A DNA stretch of 64,000 nt from Alcaligenaceae bacterium (GTDB taxonomy: Bacteria; Pseudomonadota; Gammaproteobacteria; Burkholderiales; Burkholderiaceae_B): NCBI GenBank assembly GCA_013416485.1, contig JACCEO010000002.1, positions 62,001-126,000 of the forward strand, read 5' to 3'. Of this stretch, positions 1-64,000 are shown piece by piece (the stretch's first letter is position 1; each line of letters starts with the position of its first letter). A program made the translations under genes and the position numbers. The notes beneath the pieces were generated by a model. That model saw only the letters and a list, made by a program, of their open reading frames with translations. It had not been told where the DNA came from and ran no database searches.

Positions 1-108
1 TTTACGCCACATAATGATCACTATAAAGCTTACAACGATGTCAAGGTCAAGCGTGGTGGTAAAGTAGCAACGATGTTATTAAGGCCGCAAAAGGATCTCT
101 ATGATTAA
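1..108 (+). CDS. C-terminal fragment of an unidentified protein
   Basis: The first 35 codons are open from the window edge and end in TAA; the 5' part lies outside. The tail is basic and polar (it includes VKVKRGGKVATM) and matches no family I recognise. Its stop overlaps the ATG of the next lipoprotein gene by 8 bases, so the two are probably co-transcribed and translationally coupled. That overlap is the main reason to believe the frame is real. Confidence 0.55.
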   Translation, partial: FTPHNDHYKAYNDVKVKRGGKVATMLLRPQKDLYD

Positions 109-904
109 CCAACGCAAACCTAGCTTCAAACTTGCCGCGATTGCGGTTTTAAGCCCATTATTAGTGGCCTGCGCTAACACGCCCAGCGGCGATATTTCCT
201 TGATTCCGACCCAGATCGATCAAGAAACTAGCAAAGACGGTTTATTTACCCAAGCACTTAAGTGGAAACACAGCAAACCAGGTTGCAAAGGGGAATGTCC
301 CAACATTAGCCTTGATAGTGTGATTTTTCCTGGTATACCTCGCCTGACCGAACTCGTGGATCATGCCTTGTCAGTCATGACAGGTATCGATGATGGCAGC
401 GCCCAACCCTACTCTAGCGTACAGGGTTATGAAGACTACTTCTGGCAAACGGCTGCACCACGCGACTCAACAGTGTTATCGGCAAAAACCCGCTACCGCA
501 ATCGCCACCTTACAGTGGTGGAGTTGAATTCTTATCAGTATTTCACAGGAGCGGCCCACGGGATTACAGCCACTCAGTTTTTAAACTGGAACAATGACCA
601 GCAGAAAGTTTTGGGACTGGACCAAATACTGCTAACAGGCCAACACACGGCGTACGTTGAAGCCTTAAAACAAGCCCATACACTATGGTTGGCTAGCAAC
701 CCGGATGCAACTCAGGATCCTGTTGCCTATGCCCGTATGTGGCCATTTCAACCCAGCGACAACTTTGGCTTTACAGACCAAGGGCTAGTGGTGAAATACG
801 ATTCCTACCAAATAGCTCCTTATTCATCTGGCCAGCCCGAGTTACTACTACCGTATAGCGCACTACAAGGCATAGTCAGACCAGAATACTTGCCTACAAG
901 CTGA
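101..904 (+). CDS. Lipoprotein with RsiV/PdaC-like DUF3298 domain
   Basis: This is a 267-residue predicted lipoprotein. A basic start and hydrophobic stretch lead to the lipobox LVAC with the lipidated Cys at residue 24, so it should be anchored in the cell envelope. The body resembles the DUF3298 fold found in RsiV, PdaC and many proteobacterial lipoproteins: a YFTGAAHG motif near residue 150, a DNFGFT segment and a conserved end with LLPYSAL. The family's biochemical role in proteobacteria is not settled; binding of lysozyme (RsiV) or deacetylation belongs to relatives and should not be transferred. An AAAGGA ribosome site precedes the ATG. It converges on the ankyrin gene with only 8 bases between them. 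Confidence 0.75.
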   Translation: MINQRKPSFKLAAIAVLSPLLVACANTPSGDISLIPTQIDQETSKDGLFTQALKWKHSKPGCKGECPNISLDSVIFPGIPRLTELVDHALSVMTGIDDGSAQPYSSVQGYEDYFWQTAAPRDSTVLSAKTRYRNRHLTVVELNSYQYFTGAAHGITATQFLNWNNDQQKVLGLDQILLTGQHTAYVEALKQAHTLWLASNPDATQDPVAYARMWPFQPSDNFGFTDQGLVVKYDSYQIAPYSSGQPELLLPYSALQGIVRPEYLPTS

Positions 905-912
905 ACAACACC

Positions 913-1749
913 TTATTTGAACCTATCCAGATCAAAATATCGCGACGTTGAACTGGCATCTTGCGTAGATTTGGAAGTTGATGATTCAGCCGTTTTTCTG
1001 CTTTGTTCCAAACTTAATTTTTCGCTACCCACGGGTGGCATCGATGTACCTGCTTGGTGAATGGCAGCACGTTGGGCTTGTACTTTTTGGCTCAAGGCAT
1101 CCAACTTGGCCCCCAGCTTGTTGTGTTTTTTCAGCCTGGCCCAATCTGCTGCATTTTGATGTTGTAAATTCAGCGTGGTGACATCGGCCCCCGCATCAAG
1201 GAGCAATTGCACCATAGCGGCACTACCTGAATAGGCAGCCATCATTAATGGGGTGGTGCCATCAGGTCCAGGAGCATTAATAATGGCCTGCTTAGAAATT
1301 AGGAGTTTAGCCATATCCATCTGGCCCCTAGACGCCGCATAGTGCAAAGGCGTCCAGCCTAGTCGATTCACCTGAGCACCACGCTGTATTAAATCTTTGG
1401 CCCTGGTGGTTTCACCTACTACAGCCAAATACATCAATGGTGTTTCGTCGTTCACATTCACGCCATTCAAGGCGATTTTCTTATTTTTCACTAATAAGTC
1501 GTAAACCTGCCAAGCACCGTCACGTATCGCTTGCATAATGGCAGGCTGGCCATCTTTGCTAAATTCGTTAGGATCTACGCCGCTGGTCAGCATCTGTTGG
1601 ACTTGGCTGGCCCTGTCATTGGCAATATTTACCCACCAATCAGAGGGCACCGCAGCGCTTACCGTTGTGCTGAATGCCAATGCGGCCAAACCGGCTAAAA
1701 AGCGCCTGCAAAGCGCAACAACGCCAGCGTATGGTAACGAATTAAGCAT
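913..1749 (-). CDS. Exported ankyrin-repeat protein
   Basis: The 278-residue product has an N-terminal signal peptide (hydrophobic residues about 10-30, likely cleavage near residue 32 after VSA), so it is probably periplasmic. Three clear ankyrin repeats and one degenerate repeat occupy roughly residues 65-190; the TPLMYLA, TPLHYAA and TPLMMAA cores are plain. The C-terminal 70 residues are Ser/Thr/Gln-rich and probably disordered. Ankyrin repeats bind proteins; no enzymatic residues are visible and the partner is unknown. It lies downstream of tatD with a 24-base gap in the same direction, so it may be the last gene of the mltG-tmk-holB-tatD unit. Confidence 0.75.
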   Translation of the reverse strand: MLNSLPYAGVVALCRRFLAGLAALAFSTTVSAAVPSDWWVNIANDRASQVQQMLTSGVDPNEFSKDGQPAIMQAIRDGAWQVYDLLVKNKKIALNGVNVNDETPLMYLAVVGETTRAKDLIQRGAQVNRLGWTPLHYAASRGQMDMAKLLISKQAIINAPGPDGTTPLMMAAYSGSAAMVQLLLDAGADVTTLNLQHQNAADWARLKKHNKLGAKLDALSQKVQAQRAAIHQAGTSMPPVGSEKLSLEQSRKTAESSTSKSTQDASSTSRYFDLDRFK

Positions 1750-1773
1750 AAAAATTCCTAGAATTCACTTTAA

Positions 1774-2559
1774 CTAGTTTACTTTAATATCTCTATCTAT
1801 CTTGTTGAATAGATTGAAGAAATTGTCTGTAGTGGCTTGTGCAATTTCAGCAACAGCCACCCCTTTTAGATCAGCAATTTTCTCGGCCACATGAATTACC
1901 TTAGAGGGATCGTTGGTTTTTCCTCGGTAAGGTACAGGAGCTAAAAAAGGCGAATCGGTTTCTATCAGCAACCTGTCTAAAGGCATTTTTACCGCCAACT
2001 CTTGCAAATCAGTCGCATTTTTAAACGTCACTATGCCTGACAAGGAAATATAAAAACCCATGTCCATTGCCGCTTGGGCAACCTCCCAGGACTCGGTAAA
2101 ACAGTGCATCACACCGCCACTTTCAGCAGCCCCTTCTTCTTGCATAATACGCAAAGTATCCATGCTGGCCGCTCGTGTATGAATGATCAACGGCAAGCCG
2201 CTGGCCTTGCTGGCTCGGATGTGAGTGCGAAAGCGCTCGCGTTGCCACTCTAAAGGTTCAGGTTTACGAAAGTAATCTAAACCTGTCTCACCGATGGCAA
2301 CCACTTTGGGTGATAAGGAAAGCTCTAGTAGCTGATCAACCGTAGGTTCAGGTGTATCTTCATAATCCGGATGCACCCCTACTGAAGCATGTAATTGCGG
2401 ATACGGTGCCACCAAATCCATCAAGCCAGGCCAGTTAGGCATGCTGACGCTAACGACCAAGGCATGGCTAACCCTATTTTGGGTCATGCGTTCCAACACA
2501 TCGGGAAGATTTTGCGCCAGCTCGGGAAAATCAAGGTGGCAATGTGAATCTACATACAT
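1774..2559 (-). CDS. tatD: TatD-family metal-dependent DNase
   Basis: The 261-residue protein is a full-length TatD/YcfH amidohydrolase-fold nuclease. Metal ligands are visible: His6 and His8 in DSHCHLD, the Glu of GETGLDYF near residue 92, a His in IIHTR near 127, and the Asp of ETDSPFLAP near 203. Family members are 3'-5' exonucleases or DNases linked to DNA repair and turnover; the exact substrate here is inferred. The position directly after holB (12-base gap) matches the widespread tmk-holB-tatD order. Confidence 0.9.
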   Translation of the reverse strand: MYVDSHCHLDFPELAQNLPDVLERMTQNRVSHALVVSVSMPNWPGLMDLVAPYPQLHASVGVHPDYEDTPEPTVDQLLELSLSPKVVAIGETGLDYFRKPEPLEWQRERFRTHIRASKASGLPLIIHTRAASMDTLRIMQEEGAAESGGVMHCFTESWEVAQAAMDMGFYISLSGIVTFKNATDLQELAVKMPLDRLLIETDSPFLAPVPYRGKTNDPSKVIHVAEKIADLKGVAVAEIAQATTDNFFNLFNKIDRDIKVN

Positions 2560-2571
2560 AAAAATAGTGTC

Positions 2572-3609
2572 CTAGGCGCAAGCCAATGCAGCCCGCTGTA
2601 AGGCTGCATGAATAAATAACTTAGGGTTTAAAGGGTGCCCTGATACGGCACGTTGTTGCGCTAACCAGCGGTTCATTTCCAACAGATTAATCATGTTAGC
2701 CCTGGCTGCAATAACACCAACCATCACAGATAAGGCAGGAAAATAACGTATTGGTTCCTGATTAGCTACCAGAGTGATATCTACAAATAAGCGTTGTAAA
2801 TTATCTATCCAACTCACAGCAGCTTGTTTTTCCAGCAAATCAGCGATCTTGCCAATATCAGACCTAGGCGCATTTGCCATCAAACTGGCAAGCATGTTCA
2901 ACCAATCAGGGCAAGCTTGCTCACGCATACGAGACAGTTCTAAAGCCAGTAAGGGGGCACCACCTGCCGCAGCCAACCAGTCTGCAGGCTGTTTCAAACC
3001 CTGCTGCTCTAGCCAGGCTATGCTTTGCACTGCGTCAGGCACCGAAAGTGGCAAGCGACGACAACGTGACACCAAAGTAGGCAGCAAACGGTCAGGTGCA
3101 TCGGCAACCAGCAGGAAAACAGTATGGCGTGGCGGTTCCTCTAGTACTTTAAGCAGTGCATTCGCCGAGATCACATTCAACGCTTGGGCTGGGTAAAGCA
3201 CTGCCACACGCCAACCTCCTCGATGGGTAGCAGTGTTAAACCACGTCGTTAGCGAACGTAATTGCTCTACCCGTATTTCCTTGGAGGGTGTTTTTTTGAC
3301 AGCCGTCGCATCTTCCTCTGCACCAGCTTCTTGAGCACCTTCAAGTAACGCAATAGCATCGGGCCGTATTCGACGTATATCAGGATGGTTGCCACTAGCC
3401 AGCCACGAACACGCTATGCAATGGCCGCAGGCCAGACCTTGAACGGGTTGCTCACACAGTAAACTGGCTGCGGCAGCTAAGGCGAACTGGCTTTTACCTA
3501 TGCCAGGTAGACCGTGTATTAACCAGGCATGAGCAAAGCGTTCACGCTGACCTAACCAAGCCGTAGCGCTAGCCAATTGCCAAGGTAAAAACTGTGGGTA
3601 AGCGCTCAT
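2572..3609 (-). CDS. holB: DNA polymerase III subunit delta prime
   Basis: This 345-residue protein is an AAA+ clamp-loader subunit of the replicative polymerase. A P-loop, GLPGIGKS, lies at residues 33-40, and a zinc-binding cysteine cluster follows (C52, C61, C64, C67). The LLKVLEEPP segment and SRCRRL sensor region are typical of delta prime. A charged Ala/Glu/Lys-rich insertion near residues 90-110 precedes EIRVEQLR. The start ATG overlaps the tmk stop in an ATGA, indicating translational coupling. Length and motifs are normal for betaproteobacteria. Confidence 0.93.
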
Positions 3610-4283
3610 GATTGCTGCAAGGCAGGTAACTGCTTAGTCAGCAAAAGATCTATTTGTTGCAACAGCTCTACGCGAATGTCAGGAATGGATTTCGACGAAT
3701 CCACAACATAGAATCGTTTGGGGTCCTGTTCCACACGTTGATGGTAGGCTTGTTGGGTACGCTCAAAAAATGCCTGCGCTTCTTGCTCGAAGCGATCCAA
3801 ACCATCGCCACGCTCTAGACGCTCTCTGGCTAAGGCCAAAGGCAGATCAAACAGCCAGGTTTGATCCGGCTGTAAACCTGCATGCACCCATGTCTCCAGC
3901 GTATGAATACAGTGCGCACCTAACTGGCGCCCCCCCCCTTGATACGCATAGGTAGCGTCTGTGAAACGGTCGCATACTACCCACTTCCCAGCCTGTAAAG
4001 CTGGCTTGATTACCGTTTCAACATGCTCGCATCGCGCGGCAAACATAAGTAAGGTTTCTGTTTTAAGGTGCATGGGCTGATTCAACAGCATGTCGCGCAA
4101 GGCTTCACCTAAGTTCGTACCACCTGGTTCTCTAGTCAGTACGACCTGCAGACCACGTTCACGCAATTGATCTGCCAACCATTCCACATGGGTACTTTTT
4201 CCCGCACCATCTACCCCTTCTAGGGTGATAAATCCACCACGGTTTCCTGGGGCTATGGGGGTAGTGTTAGCGTAGGGCACCAT
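3606..4283 (-). CDS. tmk: Thymidylate kinase
   Basis: The 225-residue enzyme phosphorylates dTMP to dTDP with ATP in dTTP synthesis. A P-loop GVDGAGKST occupies residues 23-31, then the dTMP-binding TREPGG and [15 protein letters not shown] segments. About 15 extra residues precede the usual N-terminus, but no better start is seen. The start overlaps the mltG stop by one base (TAATG), and the stop overlaps holB by four. The QGGGR motif is encoded partly by a run of eight G (3930-3937 on this strand, as C); because the motif is conserved and the gene essential, this is not taken as a phase-variable tract. Confidence 0.95.
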
Positions 4284-5293
4284 TAATTACGTCGTCCTAA
4301 TATAAACTTGCTTACCGCACGATTATGCGCATTCAAATCTTTAGAAAACTCGCTAGTGCCGTCACCACGCGAGACAAAATACAAATAATTATGCTTTTCC
4401 GGGTGCAAGGCAGCTAATAACGCCGCCTTGCCCATGCTGGAAATAGGCGTAGGCGGCAGTCCAGCGCGTGTATATGTATTCCAGGGAGTATCTGTGGTCA
4501 GGTCTTTCTTGCGTATACGGCCTTGATAGGCATCGCCCATGCCATAGATGACCGTAGGGTCCGTTTGCAGCAGCATATTGCGACGCAAGCGGTTCACAAA
4601 CACCCCCGAAACGCGTTCCCTGTCAGCGCTATGCCCAGTCTCTTTTTCTATAATAGAAGCCAGTACCAATGCTTCATAAGGTGTTTTTAACGGTAAACCT
4701 GATTCACGCTCTTCCCAGGCTGACTGAAGTATTTGCTCTTGAGCATGATGAGCACGACGCAAAATATCAAAATCACTAGTACCCGGAACAAACACATAGG
4801 TATCCGGATAAAACCAACCTTCTGGGCTGGTTGAGTTAATACCCAGACGCGTCATCAACTCCTGATCGCTGACCCCATCCAAGGTTTGCTTCACATCGGG
4901 TGAATTGCGCAAAGCTTGGCGTATGCCTTGATAGGTCCAACCCTCGACCAGTGTCAGCCGTGTTTGCATCATGTCGCCCGCCGCCATGCGTTCTAACAAA
5001 CTGCGTGGGGTATCACCCCGTACAGCCTCGTAGGCGCCGGCTTTCAGTAAGGTATCACTGTCAGTAAAACGTGACAACAGCACAAAAGCATCTTCATTGA
5101 CATGAATACCCGCTTTCTCCATAGCGCGGACAATACTGCGGGGACGACTACCTGTTTCGACCAAGTAATCGATTCTATCGCTGTCCATAGCAACTGGCTG
5201 TTCGGTCCAGTACCAAGCCGCGCCACTTATCAATGCAGCGGCCAAGGCTAGGAGTAAAAGGACGGTTAAAACGAATTTTCTGAATAAAGTCAT
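4283..5293 (-). CDS. mltG: Endolytic peptidoglycan transglycosylase MltG
   Basis: The 336-residue protein has one N-terminal membrane helix (about residues 7-27) and a YceG-like periplasmic domain. The catalytic Glu is expected at residue 216 in [10 protein letters not shown]. MltG cleaves nascent glycan strands and is thought to set their length at the inner membrane. Family signatures include TDPTVIYG and a C-terminal region with LPPTPIS and YLYFVS. It heads the mltG-tmk-holB-tatD unit and is divergent from ygfZ across about 100 bases, the usual arrangement in these bacteria. Confidence 0.93.
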
Positions 5294-5401
5294 GAAACAA
5301 AAATGTATGCCGGTATTTGCCAGCAGTGCGTGGCTAAGGAAAGCCCGTTATCATAAACGTTAAGCTCACCCATGTCTTTTATTGCGAGTTGCGTAAACAT
5401 C

Positions 5402-6424
5402 ATGAATAATCTTCCTGCATTTGTCAGCCCCCTTAATGATCTGGCCGTTATTGAAATTAGCGGCCCTGATGCCGTCAGTTTTATGCAATCCCAGTTGACT
5501 CAAGATGTTGCCAGCCTGACCCCTGATCATGCCGTATTGGCCGGTTATTGCAGCCCGAAAGGCCGGCTGCTGGGCACGATGGTGCTGTGGTCTACACCCA
5601 AACCTGATGACACCCCCTGCCTATGCGCTTTAGTCAAAGCTGACATTGCAGAGTCATTGGTAAAACGCCTATCCATGTTTGTACTACGGGCCCAAGCCAA
5701 ACTAGCCATTGCTAATCTTTCGGTATGGGGGCTAGTTCTACCTACTCAAGCCTTAGAACCCTTTCCTTTGGAAAGTTTCGCAGATGCGGGTATTACCAGC
5801 GCTGCTGGGCAGTTGTATGCCGCCATTGAACTGTTGCCAGTGCAGCCTGCCCCATATAGCTGCATACATACCGATACTGGCCTATGGATAGCCGCACCAT
5901 CCACAACTGATAGCCCCACCCGATGGTGGCATATCAGTCATATTATCAACCCCGAGGCCCAAGCCGATCAAGGCTGGTGGAATGCAGCTGACATTGCTGC
6001 TGGACTGCCTTGGATTACTAGCACAATACAAGACCTATTTATTCCGCAAACCCTGAATCTAGAACTACTGCAAGGGGTTAGCTTTACCAAAGGCTGTTAT
6101 CCTGGCCAAGAAGTCGTAGCACGCAGTCACTACAGAGGCACGGTAAAACGTCGTATGGCGTATGGGGTGGTGGCAGCAACAGATGCTATCGACCTAGGCA
6201 CACCTGAAGAACTTGCTGGGCGGGATATCTACGATGCCAAGCAAGCAGAACACCCTTGTGGACGTATAGTCAATGCAGCGTTAGGTCATGATGACCAGAT
6301 GCACCTGCTATTAGAGGTACAGTTAGCTGATTTGGGTATCGCTGACTTCAGACTAGGCCAGCCCACCGGGGCCGTCATTACTATCCGCGATTTGCCCTAC
6401 TCTATACAAGCAACTAGCGCCTAA
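5402..6424 (+). CDS. ygfZ: YgfZ-family folate-binding Fe-S maintenance protein
   Basis: This GcvT-like protein carries the YgfZ signature KGCYPGQE, with the Lys at residue 230 and the Cys at 232 from the chosen start. YgfZ/IBA57 proteins bind tetrahydrofolate and support assembly or repair of certain Fe-S enzymes such as MiaB in the cytosol. The ATG at 5402 (340 residues) is preferred because it begins the family-like NNLPAF segment; an in-frame ATG at 5372 would add ten residues, and neither has a clear ribosome site. It is divergent from mltG and converges on mmsB. Confidence 0.88.
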   Translation: MNNLPAFVSPLNDLAVIEISGPDAVSFMQSQLTQDVASLTPDHAVLAGYCSPKGRLLGTMVLWSTPKPDDTPCLCALVKADIAESLVKRLSMFVLRAQAKLAIANLSVWGLVLPTQALEPFPLESFADAGITSAAGQLYAAIELLPVQPAPYSCIHTDTGLWIAAPSTTDSPTRWWHISHIINPEAQADQGWWNAADIAAGLPWITSTIQDLFIPQTLNLELLQGVSFTKGCYPGQEVVARSHYRGTVKRRMAYGVVAATDAIDLGTPEELAGRDIYDAKQAEHPCGRIVNAALGHDDQMHLLLEVQLADLGIADFRLGQPTGAVITIRDLPYSIQATSA

Positions 6425-6444
6425 AATCATAAATAGCGACAATA

Positions 6445-6475
6445 GGCCTGCTGCTTGATATGTCAAGCGCAGGCC
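6445..6475. terminator. Bidirectional hairpin between ygfZ and mmsB
   Basis: A 13-bp stem (6445-6458 with 6463-6475, one bulged T, TATG loop) fills the gap between two convergent genes. No strong T tract follows on either side, so termination efficiency is uncertain, but position and stability fit a shared terminator. Confidence 0.65.
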
Positions 6476-6481
6476 CTGAGA

Positions 6482-7366
6482 TTACTTCCTGAACAAATTC
6501 ACTATACTGGAAAAATCCTTGCCGCCATTACCTAGTCCACTATGCATGGAATACAGATTGCGTGCCAATTCCCCCAAAGGAATTGAAGAGCGCGTATTCA
6601 ACGCCGACTCGGCCGCCAAACCCAGATCTTTCAGCATCAGGTCGACACCAAAGCCACCGGTATAATCTTTGGAGGCAGGGACTTCTGGCATCACACCAGG
6701 CCACGGGTTATAGACTTCGGTGGTCCAGTTGCGTCCCGAACTTTTTGAAATGATTTCGGACAGTACATTAGGATCCAGACCATTGGCCACACCCAACGCC
6801 AAGGCCTCTGAGGTACCTGCCATAAGTATGCCTAGCAGCATGTTGTTGCAGATTTTAGCGACTTGACCAGCACCGTCATCACCTGCATGGAAAATGTTTT
6901 TACCCATTTTCTCTAGATAGGGCTTTGCTGCTTCAAAATCGACACTAGCACCGCCAACAATAAAGGTCAGGGTCCCTGCAATTGCACCACCTGTGCCGCC
7001 TGATACTGGCGCATCTATCATGCGCAGACCACGCGCTCGGGCCGCGGTAGCGACCTTACGCGAGGATTCCGGTGCTATGGTGCTGCACTCGAGAATCAAG
7101 GCACCTGAAGCGATATTATGCAATAAACCGTTATCGCCCAAATACAGACCTTCTACGTGTTTACTAGCTGGCAGCATACTAACTACGACATCTGCGCCTT
7201 TGACCGCTTCTGCGGCCGACGCGGCCTGCTGTGCACCCGCATTGACTAGCGTCTGAACAGCGGCAGGTACCAAATCAAATACGCTAAGTTGGTATCCGGC
7301 TTTAACCAGATTTAAGGCCATAGGGCCACCCATATGGCCTAAACCAATAAATGCAATACGACTCAT
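6482..7366 (-). CDS. mmsB: 3-hydroxyisobutyrate dehydrogenase
   Basis: The 294-residue enzyme should oxidise 3-hydroxyisobutyrate to methylmalonate semialdehyde with NAD in valine breakdown. The N-terminal Rossmann motif GLGHMGGPMA, the substrate-site DAPVSGG near residue 120 and the catalytic Lys in KICNN are all present. It is the last gene of a leftward operon after an acyl-CoA dehydrogenase and a HIBYL-CoA hydrolase, which supports the valine assignment over other beta-hydroxyacid dehydrogenases. A hairpin follows the stop. The next pathway enzyme, methylmalonate-semialdehyde dehydrogenase (mmsA), is not in this window. Confidence 0.92.
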   Translation of the reverse strand: MSRIAFIGLGHMGGPMALNLVKAGYQLSVFDLVPAAVQTLVNAGAQQAASAAEAVKGADVVVSMLPASKHVEGLYLGDNGLLHNIASGALILECSTIAPESSRKVATAARARGLRMIDAPVSGGTGGAIAGTLTFIVGGASVDFEAAKPYLEKMGKNIFHAGDDGAGQVAKICNNMLLGILMAGTSEALALGVANGLDPNVLSEIISKSSGRNWTTEVYNPWPGVMPEVPASKDYTGGFGVDLMLKDLGLAAESALNTRSSIPLGELARNLYSMHSGLGNGGKDFSSIVNLFRK

Positions 7367-7393
7367 GTTGTCTCCTAGGGGTTATTTGTGTTG

Positions 7394-8530
7394 TTAAGCT
7401 TGGCCTAGATCCGCTAAAGGATGCGCTACCGATGCTGGCCAAGGGCTTGCAAAGTAACGTTGCACCCAAGCGTCATCGGCCTGATCCAAGGTGGCTGGAT
7501 TCCATTTTGGCTGTTTGTCTTTGTCAATTAGCAAGGCGCGTATGCCTTCTTGGAAGTCACCTTGAACGCCGCACTGTAAAGAGACAACATACTCCTCACG
7601 AAAGACATCGGCAAGTGACAACAAACGCACGCGTCGCAATAAGGCATAGCTTAGTCTAGCTGAACCAGGCGCACCGGCTAAAAATGTAGCGGCTGCACGT
7701 TTCAACCACGCATCTTCATGGTCTGACCATGCCTGTATACCATTGCAAATCGCTGTAAAGTTGGGACCGTCGCAGGTCTGACGTATGGTGTCATAGTGCG
7801 TGCGCAAAGGACCTTGTGGCAAGGTTGCTGCTGGTTTTAAGGCCAGTAGCATGTCAGCTAAGGCATTATCGTTATCCTGACGCACTGCAGACCACGAGGC
7901 TTGGCCTATAGCTGCCATCAAGTCGTCCCAACGGGTGGACTCCAAGGTGTAATCAGCCAGCCCCAGGAATTCACAGTCGCTAGCGCCCAACTGCGCACCG
8001 GTCAGGGCCAAAAACACCCCCATGCCAGCAGGTAAACGACTAAGCATCCAAGTACCACCAACATCAGGAAATAAGCCTATGGTGATTTCCGGCATGGCGT
8101 AACGCGTAGTCTCACTGACGACACGATGGCTAGCGGCCATGAACAAACCAACACCACCGCCCATAACAATGCCATTACCCCAGCACAATACCGGTTTGGG
8201 ATAGGTATGTAGCTGATAATCCAGACGGTACTCGACATCAAAAAATGTTCTGGCGTGTGGATTGTTCCAGGCTTCGCCGCTGGTATTGTCCAGCATGGCT
8301 TGGTATAGACCATGCAGATCACCACCAGCACAAAACGCCCTGTCGCCTGCACCTTTCAATATGACGAAGGCGATAGACGCGTCCGTTTCCCATTGTGTTA
8401 ACTGCTGAGCCAGCAGCTCACACATGGCCAAAGACAAACCATTCAATGTTTTAGGGCTATTCAAGGTGGCAACGCCCACCTTCATGCCGTTAGCGGTGTC
8501 TAGGGTTTCAAACAATACTGGCGACGTCAT
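7394..8530 (-). CDS. 3-hydroxyisobutyryl-CoA hydrolase
   Basis: The 378-residue crotonase-fold protein has the long C-terminal extension of HIBYL-CoA hydrolases rather than the roughly 260 residues of simple enoyl-CoA hydratases. Oxyanion-hole segments are visible: FCAGGDLHGLY, and GNGIVMGGGVGL followed by PEITIGLFPDVGG. It would release free 3-hydroxyisobutyrate from its CoA ester for MmsB. The ATG at 8530 overlaps the upstream dehydrogenase stop in an ATGA; the frame stays open to 8707, but that part lies inside the dehydrogenase and is not family-like. A short-chain enoyl-CoA hydratase role is a less likely alternative. Confidence 0.88.
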   Translation of the reverse strand: MTSPVLFETLDTANGMKVGVATLNSPKTLNGLSLAMCELLAQQLTQWETDASIAFVILKGAGDRAFCAGGDLHGLYQAMLDNTSGEAWNNPHARTFFDVEYRLDYQLHTYPKPVLCWGNGIVMGGGVGLFMAASHRVVSETTRYAMPEITIGLFPDVGGTWMLSRLPAGMGVFLALTGAQLGASDCEFLGLADYTLESTRWDDLMAAIGQASWSAVRQDNDNALADMLLALKPAATLPQGPLRTHYDTIRQTCDGPNFTAICNGIQAWSDHEDAWLKRAAATFLAGAPGSARLSYALLRRVRLLSLADVFREEYVVSLQCGVQGDFQEGIRALLIDKDKQPKWNPATLDQADDAWVQRYFASPWPASVAHPLADLGQA

Positions 8531-9681
8531 TTGATATCGGCTCCATTGACAAGGATTTGACGGGCAATAATTACGCGCATGATTTCGTTGGTGCCTTCCA
8601 GAATCTGGTGCACCCGAGTATCGCGTACTAAGCGTTCTAAGGGGTAATCTTTCAGGTAGCCGTAGCCACCAAATATTTGTTGAGCATCTAGGCAAGCCTG
8701 AAAGCACAGGTCAGTTGCCAAACGTTTGGCCATTGCACAATAGGTACTGGCTTGGGGATCCTGTGCATCCAACTTGCTGGCCGCTAGGCGTACCATTTGG
8801 CGCGAAGCCACAATACTGGTCAGTATGTCGGCCAGTTTGAATTGCAAAGCCTGGAAACTAGCGATAGCTTGACCAAACTGACTGCGTTCAGTCATGTAGC
8901 GACGAGCCGCATCGTAGGCCCCCTGAGCTGCGCCAACGGAACAGGTGGCAATATTGATGCGTCCACCATCCAGCCCTTTCATAGCCATCATGAAGCCCTG
9001 TCCTTCGTTACCCAACAGGTTTTCGACAGGAATTTCTACGTTATCGAAAGTAATAGGCCGGGTAGACTGACTGTTCCAGCCCATTTTTTCTTCTTTGCGG
9101 CCATAGGTAATACCTGGGGTGTCGCCAGGCACAATAAATGCCGATATTCCCTTGGGGCCTGGACCACCAGTACGTGCCATCACGACCAGTGCATCGGTGT
9201 CACCAGCGCCTGAAATAAAGGCCTTGGCACCATTAAGAATATAGCTATTACCTTTTTTGTCGGCACGCGTGCTTAAAGACGCAGCGTCGGAACCCGCACC
9301 CGGTTCAGTCAGACAGTAAGAAGCCAGCTTTTCTCCGGAAGCCAATGCAGGCCCCCAGGCCTCGCGTACGCTATCCGAACCCCATGTACCTACCATCCAG
9401 GTAGCCATGTTATGTATAGTCAAGAAGGCGGCTGTAGAGGGGTCGTAGGCAGCCATTTCCTCGAAGACCAGAGTGGCATCTAAACGTGGCAACCCTAAAC
9501 CACCTATGGATTCGGGTGCATAAATACCACAAAACCCTAATTCCCCCGCTTTGCGAAAGGCATCGCGTGGAAAAATAGATTCCGCATCCCAGTGGGCTGC
9601 ATTCGGTTCTAGTTCGCCCACGGCGAAATCGTGAGCTGCCTGGGCAAAGGCTTGTTGTTCATCGTTAAGATGAAAATCCAT
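8527..9681 (-). CDS. Acyl-CoA dehydrogenase, probably isobutyryl-CoA
   Basis: The 384-residue FAD enzyme has the three acyl-CoA dehydrogenase domains. Signatures include CLTEPGAGSDAAS, the FGGYGYLKDYPLERLVRD segment, and EGTNEIMR with the expected catalytic Glu at residue 362. It should oxidise a branched short acyl-CoA to the enoyl-CoA and pass electrons to ETF. Isobutyryl-CoA is inferred from the next two genes, both of valine degradation. It is the first gene of the operon, with a TATAAT box about 39 bases before the ATG. Confidence 0.87.
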   Translation of the reverse strand: MDFHLNDEQQAFAQAAHDFAVGELEPNAAHWDAESIFPRDAFRKAGELGFCGIYAPESIGGLGLPRLDATLVFEEMAAYDPSTAAFLTIHNMATWMVGTWGSDSVREAWGPALASGEKLASYCLTEPGAGSDAASLSTRADKKGNSYILNGAKAFISGAGDTDALVVMARTGGPGPKGISAFIVPGDTPGITYGRKEEKMGWNSQSTRPITFDNVEIPVENLLGNEGQGFMMAMKGLDGGRINIATCSVGAAQGAYDAARRYMTERSQFGQAIASFQALQFKLADILTSIVASRQMVRLAASKLDAQDPQASTYCAMAKRLATDLCFQACLDAQQIFGGYGYLKDYPLERLVRDTRVHQILEGTNEIMRVIIARQILVNGADIK

Positions 9682-9719
9682 ACGTGTCTCTCCGTAAATG
9701 TATGTTTGTTATTGTCTTT

Positions 9720-9738
9720 ATTATAGCGAATAGTCGCT
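9720..9738 (-). promoter_or_regulatory. Candidate promoter and small operator of the valine operon
   Basis: Read leftward, a perfect TATAAT (9725-9720) lies about 39 bases before the dehydrogenase ATG. No good -35 box is seen at 17 bases. A 5-bp inverted repeat (AGCGA, 9725-9729; TCGCT, 9734-9738) abuts the -10 box and could bind a regulator, which would also explain a weak -35. Confidence 0.45.
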
Positions 9739-9773
9739 CACTTTTTATTGTAAGAACGACAAAGTCTATTATC

Positions 9774-10145
9774 TTAACTCGGTTGTTTATCTTGCGCCTG
9801 AGCAGCGGCTAAACGTGCTTTTCGGCGTTTAGGCCTATTGGGTGGCTTGGTCATGAACGCCTGCCTATGTATGGCCCTTCTGCGGCGTGACTCCATAGGA
9901 TCAAACACCAAGGGCCTATAAACCTCGACACGATCCCCGTCTTGCAGCACATGATCAGGTTCACAGCTTTGGCCGTAAACACCTACTGTTGTCAGGTGGC
10001 GGGGTAATTCCGGATGGTCTGACCAAAAACCGCCCTGCTCCAGGGCCTGAGCCACTGTACTAACAGCTGACAGGTGTAGATCACGACACCAAATAACATT
10101 TGGGGTCGCATAAATCAATTGGACAGCTATAAGTTCAGTCGCCAT
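9774..10145 (-). CDS. RnfH (RatB) family ubiquitin-fold protein
   Basis: The 123-residue product is a UPF0125/RnfH protein with the ubiquitin-like core: an IAVQLIYATP strand, HLTTVGVYGQ and GDRVEVYRPL. Its cellular role is not established; in E. coli it is the RatB partner of RatA, sometimes described as a toxin-antitoxin pair, a view that is disputed. The C-terminus is a long Arg/Lys-rich tail. The ATG at 10145 overlaps the ratA end by 11 bases; the reading frame continues upstream to 10280, but those residues are inside ratA. Confidence 0.85.
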   Translation of the reverse strand: MATELIAVQLIYATPNVIWCRDLHLSAVSTVAQALEQGGFWSDHPELPRHLTTVGVYGQSCEPDHVLQDGDRVEVYRPLVFDPMESRRRRAIHRQAFMTKPPNRPKRRKARLAAAQAQDKQPS

Positions 10146-10569
10146 AGACGGTTTGTGCACGCTGAGTAAAGGAGTCGATAAAGCTGGTTGCGATACGATT
10201 AAACACTGGACCAACCACCATTTCCAGAGCACGATTAGAAAAAGCGTATTCCATCGTATAGAGTACCTTACAGGCGTCAACGGCCAGTTCTTGAAACTCC
10301 CAGCGCCCGGTTAATGCGGAAAAAGGGCCATCGACCAATTGTATGGTGATTAAATCAGGGTAGCTGTGTTCATTACGGGTAGTAAATACCTGTTTGATGC
10401 CAGCCAAACTGATGGTAACTGAAGCCTGCATGCCATGATCGTCCTTGTGGTGTACGGTAGCACCACCACACCAAGGCATGAATTGGGGGTATTTTTCGAC
10501 GTCGGCGACCAGATCAAACATTTGCGCGCGACTATACGGTAAGAGAACAGAACGTTGTACAGTATGCAT
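10135..10569 (-). CDS. ratA: RatA/Coq10-like START-domain protein
   Basis: The 144-residue protein is a single polyketide-cyclase/START domain (SRPBCC fold) with the N-terminal RSVLLPYSRAQMFDLVADVEKYPQF type signature. In E. coli RatA was reported to block 70S ribosome association, while relatives in the Coq10 group bind ubiquinone; either role is possible. It is divergent from smpB over 58 bases and overlaps rnfH, the conserved smpB-ratA-rnfH neighbourhood. Confidence 0.88.
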   Translation of the reverse strand: MHTVQRSVLLPYSRAQMFDLVADVEKYPQFMPWCGGATVHHKDDHGMQASVTISLAGIKQVFTTRNEHSYPDLITIQLVDGPFSALTGRWEFQELAVDACKVLYTMEYAFSNRALEMVVGPVFNRIATSFIDSFTQRAQTVYGD

Positions 10570-10627
10570 TGAAAGTCGTTAATGGATAGAATGTATTGAT
10601 TTTACCCGTCTATAAGCCCAAGGATTC

Positions 10628-11092
10628 ATGAGCATAGTTGATAACCGCAAAGCCACCCACGATTACTTTATCGAAGACCGCTACGAAGCGGGCTTGGTAC
10701 TTGAAGGTTGGGAGGTAAAAGCCATACGTGCTGGTCACGTCCAAATTCGTGAAAGCTACGTCATAGTACGCGATGGTGAAATCTGGATTGTGGGCATGCA
10801 CATCAGCCCACTGCCTACCGCGTCTACCCACATACACCCTAACGCTACACGTACGCGCAAACTGTTGCTGAAGGGATCGGAAATCAGTAAATTAATAGGC
10901 CAAGTTGAGCAGCGTGGCTACACTATGGTGCCCTTAAACCTGCACTATAAAGGTGGTCGCATCAAGCTGGATTTTGGTCTGGGCAAAGGCAAAAAGCTGC
11001 ACGATAAGCGTGATACTGCACGCGACAAAGATTGGGAGCGTGAAAAAGAACGCGTTATGAAGCACGACACCCGCAACAAGCACGACGCGTAA
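10628..11092 (+). CDS. smpB: SsrA-binding protein SmpB
   Basis: The 154-residue protein binds tmRNA and delivers it to stalled ribosomes for trans-translation. N-terminal [18 protein letters not shown], the GWEVKAIR motif, LLLKGSEI and the basic tail ([18 protein letters not shown]) are all typical. No tmRNA (ssrA) gene is seen next to it. It converges on ogt with 7 bases between stops. Confidence 0.95.
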
Positions 11093-11099
11093 ATATTGC

Positions 11100-11756
11100 C
11101 TATTCCAGCAACACCCCTTCCAGCTCTAGTAGGATCTGTTTACGAAATAAGCCGCCGGTGTAACCATTTAAGGTGCCATTGGCGGCCAACACTCTATGGC
11201 AGGGAATAATAATAGAAATCGGATTACGGCCTACTGCAGTACCCACAGCACGACCATGACCACTACCCATGCCAGCTTCTTCGGCCAATTGCCCGTAAAA
11301 GCTTAACTCCCCATAAGGAATATGTTGCAGTAATTCCCAGACTTTATTCTGAAATTCACTACCCGTGGTATTTATGGGAACAGTGAAGTCTGTGCGTTGA
11401 CCTTGGAAATACTCCAACAGCTCTTCATGGGTTTGCAACAATATCGCCAAGGCGCCTAATGGTGTGTAGTCTTGCATAAAGACTAGGTCGCTGTTGTTAT
11501 GCTGGCAGCTATCAGATAGCTCTTGCAAACGCGGATTAGGCAATATAGATAGCTGTTGACTAAGCTTGACCTTTTTTAAAACACGGCCTGCAAGCACCCC
11601 AGCCGTGGGGTCGGCGGCTTCAGGCAAAGGCGTAGGCAACCCTTCAAGTACAGGGCAGTCTTTCTGGCCAACAAAATATAAACCCGTCAAATGCCTGTCA
11701 GTGGCACAAAGCAATAGCCTCCCTAGGGATGTGCCCATTTGGGCATAAAACGTCAT
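11100..11756 (-). CDS. ogt: Methylated-DNA--cysteine methyltransferase with internal insertion
   Basis: The protein removes O6-alkyl groups from guanine by suicide transfer to the Cys of IIPCHRV. The helix-turn-helix recognition region (GRAVGTAVGRNPISI) and GYTGGLFRKQ are intact. The ATG at 11756 (218 residues) is preferred, with AAGGA upstream; a GTG at 11795 would add 13. Family members run about 160-180 residues: here about 50 extra residues sit between the N-terminal beta domain (ending FVGQKD) and the helix with TPLGALAILLQTHEELLEYF. The insertion carries two cysteines and matches nothing I know. Confidence 0.88.
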   Translation of the reverse strand: MTFYAQMGTSLGRLLLCATDRHLTGLYFVGQKDCPVLEGLPTPLPEAADPTAGVLAGRVLKKVKLSQQLSILPNPRLQELSDSCQHNNSDLVFMQDYTPLGALAILLQTHEELLEYFQGQRTDFTVPINTTGSEFQNKVWELLQHIPYGELSFYGQLAEEAGMGSGHGRAVGTAVGRNPISIIIPCHRVLAANGTLNGYTGGLFRKQILLELEGVLLE

Positions 11757-11867
11757 TCCAGTTATATCCTTGAATTCCAAAACGCATGGCGTCACAGTAC
11801 GCCCAATATGGTTTAAGCGCCGTATTTTAGTGCAACTTTACCCTATGGGTAATTGCGACACACAATA

Positions 11868-11901
11868 CAACAAGGGCGCCTGATTACAGGCGCCCTTGTT
11901 G
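11868..11901 (-). terminator. Strong hairpin downstream of ppsA
   Basis: A perfect 15-bp stem (11868-11882 with 11887-11901, ATTA loop) lies 27 bases past the ppsA stop and upstream of ogt. The trailing sequence is only moderately T-rich, but this is one of the most stable hairpins in the window. Confidence 0.8.
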
Positions 11902-11928
11902 CCATAGCGTTTACTTATAGAACGGTAT

Positions 11929-14292
11929 TTAACGAGCTAAGCGCTGCCAAGTATCTACTACCGTATCTGGGTTTAGCGACATGGAAAGTATTCCTTCGTC
12001 GCGTAGCCAGTCGGCCAGATCCGGATGGTCGCTGGGGCCTTGACCACAAATACCAACGTATTTACCAGCATCCAAGCAGGCCTTAATGGCACGTCGCAGC
12101 ATGAACTTAACGGCTTCATCACGCTCATCAAAGTCATGTGCCAGCAGCTCCATACCGGAATCCCGATCCAGACCCAAGGTAAGCTGAGTCATGTCATTGG
12201 AACCAATAGAGAAGCCATCAAAGTACTGCAGGAACTCGTCGGCCAATATGGCGTTAGAAGGCACTTCGCACATCATGATTAGACGTAAGCCGTTTTGCCC
12301 ACGTCCCAGGCCGTGCTTGGCCAGCAAATCAACCACTTTGGCAGCCTGTGGCAAGGTGCGTACAAATGGCACCATGATTTCCACGTTAGTCAGGCCCATT
12401 TCGTCGCGTACTTTCTTCAGAGCTTCGCATTCCATTTTGAAACACTCTTCGAACTCTTCCGACACGTAGCGTGATGCGCCACGGAAGCCCAGCATGGGGT
12501 TTTCCTCTTCGGGCTCGTAGCGTGAACCACCCACCAGTTTGCGGTATTCATTGGACTTAAAGTCCGACAATCGCACAATAACGGGCTTGGGATAGAACGC
12601 AGCAGCCAGGGTACTGATCCCTTCGGCCAGCTTTTCGACGTAAAACGCACGCGGACTGGCATAGCCACGAGCAGCGGACTCTACAGCGGTTTTCAGTTCG
12701 CTGTCGATATTGGGGTAATCAAGTACCGCTTTAGGGTGGACATTGATATTGTTGTTAATGATGAACTCCAAACGCGCCAAACCTATACCGGCGTTCGGGA
12801 TTTGCGAGAAATCGAAGGCCAACTGTGGGTTGCCAACGTTCATCATAATTTTGACGCCAATTTCGGGCATTTCACCCCAGCTGACTTCTTCAACTTCGGT
12901 TTCGATCAGGCCATCGTAAATACGGCCTTCATCACCTTCGGCACACGACACTGTGACTTCGCTACCTTCGCTAAGGACATCAGTAGCGTTAGCGCAACCA
13001 ACAACAGCAGGTATACCCAATTCACGCGCAATAATCGCAGCATGACACGTACGACCACCACGATTAGTGACGATAGCGGCAGCGATTTTCATGACCGGTT
13101 CCCAGTTAGGGTCTGTCATGTCGGTGACTAGGATATCGCCAGGACGCACTTGATCCATTTGGGAGACATCGCCCACGATACGTACTTTGCCGGAACCGAT
13201 TTTTTGACCAATGGCACGACCAGTGATCAAGACTTCGCCAGTTGCTTTCAGGCGATAACGTTCTTGGACATCGTTGTGGCCTTCTTGCGACTTAACGGTT
13301 TCTGGACGAGCTTGCAAAATATAGATTTTGCCATCCAGGCCGTCACGACCCCACTCGATGTCCATAGGACGTTGATAGTGTTTTTCAATAATTACGGCGT
13401 AACGCGCCAACTCGATGACCTCGTCATCAGTTAAGGAATAGCGGTTGCGCTCGGATACAGGCACGTCTACCGTGCGGATAGCGTGGTCAGTGGCGCGTTC
13501 GGGATCAAACTCCATTTTTATCAGTTTAGAGCCGATACGGCGACTGATAATGGGGTAGTGACCGGAAGCCAAGGTAGGCTTGAACACATAGAATTCATCG
13601 GGGTTGACAGCACCCTGAACCACGGTTTCACCCAAGCCGTAAGACGACGTAATAAAGACGACATCATCAAAACCGGACTCAGTATCCAGGGTAAACATAA
13701 CCCCAGCGCTGCCACGATCGGATCTGACCATGCGCTGTATACCAGCTGACAGAGCCACTTCACCGTGAGCATACCCTTTGTGTACACGATAGGAAATAGC
13801 CCTGTCGTTGTACAAGGACGCAAACACGTGACGAATCTTTTCCAAGACTTCGTCTATGCCAACCACGTTCAGATAGGTTTCTTGCTGACCAGCAAAAGAA
13901 GCGTCAGGCAAGTCTTCGGCAGTCGCCGATGAACGTACAGCGAAAGAGCCCTTGCCGTCGCTATCCAATTCGGCGAATGCAGTACGTATAGCTTGTTCAA
14001 ATGCTGCAGGGAAAGGTGTTTCTATTATCCATTGACGGATCTCAGCACCCACAGTGGCCAATTCACGTACATCTTCGGAATCCAAACCAGCCAGCCTGTC
14101 GGCTATGCGTTTATCCAGTTGAGTGGATGCCAGGAATTCGCGAAAAGCATCAGAGGTAGTGGCAAAACCACCAGGCACCCTAACACCGACACCTGCCAAT
14201 TGGCTGATCATTTCGCCCAAGGACGCGTTTTTGCCTCCGACCGAGTCGACATCCGTCATCCGGAGCTTCTCGAAAGCGATAACATAAGACAT
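11929..14292 (-). CDS. ppsA: Phosphoenolpyruvate synthase
   Basis: The 787-residue enzyme converts pyruvate and ATP to PEP, AMP and phosphate for gluconeogenesis. The order is the N-terminal ATP-grasp domain ([25 protein letters not shown]), the swivelling phosphohistidine domain with the catalytic His expected at residue 417 in GGRTCHAAI, and the C-terminal PEP/pyruvate barrel with GSNDMTQL and the catalytic Cys in ICGQGPSD. The ATG at 14292 has an AAAGGTGA ribosome site; a GTG three codons earlier is less likely. It is divergent from ppsR, its regulator. Confidence 0.96.
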
Positions 14293-14477
14293 AAAAGTCA
14301 CCTTTAACTATAAAAGAAAGCTTGTTTGCTTACTGCGCGTAGCAATAACATCAATTTATGCGCTAAGCTGCACGTAACTGATTACGCATTAAGCAAACCA
14401 GCCTGGCCAATACGACAGGCAACCAATTAACTTTGCGATTGTACCGTTTATCGCATTTTCTGCACGCCATTTATTCT

Positions 14478-15311
14478 ATGCCATCATCTACTATACAAAG
14501 CACGGTATTCATCGTTTCAGACAGCACAGGCATTACCGCCGAAACATTTAGCCACTCTGTGCTGTCACAGTTCGAATCCGTCAAGTTCGAAGCCATACGC
14601 ATACCCTTCATTGATAGCCCTGAAAAAGCAGTTGCCACAGCGGCGCGTATTAACCGATGCGCCATGGAAACCAATACCAGACCCCTGGTATTCAGCACCT
14701 TAGTAGATCCGCACAGTGCTCAAAAAATTCGTGAAGCGGATTGCACCTTCATGGATTTATTTGGCACCTTTGTACAGCACATAGAATCTGCTTTAGGTGT
14801 CAAGTCCAGCCATTCGGTAGGTCGTTCACATACTGGCGGCCTGACCAAACACTACAACAACCGCATTGAAGCTATCAACTTCAGCCTGGCCCACGACGAT
14901 GGTCAATTCATTCATGGTTTGGAACAAGCCGACGTCATTCTAGTCGGTGTATCACGTTGCGGTAAAACACCAACCAGTCTGTATTTAGCCATGCAGTACG
15001 CTATTAAAGCCGCCAACTTCCCGCTAATCCCCGAAGACTTTGACCGCGGATCTTTACCGGCAACACTAGCACCCTATCGCAACAAACTGTTTGGCCTATC
15101 AATACAGCCTGCTCGTCTCGCCGAGGTCCGCTTCGAGCGTCGCCCCAATAGCGAGTATTCCTCACTTAAGCAATGCCGCTACGAGGTGGCCCAAGCTGAA
15201 CGCCTAATGCGCATGGAAAACATTCCTTGGTTATCAACAACCACCAAGTCCATAGAAGAAATTTCCACCAAAGTACTTGATGAAGTCGGTCTGGATAGGC
15301 GTACATTTTAA
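14478..15311 (+). CDS. ppsR: PEP synthase regulatory protein (kinase/pyrophosphorylase)
   Basis: This DUF299 bifunctional protein inactivates PpsA by ADP-dependent phosphorylation of a Thr next to the catalytic His, and reactivates it by phosphate-dependent removal. It contains the N-terminal VSDSTGITAETF segment and a P-loop, GVSRCGKTPT, beginning at residue 157. The ATG at 14478 gives 277 residues, matching E. coli PpsR; in-frame codons up to 14433 look like leader. Placement beside and divergent from ppsA, its known target, is the classic arrangement. Confidence 0.93.
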   Translation: MPSSTIQSTVFIVSDSTGITAETFSHSVLSQFESVKFEAIRIPFIDSPEKAVATAARINRCAMETNTRPLVFSTLVDPHSAQKIREADCTFMDLFGTFVQHIESALGVKSSHSVGRSHTGGLTKHYNNRIEAINFSLAHDDGQFIHGLEQADVILVGVSRCGKTPTSLYLAMQYAIKAANFPLIPEDFDRGSLPATLAPYRNKLFGLSIQPARLAEVRFERRPNSEYSSLKQCRYEVAQAERLMRMENIPWLSTTTKSIEEISTKVLDEVGLDRRTF

Positions 15312-15344
15312 ACGCAACGGTCCAGTCCAGTTAAGCACCATACC

Positions 15345-16124
15345 TTAAGAATGTTGGCGGCGTTGTTCAAATAAACACACACCGGCGGCGACCGCCACAT
15401 TTAACGACTCTACATCCGCTTGTTGTGGAATAAAAACTCGTAGCGTGGCCTGATCCAGTAACTGTGCATCGACACCCTGTCCTTCGTTACCAAATACCCA
15501 AGCACACTTTTCTGGCAAAGCCGTTTCATACAGGCTGCCAGCATTCTGTAAAGCCGTTGCCACTAACGGAATATGTAAGCGCTGAACTTCAGCATGCAAC
15601 TCTACATCTTCGTAGATAGTTAACACAAAATGAGCGCCCTGAGCGCTACGCAACACCTTAGTCGACCACGCCGATGCACAACCCACTGATAAATACGCAT
15701 GGGATATCCCAGCCGCCGCCGCTGTACGCAGCAAGGTGCCTACATTACCTGGGTCTTGTACTCTATCTAGCCATAGGCTGTTCTGAGTGATCTGGCTAGG
15801 CCTAACAGGCTCAGGGGCAGCGACCACAAACAACACACCCTGCCCTTGTATTACAGGCGATAAACGTTGCATTAATGCTGACTCGCAGGTAATGACTTTG
15901 TGACTGGGTAAACGGTCGGCCAGTGCCGCTAATTCAGTGTGACGGTTTAATTTATCCGTCTCAAACATAGCCCACAAGGGTTCACCTTGGTGCTCTAACC
16001 ACGCTTGGCATAAATGTATGCCTTCCAAGGCCAACTCAGGTACATCGCTATCAATACGCTTACCCGCCAACAAACGCTGAGCACGCTTATATAAGGGATT
16101 ATCACGTGAACTAATATATTTCAT
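15345..16124 (-). CDS. TrmH/SpoU-family RNA 2'-O-methyltransferase
   Basis: The 259-residue protein has an N-terminal substrate-binding domain starting [17 protein letters not shown] and a C-terminal SPOUT knot with the three motifs [26 protein letters not shown] and [17 protein letters not shown]. It should methylate ribose in rRNA or tRNA using SAM; the target nucleotide cannot be read from sequence. The start overlaps the rnhB stop (ATGA), and the lpxB-rnhB-methyltransferase order recurs in betaproteobacteria. Confidence 0.88.
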
Positions 16125-16738
16125 GCATTCACCGCCTGAGCATCCAGCCAACGCTTAACGGGCGCAAAGCTACGTCTATGGGCAGGACATGGCCCATGCA
16201 ATGACAAACGCTGCATATGCAATACCGTCCCATAGCCCTTGTGTTGATCAAATGCGTAGTCAGGATAGCGTGCATGTAGATCCAGGCAATCGGCATCACG
16301 CGCTGTTTTTGCCAAAATAGATGCTGCCGCAATTTCCGCTACGCTGGCGTCACCCTTAACAATAGCCTGGGCTGGACACGGCAAACCCTGAGGTACACGA
16401 TTGCCATCAACCAAGGCCTGATCCGGGATAATTGCCAAGCCTGCACAAGCGCGCTGCATGGCCAACATGGTCGCCTGAAGTATATTTAATGTATCTATTT
16501 CAGCCACACTAGCAGCGGCAACATGCCAGGATAACGCCCTTTGCTTTATTTTTACCGCTAAGTCCTCGCGCTGGGCCGCACTAAGTTTCTTGGAGTCATT
16601 TAGCCCAGGAATGGGGTGTTGAGGATCCAAAATGACGGCAGCAGCAAAGACCGGCCCAGCCAAGGGGCCACGACCCGCTTCGTCGATACCAGCCAATCGC
16701 ACATTCGCCAGCGAAGGCTTGAATAAATCAGGCTGCAC
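16121..16738 (-). CDS. rnhB: Ribonuclease HII
   Basis: The enzyme cuts RNA in RNA:DNA hybrids and starts ribonucleotide excision. Asp and Glu of [31 protein letters not shown] and the C-terminal [18 protein letters not shown] are present. I chose the GTG at 16738 (205 residues, 11-base overlap with lpxB), which gives the usual length; an ATG at 16786 would give 221 residues but a 59-base overlap. It sits between lpxB and the methyltransferase gene in one leftward run. Confidence 0.92.
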
Positions 16739-17969
16739 CGTGTACCTGCTGCAAGATAGCTGCAGCCGCCAGACTGGGCGTGTCACGCAACAAACTATGA
16801 TGTATTTCCATAAAGCGTTGGGTAAGGCTGGTGGTGTAAACCTGATCTGTCAGTGCTTTCCAAGTCGCTTGGGCCAGTGCCTGGGGTGTCGCTTCATCTT
16901 GCAGCAGCTCCGGCACAACAAAGTCTCGGGCCAATATATTAGGCAAGCCAACCCAAGGGACATAAGGTTTTTCCTGACCAGACTTCCAGGCCATTAAACG
17001 CCGCATAGTCGGTGACAAGGCATAGGAAATCACCATAGGACGCTTAAATAATGCTGCTTCCAGGGTAGCGGTACCGCTAGCCACCAATACCGCATCAGCT
17101 GCCTCCATAACGTTCCAGGCAGCAGGTCGGCTAGTCAAGTGCTGAAAGCTATCTTCAGTATCTATACCTACTTGCCCTGCCCCCACCTTGGCGATGGGAT
17201 AATCAGCTTGATCGATAATTCGCAGGCCCTTTATTGGGTGCTGCTGCAATATATTTTCAAATTCGGCACGGCGCTGCGCATTCACCACAGGTACCAGCAC
17301 CTGCAAACTACTGTCTTGGTGTTGCAACAATTGCACGGCCTGCAAAAAACGCGGTGTCAACAAGCGAATTTCCGACGCCCTACTGCCCGGCATCAAAGCA
17401 AGGACCCGAGCATCCTGGGCTATGCCCAAATATTGGCGTGCAGCTGCCCTATCGGGGTGCATAGGTATGGTTTGTGCTAGTGGATGGCCTACATAGGTAA
17501 CCGGCACCCCTTCTTTTTCATAGAGCTCGGTCTCGAAGGGAAACAAAACCAGCATGTGCGATACCGCTTCCCTGATTTTATGTATGCGTTCATAGCGCCA
17601 CGCCCAAATAGAAGGCCCTACAAAATGCACAGTAGGTATCCCAGCCTGACGCAACTGCAGCTCTAGGCGCAAATTGAAGTCAGGCGCATCTACTCCTACA
17701 AAAACATCTGGTTTATCGGTAAGCCAGCGCTTTTTACTGTTGTTATAGATACGAATAAGACTGGGCAAACGCTTAATGGCATCCACGTAGCCAAACACGC
17801 TAAGCGCATGCATGGGATGCCAGGTCTGCAAACCCTGCTGCTGCATGGCCGGACCGCCTATACCCTGGCAAACCGCCCCAAATGACTGGCTTTGTATGCC
17901 ACGCATAACTCGTGCTGCCAACAGATCGCCGGAAGGCTCACCTGCCACCAGCCCTACGCGCAAGCTCAT
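16728..17969 (-). CDS. lpxB: Lipid-A-disaccharide synthase
   Basis: The 413-residue GT19 glycosyltransferase joins UDP-2,3-diacylglucosamine and lipid X to form the lipid A disaccharide at the inner membrane. Motifs: [10 protein letters not shown] at the N-terminus, [11 protein letters not shown] and [11 protein letters not shown]. It is about 30 residues longer than E. coli LpxB; much of this is an extra segment near residues 265-290 (with [14 protein letters not shown]) just before the MEAADAVL donor-site region. ATGA overlap with lpxA. Confidence 0.95.
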
Positions 17970-18760
17970 GGACGTGAAATTCCGCGCGAACTAGCGTTCA
18001 GAAAATCTATCATGACTTGAACGGCATCATGACTTTCAGGTTTTTGAGTTTGCAAAGCCAGCATTTCCTGACAGGCCTCGTCTATTTTCAAACCTCGACG
18101 GTACAACAGTTTATAAGCTTCTCTAAGGCTAGATATTGCCACAGGGCTGTAGCCACGTCGGCCTAAGCCCTCGGAGTTGATACCGACTGGACGGAAAGGA
18201 TCCCCCGCACCAATCAGGTAGGGTGGGACATCTTGGCGTATAGAACTGGTACCACCTATCATGGCGTGAGCACCTATACGTACAAACTGATGCACAGCAC
18301 TAAGACCGCCTAGTATGACCCAGTCGCCAATGTGTATATGGCCTGCCAACTGTACGCCATTGGCAATCACAGTGTGATTAGCAATTTGGCAATCATGTGC
18401 AATATGCACATATGCCATAATCCAGTTGTCATCACCCAAGCGGGTTACCCCGACATCCTGAGCCGTACCCTTGTTGATGGTGACGTACTCGCGGATGGTA
18501 TTGCCATCGCCAATTTCCAGGCGGGTGGGTTCACCGTTGTACTTTTTGTCTTGGGGCACACCCCCTATAGAACAAAATCGATAAAAATTATTGTTTGCAC
18601 CTATGGTGGTATGGCTATCGATTACGCAATGTGGACCCACCACCGTGCCTGGGCCTATGCTGACATGTTCGCCTATGATGCTATAGGCCCCTATGCTGAC
18701 ATCGGCAGCAATCGTAGCTTGTGGCGCAACAATTGCTGTGGGGTGTATCAGTGCAGACAT
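17966..18760 (-). CDS. lpxA: UDP-GlcNAc acyltransferase LpxA
   Basis: The 264-residue left-handed beta-helix enzyme adds the first 3-hydroxyacyl chain to UDP-GlcNAc in lipid A synthesis. Hexapeptide repeats fill residues 5-190, with the catalytic His region AYVHIAHDCQIANH and GGLSAVHQFVRIG. The ATG at 18760 (MSALIHPTAIV) follows the fabZ stop by 2 bases; the in-frame ATG at 18790 lies inside fabZ and is rejected. Part of the fixed bamA-skp-lpxD-fabZ-lpxA-lpxB order. Confidence 0.95.
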   Translation of the reverse strand: MSALIHPTAIVAPQATIAADVSIGAYSIIGEHVSIGPGTVVGPHCVIDSHTTIGANNNFYRFCSIGGVPQDKKYNGEPTRLEIGDGNTIREYVTINKGTAQDVGVTRLGDDNWIMAYVHIAHDCQIANHTVIANGVQLAGHIHIGDWVILGGLSAVHQFVRIGAHAMIGGTSSIRQDVPPYLIGAGDPFRPVGINSEGLGRRGYSPVAISSLREAYKLLYRRGLKIDEACQEMLALQTQKPESHDAVQVMIDFLNASSRGISRP

Positions 18761-18762
18761 AG

Positions 18763-19215
18763 CTACTCTTCCAGAACTCGGATCGCACACATAATTTTTG
18801 CTTCGGCAGCAACCTGACCATCTACGGTCGCACGAGCAGAATATTTACAGATGGATCGGCTGATGCGATCGGCTGTGACTTCTAGGCGCAATTGATCACC
18901 AGGAACAACTGGGCGACGGAAACGTGCGCCATCTACCCCAACCAAGTAGTAAGCAATCTTTTTATCGGCAGGGTTGACGTCAGGCTGATCTTCAAATGAA
19001 AACAAAGCAGCAGCCTGGGCCAGCGCTTCGATAATCAATACGCCCGGCATCACAGGATGATGGGGGAAATGACCATTAAAAAATGGCTCATTAATCGTGA
19101 CGTTCTTAATGGCAACAACACTTTTACCCGGAACCATTTCCAGCACACGATCAACCAGCAACATCGGATAACGATGCGGCAAGCGCTCCATGATTTGTTT
19201 TACGTCCAGTTCCAT
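18763..19215 (-). CDS. fabZ: 3-hydroxyacyl-ACP dehydratase FabZ
   Basis: The 150-residue hotdog-fold enzyme dehydrates 3-hydroxyacyl-ACP in fatty acid elongation. Signature [13 protein letters not shown] and the catalytic His/Glu region with [20 protein letters not shown] are intact. The ATG at 19215 has AGGAAA a few bases upstream; an ATG five codons earlier (19230) lies before that site and is less likely. FabZ and LpxA compete for the same hydroxyacyl-ACP pool, which explains their lasting linkage. Confidence 0.94.
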
Positions 19216-19260
19216 GACAATTTCCTGCATACAAGTATCTAGTAGCGATATGGTAAATAA

Positions 19261-20358
19261 TTAATCGGATGTTTCGTTTTTTTCTATTGTGCGCAAACGT
19301 CGGCGCAATTGGGCCATTTGCGATAGGACCGCGGCATTACGTTGCCACTGAATGTGCTCGGCAAAGGGGTAGACACCCGTATAGCGACCAGGCTTACGTA
19401 TGCTGGCTGTAATTGCTGTACCTCCGGAAACATGGACATCGTCGCACAGTTCCAGGTGACCAGACAGCATAGCTGCCCCACCTAGCGTGCAACGCTTGCC
19501 TATTACCGTAGAACCAGCAATGCCTACGCAAGCTGCTGCAGCGCTATGCTCACCTATCTGGACGTTGTGCCCGACCATAATTTGGTTATCGAGCTTTACA
19601 CCGTTGCTTAGAACAGTGTCTCCTAAAGCGCCACGGTCAACTGTAGTGTTTGCACCAATTTCGACATCATCGCCTATTAACACCCCACCTAACTGAGCAA
19701 TTTTTGCCCAAGCTCCAGCGGTTTGACGGGGATCAGGAGCAAAACCGAATCCATCGGCGCCCAATACGCAACCTGTGTGCAAAATGACACGATCACCGAT
19801 AGTCACCCGATGATACAAGGTAACCCGAGCATGCAATAAACCATCGCGCCCTAACTGAGAACCTGCACCTATGATGCAAGAAGGACCCAAACGAGTCCCC
19901 TTGCCTATACGTACATCGGCTTCGACGACGCAAAAAGGGCCTACACTAACCCCATCTTCCAGAACTGCCGAAGGATGTATATAGGCAGTGGGATGAATAC
20001 CTGTAGGTAAGGCCTGCAAGCGATGCTGATCAAACCACTGTGCCAGTAAGGCATACATCAGATAGGGCTGACTGCACAATACTACGTGGAACCCAATTTG
20101 CGTACCTACCAGGCTAGCATGCGCTTGCGGTGTCATGATGACAGCCGCCGCGCTACAAGTTAGCAACTGGTCTTGCAGTTTTGGATTCGATAAGAAGCTG
20201 ATTTCAGCAGGCCCAGCAGAGGTTAACGAACCTACACCCTGAATATGTGGTTCAGGAAGTTCGTTGTCGACTAGCTGACAATCAAGACCTGCATTATTTG
20301 CTTGGGCCAGGAGCTGATGTAGCTTAGGCGCCTGATCCAAGGTGAGTAATACCGGCAT
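19261..20358 (-). CDS. lpxD: UDP-3-O-acylglucosamine N-acyltransferase
   Basis: The 365-residue protein adds the N-linked hydroxyacyl chain in the third step of lipid A synthesis. An N-terminal uridine-binding domain precedes a hexapeptide-repeat beta-helix from about residue 120 (IHPTAYIHPSAVLEDG), with GADGFGFAPD and DNQIMVGHNVQIGEH marking the active site, then a helical C-terminus. It lies 6 bases after skp and upstream of fabZ. Confidence 0.95.
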   Translation of the reverse strand: MPVLLTLDQAPKLHQLLAQANNAGLDCQLVDNELPEPHIQGVGSLTSAGPAEISFLSNPKLQDQLLTCSAAAVIMTPQAHASLVGTQIGFHVVLCSQPYLMYALLAQWFDQHRLQALPTGIHPTAYIHPSAVLEDGVSVGPFCVVEADVRIGKGTRLGPSCIIGAGSQLGRDGLLHARVTLYHRVTIGDRVILHTGCVLGADGFGFAPDPRQTAGAWAKIAQLGGVLIGDDVEIGANTTVDRGALGDTVLSNGVKLDNQIMVGHNVQIGEHSAAAACVGIAGSTVIGKRCTLGGAAMLSGHLELCDDVHVSGGTAITASIRKPGRYTGVYPFAEHIQWQRNAAVLSQMAQLRRRLRTIEKNETSD

Positions 20359-20364
20359 TGAAAA

Positions 20365-20919
20365 TTAGCCGCCTAGTGCTTTCATTACCTGATCGGTAAT
20401 ATCAACTCTAGGGCTGACAGTGACAGCATCTTGGATGATCAAATCATAGCCTTGGCTTTCAGCAATTGTCTTGATCGCAGCGTCAGCTTTTTCAACGATA
20501 CCAGAGAACTCTTCGTTGCGACGACGGTTGAAGTCTTCTTGGAACTCACGACGCTTGCGCTGCAGGTCAGAATCCAAATCGGTTAGCTGACGCTGACGTT
20601 TGATGCGCTCGGATTCGGACAGCACAGGTGCGTCTTTATCAAACTTCTGAGCTTGGTTACGCAGGCTATTGGCCAAATTTTGCAGCTCGTCATCGCGGCG
20701 TTTGAATTCGGCTTCGATTTTGGTTTGTGCCGCTTTAGCAGGTTTGGAGTCACGCAAGATACGTTCTGTGCTGACAAAACCAATTTTGGTTTGAGCATAG
20801 GTAACGGGTGCGGCAACCAAAGCGGTAGCGCCCAATGCAGCAGCCAGCACTAAAGCACGGTTGCTACGACGTATGCCTTGACTTAAGGTGGAGAGTGAAA
20901 ATTGAAATGTGGACTTCAT
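20365..20919 (-). CDS. skp: OmpH/Skp-family periplasmic chaperone
   Basis: The 184-residue product has a signal sequence ending near VAAPVTYAQ, followed by KIGFVSTERIL and a long charged coiled coil rich in Arg, Lys and Glu, the tentacles of the Skp trimer. It holds unfolded outer-membrane proteins on the way to BamA. The ATG at 20919 is chosen because AAGGT lies just before it; the ATG six codons upstream contains that site. Located between bamA and lpxD as expected. Confidence 0.9.
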   Translation of the reverse strand: MKSTFQFSLSTLSQGIRRSNRALVLAAALGATALVAAPVTYAQTKIGFVSTERILRDSKPAKAAQTKIEAEFKRRDDELQNLANSLRNQAQKFDKDAPVLSESERIKRQRQLTDLDSDLQRKRREFQEDFNRRRNEEFSGIVEKADAAIKTIAESQGYDLIIQDAVTVSPRVDITDQVMKALGG

Positions 20920-20981
20920 GAAAAATCTACCTTGCAAAGTAGCAGAGATAAAACAGTTATTGTGCCATCAAATGGAATGTA

Positions 20982-23321
20982 TCAGAAACCCGTACCGATT
21001 TGGAACTGGAAAGCCTGTTTATCATCACCTTCTTTGGCGTTAAATGCACGACCAACGGACAACTGCAACGGACCCATTGGGGATTCCCAGGATAAGCCCA
21101 GACCTGCTGAGTATTTCCAACCACAAGGATCTGCAGAGGAATTATCGATTCCTTGGGCGCAAACTGTGCTGCCTGTCGTAGTGACCTGACCAGCGTCGGC
21201 AAATACAAACCAACGTAAAGTACGGTCACGAGCCGCCCCAGGGAACGGTAAGTACAGCTGTACGTTACCTACTATACGGCGTGATCCCCCTAAGTAGGTG
21301 TTGGTGAGCGTGTCACGCGGTCCCAAAGATGCTCCTTCAAAACCACGTACTGACCCAATACCGCCGCCATAAATGTTCTTAATGACAGGGAATTCTTTAC
21401 TGCCGTAGGACTTACCCCAGTCTGCCATTGCGTTGAACGCCAGGGTATAAGCCCGACCCAGTGGCAGGTAATATTGCTGCTGAGCACTAAGCATGTAATA
21501 GCGCAAGTCCATAGTGGACAAGTCGCCTGATAAACGCGTGTAACTACCCTTAGTAGGTGCTATCGCGCTATCGCGAGTGTCTTTGGACCAACCTACGTTA
21601 AATATAGCTGCGTTGGTTTTTTCACCATAGCTTCTTACAAATTCCTGATAGGCTAAAGGTGTGTTATCACGTAAGCGACTAATTTCGTTGCGTTCGAAGC
21701 TAACGCCCATAAATATACGATCGTATTCCGAAATAGGTACGCCAAAGTTCAAACCACCACCCATCGCGGTTACCCGGTAATCACCATCGGAACTGCCGTT
21801 TTCATAAGGTGTAGTACGACGATAATACAGCGATGTGGTCTTGCTGATGCCATCTTTGGTCCAGTAAGGATCGGTATGCGAAATAATGGCTGCCCGATTC
21901 GTTTTACTGGTATTTAATTGCAACGATAAAGTATTGCCACTACCAAAGATATTTTCCTGACTGATACCGGCCGAGAGCATGACCTTGTCGGTAGAGCCAT
22001 AACCTATACCCAAGTTAATAAGACCTGTAGGTTTTTCTTTGACATCTACGTTCACGTCCACCTGATCAGGCGAGCCTGCGACTGGCGTAGTTTGTACGTT
22101 GACTTCGGTAAAGTAACCTAGACGGTCAACGCGGTCACGTGATGACTGTATGTTGGAAGAGTCATACCAAGCTGCTTCTTGTTGGCGCATTTCACGACGT
22201 ATGACCGTATCGCGGGTACGCGTATTGCCACCTATTTGTATACGGCGTACATATACTCGTCGACCAGGATCGACATAAAAGGTCAGGTCTGTTTCGTGTT
22301 CGTCGCGATCTAATAAAGGATTAGGATTCACGTTAGCAAACGCATAACCCAAGCTACCCAAGTAATCGGTAATTGCCTTAGAGGTAGCATTGGTTTTTTC
22401 AGCCGAGAAGGTTTCGCCTTCCTTTACCTGAATAAGCTGTTCTATTTCAGCTTCCAGACCCAACAAGTCACCTGCCAGCTTAACGTTGCGCACCTTGTAG
22501 GGCTGACCTTCGTGCACAGTCAACGTAATAAAAATGTCTTGGCGATCGGGTGAAATAGAAACCTGAGGCGCTTCGGCGGAATACTCTAGGAAGCCGCGAT
22601 CCAGGTAAAAAGAACGCAAGCGTTCTATATCGCCTTCCAGCTTTTCTCGCGAGTATTTATCGGTGCCGGTGTACCACGTCATCATGCCTGAGGTAGTCAG
22701 TTCCATCTGGTCGAGCAAAGTTCCTTGCGAAAAGGCTTCATTGCCAACCACGTGTATCTGGCTGATTTTCGCTAGATCACCTTCGAAAACATCGAAGCTG
22801 ACCCCTACCCGATTACGCGGCAAAGGCGTAATAATTGGGTTGATTTCAACACCGTACTTACCTTTGGATAGGTATTGCTGTTTAAGCTCAAATTCCGCAC
22901 GTTCCAGCATAGAACGATCAAATACACGTCCTTGGCCAAAACCGACTAAGCCCAGCGATTTAATAATCGATGCGGCATCGAATTCACGCATGCCATTAAA
23001 ACTAATCGAGGCTATGGTTGGACGTTCGTTGACCGACACGACCAACACGTTATTAGCGGTATCAATTTTTACGTCGCTAAAAAAACCCGTGGCATATAGC
23101 CGCTGTATCGCTTCAGCGGCCTGAGCTTCGGTGAATTCTTCGCCGACCTGAACCGGCAAATAGCTAAAAATTGTACCGGCATCAACACGCTGTATACCGT
23201 TGACCTGAATATCGCGGACCACAAAGGGCGAGAAGGCCTGCGCGAAACTAGGAGTAAGCAGTGCCGCCAACAACACTGGCATAGCGCGCTTAGCAAAAGA
23301 AATTTTCCGGCGAAACGACAT
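20982..23321 (-). CDS. bamA: Outer-membrane assembly factor BamA
   Basis: The 779-residue Omp85 protein inserts beta-barrels into the outer membrane. A signal peptide (cleavage after SFAQA) leads to five POTRA domains, starting FVVRDIQVNGIQRV, and a C-terminal 16-strand barrel. The barrel's GGIGSVRGFEGASLGPRD segment is the conserved substrate-binding loop-6 region, and the protein ends in Phe (QFQIGTGF), the usual beta-signal. Length is standard. Confidence 0.96.
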   Translation of the reverse strand: MSFRRKISFAKRAMPVLLAALLTPSFAQAFSPFVVRDIQVNGIQRVDAGTIFSYLPVQVGEEFTEAQAAEAIQRLYATGFFSDVKIDTANNVLVVSVNERPTIASISFNGMREFDAASIIKSLGLVGFGQGRVFDRSMLERAEFELKQQYLSKGKYGVEINPIITPLPRNRVGVSFDVFEGDLAKISQIHVVGNEAFSQGTLLDQMELTTSGMMTWYTGTDKYSREKLEGDIERLRSFYLDRGFLEYSAEAPQVSISPDRQDIFITLTVHEGQPYKVRNVKLAGDLLGLEAEIEQLIQVKEGETFSAEKTNATSKAITDYLGSLGYAFANVNPNPLLDRDEHETDLTFYVDPGRRVYVRRIQIGGNTRTRDTVIRREMRQQEAAWYDSSNIQSSRDRVDRLGYFTEVNVQTTPVAGSPDQVDVNVDVKEKPTGLINLGIGYGSTDKVMLSAGISQENIFGSGNTLSLQLNTSKTNRAAIISHTDPYWTKDGISKTTSLYYRRTTPYENGSSDGDYRVTAMGGGLNFGVPISEYDRIFMGVSFERNEISRLRDNTPLAYQEFVRSYGEKTNAAIFNVGWSKDTRDSAIAPTKGSYTRLSGDLSTMDLRYYMLSAQQQYYLPLGRAYTLAFNAMADWGKSYGSKEFPVIKNIYGGGIGSVRGFEGASLGPRDTLTNTYLGGSRRIVGNVQLYLPFPGAARDRTLRWFVFADAGQVTTTGSTVCAQGIDNSSADPCGWKYSAGLGLSWESPMGPLQLSVGRAFNAKEGDDKQAFQFQIGTGF

Positions 23322-23374
23322 CCTGGAGGATCCTTAGGCGATTAAATGGTGAAAGATTGTACGGCACATTGCCT

Positions 23375-24709
23375 TCAACTGAAAAGGCGCGAAAAGTCAT
23401 TGAAAAACGCTAACGCCATTAGAGCGGCCAATAAAGCCAATCCTATGCGTTGCCCATTATCCATCCATGACTGAGGAACTGGTTTACCCCTAACGGCTTC
23501 CATAAGGTAATACATTAGGTGGCCGCCATCTAGCATGGGTATAGGCAATAAATTCAACACGCCGATACTAACACTGATCAGGGCAAGAAAACTGATATAT
23601 GCCGCCAATCCTATGCGAGCAGTCTGGCCTGCATAATCAGCAATAGTAACCGGGCCGCTAACATTTCGCAGAGAAACATCGCCAGTAACCATACGAGCCA
23701 TCATTTTTAGCGACAGCCAAACGGTATCTCCTGTGCGAGTTGTACCCCGCCAAATGCTATCCAGCACGCCATAACGCACCGTTACCATAGGGAAATCTGC
23801 ACCTAAAAGTACGCCTATACGACCTATCTTGCTGCCATCGTCAGCAATTTCCGTTGTAGGCAGTAAGCTTAATGTAATGCTGGCACCATAACGATCCAGG
23901 CTGACCGGTAGCTCGCTACCTGGATGCTGCTGAATTTCAGTCACTACTTGATTGGCATTAGGCTGCTGCAAAGCACCAATAGACGTAATGACATCCCCCA
24001 CCTGCAATCCGGCTTGTTCGCCAGCTCCGCCTGGCATAACCTGACTAACTTGCGGCCTAGGAGCGGCTAGCGCTAAACCAGCAGCCGCCATTAAATCAGT
24101 TTGATCAGGGGATATTTCACCTGCGGTTACGCTAAGCTGACGATTCTGTTGCGCACCACTAGCAGATTGAACTTGGATATCTACCTGCCCTCCACTGGTC
24201 AGGGCATCTATCAGGCCCCAACGCGCTTCGCTCCAGGACTGTATATTGGTACCACTGACGGCTAGGATTTGATCCCCTGCCTGAAAGCCCGCCAAGGCCG
24301 CAGGCGTATTCGGTGCGGGCTGAGCTAGTATGGCGGCAGGTTCCTGACTACCCATTAAATTCAGGCCTGCATACAAAAGAACAGCAAGCAGTAAATTAGC
24401 AATAGGACCAGCAGCGACGATAGCACTGCGCTGCGCCAATGTTTTTTGATTAAACGACATGGCCACTACAGCAGCGCTAGCCCCCTCTGGGGGGTCGTCC
24501 TGCATTTTTACATAACCACCCAGTGGTATGGCAGATAAAGCCCATTCCGTGCCATTACGATCAGTACGACGCAGCAATACCTTACCGAAACCAACAGAAA
24601 ACCTGACCACATGCACGCCGCATCGGCGCGCCACCCAGTAATGCCCAAGCTCGTGAAAGGTGATGAGTAAGCCTAAGGCTAGGGCAAAGGCAAGCAAAGT
24701 AAACAGCAT
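23375..24709 (-). CDS. rseP: Site-2 intramembrane protease RseP
   Basis: The 444-residue metalloprotease cuts membrane-embedded anti-sigma factors and signal peptide remnants. The zinc motif HELGH is at about residues 20-24 in the first membrane helix; two PDZ domains fill the periplasmic centre (GFQAGDQIL, GLQVGDVITSI); and NLLPIPMLDGGH supplies the third zinc ligand near the C-terminus. It is between dxr and bamA, the common order. The sigma-E and RseA genes it would serve are not in the window. Confidence 0.95.
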   Translation of the reverse strand: MLFTLLAFALALGLLITFHELGHYWVARRCGVHVVRFSVGFGKVLLRRTDRNGTEWALSAIPLGGYVKMQDDPPEGASAAVVAMSFNQKTLAQRSAIVAAGPIANLLLAVLLYAGLNLMGSQEPAAILAQPAPNTPAALAGFQAGDQILAVSGTNIQSWSEARWGLIDALTSGGQVDIQVQSASGAQQNRQLSVTAGEISPDQTDLMAAAGLALAAPRPQVSQVMPGGAGEQAGLQVGDVITSIGALQQPNANQVVTEIQQHPGSELPVSLDRYGASITLSLLPTTEIADDGSKIGRIGVLLGADFPMVTVRYGVLDSIWRGTTRTGDTVWLSLKMMARMVTGDVSLRNVSGPVTIADYAGQTARIGLAAYISFLALISVSIGVLNLLPIPMLDGGHLMYYLMEAVRGKPVPQSWMDNGQRIGLALLAALMALAFFNDFSRLFS

Positions 24710-24733
24710 GGGGCTCCGGGAATTAAAACCGTA

Positions 24734-25939
24734 TTATTTTTGCACTAAGCAAAGTTCAGAGGCGAGACGACGTGCTCTGCCATCAAGCTCCAGGACCTCT
24801 TCCAGAGTATCCAGTCCAGACTCGGGCAAACCCACGATATGATCTAGACAACTTTCTATGATACGCGCGATTTTTGTATATTGAATTTTTTGTTTAAGGA
24901 AGAAATCTACCGCTACCTCATTGGCAGCATTTAATGCCACGCAGGCAGACTGACTGGTTTGCAATGCATCGTAAGATAAACGCAAACAAGGGAAACGTGC
25001 TAGGTCGGGCTCTTCAAAATCCAATCGACCCAAGGCAGTCAGCTCTAACAAACCTACCCCGCTAGAAATACGCTGAGGAAAACCCAGAGCATAAGCAATT
25101 GGGGTACGCATATCAGGCTGCCCCAGCTGTGCCAATATAGAGCCATCCAGGTATTCAACCATGGAATGCACCACACTTTGCGGGTGTATTACCACTTGAA
25201 TATTTTCCACAGGCATCGCAAACAGCCAGTGCGCCTCTATGACTTCTAGCCCTTTGTTTAGCATGGTGGCCGAATCCACGGAAATTTTTCGCCCCATGCT
25301 CCAGTTAGGATGAGCACAGGCTTGGTCGGGCGTTACATGATGCAACTGCTCAAGCGCCGTGGTACGAAAAGGGCCACCAGACGCTGTTAGCAACAAACGC
25401 CTAACGCCTTGCGCTGGAAACTGAGGTGCTACTGCTTGATCTTTATGAGGCAGACACTGAAAAATCGCATTATGCTCGCTATCTATAGGTAGTAATTCAG
25501 CGCCGTTTTCTCGTACTGTGCGCATAAATAAGCCACCCGCGGCAACCAGGGCTTCTTTATTGGCTAAGAGCACACGTTTACCAGCCTGCGCAGCCGCCAA
25601 GGCCGAGGGCAAGCCCGCCGCACCCACGATGGCTGCCATGACCGTGGTTACCAAGCTGTCGGCGGCTGTATCCGCCAAGGCCTGTTCACCCACACGGATT
25701 TCAGGAATACCCTGCCCTGCAGGCCAAACCTGTAGAAACCGCACACGGGCAGCATCATTGGGTACCACTACGACTTTGGCACGAGTCGCCAAGGCCTGAG
25801 CCGATAACAGTTCAATACGGCTATAAGCACTAAGCGCATAGACCGCCATAGTTTCCGGATGTCTAGCAATGACATCCAGGGTGCTAACCCCTATAGAGCC
25901 TGTAGAGCCCAGCACACATACCTGTTGTATAGCAGTCAA
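24734..25939 (-). CDS. dxr: 1-deoxy-D-xylulose 5-phosphate reductoisomerase
   Basis: The 401-residue enzyme makes MEP from DXP with NADPH, the committed step of non-mevalonate isoprenoid synthesis. VLGSTGSIG at the N-terminus binds [13 protein letters not shown] and the metal site in [11 protein letters not shown] follow, and [21 protein letters not shown] is recognisable. The start codon is TTG (25939-25937), overlapping the cdsA stop as TTGA; no in-frame ATG precedes the conserved VLGSTG. Non-ATG start plus overlap suggests coupled, limited translation. Confidence 0.94.
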
Positions 25940-26793
25940 AATGTGGCTCCGGTCAGCAGCAGTGCGATAGGCGCTACTGGAAACAAAGCATCAATGCGGT
26001 CATACACACCGCCATGTCCCGGTAGCAAATTACTGGAGTCTTTGACCTGGGCACGCCGTTTAAGTAAAGACTCAAACAAATCGCCCACTATGGATAGTGT
26101 GGCCAATAGTGCCGAAATCAGCATAACCAGCCACCAAGACCATTGCTGCATTAAGACATCGCCAAAACTACCTGACCATAACGAACTAACAGCTACCCAT
26201 ATAACAGCAGCCAGCACGCCGCCTGCTGCACCCTCCCATGTTTTCCCTGGGCTGACACGCGGCGCAAGTTTATGCTTACCAAAGGCCTTACCTGTGAAAT
26301 AGGCAGCGGTATCGGCAAACCAAATCAGAGCCATAAGCGATACTAAAAACCAAGCTCCGTGATGTAAATAAATCAGAACCAGAGATACCCATAAAGCGAT
26401 TACCGCCAAAATACCAAACGCACTTAGCAGGTAAGGCGCTTTACGCTGTTGTGATTGGCCTTGTACCACCAAAGCTGTGGCGAAAAATAGCCACACCAAC
26501 GAGACCAGCGGCAGTAACCACCGCATTAAAACGTTTTTAATATCTAAGGACCAGCCAGAGGGATCCACTTGCAACCACTGGTATGCCAGCAAGGTCAAGC
26601 CGGCACCCACCAACACAGCCCAGACTATAGGTAAATTGCCATTGACTGAAGTGGTAAGCCGTAACCATTCCCACAAGGCACAAGCCGACATCACAGTCAG
26701 CAAAGCGATCAACGGCCATGCACTGGGCGCAAGCAAAGTGGCAAGTAATACGGCAAGCAATATGACTGCCGTTATTAGGCGCTGCTTAAGCAT
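25936..26793 (-). CDS. cdsA: Phosphatidate cytidylyltransferase
   Basis: The 285-residue integral membrane enzyme makes CDP-diacylglycerol from phosphatidate and CTP. It has about eight hydrophobic segments, and the CdsA signature lies near the C-terminus: [21 protein letters not shown] followed by [15 protein letters not shown]. It sits 16 bases after uppS and overlaps dxr. Confidence 0.94.
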
Positions 26794-26809
26794 GACACAA
26801 CCTTTGTAG

Positions 26810-27568
26810 TCAGTCCGACCCGGCTAATTGAGCACTAGTGCGCCCAAAACGGCGCTCGCGGGTGCGGTACCAATGAAAAGCCTGATCCAGTTGATCGGCG
26901 CCAAAGTCTGGCCACAGTTCATTGGAAAAATAAAGTTCAGTATAGGCGAGTTGCCAGATCAAAAAATTAGAAATGCGTTGTTCGCCCCCAGTTCGTATAA
27001 ACAAATCGGGTTCAGGCGCATAGGCCATTGATAAATACTGAGAAAATAGCGCTTCGTCTAAAGCGGATGGTTCAGCCAGCAATTCAGGGTGCTTGCACAA
27101 TGCTTGCCGCATGGCTTGTAAAACATCCCAGCGCCCACCATAATTTGCGGCTATCGTCAGTTGCAGAGTCGAATTATGTGCCGTGCGTTGTTCAGCAGCC
27201 GCAATCAACTCTCGTAAACGCGGCTCAAATGGCGTCAGGTCGCCTACGATACGCAATCTGACACCTTGTTCTTGCAGTTTACCGACTTCTTTTTCTAGCG
27301 TCTGAATAAACAAACGCATCAGTAAAGACACTTCTTCTTTAGGGCGCCGCCAATTTTCAGAACTAAAGGCAAACAAGGTAAGGAATTCCACACCATGTTC
27401 GCCACAGGCTTCTACCATACGTCGCACAGCCTGCACGCCACGGACATGGCCTGCAGTACGGGGTAAATAACGTTTGGTTGCCCAACGCCCATTACCATCC
27501 ATGATGACGGCAACGTGACGAGGAACGTCTGTCTTGATAGGGACGGACAAAGTCGAACTAATGGACAT
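26810..27568 (-). CDS. uppS: Undecaprenyl diphosphate synthase
   Basis: The 252-residue cis-prenyltransferase builds the C55 carrier lipid precursor for peptidoglycan and LPS. Catalytic Asp24 lies in [21 protein letters not shown], the [21 protein letters not shown] type C-terminal signature and WPDF are present. It is in the frr-uppS-cdsA-dxr run. Confidence 0.95.
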
Positions 27569-27595
27569 ATATGGCCGGGGTTAGAACGGCCTGTA

Positions 27596-28156
27596 TCAGA
27601 CCGTCATGATCTCTGCTTCTTTCTGAACAATCAATTTATCGATTTCAGAAACATAGCGGTCAGTCAATTTTTGAACTTCGTCCTGAGTACGACGCTCGTC
27701 GTCTTCGGAGATTTCTTTGTCCTTAACCAATTTTTTCAAGGTGTCGTTGGCTTCGCGGCGTAAATTGCGCACAGCGACCTTAGAATCCTCACCTTCGCCA
27801 CGCACAACTTTCGTCAAGTCGCGGCGACGCTCTTCTGTCAAGGCAGGCATAGGCACGCGTATGCTGTCACCCATAGCAATCGGATTTAGTCCCAGATCCG
27901 AATCACGTATGGCTTTTTCAATTGCGCCAGCCATGTTCTTTTCCCAGACCTGTACGCTTAGCGTCCTGGCATCGACCAAATTCACGTTACCTACCTGGCT
28001 AACGGGTACGGGTGAACCGTAGTAATCGACCATAACATGGTCAAGTATGCCCGCATGAGCACGACCAGTACGTATTTTAGCTAAATTATTCTTAAGACTG
28101 TCTATTGACCGGGTCATACGTGACTCGGCCGACTCCCTGACCTGAGAGAGACTCAT
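27596..28156 (-). CDS. frr: Ribosome recycling factor
   Basis: The 186-residue tRNA-mimic splits post-termination ribosomes with EF-G. Signatures: [31 protein letters not shown] and the C-terminal [15 protein letters not shown]. The ATG at 28156 is preceded by AAAGGAG at ideal spacing; the in-frame ATG at 28171 lies upstream of this site and overlaps pyrH, so it is rejected. Confidence 0.96.
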
Positions 28157-28167
28157 AATTACTCCTT

Positions 28168-28884
28168 TCAAACGTGGACCAGAGTGCCTTCATCTTCACC
28201 GCTGACAGCACGTTTCAGTGCGCCCGGCTTATTAATGGAAAACACTTTGATCGGCAATTTTTGATCACGACATAGTGCAAAAGCAGTCGCGTCCATGACT
28301 TCGAGGCGGCGTATTATGGCCTCGTCGAAACTAATGCGAGCGTAACGGGTGGCACCAGGATCTTTGTTAGGGTCGGCACTGTATATACCGTCGACTTTGG
28401 TTGCTTTTAGCACGATTTCTGCGCCAATTTCGGCGCCGCGCAAGGCAGAGGCTGTATCCGTAGTAAAGAAAGGATTCCCTGTACCAGCGGCAAACACCAC
28501 AACCTTACCTTCTTCAAGGTAACGTAAGGCTTTAGGGCGTATATAGGGCTCAACAACCTGATCAATATTTAAAGCAGATTGCACACGGGTATCAATACCG
28601 CGATTTTTTAAGGCATCTTGCAATGCCAAAGCATTCATAACGGTAGCCATCATGCCCATGTAATCGGCAGTGGCACGGTCCATGCCCTGGGCGCCAGGAG
28701 CAATACCGCGAAATATATTACCGCCGCCGATCACTATGGCCAGTTCGACCCCCATAGCCGCGACTTCGGCAATTTCCTCTGTCATGCGCAAGATAGTGGC
28801 TCGATTTATGCCAAAGGCATCTTCGCCCATTAAGGCTTCGCCGGAGAGTTTAAGAAGAACACGCTTATAGATAGGAGTGACCAT
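28168..28884 (-). CDS. pyrH: UMP kinase
   Basis: The 238-residue amino-acid-kinase-fold enzyme phosphorylates UMP to [17 protein letters not shown] at the N-terminus, [10 protein letters not shown] and [16 protein letters not shown] are diagnostic. The ATG at 28884 gives the usual length; the frame is open to 28929, but that extension runs into the intergenic hairpin and is not conserved. It follows tsf and precedes frr by 11 bases. Confidence 0.95.
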
Positions 28885-28928
28885 AGGTAGTATCAGTAGT
28901 GGACGGGCAACAAGAGTATAAGCCGACA

Positions 28929-28956
28929 CCGGGCTAACGCGTTAGCGTTAACCCGG
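28929..28956 (-). terminator. Hairpin between tsf and pyrH
   Basis: A 12-bp stem with one mismatch (28929-28940 with 28945-28956, GTTA loop) follows the tsf stop by 22 bases. Reading leftward no T tract follows, so it is more likely an attenuator or mRNA-stabilising element than a full stop. Its core contains the palindrome TAACGCGTTA (28935-28944). Confidence 0.5.
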
Positions 28957-28978
28957 ATTTTTATGCAGACAAGGCGGA

Positions 28979-29854
28979 TTAGTTACCAGCTTGTGCTGCT
29001 GCAACTTCTGCTGCGAAGTCTTCTACTTTACGTTCTATGCCTTCACCCACCACAAACAGAGCAAAGCCGGAAATGGTCGCGCCATTTTCTTTCAGCATTT
29101 GTTCTACGCTAAGTTTGTCATTTTTAACAAACGGCTGCGACATCAGGGTGACTTCTTTCAGGTATTTCTGGACAGCGCCTTCAACCATTTTAGTAACGAT
29201 CTCGGCAGGCTTGCCCGATTCTGCAGCTTTCAATTCAGCAACCGAACGCTCGGTTGCGATATCAGCAGCAGGCACACCGCTTGCATCTAACGACTTAGGA
29301 CGAGTCGCTGCAATATGCATGGCCAAGTCTTTACCAATTTCATCAGCACCAGTGAAATCCACCAATGCGCCTATGCGACCGCCGTGCACGTAACTAGCGA
29401 GCTGACCTTCGGTCTCAAAGCGTTGAAAGCGGCGTATGCTCATGTTTTCGCCGATTTTGCCGATCAGGGCAGCACGAGTTGACTCAACCGTGCCATCAGC
29501 CAAAGGCAAGGCACTTAGGGCGTCAACATCGGCTGGGTTGCTTTCAATAACAAGCTGAGCAACTTGATCAACAAATGCGATGAAATCGTCGTTTTTAGCA
29601 ACAAAGTCAGTTTCGCAGTTAACTTCAACGATAGCACCACGTTTAGCGTCGTCAGCAATACGCAAACCGATCAGACCTTCGGCGGTAACGCGCGAAGCGG
29701 CTTTACCAGCCTTGCTACCTAGCTTTACGCGAAGAATTTCCTCGGCGCGAGCCATGTCGCCTTCGGCCTCGGTTAGCGCCTTTTTGCATTCCATCATGGG
29801 CGCGTCGGTTTTCTCGCGCAGTTCTTTAACCATAGAAGCGGTAATTTGTGCCAC
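28979..29854 (-). CDS. tsf: Elongation factor Ts
   Basis: The 291-residue guanine-nucleotide exchange factor reloads EF-Tu. The N-terminal UBA-like domain ([19 protein letters not shown]) and the core motif [12 protein letters not shown] are clear. The start codon is GTG at 29854 with GGAGAA about 6 bases before it; the residues after it, [15 protein letters not shown], match the family N-terminus, so a downstream ATG is not needed. Separated from rpsB by a 125-base spacer made largely of hairpins. Confidence 0.95.
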
Positions 29855-29880
29855 TATTTTCTCCAGTTCAGTAAAACAGA

Positions 29881-29972
29881 CCCCGGTACGTGACCGGGGC
29901 GTGTATAAAGCATCTCAGCCCGCTTTCCGCTTGGACTGCGCAGAAAGCAACCCGGCACTAAGCCAGCCGGGT
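29881..29972 (-). promoter_or_regulatory. Three consecutive hairpins in the rpsB-tsf spacer
   Basis: Read leftward after rpsB the spacer holds three stems: 29950-29956 with 29966-29972 (7 bp); 29922-29930 with 29940-29948 (9 bp with one wobble); and 29881-29887 with 29893-29899 (7 bp, GC-rich, 5-base loop). None has a T tract. A partial terminator or processing region between rpsB and tsf is known in E. coli; the same role is inferred here. Confidence 0.55.
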
Positions 29973-29979
29973 CCAGGTC

Positions 29980-30741
29980 TTATTCGCTCTGGCTTTCGGG
30001 GGCAGCGTTAACTTCAACGAATTCCTCGGCGCCTTCAGTGATTTCTTCGACCAGACCGTTAAGGTTCTGTTCGCGACCTTCCAGGATGGCGTCAGCTATG
30101 CCACGTGCATACAAGGCAATGGCTTTGGCCGAGTCATCGTTACCTGGGATAACGTGATCTATGCCGTCAGGTGAGTGGTTAGTATCAACCACAGCCACCA
30201 CAGGAATACCCAAAGTACGAGCTTCGGCAACGGCAATCTTGTGGTAACCAACGTCAATGATGAACAATGCGTCTGGCAGGTTGTTCATATCTTTGATGCC
30301 GCCAATGCCTTTATGTAGCTTTTCCAGTTCGCGATCGAACATCAGAGCTTCTTTTTTGCTCATGCGCTCGGTTACGCCGTCGGCTTGTTGAGCTTCCATT
30401 TCCTTCAAGCGTTTGATGGAAGTTTTGACCGTTTTGAAGTTGGTCATCATGCCGCCCAACCAGCGACTGTCAACGTAAGGCATGCCGCAGCGTGCTGCTT
30501 CAGCTGCAACCAATTCACGCGCTGCACGTTTAGTACCAACGAACAACACATTGCCACCACGAGCAGCGATTTGTTTTACAAATTTAGCGGCTTCATTGTA
30601 TTTGACAACAGTTTGTTCAAGGTTGATGATATGTATCTTGTTGCGATGCCCAAAGATGTACGGAGCCATTTTAGGGTTCCAGTAACGGGTCTGGTGACCA
30701 AAGTGCACACCGGCTTCAAGCATTTCACGCATTAACGACAT
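29980..30741 (-). CDS. rpsB: 30S ribosomal protein S2
   Basis: The 253-residue protein opens [22 protein letters not shown], with [22 protein letters not shown] and the [19 protein letters not shown] segment, all typical of S2. The C-terminal tail is Glu-rich. GGAG lies before the ATG. It is the first gene of the long leftward cluster and divergent from map. Confidence 0.97.
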
Positions 30742-30786
30742 TATATTCTCCGAGGGTTAGGTCTTGTGCCTGATCTGTATCCATTA

Positions 30787-30802
30787 CACTGAGCAATCAG
30801 TG
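30787..30802 (-). promoter_or_regulatory. Small hairpin in the rpsB 5' leader
   Basis: A perfect 6-bp stem (30787-30792 with 30797-30802, 4-base loop) lies about 46 bases before the rpsB ATG. S2 represses its own leader in E. coli through a structured element; whether this is comparable cannot be told from one short stem. Confidence 0.3.
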
Positions 30803-30894
30803 AAACAAACACCCTGTGTGAACAGACACGCGATTTTTTGGATCATGGCTATATAGCAATTTAGTGCCACAATAAGGCGCACATGACCCAAGGT

Positions 30895-30933
30895 TTTCTT
30901 AAAGGAATTTCAAGAAAGCCTATAATTCTACTA
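30895..30933 (+). promoter_or_regulatory. Promoter of map
   Basis: A perfect TATAAT (30921-30926) is placed about 35 bases before the ATG at 30961. The -35 region is weak (TTAAAG at 16 bases spacing, 30899-30904). It lies downstream of the in-frame ATG at 30883, so a transcript from it could not use that earlier start, which supports 30961 as the true start of map. Confidence 0.55.
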
Positions 30934-30960
30934 TTTTTCGCACACCTATTTCAAGTCATC

Positions 30961-31767
30961 ATGAGTATCTTAGTTACAGACCCCTCCGATCTTGCCAAAA
31001 TGCGCGCTGCTTGCCAGGCAGCAGCCTCCGCTTTGGACTATCTTACGCCCCATGTAAAAGCAGGCATCAGCACCCTAGAGCTGGATCAGTTGTGCATGGA
31101 TTTCATCACCAATGAACTCAAGGTCAAGTCAGCCACAGTCGGGTATGCGCCACCTGGCTATACGCCCTTCCCTGCCTCTATATGCACTTCGGTCAACCAT
31201 GTGATTTGTCATGGCATCCCTAGCGATAAAGTCTTAAAAAATGGTGACATTCTGAATATTGATGTCACGGTTATCAAAGACGGTTGGTTTGGCGATACCA
31301 GCCGTATGTTTTATATCGGTGAACCTTCCATACTGGCACGCCGCCTGACCGACGTCACCTACGAATGCATGTGGCTGGGTATTGATCAGATACGGCCTGG
31401 CGCACGACTGGGAGATGTGGGCCATGCCATACAAAAGCATGCTGAAAAACACGGCTACTCAGTAGTGCGGGAATACTGCGGTCATGGCGTAGGACGTCAG
31501 TTCCACCAAGACCCTCAAGTATTGCACTACGGCAAAGGAGGAACCGGCGTAACACTGGAGGCTGGCATGATATTCACGGTAGAACCCATGATAAACGCGG
31601 GGCGCAAAGACATACGCACCTTAGCCGATGGCTGGACCGTGGTGACTCGTGATCGCAGTCTGTCTGCTCAATGGGAACACAGCGTACTGGTCACCGACAC
31701 CGGCTATGAGATTCTGACCGTATCCCCTGGCATGCCAGCGCCACCCGCCCTAATTAATGCCGCCTAA
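30961..31767 (+). CDS. map: Methionine aminopeptidase type I
   Basis: The 268-residue dinuclear metalloprotease removes the N-terminal Met from nascent proteins. The metal ligands occur in order: Asp of NIDVTVIKDGWFGDTSRMF, the His in EYCGHGVGRQFH, the Glu of FTVEPMIN, and the last Glu in QWEHSVLVT. The ATG at 30961 is supported by the promoter just upstream; 26 in-frame codons before it are hydrophobic but not family-like. It starts the rightward map-glnD unit, divergent from rpsB. Confidence 0.95.
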   Translation: MSILVTDPSDLAKMRAACQAAASALDYLTPHVKAGISTLELDQLCMDFITNELKVKSATVGYAPPGYTPFPASICTSVNHVICHGIPSDKVLKNGDILNIDVTVIKDGWFGDTSRMFYIGEPSILARRLTDVTYECMWLGIDQIRPGARLGDVGHAIQKHAEKHGYSVVREYCGHGVGRQFHQDPQVLHYGKGGTGVTLEAGMIFTVEPMINAGRKDIRTLADGWTVVTRDRSLSAQWEHSVLVTDTGYEILTVSPGMPAPPALINAA

Positions 31768-31782
31768 TTTCTAAGGGGCATT

Positions 31783-34371
31783 ATGCCTGCGTCCACGATA
31801 CTGGCTTTACGTAGCCAACTACTGCAACGCAAGCACAATGCCATAGGCCAGTTTCGTAATCACCTACGTCCTGACACCTTACTGGCTACTCTGTCGCGCA
31901 GCGTAGACCAGGCGCTACGCGCCTTGGTCAAAATACACCCTTTGCCCGTCGGGGCCAGTATGGCGGCGGTCGGGGGCTATGGGCGTGGTGAACTGTACCC
32001 GTACTCCGATGTGGATGTATTGATACTCTTACGCCAGCCTCCCGGCCCTCAGGATACTGCCGCCATAGAAGCCCTGGTGGCTGCCATCTGGGATCTGGGC
32101 ATAGAACCTGGTCATAGCGTTCGCACCATCAGTGATTGTCAAACATTGGCAGCCAGCGATATCACCGTGGAAACCTCGCTGTCCGAGTCACGTTGGCTAG
32201 CTGGTGACCAAAATCTGCTTAGCGAATTACATAGCACTATGCGCAAGCAGCTGGATCCGACACGTTATTTTTTGGCCAAACGTACAGAAATGGAGTTGCG
32301 CCACGCACGCCATCAAAATACACCGTATGCACTAGAACCAAACTGCAAAGAAGCGCCTGGTGGCTTGCGCGATGTACAAGTGTTGTTATGGCTAGCCCAT
32401 GCTGCTGGTTTAGGCCGCACCTGGGGTGATATTGCATCTAGTGATCTGATTACCCCAGCTGAGTTTCGTGCCCTTAAGCGTGCCGAACTTGCATTTAAAC
32501 GCTTGCGTATAGAACTACATTTATTAACAGAACGACGCGAAGATCGCGTACTGTTCGATCTTCAACCCGCGTTGGCAAAAATCTACGGCTTTCAAGCTAG
32601 CAATAATCGACAAGCCAGTGAATTGCTAATGCAACGCTATTACTGGGCAGCAAGAGTCGTGAGCCAGATGAATGCGATCATTATGCTTAGCCTAGAAGAA
32701 GTTTTATTTCCCAGCCCTCCGGGTCCAAATATCACCATAGATAATGATTTCCAACTGGTAAATGGCAGGTTAAACACACGCTGGCCAGATGGTTTCGCAC
32801 GTAACCCTACGTTACTGTTTCGAGCCTTCCTATTGCCTGAAACTAGCCAGCCAGCACCAAAAATGTCGGCACAAACCTTGCGTGCCATGTGGCATGCCCG
32901 ACGCTATATCGATCCCCAATTCAGACGCAACCCAATTAATCACCATCACTTCATACAAATTTTTCAATTGAAAGATGGGCTGATGCCAGCTTTACGGCAA
33001 CTGACCATGTTCAACATACTTCCACGCTACTTACCGGTATTTCGTCGTATTGTGGGGCAGATGCAACATGATCTATTCCATGCTTACACCGTAGACCAAC
33101 ATATTCTGATGGTCATCGAAAAACTCTACGAATACACCCAGCTCGATAGCATCCAAGACTTTCCATTAGCACACCGTATCGCCACACAGCTTCCTAATTA
33201 TTGGCTGCTGTATATTGCTGCTTTTTTTCACGATATTGCCAAAGGTCAAGGCGGCGATCACTCGACCTTAGGCTCCGTCGAAGCTCGTCGTTTTTGTAAA
33301 CAACATGGACTGGAAAAATCCGATACCAACCTGATCGTTTTCCTTGTCGAACAGCATTTAACTATGTCGTTAACAGCACAAAAACGCGATTTAAGTGACC
33401 CTCAGGTTATCCATGAGTTTGCCCGTAACGTACAAAATCAGTATCAGCTAGATGCGCTGTATGTACTGACTGTTGCTGATATCCGTGGCACCAGCCCCAA
33501 GGTCTGGAATTCTTGGAAGGGCAAATTACTGGAAGATTTATACCAACGTACCACCCTGGCCTTGACCCAAGCTCAACCCGACAGCGACGCGGCACTGGCC
33601 CAGCGCACTCTTGCTGCCATGAAAAAAATTCACCAGCTAGGCATTAGTGATGCTGATCGACATGCTCTATGGCAACACCTGAATGCCGACTACTTTATGC
33701 GTCACGAGCCTAACGATATTGCCTGGCACACCCAACAGCTATACGATAAGGTGACTTCTTCGCAGCCTATCGTCAAAACACGGGTAGTAGGCAAGAACGA
33801 AGCTTTGCAGATTATGGTTTACACTCCCGATCGCAATGATTTGTTTGTGAGTATTTGTCGGTATTTTGACCACCACGCATTAAGTATTCAGGACGCTCGC
33901 ATTTACACGACACATCATGGTTGGGCCCTAGACAGCTTTATCGCTTTATTGCCACGTCATGAAAAAAACTACCAGGCGCACGCCCACTTGGTTGAGCACG
34001 AACTGAAAGATGAACTACTAACAACACAAATCAGCTATCAAACCAACCAACAGCTAACTACTCTATCCCGACGTGATTCATCGCGACGCTCGCGTTTATT
34101 CCCTATGACGCCGGAAGTACAGCTGACGCCAGATGTCAGGCCTGGCCACTGGAATCTGACCATTACAGCAGCAGACCGACCGGGTTTGCTTCATAGCTTG
34201 GCGCGTCGTTTTGCCAGTCATGGCGTTAGCCTGGAAATGGCTAAAATACTGACCTTAGGCGAACGAGTAGAAGACATATTCCTGCTACACGGAAGTGCAC
34301 TTCAGGATAACGCAATACGATTACAATTCGAACTTAGCATACTGGCCGCTCTAACCAGCCCGCACGACTAG
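31783..34371 (+). CDS. glnD: PII uridylyltransferase/uridylyl-removing enzyme
   Basis: The 862-residue nitrogen sensor uridylylates PII proteins (GlnB/GlnK) when glutamine is low and reverses this when it is high. The nucleotidyltransferase domain has GGYGRGELYPYSDVDVL with Asp76 and Asp78; the HD hydrolase domain has His483-Asp484 in FFHDIAKGQGGDHS; two ACT domains for glutamine sensing lie in the last 200 residues. AAGGGG precedes the ATG. It follows map by 15 bases, as in other betaproteobacteria. Confidence 0.95.
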   Translation: MPASTILALRSQLLQRKHNAIGQFRNHLRPDTLLATLSRSVDQALRALVKIHPLPVGASMAAVGGYGRGELYPYSDVDVLILLRQPPGPQDTAAIEALVAAIWDLGIEPGHSVRTISDCQTLAASDITVETSLSESRWLAGDQNLLSELHSTMRKQLDPTRYFLAKRTEMELRHARHQNTPYALEPNCKEAPGGLRDVQVLLWLAHAAGLGRTWGDIASSDLITPAEFRALKRAELAFKRLRIELHLLTERREDRVLFDLQPALAKIYGFQASNNRQASELLMQRYYWAARVVSQMNAIIMLSLEEVLFPSPPGPNITIDNDFQLVNGRLNTRWPDGFARNPTLLFRAFLLPETSQPAPKMSAQTLRAMWHARRYIDPQFRRNPINHHHFIQIFQLKDGLMPALRQLTMFNILPRYLPVFRRIVGQMQHDLFHAYTVDQHILMVIEKLYEYTQLDSIQDFPLAHRIATQLPNYWLLYIAAFFHDIAKGQGGDHSTLGSVEARRFCKQHGLEKSDTNLIVFLVEQHLTMSLTAQKRDLSDPQVIHEFARNVQNQYQLDALYVLTVADIRGTSPKVWNSWKGKLLEDLYQRTTLALTQAQPDSDAALAQRTLAAMKKIHQLGISDADRHALWQHLNADYFMRHEPNDIAWHTQQLYDKVTSSQPIVKTRVVGKNEALQIMVYTPDRNDLFVSICRYFDHHALSIQDARIYTTHHGWALDSFIALLPRHEKNYQAHAHLVEHELKDELLTTQISYQTNQQLTTLSRRDSSRRSRLFPMTPEVQLTPDVRPGHWNLTITAADRPGLLHSLARRFASHGVSLEMAKILTLGERVEDIFLLHGSALQDNAIRLQFELSILAALTSPHD

Positions 34372-34409
34372 GCTCTGCTATCCTCCTCTTCCAATTTTAT
34401 TGATTTTTC

Positions 34410-35111
34410 ATGGCATTTAACGAGATTTTTATCAGTTTTGGCCGCAGCTTTCTGTTTGCGTTAGCCACTCTGCTTCCCATACTTAACCCACCGGCTATTG
34501 CACCTATTTTCCTGACATTAACCGAAGGTGCAGGCGCCAGTGTACGCACGCAACTGGCTCAACGCGTAGCGATCAATATTTGCGTTATGTTGGCTATTGC
34601 CATGTTTGCAGGCAACGTTGTTTTGAATTTTTTTGGAATATCGCTGCCTATTGTACGTGTAGGCGGTGGCCTGCTAGTCATAGCCACTGCATGGCGATTG
34701 GTTAGCGCCTCTGACCCCGACACCGAACAAGTACAAAGCATGGCTCAGTCATATTCAGCGGACCAGATTCGTTCCAAAGCGTTCTATCCTTTGACCTTCC
34801 CCATGATATGCGGACCAGGTGCGATCTCGGCAGCCATCACTGTAGGTGCCTCGCTACACGAACCCAGCACCGCTGGGACTCTGTCCAAATTGGCCGGCTC
34901 CCTGCCAGCCATCGTAGTTGCTTCGCTGGTGGTGTATTTATGCCTACGTTTTGCGGCACAATTTTTACATAGACTAGGTAACAATGGCACAGCAGTACTT
35001 ATGCGATTATCTGCTTTCATACTCCTTTGTCTAGGGGTACAAATCGTCTGGGACGGTGCCCATGAGTTATTGCTAAATCTGCTATTAGAAGTGAACGCTC
35101 ATCGCGGCTGA
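34410..35111 (+). CDS. MarC-family integral membrane protein
   Basis: The 233-residue protein has six hydrophobic segments and the UPF0056/MarC features: NPPAIAPIFLTLT near the N-terminus and FYPLTFPMICGPGAIS in the middle, each an asparagine- or proline-containing half repeat. Transport is presumed but no substrate is proven for the family, and the old link to antibiotic resistance has been withdrawn. It follows glnD by 38 bases in the same direction; no clear ribosome site is visible. Confidence 0.85.
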   Translation: MAFNEIFISFGRSFLFALATLLPILNPPAIAPIFLTLTEGAGASVRTQLAQRVAINICVMLAIAMFAGNVVLNFFGISLPIVRVGGGLLVIATAWRLVSASDPDTEQVQSMAQSYSADQIRSKAFYPLTFPMICGPGAISAAITVGASLHEPSTAGTLSKLAGSLPAIVVASLVVYLCLRFAAQFLHRLGNNGTAVLMRLSAFILLCLGVQIVWDGAHELLLNLLLEVNAHRG

Positions 35112-35154
35112 TCGCTTATATGCCGCTTACATTTATTTTAATTCAGGCCTGTTT

Positions 35155-35643
35155 ATGAAGTCACGCCCTATTGTTGTTCTTAATGCCATTGCCATTGTGT
35201 GCGTAGCGGCTGTGTTAATCGCTTTACTTTCACAGCATATGTTTGATATGCAGCCTTGTGCTTGGTGCGTATTTCAACGGCTGATCTTTCTGCTGATTGC
35301 AGTGACTTGTTGGTTAAGCCTATTGATAGGGCGACTCTGGCCAACTGCCCTACGCCTAGGTGCAGGGCTGATCACCTTGTTGGGTATAGGTGGCATACTT
35401 GCCGCCTGGTATCAGTATTCTGTAGCCGCTGTGCAGTTTTCATGCGACATGACATTTGCCGATCGCCTCATGACAAGTAGTGGTTTAGATGCTGGCCTGC
35501 CTTGGTTATTTGGCATCTTCGCCACCTGCATGGATGCCAGAGTAAACCTACTTGGCATAGAGTACGCGTTATGGGGTATGGGCTTATTTGCCTTGACCAC
35601 CATTGCAGCAGTCACGGCGGTCTTAAGCAAGAACCCCAGGTAA
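35155..35643 (+). CDS. dsbB: Disulfide bond formation protein DsbB
   Basis: The 162-residue, four-helix membrane protein reoxidises DsbA and passes electrons to quinone. The first redox pair is C35/C38 in QPCAWCVFQR; the second is C97 (QFSCDMTF) and C125 (FATCMDA) in the second periplasmic loop. All four catalytic cysteines are present. It is the last gene of the rightward run and converges on purF across a hairpin. Confidence 0.93.
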   Translation: MKSRPIVVLNAIAIVCVAAVLIALLSQHMFDMQPCAWCVFQRLIFLLIAVTCWLSLLIGRLWPTALRLGAGLITLLGIGGILAAWYQYSVAAVQFSCDMTFADRLMTSSGLDAGLPWLFGIFATCMDARVNLLGIEYALWGMGLFALTTIAAVTAVLSKNPR

Positions 35644-35653
35644 GTCTACACGG

Positions 35654-35686
35654 GTTGGGCGGCTACGCATAACTAGCACGCCCAAC
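35654..35686. terminator. Hairpin between dsbB and purF
   Basis: An 8-bp perfect stem (GTTGGGCG 35654-35661; CGCCCAAC 35679-35686) with a 17-base loop fills the 56-base gap between convergent genes. No T tract is present, so it may be a weak bidirectional terminator. Confidence 0.45.
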
Positions 35687-35699
35687 ACAAGGCCTACAC

Positions 35700-37202
35700 T
35701 TAATCGTTTTTGTTGTCAGTCGTCATTTCACCGCCAGCGGTTGCAGGCATACTACGCTGACTACTTAAACGTGCCAAATACTCGGCATCGATATCGCCAG
35801 TGACATAATCACCACTAAAACATGAAGACTCAAAGTTTTTCATGGCAGGATTCAAAGCACGTATCGATTGTTCAAGATCAGCCAGCTCTTGAAAAACCAA
35901 GCCATCCGCACCAATTTCTTCAGCAATTTGAGCCGTATCCCTGCCATAAGCAATTAGCTCCTTTTGGTTAGGCATATCAATACCATACACATTCGGAAAG
36001 CGTACGGCTGGTGCTGCTGAAGCAAAAAACACCTTATTGGCTCCTGCAGCACGTGCCATCTCGACGATTTGCCGGCTGGTCGTACCGCGTACTATGGAGT
36101 CGTCCACCAGCAGCACATTCTTGCCTCGAAACTCCATGTCGATGGCGCTAAGCTTTTGGCGCACAGATTTTTTGCGTACAGCCTGCCCAGGCATAATGAA
36201 CGTACGACCTATGTAGCGATTTTTAATGAAACCTTCGCGATAGCTAAGGTCTAAACGTGCTGCCAATTGCATGGCTGAAGGCCGTGATGAATCTGGTATA
36301 GGCATGACCACGTCAATTTCACCTAGGCGAAATGTTTTTGCGACCCTATCACCAAGATGCTCACCCATATTTAGCCTGGCATCGTAGACCGACACCCCGT
36401 CCATCAGTGAGTCTGGCCGCGCAAAATAAACATATTCGAACACACAAGGGGTCAAGACAGGATTATCAGCGCACTGACGGCTACTTAAATTACCATCGTG
36501 ATCTATGCATATGGCTTCACCAGGTTCAATATCACGTACCAAGGTAAAGCCACAACCAGTTAAGGCAACTGACTCGGATGCGACCATCCATTCTGTACCG
36601 TGTTCGGTCTGCATAGAACCTAGGCATAAGGGCCTAATTCCATGAGGATCGCGAAAAGCCACCAGGCCATAATTGGCAATTTGAGCAATCACTGCATACG
36701 CACCGCGCGCGCGGCGATGTACCGATGCAACCGCATTGAATATTGTATTTTCGTCTAAGGAAGTGCCAGTCGTAGCAAGCTGCAATTCATGCGCAAACAC
36801 ATTCAATAACACTTCAGAGTCAGAATTGGTATTGATGTGACGCCTATCGACCCGAAATAGTGCCTCGCGCAATTCCCGCCAATTGGTCAAGTTGCCATTA
36901 TGTACAAAGGTAATTCCAAATGGCGCATTCACATACAAAGGCTGAGCCTCATCGACGCTGTCGCTAGACCCTGCCGTCGGATAACGCACTTGACCCAAGC
37001 CACTATTCCCTGGCAGCGAACGCATATCACGTGTACGAAATACATCTCGCACCAATCCGTGAGCTTTATGCATATTAAAAAACTGCTCGTGTGCCGTTGC
37101 TATGCCCGCAGCATCTTGACCTCGATGTTGCAACAGCAGCAAACTATCGTAAATCAATTGATTTACGGGGCCTTTAGATGCAACCCCAACTATTCCGCAC
37201 AT
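35700..37202 (-). CDS. purF: Amidophosphoribosyltransferase
   Basis: The 500-residue enzyme makes phosphoribosylamine from PRPP and glutamine, the first step of purine synthesis. The nucleophile Cys2 directly follows Met (MCGIVGV), so the Met is removed; the PRPP loop [14 protein letters not shown] lies near residue 370. The C-terminal 30 residues are variable. It follows cvpA by 21 bases, the widespread cvpA-purF pair. GGAAGGG precedes the ATG. Confidence 0.96.
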
Positions 37203-37223
37203 GTTCCCTTCCTGTGAATGCGT

Positions 37224-37712
37224 TCAATACGGTAACCACGACGCCAGCGAAGGGGGCAGCAGCTGTTTGATTTGCTGCACACTTTTTACCGCCGCTGACG
37301 ACAGCCTGGCGTCTACCCACCAGGATTCCTGGGGTAGCTCGGTATAACCAGCCAACCCCACCAACGTTAAAATTAATAATATGCCGCGTAATAAACCGAA
37401 CATAGCCCCTAAGCCATGATCTGCAGGTGTCAGGCCGGTTTTCTTGATTAAAGCGGCCAAGGTGATATTGACCAGCCCTACCAGCAACAGCACAACAATA
37501 AATACTGACCCATAGCCCGCCACTGTGCGCAGCAAGGTGTTATCTAGCCAGATCACTAACCAGTTTGATAAGGCTGGACCCCACCAAACCGCAATGACAA
37601 ACGCAAACACATAGGCAAACAGTGACAACACTTCTTTGATTAAGCCACGTATCAAGCCTAATAATGCTGACACCCCCAGGGTGGTCAGCACTAGATAGTC
37701 AAAACCGGTCAC
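37224..37712 (-). CDS. cvpA: CvpA family membrane protein
   Basis: The 162-residue protein has four hydrophobic helices and the family signatures DYLVLTTLG, GLIRGLIKEVLSL and GAMFGLLRG. CvpA is linked to colicin V production and envelope stress by genetics, without a defined mechanism. The start is GTG at 37712, overlapping the upstream SPOR-gene stop as GTGA. Co-transcription with purF is expected. Confidence 0.88.
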   Translation of the reverse strand: MTGFDYLVLTTLGVSALLGLIRGLIKEVLSLFAYVFAFVIAVWWGPALSNWLVIWLDNTLLRTVAGYGSVFIVVLLLVGLVNITLAALIKKTGLTPADHGLGAMFGLLRGILLILTLVGLAGYTELPQESWWVDARLSSAAVKSVQQIKQLLPPSLASWLPY

Positions 37713-38491
37713 TTGGTGGAAATGAAGCTGTTGTCATAGCCCAATGCGCGCAAACGCGCCTGGGCGGCCTGAGCGGCATCACGTGATGGGAAAGGCCCCA
37801 CACGCAAGCGATAAGTGCTTTTATCATTGACAGTGGCATTTTCCACATACGCATTGGTTACGCCAGAACTCACTAGCTTATCGCGACGCGATTGAGCGTC
37901 CTTATCGGTAGTGTAAGCAGCGATCTGCAAGGTAAAACTACCACTGGATGCTGCAGCCGGTTTGCTTGGGGTGCGCCCTTCTAGCAATGCCAAGGCTACT
38001 GAGCCATCGTCAGTGCGGGTGTTGCTAGGCTTGGCTGCAGGTTTCACTGGAGCTTCCGGCTTGGGCTCGGGCGCAACCACGACTGGCTGAGGCGGCGTTG
38101 GAGGCGCAACAGCAACTGCAGGCGGTTCAGGTACAACAGCTTGAGAAATAACGTTGTCTACGGTCCCTGAGGCCGTGCCAGCCAAGTCATCAATCAAAGA
38201 CGTGTCTGTATGGGCAGTGTCTGGGGCAGGTATGGCGACGACATCCGGAACGGGAATCGGCGGTACATTCGCTGGTATGACAACCAATGTTGGGGGCGGT
38301 ACAGTGGAATCAGGGGTGTCATCAAATAGCATAGGCACGATAATTACCGCTGCCAGCACCAAAACCAAAGCACCTATAAGGCGGCGACGCGCCCGGCCAC
38401 GCAACTCTGCAGCCTGTGCCTCGCTGGACATGGACGACCGCGTACGTGAACCGGAGCCCGATGTTGGCTCGTTACGAGAAAACAATCCCAT
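37709..38491 (-). CDS. Membrane-anchored SPOR-domain protein
   Basis: The 260-residue product has a cytoplasmic basic head, one membrane helix (GALVLVLAAVIIVPMLF, about residues 40-56), a long Pro/Val/Ala-rich periplasmic linker, and a C-terminal SPOR domain (SFTLQIAAYTTDKDAQ through RLRVGPFPSRDAAQ). SPOR domains bind denuded glycan at the division septum; DedD of E. coli has this layout and the same folC-dedD-cvpA-purF position. The ATG at 38491 is chosen because the earlier in-frame start (38527) lies inside the folC terminator. Confidence 0.88.
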   Translation of the reverse strand: MGLFSRNEPTSGSGSRTRSSMSSEAQAAELRGRARRRLIGALVLVLAAVIIVPMLFDDTPDSTVPPPTLVVIPANVPPIPVPDVVAIPAPDTAHTDTSLIDDLAGTASGTVDNVISQAVVPEPPAVAVAPPTPPQPVVVAPEPKPEAPVKPAAKPSNTRTDDGSVALALLEGRTPSKPAAASSGSFTLQIAAYTTDKDAQSRRDKLVSSGVTNAYVENATVNDKSTYRLRVGPFPSRDAAQAAQARLRALGYDNSFISTK

Positions 38492-38511
38492 GTAGCAACA
38501 ACCTATTCTAT

Positions 38512-38540
38512 AAAAAAAGGCCAACACAACAAGTCGGCCT
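38512..38540 (-). terminator. Intrinsic terminator of folC
   Basis: Read leftward, an 8-bp stem (38533-38540 with 38518-38525, one G-T pair, 7-base loop) is followed by seven T (38518-38512). It starts 7 bases past the folC stop and ends about 20 bases before the SPOR gene ATG, so readthrough here could set purF-unit expression. Confidence 0.85.
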
Positions 38541-38546
38541 AAGGGA

Positions 38547-39953
38547 TTAGGACGATGGACGACCTAATACATCTAACACTGGACCTACCGTTGCAAATGA
38601 ACCGAATACTAGGATTCTATCATTGTCACTAGCTTGTTTTCGAGCCTCTGCAAAGGCTAGTGTCGGATCGTTAAAACTTGAAACAACTACGTGCTTCTGA
38701 TCTATCGGTTTCCTGGGTACCGCCTTCACGCCAGGACGGTTAGAATCGCTAGACGCCAAAGCCGCAACGGTAGGATCAGGCACGGTGGGTATATCATTTG
38801 CTAACCCGCCCCCCAAGACCTGACGCACGATATCGGCCAGTTGTTCCCCTGACAAACCCCGCGGGCCTTCCAGGCCTGCGCAATACCAGCGATCTACGCG
38901 ACTGGCCAAACGCTTAATAACACTGGCTGCGTCTTTGTCATTAAACATGCCAACCACGGCATGAGTTTGCTGAAAACTGGACATATTATCCAGGTTCTGC
39001 CCCAGTGCGGCTGCAGCATGCTGATTATGCGCAACGTCCAGCACTATCGCAGGCGTGCCGGGTAGTATTTGCAAACGACCCGGCAAACTAACCTTAGCCA
39101 AACCCACCCGAATCGCCTGTTGCGGCACCAATAAGGTCAAACGCAGGGCCTCGATGGCAGCCAATGCTGCCGACGCATTCAACAATTGGTTGGCACCACG
39201 CAATGCTGGATAGGCTAAACCACTACGACGTTGCACACGGCCACCAAATGCCCATTGTTGCCTGTCGCCCGAATAATTAAAGTCTTTGCCAAACAGCCAT
39301 AAATCAGCCCCAATATCCCGTGCGTAATCAATAAGCGTCTGAGGTGGTACGGGATCAGCACAAATAGCAGGCTTGCCAGAACGAAATACGTGAGCCTTTT
39401 CCCAGGCAATTTTTTCACGTGTATCACCCAGATAATCCGTGTGATCAATGTCTATACTGGTAATAATGGCGCAATCTGCATCCACCAAGTTGACGGCATC
39501 CAGCCGCCCTCCTAGACCCACTTCCAACACGGCAACATCAATGCCTTGTTGTTTAAACAGCATCAGAGCAGCTAAAGTGGTGTATTCAAAGTAGCTTAAA
39601 GAAATATCACCCCTGGCCTGCTCTATCTGTACCAGTTGACTAACTATTTGTGCATCAGTGGCCATCTCGCCATTCAGGCGTATGCGTTCGTTAAAGCTGA
39701 TCAAATGCGGCGAGGTATACACGCCGGTTTTATACCCTGCTGACAACAAGATGGCTTCTAGCATGGCACAGACAGAACCCTTGCCATTAGTGCCGGCCAC
39801 TGTGATTTTCACATAAGGGGTTGCCAATACAAGTTTTTTAGCTACGGCCCGAATGCGCTCCAGCCCCATGTCTATGGTCGTGTGGTGCAAGGATTCCAGA
39901 TAAGCCAGCCACTGTGGCAAGCCAGCATTAGCGTCAGGTACAGAGTGAGACAT
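38547..39953 (-). CDS. folC: Dihydrofolate/folylpolyglutamate synthase
   Basis: The 468-residue Mur-ligase-fold enzyme adds dihydropteroate to Glu and extends polyglutamate tails. ATP loop TVAGTNGKGSVCAMLE, YTSPHLISFNERIR, and the C-terminal LDVAHNQHAA domain are clear. An extra stretch of about 35 residues (around 395-430, rich in Pro, Asp and Ser) interrupts the C-terminal domain. The ATG at 39953 is preferred over a GTG two codons upstream. In many relatives accD precedes folC; here the neighbour is lpdA. Confidence 0.92.
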   Translation of the reverse strand: MSHSVPDANAGLPQWLAYLESLHHTTIDMGLERIRAVAKKLVLATPYVKITVAGTNGKGSVCAMLEAILLSAGYKTGVYTSPHLISFNERIRLNGEMATDAQIVSQLVQIEQARGDISLSYFEYTTLAALMLFKQQGIDVAVLEVGLGGRLDAVNLVDADCAIITSIDIDHTDYLGDTREKIAWEKAHVFRSGKPAICADPVPPQTLIDYARDIGADLWLFGKDFNYSGDRQQWAFGGRVQRRSGLAYPALRGANQLLNASAALAAIEALRLTLLVPQQAIRVGLAKVSLPGRLQILPGTPAIVLDVAHNQHAAAALGQNLDNMSSFQQTHAVVGMFNDKDAASVIKRLASRVDRWYCAGLEGPRGLSGEQLADIVRQVLGGGLANDIPTVPDPTVAALASSDSNRPGVKAVPRKPIDQKHVVVSSFNDPTLAFAEARKQASDNDRILVFGSFATVGPVLDVLGRPSS

Positions 39954-39972
39954 ATTCACCGCTTATAACAAT

Positions 39973-40003
39973 AAAAAGGCAGGTGCTGATAATAGCACCT
40001 GCC
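39973..40003 (-). terminator. Intrinsic terminator of the aceE-aceF-lpdA operon
   Basis: A perfect 10-bp GC-rich stem (39978-39987 with 39994-40003, 6-base loop) is followed leftward by five T (39977-39973). It lies 37 bases past the lpdA stop and just before folC, closing the PDH unit. Confidence 0.9.
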
Positions 40004-40040
40004 AACAGGAACTAGCGCCCTGGCATTGCTGCCTACGGGG

Positions 40041-41828
40041 TTATCTGCGACGTGCTGCAGGCAAGTCGGTGCAACTACCATCGGCAGCAGCTGCTGCCAT
40101 ACCGACTGACTCGCCCAAGGTGGGGTGCGGGTGTATGGTTTTGCCGATATCAACAGAGTCAGCACCCATTTCTATCGCCAGCGCCACTTCACTGATTAAA
40201 TCGCCAGCCCCCGTACCTACGATGGCACCACCCAATATACAGTTGGTAGTCTCGTCGAAAAGCAGCTTAGTAAAGCCTTCGTCGCGGGTATTTGCAATGG
40301 CACGCCCTGATGCTGCCCAAGGGAAGACCCCTTTGCGCACAGCGATGCCATCTTTCTTGGCTTGGTCTTCGGTTAGACCTACCCAAGCGACCTCTGGATT
40401 GGTATATGCCACCGAAGGAATGACGCGCGCGTCAAAATGGCTTTTCTGACCGGCAATAACCTCAGCTGCCACATGTGCCTCATGAACGGCTTTATGTGCC
40501 AACATGGGCTGACCCACAATATCGCCTATGGCATAGATATGCGGCACGTTGGTACGCATTTGACTATCAACGTTGATAAAGCCTCGGTCAGTGACTGCAA
40601 TTCCCGCTTTTTCAGCATCCAGAGACAAGCCATTGGGCAAGCGTCCAACAGCTTGCAAGACAAGATCGTAGCGTTGGGGCTGTGCAGGGGCGTTTTTGCC
40701 TTCAAAAGTAACCCATATGCCGTCTTCACGCGCCTCGGCACCGACGGTTTTTGTGTCTATCATGACATGATCAAAACGCCCAGCGTTGTAGCGTTGCCAG
40801 ACTCTGACCAGGTCACGATCGGCACCCTGCATAAGACCATCTAGCATTTCAACAACGTCTAGGCGAGCACCCAAGGACGAATAGACCGTACCCATTTCCA
40901 GGCCAATGATACCGCCACCCACGATCAGCATTTTCTTGGGAATGCTGGCCAGTTCCAGTGCCCCAGTAGAGTCAACGATACGGGGATCATCAGGGAAAAA
41001 AGGCAACTTAACAGAACGACTACCCGCTGCAACAATAGCGGAATTAAAACGTATGGTGCGAACCTGCCCTTCATCATTAGTGACGCTGACATGATTAGGG
41101 TCCACAAAACGACCATAGCCTGTGATGACTTCGACTTTACGTCCTTTGGCCATAACCGCCAGGCCACTGGTCAATTTATCAACCACGTTGTTTTTGTGGG
41201 CTCGCAGTTTGTCTAGGTCAATGTTAGGAACGCCAAAGGCAATACCGTGATCCGACATGGATTGTGCCTCGTCCAAGACCGCTGCAGTATGTAGCAAAGC
41301 CTTAGAGGGGATACAACCTACGTTCAAGCATACGCCACCTAATGTAGCATAACGTTCAACCAGCACGACCTTCAAGCCTAGATCAGCAGCACGAAATGCA
41401 GCGGAATAACCACCAGGGCCTGCCCCCAAGACCAGTACATCGCACTGCACATCGGCGGTACCAGAGTAGGTACCAGCAGCCACAGCCGCAACGGGTGTAG
41501 CCGCTGGTGCACTGGCAACTGGCGTTACTGTTACTAAGGGTTCCGCTGTAGCAGCTGCTGCCGCTACAGGTACTGACTTCGCCGATACTTGATCGGAGTC
41601 AATCTGGACAATCGCCGAACCCTCGGTGACCTTGTCGCCCATTTTTACCAATATTGCTTTCACCACACCAGCTTGGCTGGCAGGGATCTCCATAGAGGCT
41701 TTATCGGACTCTACAGTAATTAAGCTTTGTTCTGCCTTGATGACGTCACCTACCGCCACCAAGATCTCAATGACATCCACTTCAGCGACATCACCGATAT
41801 CAGGCACATTCAATTCTATCGTACTCAT
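40041..41828 (-). CDS. lpdA: Dihydrolipoamide dehydrogenase with N-terminal lipoyl domain
   Basis: The 595-residue E3 subunit of pyruvate dehydrogenase reoxidises dihydrolipoyl groups with NAD. A lipoyl domain comes first (Lys43 in [10 protein letters not shown]), then an Ala/Pro/Val linker (about 82-122), then the flavoprotein with GAGPGG at 135-140 and the redox pair C167/C172 in [18 protein letters not shown] near the C-terminus carries the catalytic His. A lipoyl-E3 fusion is known in Neisseria and other betaproteobacteria. Last gene of the PDH operon, with AAGGAG before the ATG and a terminator after it. Confidence 0.95.
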
Positions 41829-41839
41829 GCAGAATCTCC

Positions 41840-43186
41840 TTAGAGGGCTATGCGGCGGAAGTCGGACAGCAAGCTACCTAGATAGGCATTAAAGCGTGCT
41901 GCGGCAGCACCATCTATGACCCTGTGGTCAAAAGATAGCGACAACGGCAACATCAGGCGAGGTTGGAATTTTTTACCATTCCAGACCGGCTGTATTGCAG
42001 AGCGCGACACCCCTAAAATAGCCACTTCCGGGGCATTAATAATAGGCGTAAACGACGTACCGCCTATGCCACCTAACGATGAAATCGTAAAACAACCACC
42101 TTGCATCTGGGTAGGCGATAGTTTGCCACTACGTGCCAACCCTGCCAACTCTGCCATTTCTGCTGCCAGCTCGGCCACGCCTTTTTTATCGGCATCACGT
42201 ATTACAGGAACTACCAAGCCATTGGGTGTATCGGCTGCAAAGCCTATGTGGTAATACTGCTTAAGTATGAGCTGATCGCCATCCAAGGACGCATTGAATT
42301 GCGGGAATTTTTTTAATGCGGCTACCACGGCTTTAATTAAGAAAGCCAACATAGTGACTCTGGCCCCGTCTTTGCCTTGCTCTTTGTTCAAAGTGACCCG
42401 CAAGTCTTCCAAGTCGGTGATATCGGCCACATCGTTATTGGTGACGTGAGGGATCATGACCCAATTGCGATGCAGATTGGCCCCCGATATTTTCTGTATG
42501 CGTGACAAAGGCTGAGTTTCAATCTCACCAAACTTGGTGAAATCCACTTTGGGCCAACCCAGCACGGTAAAGCCACCATCGACACCAGCACCCACTGCTG
42601 TGCCGGTCCCAGTTGCCAGAGACTGCTTCACAAACTGGCGTACATCATCCAGGGTTATGCGTTGTTTGGCACCCGAACCACTGACCAAGTTTAGGTCAAC
42701 GCCCAGCTCGCGGGCGAACTTGCGTACCGATGGCGACGCATGGGGTAAGTTACGTAAAGGCACAGCTGCATCGGCATAAGCGGCTGTTGGTGAACTGCGT
42801 TCTGGCATAGGCTCTGTTACGACGGTAGCAGCCGCTGTGGCCACAGGCGCCGGCATGGCAGCTGCAACCACTGGTGCTACGGCTTCCACCTTTGCTTGCG
42901 CAGGAGCAGCAGCTGCCGGAGCAGTAGCAGACGGCGTGTCATCAACCTGGGCTAGTACAGACAATATCGTAGAGCCTTGCTTGATCTTGTCACCAACTTT
43001 CACCAGTAATGACGTTACTGTGCCAGCATTAGTTGCAGGAATTTCCATAGATGCCTTTTCAGACTCCACGGTGATCAGGCTTTGCTCTTTATTGATCTGG
43101 TCGCCCACAGCAACCAAGACTTCGATGACCTCGACCTCGTCAAAATCACCTATGTCCGGAACCTTGATATCTAGTGTTGTGCTCAT
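41840..43186 (-). CDS. aceF: Pyruvate dehydrogenase E2, dihydrolipoyl acetyltransferase
   Basis: The 448-residue core subunit transfers acetyl to CoA. It has one lipoyl domain (Lys44 in [10 protein letters not shown]), an Ala/Pro/Val linker, a peripheral-subunit-binding domain near residues 145-185 ([16 protein letters not shown]), a second linker, and the catalytic domain ending with His421 and Asp425 in DHRVIDG. E. coli has three lipoyl domains in E2; here there is one, with another on E3. Those two domains are close paralogues. Confidence 0.95.
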
Positions 43187-43198
43187 GTTGTGATTCCC

Positions 43199-45907
43199 TT
43201 AAGCGTGATGCGGGTTAGCCTTATCAGGATTGATACCGTATTTTTTGATCGCTTCTGATACCTTAGATAGGGGTAATTTGCCCTCGTCGGCCAGACTACG
43301 TAAAGCGGCTAGCACCACGAAGTGACGATCTATCTCAAAGTGCTCACGCAGTTTGCTACGGAAATCGGAGCGACCATAACCATCGGCACCCAATACTTTC
43401 AGTGAACGCCCGTGTGGAACAAAAGGACGTATCTGATCGCCAAACGCCTTCATGTAATCCGTGGACACCACGATAGGACCTGTAGTCTGGTTTAGCTGCT
43501 GTGTGACATAAGGCAATGGCGCATTGGTATCTTCGGGATGCAACATAGAATAACGCTCGCAATCCATACCATTGCGTCGCAACTCAGTGAAACTGGTTAC
43601 GCTCCAGACATCTGAACCTATGCCCCAGTCTGTGCTTAGCAGATCTTGAGCGGCAATGACTTCACGCAGTATGGTGCCAGAGCCCATTAACTGCACACGC
43701 AAGGCCGTTTCTTCTGTGGATTTAAATTTGTACATGCCACGTATGATGCCTTCCTCGTCGCCAGGCGTCAGTCCTGGCTGCGGGTAGTTTTCATTCATGA
43801 CAGTAACGTAGTAGAAAACGTTTTCTTGATTTTCCACCATACGCTTCAAGCCGTCTTGAATAATCACAGCTAGCTCATGCCCGAATGTAGGGTCATAGGA
43901 TACGCAGTTCGGTATCAAAGAGGACTGGATATGGCTATGACCGTCTTCGTGCTGCAAACCTTCGCCGTTCAAAGTAGTGCGCCCTGCTGTACCGCCCAGC
44001 AAGAAACCACGTGCCTGCATATCACCTGCAGCCCATGCCAGATCGCCCACACGCTGGAAGCCGAACATCGAGTAGTAGATGTAAAACGGAATCATGATGC
44101 GGTTGTTCGTGGAATAGGAAGTCGCTGCCGCTATCCAAGAACTGAAGCCGCCTGCTTCGTTAATACCTTCCTGCAGCAATTGACCATCGGCGGACTCGCG
44201 ATAGTACATTACCTGTTCTTTATCAACTGGAGTGTATTTCTGGCCCTCTGGGGCATAAATACCAATTTGGCGGAACAAGCCTTCCATACCGAAAGTACGG
44301 GACTCGTCAACCAATATAGGGACTACACGTTCGCTAAGGGTTTTATCACGAAGTATTTGGTTGATGATGCGCACAAAAGACTGGGTGGTGGAAATTTCAC
44401 GACCTTCGGCAGTGGGTTCCAACACGGCTTTAAATACATCAAGTTCAGGCGTAACCAGATGTTCGTCAGCACGTGTACGACGCTTAGGCAGATAACCACC
44501 CAAGGCTTTGCGGCGTTCATGCAAGTACTGCATTTCCGGAGAATCATCTGCCGGTTTGTAATAAGGCAGGTCTTGCAGTTTGTCGTCGGGTACGGGGATA
44601 TTGAAACGATCGCGGAATGCACGTATATCGTCCATGTCCAGTTTCTTTTGCTGGTGGGTTGGGTTCTTGGCCTGGCCTGTGTGACCCATGCCATAGCCTT
44701 TAATGGTTTTGGCTAGGATAACAGTGGGCTGGCCCTTGTGCTTGGTGGCGGCATCGAAAGCGGCAAATACCTTGTGGGGATCATGACCACCACGGTTCAA
44801 ACGCCAGATATCTTCGTCGCTCATGCGGCTGACCATTTCCAGTAACTTGGGGTGCTTGCCAAAGAAATGTTCACGCACATACTTGCCATCGTTCGCTTTG
44901 TACGCTTGGTACTCACCATCGACAGCTTCTTCCATGACACGACGCAATATGCCTTCTTTGTCACGTGCCAGCAAAGGATCCCAATAACCACCCCAAATCA
45001 ACTTGATCACATTCCAACCGCTACCACGGAAATCGCCTTCCAATTCCTGGATGATTTTACCGTTACCACGTACGGGGCCGTCCAACCTTTGCAGGTTGCA
45101 GTTAATGACAAAAATCAGGTTATCAAGCTTTTCGCGCGACGCCAAGCCTATTGCACCCAAGGACTCCGGTTCGTCCATTTCACCATCACCGCAAAACACC
45201 CAGACCTTGCGGTTACTGGTGTCGGCAATACCTCGGGCATGCAAATACTTCAGGAAGCGCGCTTGATAGATCGCCATCATAGGGCCTAAGCCCATAGATA
45301 CCGTGGGAAACTGCCAGAATTCTGGCATGAGTTTCGGGTGGGGATAAGACGGTATGCCCTTACCGTCAACTTCCTGACGGAAGTTATCCAATTGTTCGTT
45401 GGTCAGACGGCCTTCCAGCCATGCTCTGCCATAGATACCCGGTGAAGAGTGTCCTTGAAAATACACCAGATCGCCGCCATGATCTGGCGTTTCGGCATGC
45501 CAGAAGTGGTTTTGACCACAACCTATCATGGTAGCCAACGAAGCGAAGGAAGCGATATGGCCACCCAGATCGCCACCATCAGCAGGTTGATGGCTATTCG
45601 CCTTCACTACCATTGCCATCGCGTTCCAGCGCACATAAGAACGCAAGCGTTCTTCCAGCACTAAATCACCTGGATGCGCAGGTTCCAGCCCTGGCGGTAT
45701 GGTATTGACGTAAGCCGTATTAGGAGAAAATGGAATGTGGGCGCCCGAACGACGCGCCAAATCAATTAAGCGTTCCAAAAGGAAGTGAGCACGCTCTGGG
45801 CCCTCACGATCCAGAACGGCTTCTAGAGCTTCCAGCCACTCTTGGGTTTCTAAGGCTTCATCAACTGATGCACTGGACGAAGTGTTTACTTGATCAAGAG
45901 AGGACAT
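43199..45907 (-). CDS. aceE: Pyruvate dehydrogenase E1, homodimeric
   Basis: The 902-residue thiamine diphosphate enzyme decarboxylates pyruvate and acetylates E2. The cofactor motif runs from FCGDGEMDEPES to INCNLQRLDGPV. It is the alpha2-type E1 of Gram-negative bacteria. An AGGAG ribosome site lies before the ATG. It heads the aceE-aceF-lpdA operon (gaps of 12 and 11 bases) and is divergent from a two-component system over 255 bases. No pdhR-type GntR regulator gene is adjacent. Confidence 0.96.
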   Translation of the reverse strand: MSSLDQVNTSSSASVDEALETQEWLEALEAVLDREGPERAHFLLERLIDLARRSGAHIPFSPNTAYVNTIPPGLEPAHPGDLVLEERLRSYVRWNAMAMVVKANSHQPADGGDLGGHIASFASLATMIGCGQNHFWHAETPDHGGDLVYFQGHSSPGIYGRAWLEGRLTNEQLDNFRQEVDGKGIPSYPHPKLMPEFWQFPTVSMGLGPMMAIYQARFLKYLHARGIADTSNRKVWVFCGDGEMDEPESLGAIGLASREKLDNLIFVINCNLQRLDGPVRGNGKIIQELEGDFRGSGWNVIKLIWGGYWDPLLARDKEGILRRVMEEAVDGEYQAYKANDGKYVREHFFGKHPKLLEMVSRMSDEDIWRLNRGGHDPHKVFAAFDAATKHKGQPTVILAKTIKGYGMGHTGQAKNPTHQQKKLDMDDIRAFRDRFNIPVPDDKLQDLPYYKPADDSPEMQYLHERRKALGGYLPKRRTRADEHLVTPELDVFKAVLEPTAEGREISTTQSFVRIINQILRDKTLSERVVPILVDESRTFGMEGLFRQIGIYAPEGQKYTPVDKEQVMYYRESADGQLLQEGINEAGGFSSWIAAATSYSTNNRIMIPFYIYYSMFGFQRVGDLAWAAGDMQARGFLLGGTAGRTTLNGEGLQHEDGHSHIQSSLIPNCVSYDPTFGHELAVIIQDGLKRMVENQENVFYYVTVMNENYPQPGLTPGDEEGIIRGMYKFKSTEETALRVQLMGSGTILREVIAAQDLLSTDWGIGSDVWSVTSFTELRRNGMDCERYSMLHPEDTNAPLPYVTQQLNQTTGPIVVSTDYMKAFGDQIRPFVPHGRSLKVLGADGYGRSDFRSKLREHFEIDRHFVVLAALRSLADEGKLPLSKVSEAIKKYGINPDKANPHHA

Positions 45908-45973
45908 TGAAAGTCTCCTGTGTCTAAGGTGTTAGTACCCGGGCACTGATTACAGCATTTGATTTATTGCTTC

Positions 45974-46001
45974 TTTATACCCGATGCCACGCCATTCCGA
46001 A
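45974..46001 (-). promoter_or_regulatory. Weak candidate promoter of aceE
   Basis: Read leftward, TTCGGA (46001-45996) and TATAAA (45979-45974) are 16 bases apart and about 67 bases before the aceE ATG. The -35 match is poor. The shared 255-base region has no obvious PdhR-like operator. Confidence 0.3.
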
Positions 46002-46162
46002 CTAGGCATAGAACCCTATACCCTGTTGGTCGCTGTACTCATTCTAGGAAAGACCCAGAGGATATTCAAGCAATATTTCATTTTATGATATGGTTTTTCA
46101 TAATGCGGGAAGCGCCCATTCCTGTAAGGGTCTAAAATGGCGGACACACTTTGTTTATTGTT

Positions 46163-47920
46163 ATGGCGAACCACTCTAAAAAATCTCTGATTCCCACAAC
46201 CTTCTATGAACAGGCGCACCAGAACCGTCGCGGTCTCTACTGGTTAACGCCGGCCGTTGTGTTGGTGCTATATTTGTGCGTTATGGGCGCTTTCATATGG
46301 CTACAACGCTTGCACAATGACAGTGTGATGTTTGTGACCATCGATCAGGAAACACGTCAGCAACGCCTCATGATGGTCGTCGTTGCCCTGTCCTTCGTGA
46401 TCGTTCTTAGCCTGTTAGCTTTATGGCGGTATACGCGGTTTCGTACCCGCGCCGAAGCAGCCTTAATTGCCGAGACCGGCTTTCGACGGGCTATGGAAAA
46501 CTCTATGTCTACTGGCATGCGGGTATTCGACATGCAAGGCCGTATCGCTTACGTCAATCCAGCCTTCTGCCGCATGATAGGCTGGAATGAAGCCGACCTT
46601 ATCGGCCGTACCACCCCCTTCCCTTATTGGTTACCCGGTCGTTATACCCAACACCAGGAAACTCTGGACCTACTGCTGTCTGGGCGTACGCCAAGTAGCG
46701 GCTTAGAAGTAGAAGCTCAACGTCGTGATGGCTCACGTTTCACGGCTCGCATGTACGTCTCGCCCCTGCGTGATCCCAATGGCGAACAAATCGGTTGGAT
46801 GACATCCATGACCGATATTACCGAGCCCAAACGTATACGCGAAGCGCTCACAGCCGCTCATGAACGCTTTATGACCGTACTGGAAGGTTTAGATGACGCC
46901 ATTTCTGTTGTCGCCGATACCCCTGAAGGTTTGGAACTGCTATTCGCGAACCGCACTTATCGTCGTTTTTTTGGCGCCCAGTCCAGTGGCCACGGCGAGC
47001 TATTAGGTGGACGTTTAGGGCGTTTTACAGATGAAACTGTAGAAACATTTTCAGAATCCGCACAACGCTGGTTTGAAGTTCACCACCGTATACTGGCCTG
47101 GACAGACGGCAGGCGAGTGCGACTGCAAGTGGCTCGCGACATTACCGAAAGACGTACTCACGAAGCCGCATCACGGCTACAACAGGAAAAGATCCAGCTA
47201 ACCAGCCGCTTAACTACTATGGGTGAAATGGCGTCTTCATTGGCTCACGAACTTAATCAACCCTTAACGGCAATCAGCAACTACAGCATGGGTGCCGTCG
47301 CCATGCTTAAATCTGGCAACGCCGACCCCGACCGGTTGCTGCAAGCACTAGAAAAAGCCGCTCAACAAGCCGAACGGGCGGGCAAAATCATTAGCCGAAT
47401 ACGCGAATTTGTAAAGCGTAGCGAACCGCGGCGTCAAACGGTGCCTATTACACGCATACTAGATAACGCCATAGGCTTTGCCGACATCGACGCCTATAAA
47501 CACCAAATTGACATTCAAAAGCACTTACCTGATCCCTTGCCTGATGTAGTCGCTGACCCCATCTTAATAGAGCAAGTGTTGCTAAACCTATTGAAGAATG
47601 GAATAGAAGCGATGGAAAGTAGCGACTACCCTACCCTGCATGTGGTTGTTACTGACCAAGGACCATTAATCGAGATTGCCGTAGTCGATCGCGGCCACGG
47701 GCTACGCAATCCAGAACGTCTGTTCGAACCGTTTTACAGCACCAAGTCCGAAGGGCTGGGCATGGGGCTGAATATTTGCCGTACTATTATTGAGTCTCAT
47801 CATGGTCGGCTTTGGGCCGACGAAAACCCAGATGGTGGCACTATTTTCCGTTTCACTTTGCCCCGTGCGGCGCCAACAGCGTCAAACGTGACAACGAATA
47901 CCCAGGAGTTCCCTGCATGA
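46163..47920 (+). CDS. PAS-domain membrane histidine kinase
   Basis: The 585-residue sensor has two membrane helices (about residues 30-48 and 68-88) separated by only about 20 residues, so it lacks a real periplasmic sensor domain. A PAS domain follows (about 105-225, AYVNPAFCRMIGW), then a second degenerate PAS-like region (about 235-345). The H-box MASSLAHELNQPLTAISNY has His362; N, G1 and G2 boxes (LLNLLKNGIEAM, GLGMGLNICRTII) are intact. The H-box resembles the FixL/DctB group. The ATG at 46163 is used; a TTG lies four codons earlier. The signal is unknown. Confidence 0.88.
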   Translation: MANHSKKSLIPTTFYEQAHQNRRGLYWLTPAVVLVLYLCVMGAFIWLQRLHNDSVMFVTIDQETRQQRLMMVVVALSFVIVLSLLALWRYTRFRTRAEAALIAETGFRRAMENSMSTGMRVFDMQGRIAYVNPAFCRMIGWNEADLIGRTTPFPYWLPGRYTQHQETLDLLLSGRTPSSGLEVEAQRRDGSRFTARMYVSPLRDPNGEQIGWMTSMTDITEPKRIREALTAAHERFMTVLEGLDDAISVVADTPEGLELLFANRTYRRFFGAQSSGHGELLGGRLGRFTDETVETFSESAQRWFEVHHRILAWTDGRRVRLQVARDITERRTHEAASRLQQEKIQLTSRLTTMGEMASSLAHELNQPLTAISNYSMGAVAMLKSGNADPDRLLQALEKAAQQAERAGKIISRIREFVKRSEPRRQTVPITRILDNAIGFADIDAYKHQIDIQKHLPDPLPDVVADPILIEQVLLNLLKNGIEAMESSDYPTLHVVVTDQGPLIEIAVVDRGHGLRNPERLFEPFYSTKSEGLGMGLNICRTIIESHHGRLWADENPDGGTIFRFTLPRAAPTASNVTTNTQEFPA

Positions 47921-48540
47921 CTACACTTCAAGCAACCAGCACCATTTTCATCGTTGATGACGACGAGGCAGTACGCGACTCATTGCGCTGGCTACTTGAG
48001 GCTAATGGCTATCGTGTCAAAAGCTTCAGCGGCGCCGAAGAGTTCCTAGGCTCTTATGACCCGGATCAAATTGGTGTACTTATTGCCGACGTACGCATGC
48101 CTGGTATGAGCGGACTGGAACTACAAGAGGCCCTAATAGCTCGCCAAGCTCCTTTACCTATCGTGTTCATCACAGGTCATGGCGATGTACCTATGGCTGT
48201 TTCCACCATTAAAAAAGGCGCTGTCGATTTTCTTGAAAAGCCGTTTAATGAAACCGATTTGCGCGCCATTGTGGCTCGCATGATGGATCAGGCCACAGAA
48301 CGCTTCAGTCAGGCTCAAGCACAAAAAGATCACCAAGCCATACTTAGCCGCTTGACCGCGCGTGAACAGCAAGTGCTGGAACGCATAGTGGCCGGTCGCC
48401 TAAACAAGCAAATTGCTGGTGACCTAAACATCAGTATCAAAACCGTGGAGGCCCATAGGGCCAATATCATGGAAAAACTCGAGGTCACTACAGTGGCCGA
48501 TCTTATGAAAATAGCCCTTACCCACGAGGCCACCGCATGA
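47917..48540 (+). CDS. FixJ/NarL-type response regulator
   Basis: The 207-residue regulator has a receiver domain with the acidic pocket D14-D16, phospho-acceptor Asp58 in [11 protein letters not shown] and Lys in LEKPFN, then a LuxR-type helix-turn-helix ([15 protein letters not shown] to [14 protein letters not shown]). It overlaps the kinase stop as ATGA, so the two are made together and are surely cognate. The closest named types are FixJ and TtrR. The target genes are unknown; the aceE promoter is the obvious place to look. Reading frame extends upstream to 47812, but that is inside the kinase. Confidence 0.9.
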
Positions 48541-49394
48541 CTGCAAGGCTAATTGACGGCAAAGTGCTGTCTGACACCATCAAAGATGAAGTACAACAAC
48601 GGGTAAAGATTTTGCAAACGCGTGGCATTACACCAGGCTTGGCTGTTGTATTGGTTGGTGAAGACCCTGCATCTCAAGTCTATGTACGCAACAAAGCAGC
48701 TGCCTGCGAAAAAGCCGGCCTACACTCTAGTGTTATACGCATGCCGGCCGACAGCAGCGAACTTGACCTGCTGGATAAAATTCACCAACTTAACCAAGAT
48801 CCCAGCATCGATGGCATACTGGTGCAATTACCCCTGCCTCCACACATGGATAGCGGTAAAGTCATAGAAGCTATCAGTGCCGAAAAAGACGTGGACGGCT
48901 TTCATATCAGCAACGTCGGTCTGCTCATGACCGGTCGCCCACTGTTCCGCCCTTGTACGCCTTATGGCGTCATGAAGATGCTGGAGTCACAAGATGTGGC
49001 TCTGCGTGGTGCAGAAGCCGTTATCGTTGGCGCCAGTAATATCGTAGGTAAGCCTATGGCAATGCTGCTGCTGGCAGCTGGCGCCACGGTTACCCTGTGC
49101 AACTCTAAAACGCGTGATCTGGCCGCACAAACTCGCCGTGCCGACGTACTGGTAGTAGCCACGGGAAAACCTGAAATGATTACTGGCGACATGATTAAGC
49201 CTGGCGCAGTCGTCATTGACGTAGGCATCAACCGCCGTCCTGATGGAAAGTTAGTCGGCGATGTCCAATTTGATACCGCCCGTCAGGTTGCCGCTGCTAT
49301 CACACCAGTACCTGGTGGTGTAGGCCCCATGACGATTGCCATGCTACTCGTTAACACCCTGGAAGCCGCCGAGCGTCGCGCCGCTGCTACCTGA
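48537..49394 (+). CDS. folD: Bifunctional methylene-THF dehydrogenase/cyclohydrolase
   Basis: The 285-residue enzyme interconverts 5,10-methylene-THF and 10-formyl-THF with NADP. The signatures [14 protein letters not shown] (with the catalytic Lys), PLPPHMD, the cofactor-site [15 protein letters not shown] and [15 protein letters not shown] are complete. The start overlaps the response regulator stop (ATGA), an unusual coupling of a one-carbon enzyme to a two-component system. Confidence 0.96.
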
Positions 49395-49418
49395 ACAATT
49401 TCCGGATAAGTACAACGT

Positions 49419-51482
49419 ATGACGACCAACCCATTACTAGCCCCTGTTGCCGATCTAATTGACTATGCTGCTGTTCGACCCGAGCATATATTGCCTGCCG
49501 TCAGCGAACTCATAGACCAGACTCGCTTGGCGGTAGAGCAGGTAGCTCAACCGACACAGACAGCCACCTGGGCAACCATCATAGAGCCAGTTCAAGATGT
49601 ATCTGAACGCCTATGGCGGGCCTGGTCGGTGGCCGGTCATTTAAATGCGGTCGTCAATACTCCCGAACTGCGTGCGGCCTATAACAGTGGTCTGCCCCTA
49701 ATCACCGAGTTTTCCACTTGGGTGGGGCTACATGCTGGTTTGTACGCACAATACAAGCGTCTGAAAGACAGTCCAGAATTTGCACAGTTACCGGCCGTAC
49801 GTCAACGCATCATAGAGCTGGCCTTACGTGATTTTCGTCTTAGCGGTGTCGAACTGGAAGGCATAGCTCGTGACCGCTATGCCGTTATTTCCGATCAACA
49901 AGCCCAAGCCTCACAAAAGTTTTCTGAGAACGCACTGGATAGCGTTGATCAATGGTCGTTGTTGGTCACTGACGAAAACCGTCTAACGGGCTTACCAGCC
50001 GATGTCGTACAAGCTGCTCAAGACGCAGCAACAGCTAATCAGCAACATGGCTGGCAGTTCAGTCTGAAAATGCCTTGCTACATTCCCGTGATGCAATACG
50101 CCACAGACCGTGAACTACGCCGGGAACTCTATACCGGCTACGCCACCATCGCGTCGGATCAGGCTAACAAACCCGAACTAGATAACTCCGCATTAATAGA
50201 GCAATTATTAGCCTTGCGTGCAGAAGAAGCTCATTTATTGGGCTATAAAAACTTTGCCGAGCTACGCCTGGAAACGCGTATGGCCGACAACGCCGACCAA
50301 GTGCTAGACTTTTTACGAGAACTGGCACAAAAAGCCAAAACCTCAGGCCAACGCGACTTAACCGAACTGCGTGAATTTGCTAACCAGCACCTGAACATTA
50401 GCGACCTTCAACCCTGGGATGTAGCATTTGCATCCGAACGTCTGCGCGAACAACGCTATGCTTACTCTGAAGAAGAGGTAAAACAATACTTCACAGAGCC
50501 ACAAGTTCTGGATGGTTTGTTTCATGTAGCCCGCAGCTTGTTCAAGGTGGATCTGACACCCGCCAATATACCCGTCTGGCACACAGATGTACGCCCCTAT
50601 AGCATCAGTAATCAACAAGGTCAGGTTTTAGGCCACTTGTATCTGGATCTATATGCCCGCCAAGGCAAACAAAGTGGTGCTTGGGTAGACAGTGAGCGCA
50701 ATCGTCGCAAACTACCTAGCAGTGTACAAACGCCAGTGGTGTATCTGACATGCAATTTCACACCGCCCCAGGGGGATAAACCTGCGTTATTAACCCACGA
50801 TGACGTCATCACCCTATTCCACGAGAGCGGCCATGCCTTGCACGCCTTGCTATCGAAAGTAGACGATCCAGGCGCATCGGCATTTTCTGCGGTCGAATGG
50901 GACGCGATAGAACTACCCTCGCAGTTCATGGAAAACTTCTGCTGGGAATGGTCAGTGGTGCAAGCCATGTCAGCCCATATCGATACCGGTGCCCAACTAC
51001 CCAAAACGCTGTTCGATAAAATGGTGGCTGCACGTAACTTCCAAAGCGGCATGCAAATGCTACGCCAACTGGAATTTTCCCTGTTCGACATGTCTATACA
51101 CCAGCAAGCAGGTATGTCCATATCTGACGTCATGAATACACTGGATCAGGTGCGCCAGGAAGTCGCCGTGCTATTCCCACCCGCTTGGCACCGATTCCCA
51201 CATAATTTCTCCCACCTGTTTGCTGGTGGTTACGGTGCAGGCTACTACAGCTACAAGTGGGCTGAAGTGCTATCTGCCGATGCTTATGCGGCCTTTGAAG
51301 AGCAAGCTGAAGCCTTAGGTAATGACGACACATTAGACCCCGTCACAGGACAGCGCTTCATGGATGAGATTTTGGCCGTGGGCGGTTCACGCCCTGCAGC
51401 AGATTCTTTTCGTGCTTTCCGAGGCCGTGATCCATCCATAGATGCTTTGCTGCGCCATAACGGCCTCGCAACAGTTAACTAA
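49419..51482 (+). CDS. prlC: Oligopeptidase A (M3 metallopeptidase)
   Basis: The 687-residue cytoplasmic zinc peptidase degrades short peptides, including cleaved signal peptides. The zinc motif is His468-Glu469-x-x-His472 in FHESGHALH; the third ligand Glu follows in VEWDAIELPSQF. LFAGGYGAGYYSYKWAEVLS near the C-terminus binds substrate. Length matches E. coli PrlC. It is 24 bases after folD. Confidence 0.94.
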   Translation: MTTNPLLAPVADLIDYAAVRPEHILPAVSELIDQTRLAVEQVAQPTQTATWATIIEPVQDVSERLWRAWSVAGHLNAVVNTPELRAAYNSGLPLITEFSTWVGLHAGLYAQYKRLKDSPEFAQLPAVRQRIIELALRDFRLSGVELEGIARDRYAVISDQQAQASQKFSENALDSVDQWSLLVTDENRLTGLPADVVQAAQDAATANQQHGWQFSLKMPCYIPVMQYATDRELRRELYTGYATIASDQANKPELDNSALIEQLLALRAEEAHLLGYKNFAELRLETRMADNADQVLDFLRELAQKAKTSGQRDLTELREFANQHLNISDLQPWDVAFASERLREQRYAYSEEEVKQYFTEPQVLDGLFHVARSLFKVDLTPANIPVWHTDVRPYSISNQQGQVLGHLYLDLYARQGKQSGAWVDSERNRRKLPSSVQTPVVYLTCNFTPPQGDKPALLTHDDVITLFHESGHALHALLSKVDDPGASAFSAVEWDAIELPSQFMENFCWEWSVVQAMSAHIDTGAQLPKTLFDKMVAARNFQSGMQMLRQLEFSLFDMSIHQQAGMSISDVMNTLDQVRQEVAVLFPPAWHRFPHNFSHLFAGGYGAGYYSYKWAEVLSADAYAAFEEQAEALGNDDTLDPVTGQRFMDEILAVGGSRPAADSFRAFRGRDPSIDALLRHNGLATVN

Positions 51483-51494
51483 GGAAATTGAACC

Positions 51495-52085
51495 ATGCGT
51501 AAGTTGTACCAGGGCCTATGCACCCTACTACTGGCCCTGATACTACCTTGGGCCAGCGCACAAACTACCGGTGAAACCGCCTTACACCCTATACGTGGTT
51601 TTTTGCCTGATCTGGAATTTAGTTTGCAAGGCCAAGGCAACAAAACCATCACCGAAAAGGACTTTCAGGGTAAGGTGGTTATGCTGTTTTTTGGCTATGC
51701 CAGCTGTCCAGATATTTGCCCCACTACGATGGCTCAGTTATCGCATGTGGTAGAAAGTCTGGGCACAGATGCTGACAAAGTCAGCATCGTGTTTGTTAGT
51801 GTGGATCCCCACCGCGACACACCAGACATCCTACAAGCTTATGTTGATGCTTTTGACAGCAAAGCCATAGGTTTAACCGGTACGGAAAAGCAAATAGCCA
51901 ATCTAGCACGTCGTTATCGTGTGGCCTATCAAATAGAAAAACCAACGACAAATGATCTAGAGGACTACGAGGTGGCACATAGCCGTGGCGTGTACTTTTT
52001 TGACCAGCAAGGACGCGCACGCTTGCTAGCGGCCGATACTGAAACCTTTGACGTATTAACTAGCGCAGTCAAATCCCTACTGTAG
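51495..52085 (+). CDS. SCO1/SenC-family copper/thioredoxin-like protein
   Basis: The 196-residue protein has a signal peptide (cleavage near residue 22, ASA), then a thioredoxin fold with Cys71 and Cys75 in SCPDICPTT and His162 in EVAHSRG, the three copper ligands of the SCO family. Such proteins help load Cu-A of cytochrome oxidase or act as thiol oxidoreductases. No oxidase genes are near. It follows prlC by 12 bases with an AAGGAA site, so it is the probable end of the kinase-led operon. Confidence 0.87.
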   Translation: MRKLYQGLCTLLLALILPWASAQTTGETALHPIRGFLPDLEFSLQGQGNKTITEKDFQGKVVMLFFGYASCPDICPTTMAQLSHVVESLGTDADKVSIVFVSVDPHRDTPDILQAYVDAFDSKAIGLTGTEKQIANLARRYRVAYQIEKPTTNDLEDYEVAHSRGVYFFDQQGRARLLAADTETFDVLTSAVKSLL

Positions 52086-52090
52086 ACAAG

Positions 52091-53485
52091 CTACACAGCT
52101 GCTAATTCTGCTGCTGCCTGACGTAAGGCAGTACGCAGACCCTCTTCAATTACCGGGTGGTAAAACGGCATACCCAGCATGTCGTTGACCGATAAGTTTT
52201 GCTGCACACACCAAGCTAGCAAATGGGCAATATGTTCCATCGCGGGGCCAGCCATTTCAGCCCCTAATAAACGGCCGTCAATGCTGTCAGCATATAAGCG
52301 CAACATGCCTTGGTTTTTTAGCATGATCCGTGAACGCCCTTGATTCACAAAGCTGACTTCACCAAACACCACACCCGTTTCAGGCAAGTCTTTAAAGTGC
52401 ACACCCACCTGAGCGATTTGAGGATCAGAAAACACCACAGTCAAAGGCGTCCGACGTTGCGGCTCAATGACATCTGGGTAAACGAGCGCATTTGCCGCAG
52501 CAAAATAACCTTCATCGTTCGCTTCGTGCAGTACCGGTAAAGTACCAGTAACATCGCCTGCAATAAACACAGGTGCATCCCCTAGCTGCAGAGTCAATAA
52601 ATTAATGCTTGGCCAACCTTGTTCATCTATTGCGATAGTCGTATTTTCCAAACCCAGTGCATCTAGATTAGGACGACGACCAGTGGCAACCAATACATAA
52701 TCCACAACTTCTGTAGATAGCTTTCCATCATTAGATTTCAAGACAGCATGGACTTCATCACCCTTCAGCGCCACACTATCAACAATCGTTTCTAGGCGTA
52801 TATCCATTTCTTTTTGAAAAGCTAAGCGTGCACTGGCTGCCACTTTAGGATCACTGATACCGCCCAATCTAGCGCTGCGATTAACTAGGCAGACTTTGAC
52901 CCCTAAGCGAGTTAACGCTTGGCCGATTTCCAATCCTATAACGCCTGAACCCACCACCAATACACGGCGTGGCAGAGTCTGCCAATCGAATACATCGTCA
53001 TTAATTAGTACACGCTGGCCCAACGCGCTGTAGATATCAGGTACCACAGGCGAAGATCCTGTCGCAATGACCACGCTGTTGGCATGAATTTGTGTATGAT
53101 CATCGACCTGCAAAACGGTATTGGCAAGAAAACGTGCATAACCGCGGATTTTATCGGTCTCAGGGATGGCAGCAATGCTGTCCAACACAAAACCAACAAA
53201 ACGGTCACGCTCATTGCGCACCCTGGCCATGACACGTTCACCATCGATATGTATCTTGCCCAAGACTTCAACACCAAATTCAGGGGCTATGCCTATGCCA
53301 TGCGCGGCATCGGCAGCCGCTATTAACAACTTGGATGGCATACAGCCCACTCTGGCGCAGGTGGTCCCATAAGGGCCACCTTCTATCAGTAAAGCTTTTT
53401 TTCCGGCTTTTTTCACTGCCTTATAAGCCGCCATGCCAGCCGTTCCCGCGCCAATAATTGCCACATCTGTGTTTAACTGCTGCAT
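52091..53485 (-). CDS. Dihydrolipoamide dehydrogenase-like flavoprotein
   Basis: The 464-residue pyridine nucleotide-disulfide oxidoreductase has the FAD motif GAGTAG near residue 12, the redox pair C43/C48 in TTCARVGCMPSK, an NAD-site GSGVIGLEIG, and a C-terminal HPVIEE with the expected His/Glu base pair. The active-site spacing is that of E3, but CARVGC differs from the CLNVGC of the PDH E3 in this window. No lipoyl domain is present and no 2-oxoacid dehydrogenase genes adjoin it, so its partner is uncertain; it could serve another complex or reduce quinones or other disulfides. Confidence 0.82.
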   Translation of the reverse strand: MQQLNTDVAIIGAGTAGMAAYKAVKKAGKKALLIEGGPYGTTCARVGCMPSKLLIAAADAAHGIGIAPEFGVEVLGKIHIDGERVMARVRNERDRFVGFVLDSIAAIPETDKIRGYARFLANTVLQVDDHTQIHANSVVIATGSSPVVPDIYSALGQRVLINDDVFDWQTLPRRVLVVGSGVIGLEIGQALTRLGVKVCLVNRSARLGGISDPKVAASARLAFQKEMDIRLETIVDSVALKGDEVHAVLKSNDGKLSTEVVDYVLVATGRRPNLDALGLENTTIAIDEQGWPSINLLTLQLGDAPVFIAGDVTGTLPVLHEANDEGYFAAANALVYPDVIEPQRRTPLTVVFSDPQIAQVGVHFKDLPETGVVFGEVSFVNQGRSRIMLKNQGMLRLYADSIDGRLLGAEMAGPAMEHIAHLLAWCVQQNLSVNDMLGMPFYHPVIEEGLRTALRQAAAELAAV

Positions 53486-53518
53486 CGCTAGATTCCTATA
53501 AGAAAAACCGACTACTAA

Positions 53519-54097
53519 TTACTCGCCTGTCCACTCTTCTGTAAGGAAGTCGTGGAAATCAGGACGTTCCATGGGCGGCAATACATTGACTGGTGTACCC
53601 ACATTCACGAACCCCATAAAACGGTAGTCTAGGGCATCAAAACCCAGTGCATCAGTGACTTCATCAGCGTAAGTGCCTAAACCAGTGCTCCAGAAAGCAC
53701 CCAAGCCCAACATGTGAGCCGCATTGAGCATATTCATCACAGCAGCACCTGTAGATAGCATGCGCTCTTCTTCAGGAATCTTGGTATTTTCATGATCCAA
53801 ATGACAAGCGACAGCGATCAGTAGTGGCACTTTGGCCAGCCAACGACGAATCGATGCTTCTTTGACATCCGTGATGGTACCGCCTGATGCACGCGTAGCA
53901 GCAATGGATAGATCAGCCAAACGACCTATAGCTGCACCACGTATCAACTTGAAACGCCAAGGACGCAGCCTACCGTGATCAGGGGCTGACATCGCTGCCT
54001 GCAGGATCTGAGCCAATTGCTCTTCAGAGGGGCCAGGCTCCTGAACCAGCTTGACAGAGCGACGTGTATATAGGTAATCCAAGGGGGTAACAGACAT
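53519..54097 (-). CDS. Nitroreductase-family FMN oxidoreductase (YdjA-like)
   Basis: The 192-residue protein has the nitroreductase signatures YTRRSVK at the start, PDHGRLRPWRF for FMN binding, and AHMLGLGAFWSTG. It most resembles the short YdjA subgroup. The natural substrate is unknown. The ATG at 54097 is preferred; the in-frame start at 54136 lies within the pdxJ terminator hairpin. Confidence 0.85.
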   Translation of the reverse strand: MSVTPLDYLYTRRSVKLVQEPGPSEEQLAQILQAAMSAPDHGRLRPWRFKLIRGAAIGRLADLSIAATRASGGTITDVKEASIRRWLAKVPLLIAVACHLDHENTKIPEEERMLSTGAAVMNMLNAAHMLGLGAFWSTGLGTYADEVTDALGFDALDYRFMGFVNVGTPVNVLPPMERPDFHDFLTEEWTGE

Positions 54098-54123
54098 CAA
54101 GTATCCTTTTATAGTAGTAGCAA

Positions 54124-54148
54124 CAAAACGCCGCACGTAGGCGCGGCG
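54124..54148 (-). terminator. Intrinsic terminator of pdxJ
   Basis: Read leftward, CGCCGC and GCGGCG arms (54148-54143 and 54134-54129) with an 8-base loop are followed by TTTTGTTG. It lies 38 bases past the pdxJ stop and separates it from the nitroreductase gene. Confidence 0.7.
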
Positions 54149-54185
54149 CTTAATGGCTTAGATGCTAGAGGGCATCAAATACACC

Positions 54186-54914
54186 TTATGGCGCACTCGC
54201 GGTGATCATAATGGCTTTCATATCGCGTATGGCCTTTTCCCAGCCATCAAAAATGGCACGCGCCACTATGGCATGGCCAATATTTAGTTCATCGATACCA
54301 GGTAATGCCGCAATCGCCTGTACGTTTTCGTAGTGCAAACCATGTCCGGCATTCACACGCAGGCCCAAACCGGCCGCTACGGCAACCCCGCGACGTATAC
54401 GTTCTAGCTGTTGAATATGTTGCTGTTCAGAGGTTGCTTCTGCATAGGCCCCCGTGTGCAACTCGATAATATTGGCACCAGCTTCATGAGCGGCCTGGAT
54501 TTGCTGGTCGTCAGGGTCTATAAATAGCGAAACGCGTATACCGGCATCGTGTAAACGATCTACCGCTTGCTTGACCAGATTGAATTTCCCGGCCACATCC
54601 AGACCACCTTCTGTGGTTAATTCTTCGCGACGCTCGGGCACCAGACACACGTCTTGGGGTGCTACTTGGCATGCAAAATCTAACATTTCGCTAGTAATAG
54701 CGCATTCTAGATTCATGCGAGTACGCAACAAGGGCCGTATTGCCAAGACATCTTGATCCTGGATATGGCGACGATCTTCACGTAAGTGCAAGGTAATCAC
54801 GTCAGCCCCCGCATCCTCGGCACGCAAAGCTGCCTGTATGGGATCGGGGTATGAGGTAAACCGCTGTTGCCGCAAGGTGGCCACATGATCAATATTAACG
54901 CCCAACTCAATCAT
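54186..54914 (-). CDS. pdxJ: Pyridoxine 5'-phosphate synthase
   Basis: The 242-residue TIM-barrel enzyme condenses DXP with 3-amino-2-oxopropyl phosphate in vitamin B6 synthesis. Family motifs: [40 protein letters not shown] and [10 protein letters not shown]. The ATG at 54914 has AAGGGG about 8 bases before it; a GTG three codons upstream is less likely. Confidence 0.94.
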
Positions 54915-54996
54915 CGTGTACACCCCTTCCTTATCATGAATAAAATAACTAAGCGCCTATTATCGCCTTTTACCCAGAACTTGTCCCATCTGCCTT

Positions 54997-56463
54997 TTAA
55001 AGGGCTTGAGCTTGGGCTTGAGCTACGACAGAGTCAGCTAACCAACCACCACCCAGTGCTTTATACAGCTCGACTCGGTTCAGCAAGGAATCCATGCCGG
55101 TTTCCAAAAAGCTACGTTGAGTGGTGTATAAGTTGACCTCGGCATTTTGTACTTGCAAGAAACTGTCTATACCAGTTTCATAACGCAAACGTGCCAGCCT
55201 AAGCGTATTATTGGCAGCACTTTCCAAAGAACGTAAAGCATCCAATTGCTGTGTGTAAGTGGCTTCGCCAGCTAAGGCATCAGCCACTTCACGAAAGGCA
55301 GTTTGTATGGTTTTTTCATATTGTGCTACAGCAATATTATTACGCGCTTTGGCTAAGTCGAGGCCACCGCTTACCCCACCAGAAAAAATAGGCATAACTA
55401 ACTGTGGAGAAAACTGCCAATAACGGTTACCACCACCGAACAAGCCCCCCAACTGCGGACTTGCAAACCCCAACAAGCCCGTAATGGAAATATTGGGAAA
55501 AAATGCTGCCCTAGCTGCACCGATATTCGCATTAGCAGCCAATAAAGCATGTTCTGCACCCATGATGTCAGGTCGACGCTCTAGTAGATCGGCAGGCAAA
55601 CCCACAGGTATTTGGGCTAATAACTGATCTCGACCAAAAACCAATTCAGCATCGCTGATATCAATGCTAGTGCCAACTAGCAATTCCAAGGCATTCACTG
55701 CCTGCGACTGCATGCGTTGCACCGCAGCTTGTTCAGCATAAATGGAATCTAGCTGGCTACGGGCTTGGTACACATCTAAGGCCGATGCAACACCCGCATT
55801 GAAACGCGCCTGTACCAACTGATAACTACCCTGACGAGACTGTAAGGTTTTAGTATTTAGGCTTTGTAACTCTTGTGCAGTGCGTAAACGAAAATAGGCT
55901 TCAGCCACCAAAGACACCACATTGATATGCATGGTGCGTCGGGCTTCTGTAGTGGCTAGATATTGCTGACGAGCCGCTTCGGACAAATTACGTACACGAC
56001 CAAAAAAGTCCAATTCAAACGACGTAATGCCGACACCGGCTGAATAAAATCGGCTAACGCTGTCCGAGCCTGGCCCCCCCGAACGCAAGTCAGGCGGATT
56101 ACGGGTAATTTGCCCATTGCCACCTATACCTAAAGTGGGCAAACGTTCGCTATCAACGATGCCATACTGCGCCCTGGCTTCCTGGATACGCTCTATGGCA
56201 ATACGCATATCGCGATTGTTTTCCAAAGCCAAGCTGATATACGTTTGTAAACGAGGGTCACGGAAAAACTCCCGCCATCCCAGATCGGCACTGGCTTGTA
56301 CACCTGAAACTTGACCAGTCTGATCGCCCTGCTGGACTTGACCTGGGTACTGAGCAGGAATAGGTGCCAATGGCCGTTCGTATTTAGGTGCCAGCGAACA
56401 GCCTGCCAGGACCACTGCAGTCACCAGCGCAATAGCGCTTATGCGAAATACACCCTGGCTCAT
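54997..56463 (-). CDS. RND efflux outer-membrane factor (OprM/NodT type)
   Basis: The 488-residue lipoprotein forms the TolC-like outer-membrane duct of a tripartite pump. The lipobox VVLAGC gives Cys22; two OEP repeats follow, with RIQEARAQYGI and the conserved LPADLLERRPDIMGAEHALLAANANIGAARAAFFP segment (spread over about 35 residues). It is the third gene of the operon, overlapping the permease stop as ATGA. Confidence 0.92.
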   Translation of the reverse strand: MSQGVFRISAIALVTAVVLAGCSLAPKYERPLAPIPAQYPGQVQQGDQTGQVSGVQASADLGWREFFRDPRLQTYISLALENNRDMRIAIERIQEARAQYGIVDSERLPTLGIGGNGQITRNPPDLRSGGPGSDSVSRFYSAGVGITSFELDFFGRVRNLSEAARQQYLATTEARRTMHINVVSLVAEAYFRLRTAQELQSLNTKTLQSRQGSYQLVQARFNAGVASALDVYQARSQLDSIYAEQAAVQRMQSQAVNALELLVGTSIDISDAELVFGRDQLLAQIPVGLPADLLERRPDIMGAEHALLAANANIGAARAAFFPNISITGLLGFASPQLGGLFGGGNRYWQFSPQLVMPIFSGGVSGGLDLAKARNNIAVAQYEKTIQTAFREVADALAGEATYTQQLDALRSLESAANNTLRLARLRYETGIDSFLQVQNAEVNLYTTQRSFLETGMDSLLNRVELYKALGGGWLADSVVAQAQAQAL

Positions 56464-59400
56464 GACTGGTCTCCGTGTTGATTTGACTTGCTGGTATTCG
56501 TGCTAGCCACGTTACTGTCAGGAACAGAGTTTTGTGCATGTGCCCCAAGTAACTTAGGTTTGGTCTTGAAAATACTTAGGACCACGACAAAGAAGGTAGG
56601 CACAAATAAAACAGCTAATGGCGTAGCAGCCAGCATCCCACCAAGTACGCCCAAACCCACTGCGTTTTGGCTAGCTGCCCCAGCACCAGAGGCAAACACC
56701 AAGGGCAAGACCCCTAAAATAAAGGCGAATGACGTCATTAATATTGGGCGGAACCGTAAGCGCGCTGCCTCTACGGTAGCGTCTATGATGCTGCCCCCTC
56801 GAGCATAGGTATCTTTGGCGAACTCAACAATAAGAATCGCATTTTTAGCTGCCAAGCCAATTACTGTCACCATACCGACCTGGAAGTACACGTCGTTAGA
56901 CATACCCATAGCGCTAACCAAGCCTACCGCACCCAACATGCCCAGCGGTACGGCCAGCATGACCGATAAAGGTATCGCCCAGCTTTCATACAGTGCGGCA
57001 AGTACCATGAACACCACCAGTACGGCTAGTCCCAGTAAAATCCCAGTTTGACCTGCCGCCTGACGTTCTTGGTAAGACAAGCCCGTCCATTCGTAGCCGA
57101 AACCTGCAGGTAGCTGAGCCACCAGACGTTCCATTTCAGCCATAGCATCACCGGTGGAATATCCTGGTGCAGCCGACCCACCTATACGTATGGACTCATA
57201 GCTGTTGTAACGCACCACCTGTACCGGTCCTTGGCTCCAGTCGTAAGACACGAAAGAGGACAAAGGCACCATCTCACCATTATTGTTACGTGCATTGAGC
57301 TTAAGTACGTTGTCAGGTGACATGCGATGTTCCTGATCTGCCTGTACCCAAACATTCTGTACCCAACCTTGGTTAGTGAACTTGCCAGCATAAGACGAGC
57401 CCATGCTGGTAGAAATCAGGTTTGCCGCCTCAGAAAAATCCACCCCTAAGGCAGCCGCTTTATCACGATCTATCGTTAAGCTAAGCTGGGAACCAGGACC
57501 TAAGCCCGTAACCCGCACTTGGGTTAACACTGGGCTTTGCGATGCTAGCATCAACAACTGTTGCGATGCAGCCAACAAAGCCTCGTGACCACTGCTGCCC
57601 CTGTCTTCTAGGCGCAAGTCAAAACCACTGGCATTACCCAAAGAGGATATGGCTGGCGGCACAATGGAAAACACCATAGAGTCCGGCAAGCCGAATAATA
57701 AGTTTTGCATGGCTTTGGCCGATATGGCCTGGGCCGACATTGCCGGATCTTGACGTTCTTTGAAGTCTTTCAAGGGCACAAAGGCGATGGCCGAGTTCAA
57801 TCCATTACCGTTAAAGCTAAAACCCTGTACAGTAATAATATTCGCCACAGCTGGTTGTTGCTGGAAGTAATGCTCGACCTGCTCGATGATCTCTATAGTC
57901 CGATTTGCCGTCGCCCCTGAAGGCAATTCAATATTGGCAATCACATACCCCTGATCTTCTTCAGGTAGAAACGATGTGGGCAAGCGCATGTACAACCAGC
58001 CCAAAGCCACCACCAATATCAAGTACACCAGCATCATGCGTGCACCACGTTTCAAACTACGCCTTACCCAACCCTGATAGCTGTTTGTCGTACTATCAAA
58101 TAGTCGGTTAAACCAGCCAAAAAATCCCCTTTTGGCTTCGTGCTGACCCTTAGGTATCGGTTTCAATATAGTCGCGCACAAGGCTGGTGTAAAAGTCAGG
58201 GCCAGCAGGGCCGAAAACAAGATAGACACAGCCATAGCAATGGAGAACTGCCGGTAAATAACCCCTACTGAACCCGACATAAAGGCCAGTGGGAAAAACA
58301 CCGTTGCCAAGACCAACGTCATGCCAATAATGGCGCCAGTAATTTGTGGCATAGCTTTTTTGGTCGCTTCTTTAGGCGGCAAGCCGTCCTCGACCATGAT
58401 GCGCTCTACGTTTTCAACCACCACAATCGCGTCATCGACCAATATCCCTATGGCTAGCACCATCGCAAACATGGTTAATACGTTAATGGAAAAACCACTG
58501 ACCATCATGACGGCCAGCGCCCCTAATATGGCAACTGGTACTACCAGAGCAGGAATAAGGGTGTAACGCACGTTTTGTAAAAATACAAACATCACGATAA
58601 ACACCAACACCATCGCTTCAAGCAAAGTTTTGACAACCTGCTCTATAGAAATCTTGACGTAAGGTGAGGTGTCGTAGGGTATTGCATAGGACATATTTTC
58701 CGGGAAGAAAGTAGTCAACTCTTCCATTTTTTCCTTGACCCCATTTGCCGTAGATAAGGCATTGGCATTGGGCGCCAAAGAAATCGCAAAAGCGGCGGTA
58801 GGCTTACCATTCAAACGCGCACCAAACTGGTAACTATCAGAACCCACTTCGATACGAGCCACATCTGATAAACGTACAGTAGAGCCATCCAGATTTGCTC
58901 TAAGAATGATGTCACCAAATTCCTGAACGCTGGACAATTGTCCATTAACCACTATAGGTGCAGTCACGCGTTGCGTATTAGGATTAGGGGGCGAACCCAT
59001 AATGCCCCCTGAGATCACCTTGTTTTGCCGTTCTATCGCACTATTGACCTCGGCCATACTGAGTTTAAGACCCGTTAGCTTATCGGGGTCCACCCACACA
59101 CGCATAGCACGACCCGATGCAAACAGCTGAAATTTCCCTACACCAGGAACCCGAGAAACGGGATTCTGAATATTACGCGTAATGTAATCAGCCAACGCTG
59201 TCTGGTCCATAGAGCCGTCTTTAGACGACAGAGTGACCACCATCAAGAAACCGGTGTTGCTTTGAGCAAATTTCAAACCCTGCTGGGCCACCGCGGCCGG
59301 CAACTGTGCTATGACGTTGGAAACCCGATTCTGAACGTCGACCTGAGCCAAGTCAGGGTCAGTACCTGGTTGAAATGTCACTGTAATTTCAGCTTGACCA

Positions 59401-59654
59401 TAAGAGTCACTGACGGACTCGTAGTACAGCAAACCCTTAGCACCATTAAGTTCATTCTCAATAACACTAGCGACTGAGCTTGCCACATCACTGGCCGAAG
59501 CACCTGGGTAACTGGCACTGACAGTAATTGCTGGTGGCGCGACTTCGGGATATTGGGAAACCGGCATATTGGGTATCGCCAATAAACCTGCCAGCGTGAT
59601 TGCCAGGGCAACTACCCAGGCAAAAATAGGTCGTTCAATAAAAAACTGTGGCAT
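56460..59654 (-). CDS. RND multidrug efflux permease (AcrB/MexB, HAE1 family)
   Basis: The 1064-residue inner-membrane pump exports hydrophobic compounds using proton flux. It begins with the classic FFIERPIFAWV, has 12 membrane helices and two large periplasmic loops, and the proton-relay pair of Asp in AIGILVDDAIVVVENVER is visible. The SQYPEVAPPAITV and PVAQYP-type regions match AcrB and MexB. Multidrug range is inferred from the family. It lies between the fusion protein (6-base gap) and the duct gene (4-base overlap). Confidence 0.94.
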   Translation of the reverse strand: MPQFFIERPIFAWVVALAITLAGLLAIPNMPVSQYPEVAPPAITVSASYPGASASDVASSVASVIENELNGAKGLLYYESVSDSYGQAEITVTFQPGTDPDLAQVDVQNRVSNVIAQLPAAVAQQGLKFAQSNTGFLMVVTLSSKDGSMDQTALADYITRNIQNPVSRVPGVGKFQLFASGRAMRVWVDPDKLTGLKLSMAEVNSAIERQNKVISGGIMGSPPNPNTQRVTAPIVVNGQLSSVQEFGDIILRANLDGSTVRLSDVARIEVGSDSYQFGARLNGKPTAAFAISLAPNANALSTANGVKEKMEELTTFFPENMSYAIPYDTSPYVKISIEQVVKTLLEAMVLVFIVMFVFLQNVRYTLIPALVVPVAILGALAVMMVSGFSINVLTMFAMVLAIGILVDDAIVVVENVERIMVEDGLPPKEATKKAMPQITGAIIGMTLVLATVFFPLAFMSGSVGVIYRQFSIAMAVSILFSALLALTFTPALCATILKPIPKGQHEAKRGFFGWFNRLFDSTTNSYQGWVRRSLKRGARMMLVYLILVVALGWLYMRLPTSFLPEEDQGYVIANIELPSGATANRTIEIIEQVEHYFQQQPAVANIITVQGFSFNGNGLNSAIAFVPLKDFKERQDPAMSAQAISAKAMQNLLFGLPDSMVFSIVPPAISSLGNASGFDLRLEDRGSSGHEALLAASQQLLMLASQSPVLTQVRVTGLGPGSQLSLTIDRDKAAALGVDFSEAANLISTSMGSSYAGKFTNQGWVQNVWVQADQEHRMSPDNVLKLNARNNNGEMVPLSSFVSYDWSQGPVQVVRYNSYESIRIGGSAAPGYSTGDAMAEMERLVAQLPAGFGYEWTGLSYQERQAAGQTGILLGLAVLVVFMVLAALYESWAIPLSVMLAVPLGMLGAVGLVSAMGMSNDVYFQVGMVTVIGLAAKNAILIVEFAKDTYARGGSIIDATVEAARLRFRPILMTSFAFILGVLPLVFASGAGAASQNAVGLGVLGGMLAATPLAVLFVPTFFVVVLSIFKTKPKLLGAHAQNSVPDSNVASTNTSKSNQHGDQS

Positions 59655-59660
59655 GAGTTA

Positions 59661-60896
59661 TCACTTTTTTGCAGAATCGGCAGCAGCACTGTCGGCACTG
59701 TCAGCGGTGGGTGACGCAGTTGCGGGCGCTTGTCCGGCTGGGGCTGGGACTTCTGCCTTCCATGGCATAGCTTGTACCGGTGCGCCAGGGCGTATTTTTT
59801 GGAATCCTGCAACGATTACTATGTCACCAGGATTCAAACCTTTAGTAATGATGGTACTACCGCCCACTTGCACCCCTGTAGTCACTGCCATAGGCGCAAC
59901 CTTTTCGTCCTTGACCAACATGAGGGTATTTAGACCATCGGTAGTGCGCTGTATGGCTTGTTGGGGCACCAACAAGGCTTTTGTATCTGTACCTTGTTGC
60001 AATTGCACACGTACATACATACCAGGCAATAAAATTTGATCCGGGTTAGCGAACTCGGCACGTAAATTGACTTGGCCTGTCGTTGGATCTACAGACACCC
60101 CTGAAAATAGTAGCTTGCCATCAGGCTGATAGACTGTGCCATCTTCTAGCAACACTTGGGCAACCGCAGCGCCTTCAGGCGTGAGGGTCAGTTCGCCACT
60201 AGCATGAGCACGACGCAACTGGGCCAGTTCCGTAGTCGACCGGGTCAGGTCTACATACACCTTATCCAATTGCTGCACAGTTGCCAGTTGCGTGGCGTTC
60301 GCAGCGCTAACCAACGCCCCCACGGTGACCAAAGACTTACCAATACGGCCGTTTATGGGTGATACCACCTTGGTGTAACCTAAATCAATATCTGCTGATT
60401 TCAAAGCCGCTTGTGCAGCGGCTACGGCCGCTTCCGCCTGACCAGCTTGAGCCACGGCGTTATCATATTCTTGGCGGCTAATCGCGTTTTCTTTGATTAA
60501 CTTCGCATAGCGCTGCGACAAAGCACGTACCGCTTGCAAGTCCGCCTGAGTACGCTTGAGTTGCGCTGCTGCTTGATCACGCACCGCTTGATAAGGTGCG
60601 GGATCTATAGTGAACAGCAATTGGCCTTCTGTGACCTCGCTACCTTGCTGGAAATTGATTTCATTCACTATGCCACTGACGCGGGCTCGAATTTGAGCAT
60701 CTTGTATGGCTTCCACCCGGCCCGGTAACGCAACAAACACTTCTGTGGATTGGGGTTGCACAGTAATTACACTGACTGGTACCTTCATTGCTCCACCCGC
60801 TTGTGGCTCTTGCTTGCCACACGCAGCAAGTACCAGCAAAGAAGATAGCATGACTAGGCGAACTGATTGCCCCGATAGCAGGCGAAGGTTGGACAT
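59661..60896 (-). CDS. RND periplasmic adaptor (AcrA/MexA type)
   Basis: The 411-residue membrane fusion lipoprotein joins pump and duct. Lipobox VLAAC gives Cys26; the barrel-sandwich halves (VSGIVNEINFQQGSEVTEGQLLF and INGRIGKSLVTVGALV) flank a coiled-coil hairpin, with a beta-barrel domain after. The C-terminal 30 residues are Ala/Pro/Ser-rich. AGGAG precedes the ATG. It is the first gene of the operon; no adjacent regulator is present. Confidence 0.93.
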   Translation of the reverse strand: MSNLRLLSGQSVRLVMLSSLLVLAACGKQEPQAGGAMKVPVSVITVQPQSTEVFVALPGRVEAIQDAQIRARVSGIVNEINFQQGSEVTEGQLLFTIDPAPYQAVRDQAAAQLKRTQADLQAVRALSQRYAKLIKENAISRQEYDNAVAQAGQAEAAVAAAQAALKSADIDLGYTKVVSPINGRIGKSLVTVGALVSAANATQLATVQQLDKVYVDLTRSTTELAQLRRAHASGELTLTPEGAAVAQVLLEDGTVYQPDGKLLFSGVSVDPTTGQVNLRAEFANPDQILLPGMYVRVQLQQGTDTKALLVPQQAIQRTTDGLNTLMLVKDEKVAPMAVTTGVQVGGSTIITKGLNPGDIVIVAGFQKIRPGAPVQAMPWKAEVPAPAGQAPATASPTADSADSAAADSAKK

Positions 60897-60964
60897 TCAA
60901 TAGCTCCTGTGCAGCATGCCCACACAAGGCAATACTGAAATGATTCTGTTTTCGGTAAAGCGTG

Positions 60965-60994
60965 AGTATACGGCGAAAACTGGAATGTTCGCCG
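60965..60994 (-). promoter_or_regulatory. Candidate promoter and operator of the RND operon
   Basis: Read leftward, a TATACT box (60970-60965) lies about 69 bases before the adaptor ATG. Directly upstream is a perfect 7-bp inverted repeat, CGGCGAA and TTCGCCG (60971-60977 and 60988-60994), spaced by 10 bases and filling the -10/-35 spacer. A dimeric repressor bound there would block the promoter. The repressor is not encoded nearby. Confidence 0.5.
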
Positions 60995-61058
60995 TCCACC
61001 GTACCATTTCGTATCATCAGGATCTGCGTTAAGCGACCCTGTATCCATTTAATTAAAC

Positions 61059-61853
61059 TTAACTTAACAACAAACCATCATCGGCCAAGGTTTCGCCACG
61101 CACTTGCTCAAACATATGTAACAAGTCGGATACCTCTAGTCCTTCACGGTCTTTACCCGAGACATCCAAGACTACCTGCCCCTGATGCAGCATGACAGTG
61201 CGCTCACCCACATCCAAGGCCTGGCGCATACTGTGAGTCACCATCATGGTGGTTAAGTGATTTTCAGCAACAATCCGGGCGGTTAATTCAAGCACAAATG
61301 CCGCTGTGCGCGGATCTAGGGCAGCGGTATGCTCATCAAGGAGCAAGATACGAGACGGTTGAAGCGCTGCCATCAACAAGCTAACTGCCTGGCGCTGACC
61401 ACCAGATAATAGTCCTATGTTGTCAGTAAGCCGATTTTCCAGCCCCAGGCCCAAAGTAGCTAAACGTGCGCGGAACTCTTCGCGCATGCTTTTTTTTACA
61501 GCTTTGTTGAGTCCCCGGCGTTGACCGCGACAACTTGCTAGAGCCATGTTTTCTTCTATGGTCAGGTCTTCACAGGTGCCTGCCATAGGATCTTGAAAAA
61601 CTCGTGCTACTTGCTGAGCTCGGGTCCACACAGGTTGCCGGGTTACATCGCTCCCATCAATCGTGATGGTACCGCTGTCCACACTTAAATCTCCTGAGAC
61701 CGCATTCAGAAAAGTGGATTTACCCGCCCCATTGGAACCAATCACCGTCACAAACTGACCAGAAGGGATTTCTAGCGTCATCCCCCTTAAGGCTTTGGTT
61801 TCTATAGGTGTGCCTGGGTTAAACGTAATACTAAGTTCGTTTGCACTTAACAT
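61059..61853 (-). CDS. ABC importer ATP-binding protein (PF04392-type system)
   Basis: The 264-residue ATPase has Walker A GSNGAGKST near residue 37, signature LSGGQRQA and Walker B ILLLDEHTAAL, with Glu replacing the usual run seen in exporters but the LDEHTAALDP form typical of this importer group. It energises uptake with the permease upstream (1-base gap). The start sits just after that stop. It is the last gene of the three-gene operon. Confidence 0.9.
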   Translation of the reverse strand: MLSANELSITFNPGTPIETKALRGMTLEIPSGQFVTVIGSNGAGKSTFLNAVSGDLSVDSGTITIDGSDVTRQPVWTRAQQVARVFQDPMAGTCEDLTIEENMALASCRGQRRGLNKAVKKSMREEFRARLATLGLGLENRLTDNIGLLSGGQRQAVSLLMAALQPSRILLLDEHTAALDPRTAAFVLELTARIVAENHLTTMMVTHSMRQALDVGERTVMLHQGQVVLDVSGKDREGLEVSDLLHMFEQVRGETLADDGLLLS

Positions 61854-61854
61854 A

Positions 61855-62748
61855 TCAACGTCCTCTGGCTTTACTGCGCAAGCGCTGTTTCATTAACGGA
61901 ATAACTAAAGCTATCGTTACCAGTACCGCAGTCACCAGATTTAAGTCTTGCGCTTCCAAACCAATAAAGTCGATATTCAGGGCCAAGGCAATAAAGAAAC
62001 GATACAGAACTGCACCCAAAATAACTGCCAAGGTCACGATACGCATTTTGCGCGATGGCATGATGCTTTCACCCACGATAACAGCGGCTAAGCCTATAAC
62101 TATGGTACCTATACCCATAGAGATATCGGCCCCTCCTTGGGATTGGGCAAACAAGGCCCCGGCCAAGGCACATAAGGCATTGGAAATAGCCATGCCTGCA
62201 AGCACCATAGCACCAGTGGCTACGCCTTGGGAACGCGCCATACGCGGATTGGAACCTGTAGCTCGCATGGCCAAACCGGTCTGAGTCGAAAAATACCAGT
62301 CTAGTAGTAGTTTGACTACCACCACGATCACCAGCAGTATCAATGGGCGCGCCACGTAGTCTGGTATCGATTCAGGCTGCAAAACGGTAAATACCGTGGA
62401 GTCGGAAATTAGGGGTATATTGGGTTTGCCCATAACCCTAAGATTAATGGAGTACAAGGCGATCATCATCAGGATGCTGGCCAGCAGATCCATAATTTTC
62501 AACTTGACGTTCAACCAACCCGTGATCATGCCTGCAAATGCACCAGCCACGGTAGCAATCAGGGTGGACGTGAATGGGTCCACGCCCTGACTAATCAGCA
62601 CAGCTGCAGTAGCGCCACCTAGCGGAAAGCTGCCATCAACGGTCAAGTCTGGAAAACGCAAAATACGGAAGGAAATTAGTACGCCCAAGGCGACCAGACC
62701 AAATATCAGGCCAATTTCCAATGCACCCAATAGGGAATATAGAGACAT
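61855..62748 (-). CDS. ABC importer permease (branched-chain-type fold)
   Basis: The 297-residue membrane protein has about eight hydrophobic helices and belongs to the LivH-like permease group: FGLVALGVLISFRILRFPDLTVDGSFPLGG near the N-terminus and MRATGSNPRMARSQG as the coupling helix. With only one permease gene the transporter is probably a homodimer. It follows the binding-protein gene after a 76-base spacer with a hairpin. Confidence 0.9.
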   Translation of the reverse strand: MSLYSLLGALEIGLIFGLVALGVLISFRILRFPDLTVDGSFPLGGATAAVLISQGVDPFTSTLIATVAGAFAGMITGWLNVKLKIMDLLASILMMIALYSINLRVMGKPNIPLISDSTVFTVLQPESIPDYVARPLILLVIVVVVKLLLDWYFSTQTGLAMRATGSNPRMARSQGVATGAMVLAGMAISNALCALAGALFAQSQGGADISMGIGTIVIGLAAVIVGESIMPSRKMRIVTLAVILGAVLYRFFIALALNIDFIGLEAQDLNLVTAVLVTIALVIPLMKQRLRSKARGR

Positions 62749-62775
62749 GTTCTAACCAGTAGTGCCAAACAACAA

Positions 62776-62806
62776 GCAGGTAGGTTGCATTGCACAACCC
62801 ACCTGC
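62776..62806 (-). terminator. Hairpin between binding-protein and permease genes
   Basis: A 12-bp stem with one mismatch (62776-62787 with 62795-62806, 7-base loop) follows the binding-protein stop by 18 bases, without a T tract. Such elements often stabilise the upstream message or partly terminate, so the binding protein is made in excess over the permease. Confidence 0.6.
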
Positions 62807-62824
62807 GCAATCCGAGTAAGGATT

Positions 62825-63793
62825 TTACTCGATGACTTTAGTGGCTGACTTGATGAAAGCGTCGCTTAATGTGACGCCCTGCTTTTCAGCGGCAGTAAGA
62901 TTCACAAACAACTCTAGTTTGTCGCTGGTTGTCGATGGAATATCGCCAGGTTTTTCACCTTTCAAAATACTGATAACTACCTTCCCGGTTTGTAAGCCCA
63001 GGTTACGGTAATTCACGCCCATAGCGGCAATTGCACCACGTGGAACGCTATCAGTATCGGAGGCAATCAATGGGATCTTGGCATCATTACCCACTTTAAC
63101 CAAGGCCTCATAGGCGGATACAACGTTGTTATCGGTGTTGGTATAAATAACATCGACCTTACCGATCAGGCTGCGTGCAGCTGCACCCACGTCAACAGTA
63201 CGCGCGGCTGACGCCTCAACCAATGTCATACCTGCCTGGGTTAATAGTTCACGCATTTCCTTGACCACAACCACAGAGTTAGCTTCGCCAGGGTTGTAGA
63301 CCATACCAACCCGCTTTGCATCGGGCAAAATCTGTTTAATCAGATCTACTTGCTTACTTAAAACCAGCATATCGGATACACCGGTAACATTAGTGCCGCT
63401 AGCATCCATAGTGGACACCAACTGAGCAGCTACCGGGTCGGTTACCGCGGAATACACCACCGGTATTGTTTTCGTTGCTGCTACCACAGCCTGAGCTGCT
63501 GGCGTAGCAATGGCCACAATCACATCGACTTTTTCACCTACGAACTTACGCGCTATTTGTGCAGCAATGGCGGTATTTCCCTGTGCCGTCTGAAACTCCC
63601 AGTCCAACCCATTAGCTTCAGTGTAGCCGGCCTCAGTCAGGGCTTCCTTAACTCCATCCCTGATGGCATCCAAGGCTGGATGCTCGACAATGGAAGAGAC
63701 CGCAACGGATTGGGCAGCGGCCACGCCGTGAACCAATGCGCCGGCGACTGCCAACGCGCCAAAAGCCAGTTTTGCCGATATGCGTAACTTCAT
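62825..63793 (-). CDS. ABC importer substrate-binding protein (PF04392, TrpX-like)
   Basis: The 322-residue protein has a signal peptide (cleavage near VAAAQS) and the two-lobed ABC_sub_bind fold with SIVEHPALDAIRDGV, VYSAVTDPVAAQLV, VGMVYNPGEANSV and DTDSVPRGAIAAMGVNY. Relatives in Gram-positives bind tryptophan or tyrosine (TrpX), but many proteobacterial members have unknown ligands; aromatic amino acids are only a guess. The ATG at 63793 has AAGGAG at good spacing; an in-frame start at 63817 lies before that site. Confidence 0.9.
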   Translation of the reverse strand: MKLRISAKLAFGALAVAGALVHGVAAAQSVAVSSIVEHPALDAIRDGVKEALTEAGYTEANGLDWEFQTAQGNTAIAAQIARKFVGEKVDVIVAIATPAAQAVVAATKTIPVVYSAVTDPVAAQLVSTMDASGTNVTGVSDMLVLSKQVDLIKQILPDAKRVGMVYNPGEANSVVVVKEMRELLTQAGMTLVEASAARTVDVGAAARSLIGKVDVIYTNTDNNVVSAYEALVKVGNDAKIPLIASDTDSVPRGAIAAMGVNYRNLGLQTGKVVISILKGEKPGDIPSTTSDKLELFVNLTAAEKQGVTLSDAFIKSATKVIE

Positions 63794-63840
63794 AGTTGAC
63801 TCCTTGTTTGATAACACGACAGGCTGGGCCTGATCGCAGA

Positions 63841-63862
63841 TACGCGTAAGTCTAACGCGTTA
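63841..63862. promoter_or_regulatory. Tandem palindromes upstream of the ABC operon
   Basis: Two perfect palindromes, TACGCGTA (63841-63848) and TAACGCGTTA (63853-63862), lie 13 bases apart centre to centre, about 50-70 bases before the binding-protein ATG. They could be a double operator. The second overlaps the stop of the neighbouring gene, so coincidence is possible. Confidence 0.3.
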
Positions 63863-64000
63863 AATGGTGACGCTTTTCGCAGAACTGCTACGTTGCTCCA
63901 ATAATGCCCTGGCCCAACGCACGCCCGGCAAGCCAAATGTGGTTTCGACCTCTTCAGCCCTAGCCAAAAACTGTGCGGTGCTTACTTTGAGCAGCGGCCC
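63860..64000 (-). CDS. C-terminal fragment of an unidentified protein
   Basis: A leftward frame is open from the window edge for 46 codons to TAA at 63862-63860. The tail (with FLARAEEVETTFGLPGV, then WARALLEQR) looks like real helical protein, but I cannot name the family. The opposite strand is also open here and cannot be excluded from this short piece. It points the same way as the ABC operon, 67 bases upstream of the binding-protein start. Confidence 0.5.
   Translation of the reverse strand, partial: GPLLKVSTAQFLARAEEVETTFGLPGVRWARALLEQRSSSAKSVTI

Follow-up and report, generated by a model that had tools for sequence, protein, structure and literature searches.

Does the two-component system encoded back to back with the pyruvate dehydrogenase (PDH) genes of this Alcaligenaceae genome control those genes, and does it belong to a family that already bears a name? 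In the window (the whole 64,000-nucleotide stretch analysed), a short-form PAS-PAS sensor histidine kinase gene (46163..47920, plus strand; 585 aa, ATG at 46163, stop TGA ending at 47920) lies directly 5' of a FixJ-type response regulator gene (47917..48540, plus strand; 207 aa, ATG at 47917), as in AccSR and BphPQ, and the pair likewise sits beside aceEF-lpd. On the minus strand lies the kinase gene's divergent neighbour aceE (43199..45907), with aceF (41840..43186) and lpdA, the latter including a lipoyl domain by Pfam (40041..41828), beyond. Downstream on the plus strand follow folD (48537..49394; ATG at 48537; Pfam FolD), a prlC-type M3 oligopeptidase gene (49419..51482; Pfam peptidase M3) and sco (51495..52085; Pfam SCO1/SenC).

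A check of the sequence found ATGA overlaps of kinase and regulator at 47917 and of regulator and folD at 48537, with prlC starting 24 bp after folD and sco 12 bp after prlC. These joins and the divergent aceE agree with the first-pass annotation, and the spacing supports, in the window's lineage, its single-unit geometry of kinase-regulator-folD-prlC-sco. Pfam assigned PAS, HisKA and HATPase_c domains to the kinase, and a receiver (with D58) and a LuxR-type HTH to the regulator. The top NCBIfam match of the prlC product was oligopeptidase A, at a score under that model's cut-off. With regard to PdhR, GntR-type genes are present elsewhere in the window genome.

Neighbourhood and family of the pair

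The expected conservation of this neighbourhood in Burkholderiales was borne out by survey. aceE is divergent from the pair in 75 of 80 named loci, far beyond chance, the other five ending at a contig edge; these loci are the best regulator matches and thus a selected set. Among 20 fetched genomes of the order sample, 16 carry the divergent aceE-kinase-regulator order and four have the pair away from aceE. The kinase was found in 111 of 121 family genomes, and family f32 shows a second arrangement, with the pair behind lpdA. The aceE|folD-prlC order exists without the pair in seven genomes, and the pair also occurs at aceE without folD, which leaves the view of folD as a special partner unsupported. 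The distance from regulator to folD is -4 in 14 of 77 loci, at most 30 bp in 24 of 77 and up to 3.1 kb at its largest, and the ATGA join between regulator and folD is lineage-specific. A sco match follows prlC in 18 of the 80 named loci, and the titles of these 18 name Alcaligenaceae genera.

With synteny, tree and residue mapping as grounds for the identity of the locus, we consider it likely that the pair is the trimmed Alcaligenaceae form of a Burkholderiales branch of the PDH-linked AccSR/BphPQ family, that this is the same locus as FixLJ of the Burkholderia cepacia complex (Bcc), and that it works by sensing redox or energy state. A tree of the regulators put those of the window and B. 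cepacia into one clade (34 of 50 rows, SH-aLRT 94), with S. meliloti FixJ and StyR outside it, the rooting branch being weak (78). The B. dolosa FixL positions Gly345, Arg347 and Trp439 fit the aceE-linked kinase of B. cepacia (L091, which stood in for B. dolosa) at just one of 201 offsets. The published B. multivorans positions do not discriminate, since they fit at three offsets. The first-pass annotation gave no assigned function for such neighbourhoods; in fact the family is in print as AccSR/BphPQ with its ace linkage (PMC6456745, drawn on in part), and Bcc FixLJ maps to the same locus. The literature searched yielded no paper that joins the names AccSR, BphPQ and Bcc FixLJ.

As part of this reading, the inner-membrane kinase, having no periplasmic sensor, would read a cytoplasmic or membrane-proximal redox or energy signal through its two PAS domains and autophosphorylate at H362. 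The phosphoryl group would then move on to D58 in the receiver, and the FixJ-type regulator would bind promoters elsewhere and thereby adjust carbon use and respiration. We infer that this branch has kept a response to redox or low oxygen, and infer all of its regulon here. In other species, AccS has kinase activity that is inhibited by oxidised quinone, and AccR and BphQ act in catabolite repression (PMC6456745, in part).

The trimmed kinase and its possible signal

A hydropathy scan of the window kinase placed two membrane segments at residues ~23-51 and ~66-91, joined by a short loop, and a periplasmic ligand-binding region between the two TM helices is absent. AlphaFold2 modelled two PAS folds within residues 99-343 (mean pLDDT 85.5), and the phosphoacceptor is H362, in HELNQP. 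Together with Pfam, these results uphold the earlier description of two helices, a short loop and cytoplasmic PAS domains. Among 97 kinases, 29 are short, the window's included, and 68 are long. The long homologues combine a periplasmic domain with two PAS domains, which is the published BphP layout, AccS-like without PAS-1 (PMC6456745, in part), and a dCache fold was modelled for one of them. Most of the sampled Alcaligenaceae kinases are without the periplasmic dCache domain that their relatives have. Because the window kinase lacks it, its signal is probably cytoplasmic or in the membrane, as was also supposed at the outset.

Of the three redox cysteines of AccS (Cys694, Cys697 and Cys863), the window kinase keeps one: S375 occupies H+13 and A378 H+16, while C539 stands at the place equivalent to Cys863. 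Among 81 long rows, Cys is found at the first place (H+13) in 62 and at the second (H+16) in 10. Since C539 is the sole redox cysteine kept, AccS-type quinone sensing cannot be assumed for the window. What is new here, judging by residues and domains, is the trimmed variant itself, without the outer sensor domain and without most of the AccS redox cysteines.

The PDB matches of the two-PAS model are a mixture of LOV, heme and flavin PAS proteins, and the model therefore names no cofactor. MmoS and NifL chains are among the matches of both the kinase and PASa. An FAD-type PAS was set aside: FAD-binding PAS domains have a Trp/Asn pattern, and it was not recognised by eye in this kinase. KinD chains gave the top structural matches to the long-form dCache (VIA Z 17.2-17.6), and one of these chains has bound pyruvate. 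A pyruvate-sensing dCache in the long forms was also set aside, since a fold common with KinD proves no ligand; the window kinase has no such domain anyway.

An alternative is that the window kinase is a FixLJ-type heme oxygen sensor, in which PASa would bind heme via H164 and low oxygen would activate the kinase. We regard this as unlikely. In the alignment H164 does lie at, or one residue off, the FixL heme His, and the matches to PASa include FixL structures. The window nevertheless misses the NCBIfam equivalog cut-offs for FixL (241.5 vs 850 bits) and FixJ (222 vs 255 bits); B. cepacia scores 211.3 and 234.6 bits on the same models. The heme pocket of FixL has a distal Arg, and no Arg was found at the aligned place in the window kinase. 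A simple annotation as FixLJ was accordingly rejected on cut-offs, tree position and residue checks. The distribution of the His cuts both ways, with 27 of 29 short forms having it at that column and none of the 68 long forms, Burkholderia included, and such a His may be common among PAS domains. In family f17, a second short-form lineage, it is present in five of 10 readable short forms (two of the ten are also in the count of 29) and in 0 of 14 long rows at that position. A response to low oxygen, published for Bcc FixLJ only (PMC5234846, in part), would speak for a heme sensor, yet with the His missing from long forms that response would need another mechanism in Burkholderia. The same pattern, a His in the PASa F-alpha helix in a branch that is also without the Cys694-type thiol common in relatives, suggests a speculative swap of signals, which we hold to be rather improbable: the dCache-less Alcaligenaceae form might have converged with FixL as a heme- or ligand-PAS sensor, and Burkholderia FixL a redox/thiol-type sensor. 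The swap is not statistically shown, because only two to three independent events underlie it.

The aceE operator and the linkage to PDH

Two 15-bp boxes (46076-46090 and 46096-46110, no strand assigned), conserved upstream of aceE, form a putative operator. A conserved, putative -10-like element for aceE lies at 46041..46052 on the minus strand (CTAGAAT), and a possible -10 element for the kinase at 46131..46139 on the plus strand (TCTAAAATG). The boxes were present in all three fetched f7 genomes that are without the pair at aceE, and absent before aceE in all three f32 genomes, in which the pair lies behind the PDH genes. Because they occur without the pair and are missing in f32 with it, the operator is not specific to the two-component system, and the proposal that the regulator controls aceE finds no support, the less so as isocitrate lyase shares the operator. 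Regulator binding at aceE was rejected when this strongest conserved element was compared with pair-less genomes and proved independent of the pair. We conclude that the conserved aceE operator is probably not the site through which the regulator works. The AccR-type palindrome was at chance level in the window and in intergenic regions.

Upstream of isocitrate lyase (aceA), 30 loci were scanned, one of them without room, and an aceE-type box was found in 29 of 29 at up to two mismatches, compared with 3 of 145 shuffles. An exact tandem pattern for the aceA box, fitted to the site of the window genome, was dropped in favour of this fairer scan, as it occurred in one of 41 family genomes, its own. 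An operator common to aceE and isocitrate lyase points to a regulator of the pyruvate/glyoxylate branch.

These results bear on two further explanations of the linkage. The first-pass annotation suggested that the regulator may control aceE jointly with folD, prlC and sco, in a single unit for pyruvate, one-carbon metabolism and oxidase assembly. The tight spacing and the conserved divergence from aceE speak for such a unit, and the AccS authors themselves propose a functional link to PDH (PMC6456745, in part). We nonetheless find it very unlikely, given the boxes that come and go independently of the pair in f7 and f32, the seven genomes with aceE|folD-prlC and no pair, and sco standing next in so few loci. 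The other explanation, inherited gene order, in which the pair would lie beside PDH and neither regulate it nor be co-regulated with it, is a serious possibility, if short of probable. It fits the persistence of aceE|folD-prlC without the pair and of the pair away from aceE, as well as the failure of the palindrome and aceE-box comparisons to find a shared site; the near-constant linkage among the named loci and the second PDH-tied arrangement behind lpdA argue against it.

Comparison with AccSR, BphPQ and FixLJ

Under the preferred reading, a PDH-linked redox- or energy-sensing pair, one PDH-side locus would carry three names: quinone-sensing catabolite control for AccSR, organic-acid catabolite control for BphPQ and oxygen sensing for Bcc FixLJ, whose story includes a role in cystic-fibrosis infection. 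Seeing them as one locus allows a direct question: does Bcc FixLJ, when it responds to low oxygen, in truth sense the quinone pool? Most of the Alcaligenaceae sampled have the trimmed kinase, a natural experiment that bears on which parts of the sensor are dispensable in this family.

As far as the parts of PMC6456745 drawn on here describe them, AccSR of Azoarcus sp. CIB resembles the window pair in its PAS-type kinase directly 5' of the regulator, mostly near aceEF-lpd, in simple His-Asp transfer (predicted for the window) and in the Cys at the Cys863-equivalent place (C539). AccS differs in having a periplasmic region, three PAS domains and Cys694/Cys697, whereas the window kinase has no such region, two PAS domains, and S375/A378. 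BphPQ of Acidovorax sp. KKS102, a Burkholderiales branch and ace-linked, has by the same description (PMC6456745) a layout matched by the window's long-form relatives; the window kinase has the two cytoplasmic PAS domains of the BphP type, without PAS-1, but not the periplasmic ligand-binding region. Rhizobial FixLJ of S. meliloti (L160) is like the window pair in kinase core and regulator type, with FixJ ~47% identical, yet the window regulator lies outside it in the tree, and the FixL heme-pocket residues inspected are not common to the group. Bcc FixLJ (PMC5234846 and PMC8406202, both in part) corresponds to the window locus itself: in B. cepacia L091 and B. puraquae L089 it likewise diverges from aceE, and folD-prlC comes next. 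In contrast to Burkholderia FixL, with its 838 aa, dCache and Cys at H+13 but no counterpart of H164, the window kinase has 585 aa, neither dCache nor the H+13 Cys, and H164.

A conserved neighbourhood beside the pyruvate dehydrogenase genes

Rechecked coordinates bear out the five-gene arrangement of the first-pass annotation. The PAS-PAS sensor histidine kinase (46163-47920, 585 aa), the FixJ-type response regulator (47917-48540, 207 aa) and folD are joined by two ATGA overlaps, prlC and sco follow after 24 and 12 bp, and the row stands divergent from aceE-aceF-lpdA, the pyruvate dehydrogenase (PDH) genes. A Pfam search of the window returned PAS-HisKA-HATPase_c for the kinase, a receiver with a LuxR-type HTH for the regulator, and FolD, peptidase M3 and SCO1/SenC downstream; the kinase start, ATG 46163, is consistent with the aligned relative L060. 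Among the matches listed, the regulator's closest named relatives are from Paralcaligenes, Pollutimonas and Pusillimonas (91-92%), so the source genome (2.78 Mb, 48 contigs) goes with the Alcaligenaceae; at E <= 1e-100 it holds a single match to the kinase. A second dihydrolipoyl dehydrogenase-type gene (52091-53485; NF004939, 670.8 bits, cut-off 435) lies convergent with sco.

The conserved neighbourhood is real. We scanned named genomes with the regulator alignment and took the best 80 loci, so figures for this set describe only the top regulator matches. All 80 have the kinase; aceE is divergent in 75, folD is next in 77, prlC in 71 and sco in 18. At the five loci without aceE the kinase frame begins <170 bp from a contig end; one locus is cut before folD (L110) and two do without it (L103, L127); seven of the nine without prlC have <1.6 kb remaining, and the other two retain 3.5 kb (L087) and 4.8 kb (L117). 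From an order-level sample of 150 evenly drawn genomes, 20 of the 21 best non-window regulator matches were fetched (G019 omitted), and the pair adjoins aceE in 16 and folD in 11. Within the window's family the kinase occurs in 111 of 121 sampled genomes; the ten without it comprise six of 0.8-0.9 Mb, two of one genus (G159, G196) and two that are 85-86% complete (G237, G258). Some contig titles deserve caution: the MAG contig L134 carries a typical Burkholderiales PDH locus, and its title, Akkermansia muciniphila, is probably wrong. The title Bordetella parapertussis looks doubtful for two more MAG contigs (L079, L113), whose regulators share just 75% and 63% identity with the query.

By gene coordinates, aceE and folD are adjacent and divergent in at least seven genomes; all seven fetched read aceE then folD-prlC (prlC cut in one) with nothing of the pair between, and three have a weaker regulator match elsewhere. 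Thus folD and prlC adjoin PDH regardless of the pair. In family f32, all three sampled genomes (L139-L141) place the pair co-directionally behind aceE-aceF-lpdA, without folD, so the pair is tied to PDH in two arrangements. Because the f32 regulators fall in a neighbouring group of the regulator tree, outside the divergent-PDH clade, one ancient linkage event and two separate ones are both possible. In their sequence the f32 kinases also show an extra PAS-like stretch. A 28-kb Diaphorobacter plasmid (L162, NZ_CP080763.1) carries the chromosomal block as aceF-aceE divergent from kinase-regulator-folD-M3 peptidase-glutaredoxin, with aceF truncated where the region read ends. In genome G111, the slot between folD and aceE that the pair holds in other genomes is taken by a protein with TPP-enzyme and ferredoxin domains (L142:4250-6139), which resembles pyruvate oxidoreductases.

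An operator separable from the pair

The aceE-kinase intergenic region contains a strongly conserved block, made up of an aceE -10-like element and a pair of 15-bp inverted-repeat boxes, in tandem at 46076-46110 in the window. The box TTTCRYAATRYGRAA, a pattern derived from the same 92 aceE-kinase regions, occurs at <=2 mismatches in 77 of them vs 1 of 460 shuffles. Upstream of isocitrate lyase it is found at 29/29 family loci with room vs 3/145 shuffles, and at 25 of these loci the best two copies are spaced by 21, 63 or 84 bp; sites include G000:C48:63521-63556, in the window's own genome, and upstream regions in L171-L200. The box is common to both regions across the Alcaligenaceae.

Control of aceE by the pair's regulator, as suggested in the first-pass annotation, finds no support in this promoter evidence. 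Tandem boxes with the same 20-bp spacing precede aceE in all three fetched f7 genomes, which lack the pair there, and are absent (4-6 mismatches) before aceE in all three f32 genomes with the pair behind PDH; operator and two-component system therefore separate both ways. In four f10 genomes the boxes are at best weak (3-5 mismatches). The pair's own regulator may act on aceE more weakly or indirectly. Most probably a different regulator uses this operator, one that would join PDH with the glyoxylate branch. RccR of Pseudomonas likewise joins the two, with a different motif, according to excerpts of PMC5489143. The window's genome has one RpiR-type HTH gene (G000:C1:175104).

A trimmed sensor kinase

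Among 97 kinases compared, 29 (window included) are short and 68 long, the latter with a periplasmic domain. The B. cepacia kinase has 214 residues more than the window's between TM1 and TM2; the flanking membrane helices align, and in the window just a short loop joins them. Eight of the 111 family kinases, from genera g2 and g130, are long by open frame (779-808 aa); a further one (752) is of ambiguous class. For one long form, B. puraquae (L089:7650-8285), AlphaFold2 gave a good model of the extra domain (pLDDT 89.8); among solved folds it lies nearest to dCache-type sensor domains, with KinD at the top. Solved KinD structures include a pyruvate complex, which is suggestive for a modelled KinD-like domain encoded beside PDH.

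In the first PAS domain, His occupies the H164 column in 27/29 short forms (exceptions L053, L076) and 0/68 long forms; the alignment puts it at, or one residue off, the FixL heme His. A second short lineage, in family f17 (open frames about 511-569 aa), has His there in 5 of 10 readable kinases (L212 unread; two also among the 97), and f17 long forms in 0/14 rows from 13 genomes, L233 having a His three residues further on. With just two to three independent contrasts, the association of His with the short form did not reach significance.

AccSR, BphPQ and FixLJ at one locus

The pair had been described as lacking an assigned function, yet its function is not blank. The locus is also that of FixLJ in the Burkholderia cepacia complex (Bcc): the pair stands at the aceE-folD position in B. 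cepacia and B. puraquae, and B. dolosa FixL Gly345, Arg347 and Trp439, given in PMC8406202, fit the B. cepacia kinase at 1 of 201 offsets, this kinase standing in for the B. dolosa protein. Two positions from B. multivorans do not discriminate, since three offsets suit them. In excerpts of PMC9104464, the fixLJ genes of B. cenocepacia H111 took fewer insertions under anoxia, below the study's threshold. Since aligned Burkholderia rows have Met at the H164 place and no His in that helix, the predicted Bcc FixL heme pocket is not favoured by sequence; a heme site elsewhere is possible. In the library searched, no paper found under at least two of AccSR, BphQ, FixLJ and Burkholderia dolosa joins FixLJ with AccSR or BphQ.

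As excerpted from PMC6456745, AccS combines a periplasmic region with three PAS domains and carries His681 and Cys694/697/863; oxidised quinones inhibit its autokinase domain through thiols, Cys697 to Ala abolishes this inhibition, and AccS phosphorylates AccR, a repressor in carbon catabolite control. At the Cys694 and Cys697 places, 13 and 16 residues past the phosphorylated His, the window kinase carries Ser375 and Ala378; it retains Cys539 at the presumed Cys863 place. Cys694-type cysteines occur in 62/81 long rows and 2/33 short rows, a short-row tally that takes in S. meliloti FixL along with truncated proteins. The Cys697 type occurs in 10/81 long rows, including three f32 proteins with Cys at all three places, and is rare in short rows too, so its absence is usual in Burkholderiales; B. 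puraquae reads Cys, Thr, Cys. The missing Cys694-type thiol, not the Cys697-type, sets the window's branch apart. Given the AccS mutant, quinone inhibition by that mechanism would not be expected in the window kinase or most relatives.

Two results stand out as the most useful: three literatures now meet on one locus, and what the window's branch senses has become a testable question. The PMC6456745 excerpts place most accSR-like genes near ace genes, put catabolite repression in Acidovorax KKS102 under BphQ control and describe BphP-type relatives in Burkholderiales without PAS-1. That BphP layout is the layout of our long homologues, and the window pair is an unusual, trimmed member of this known family.
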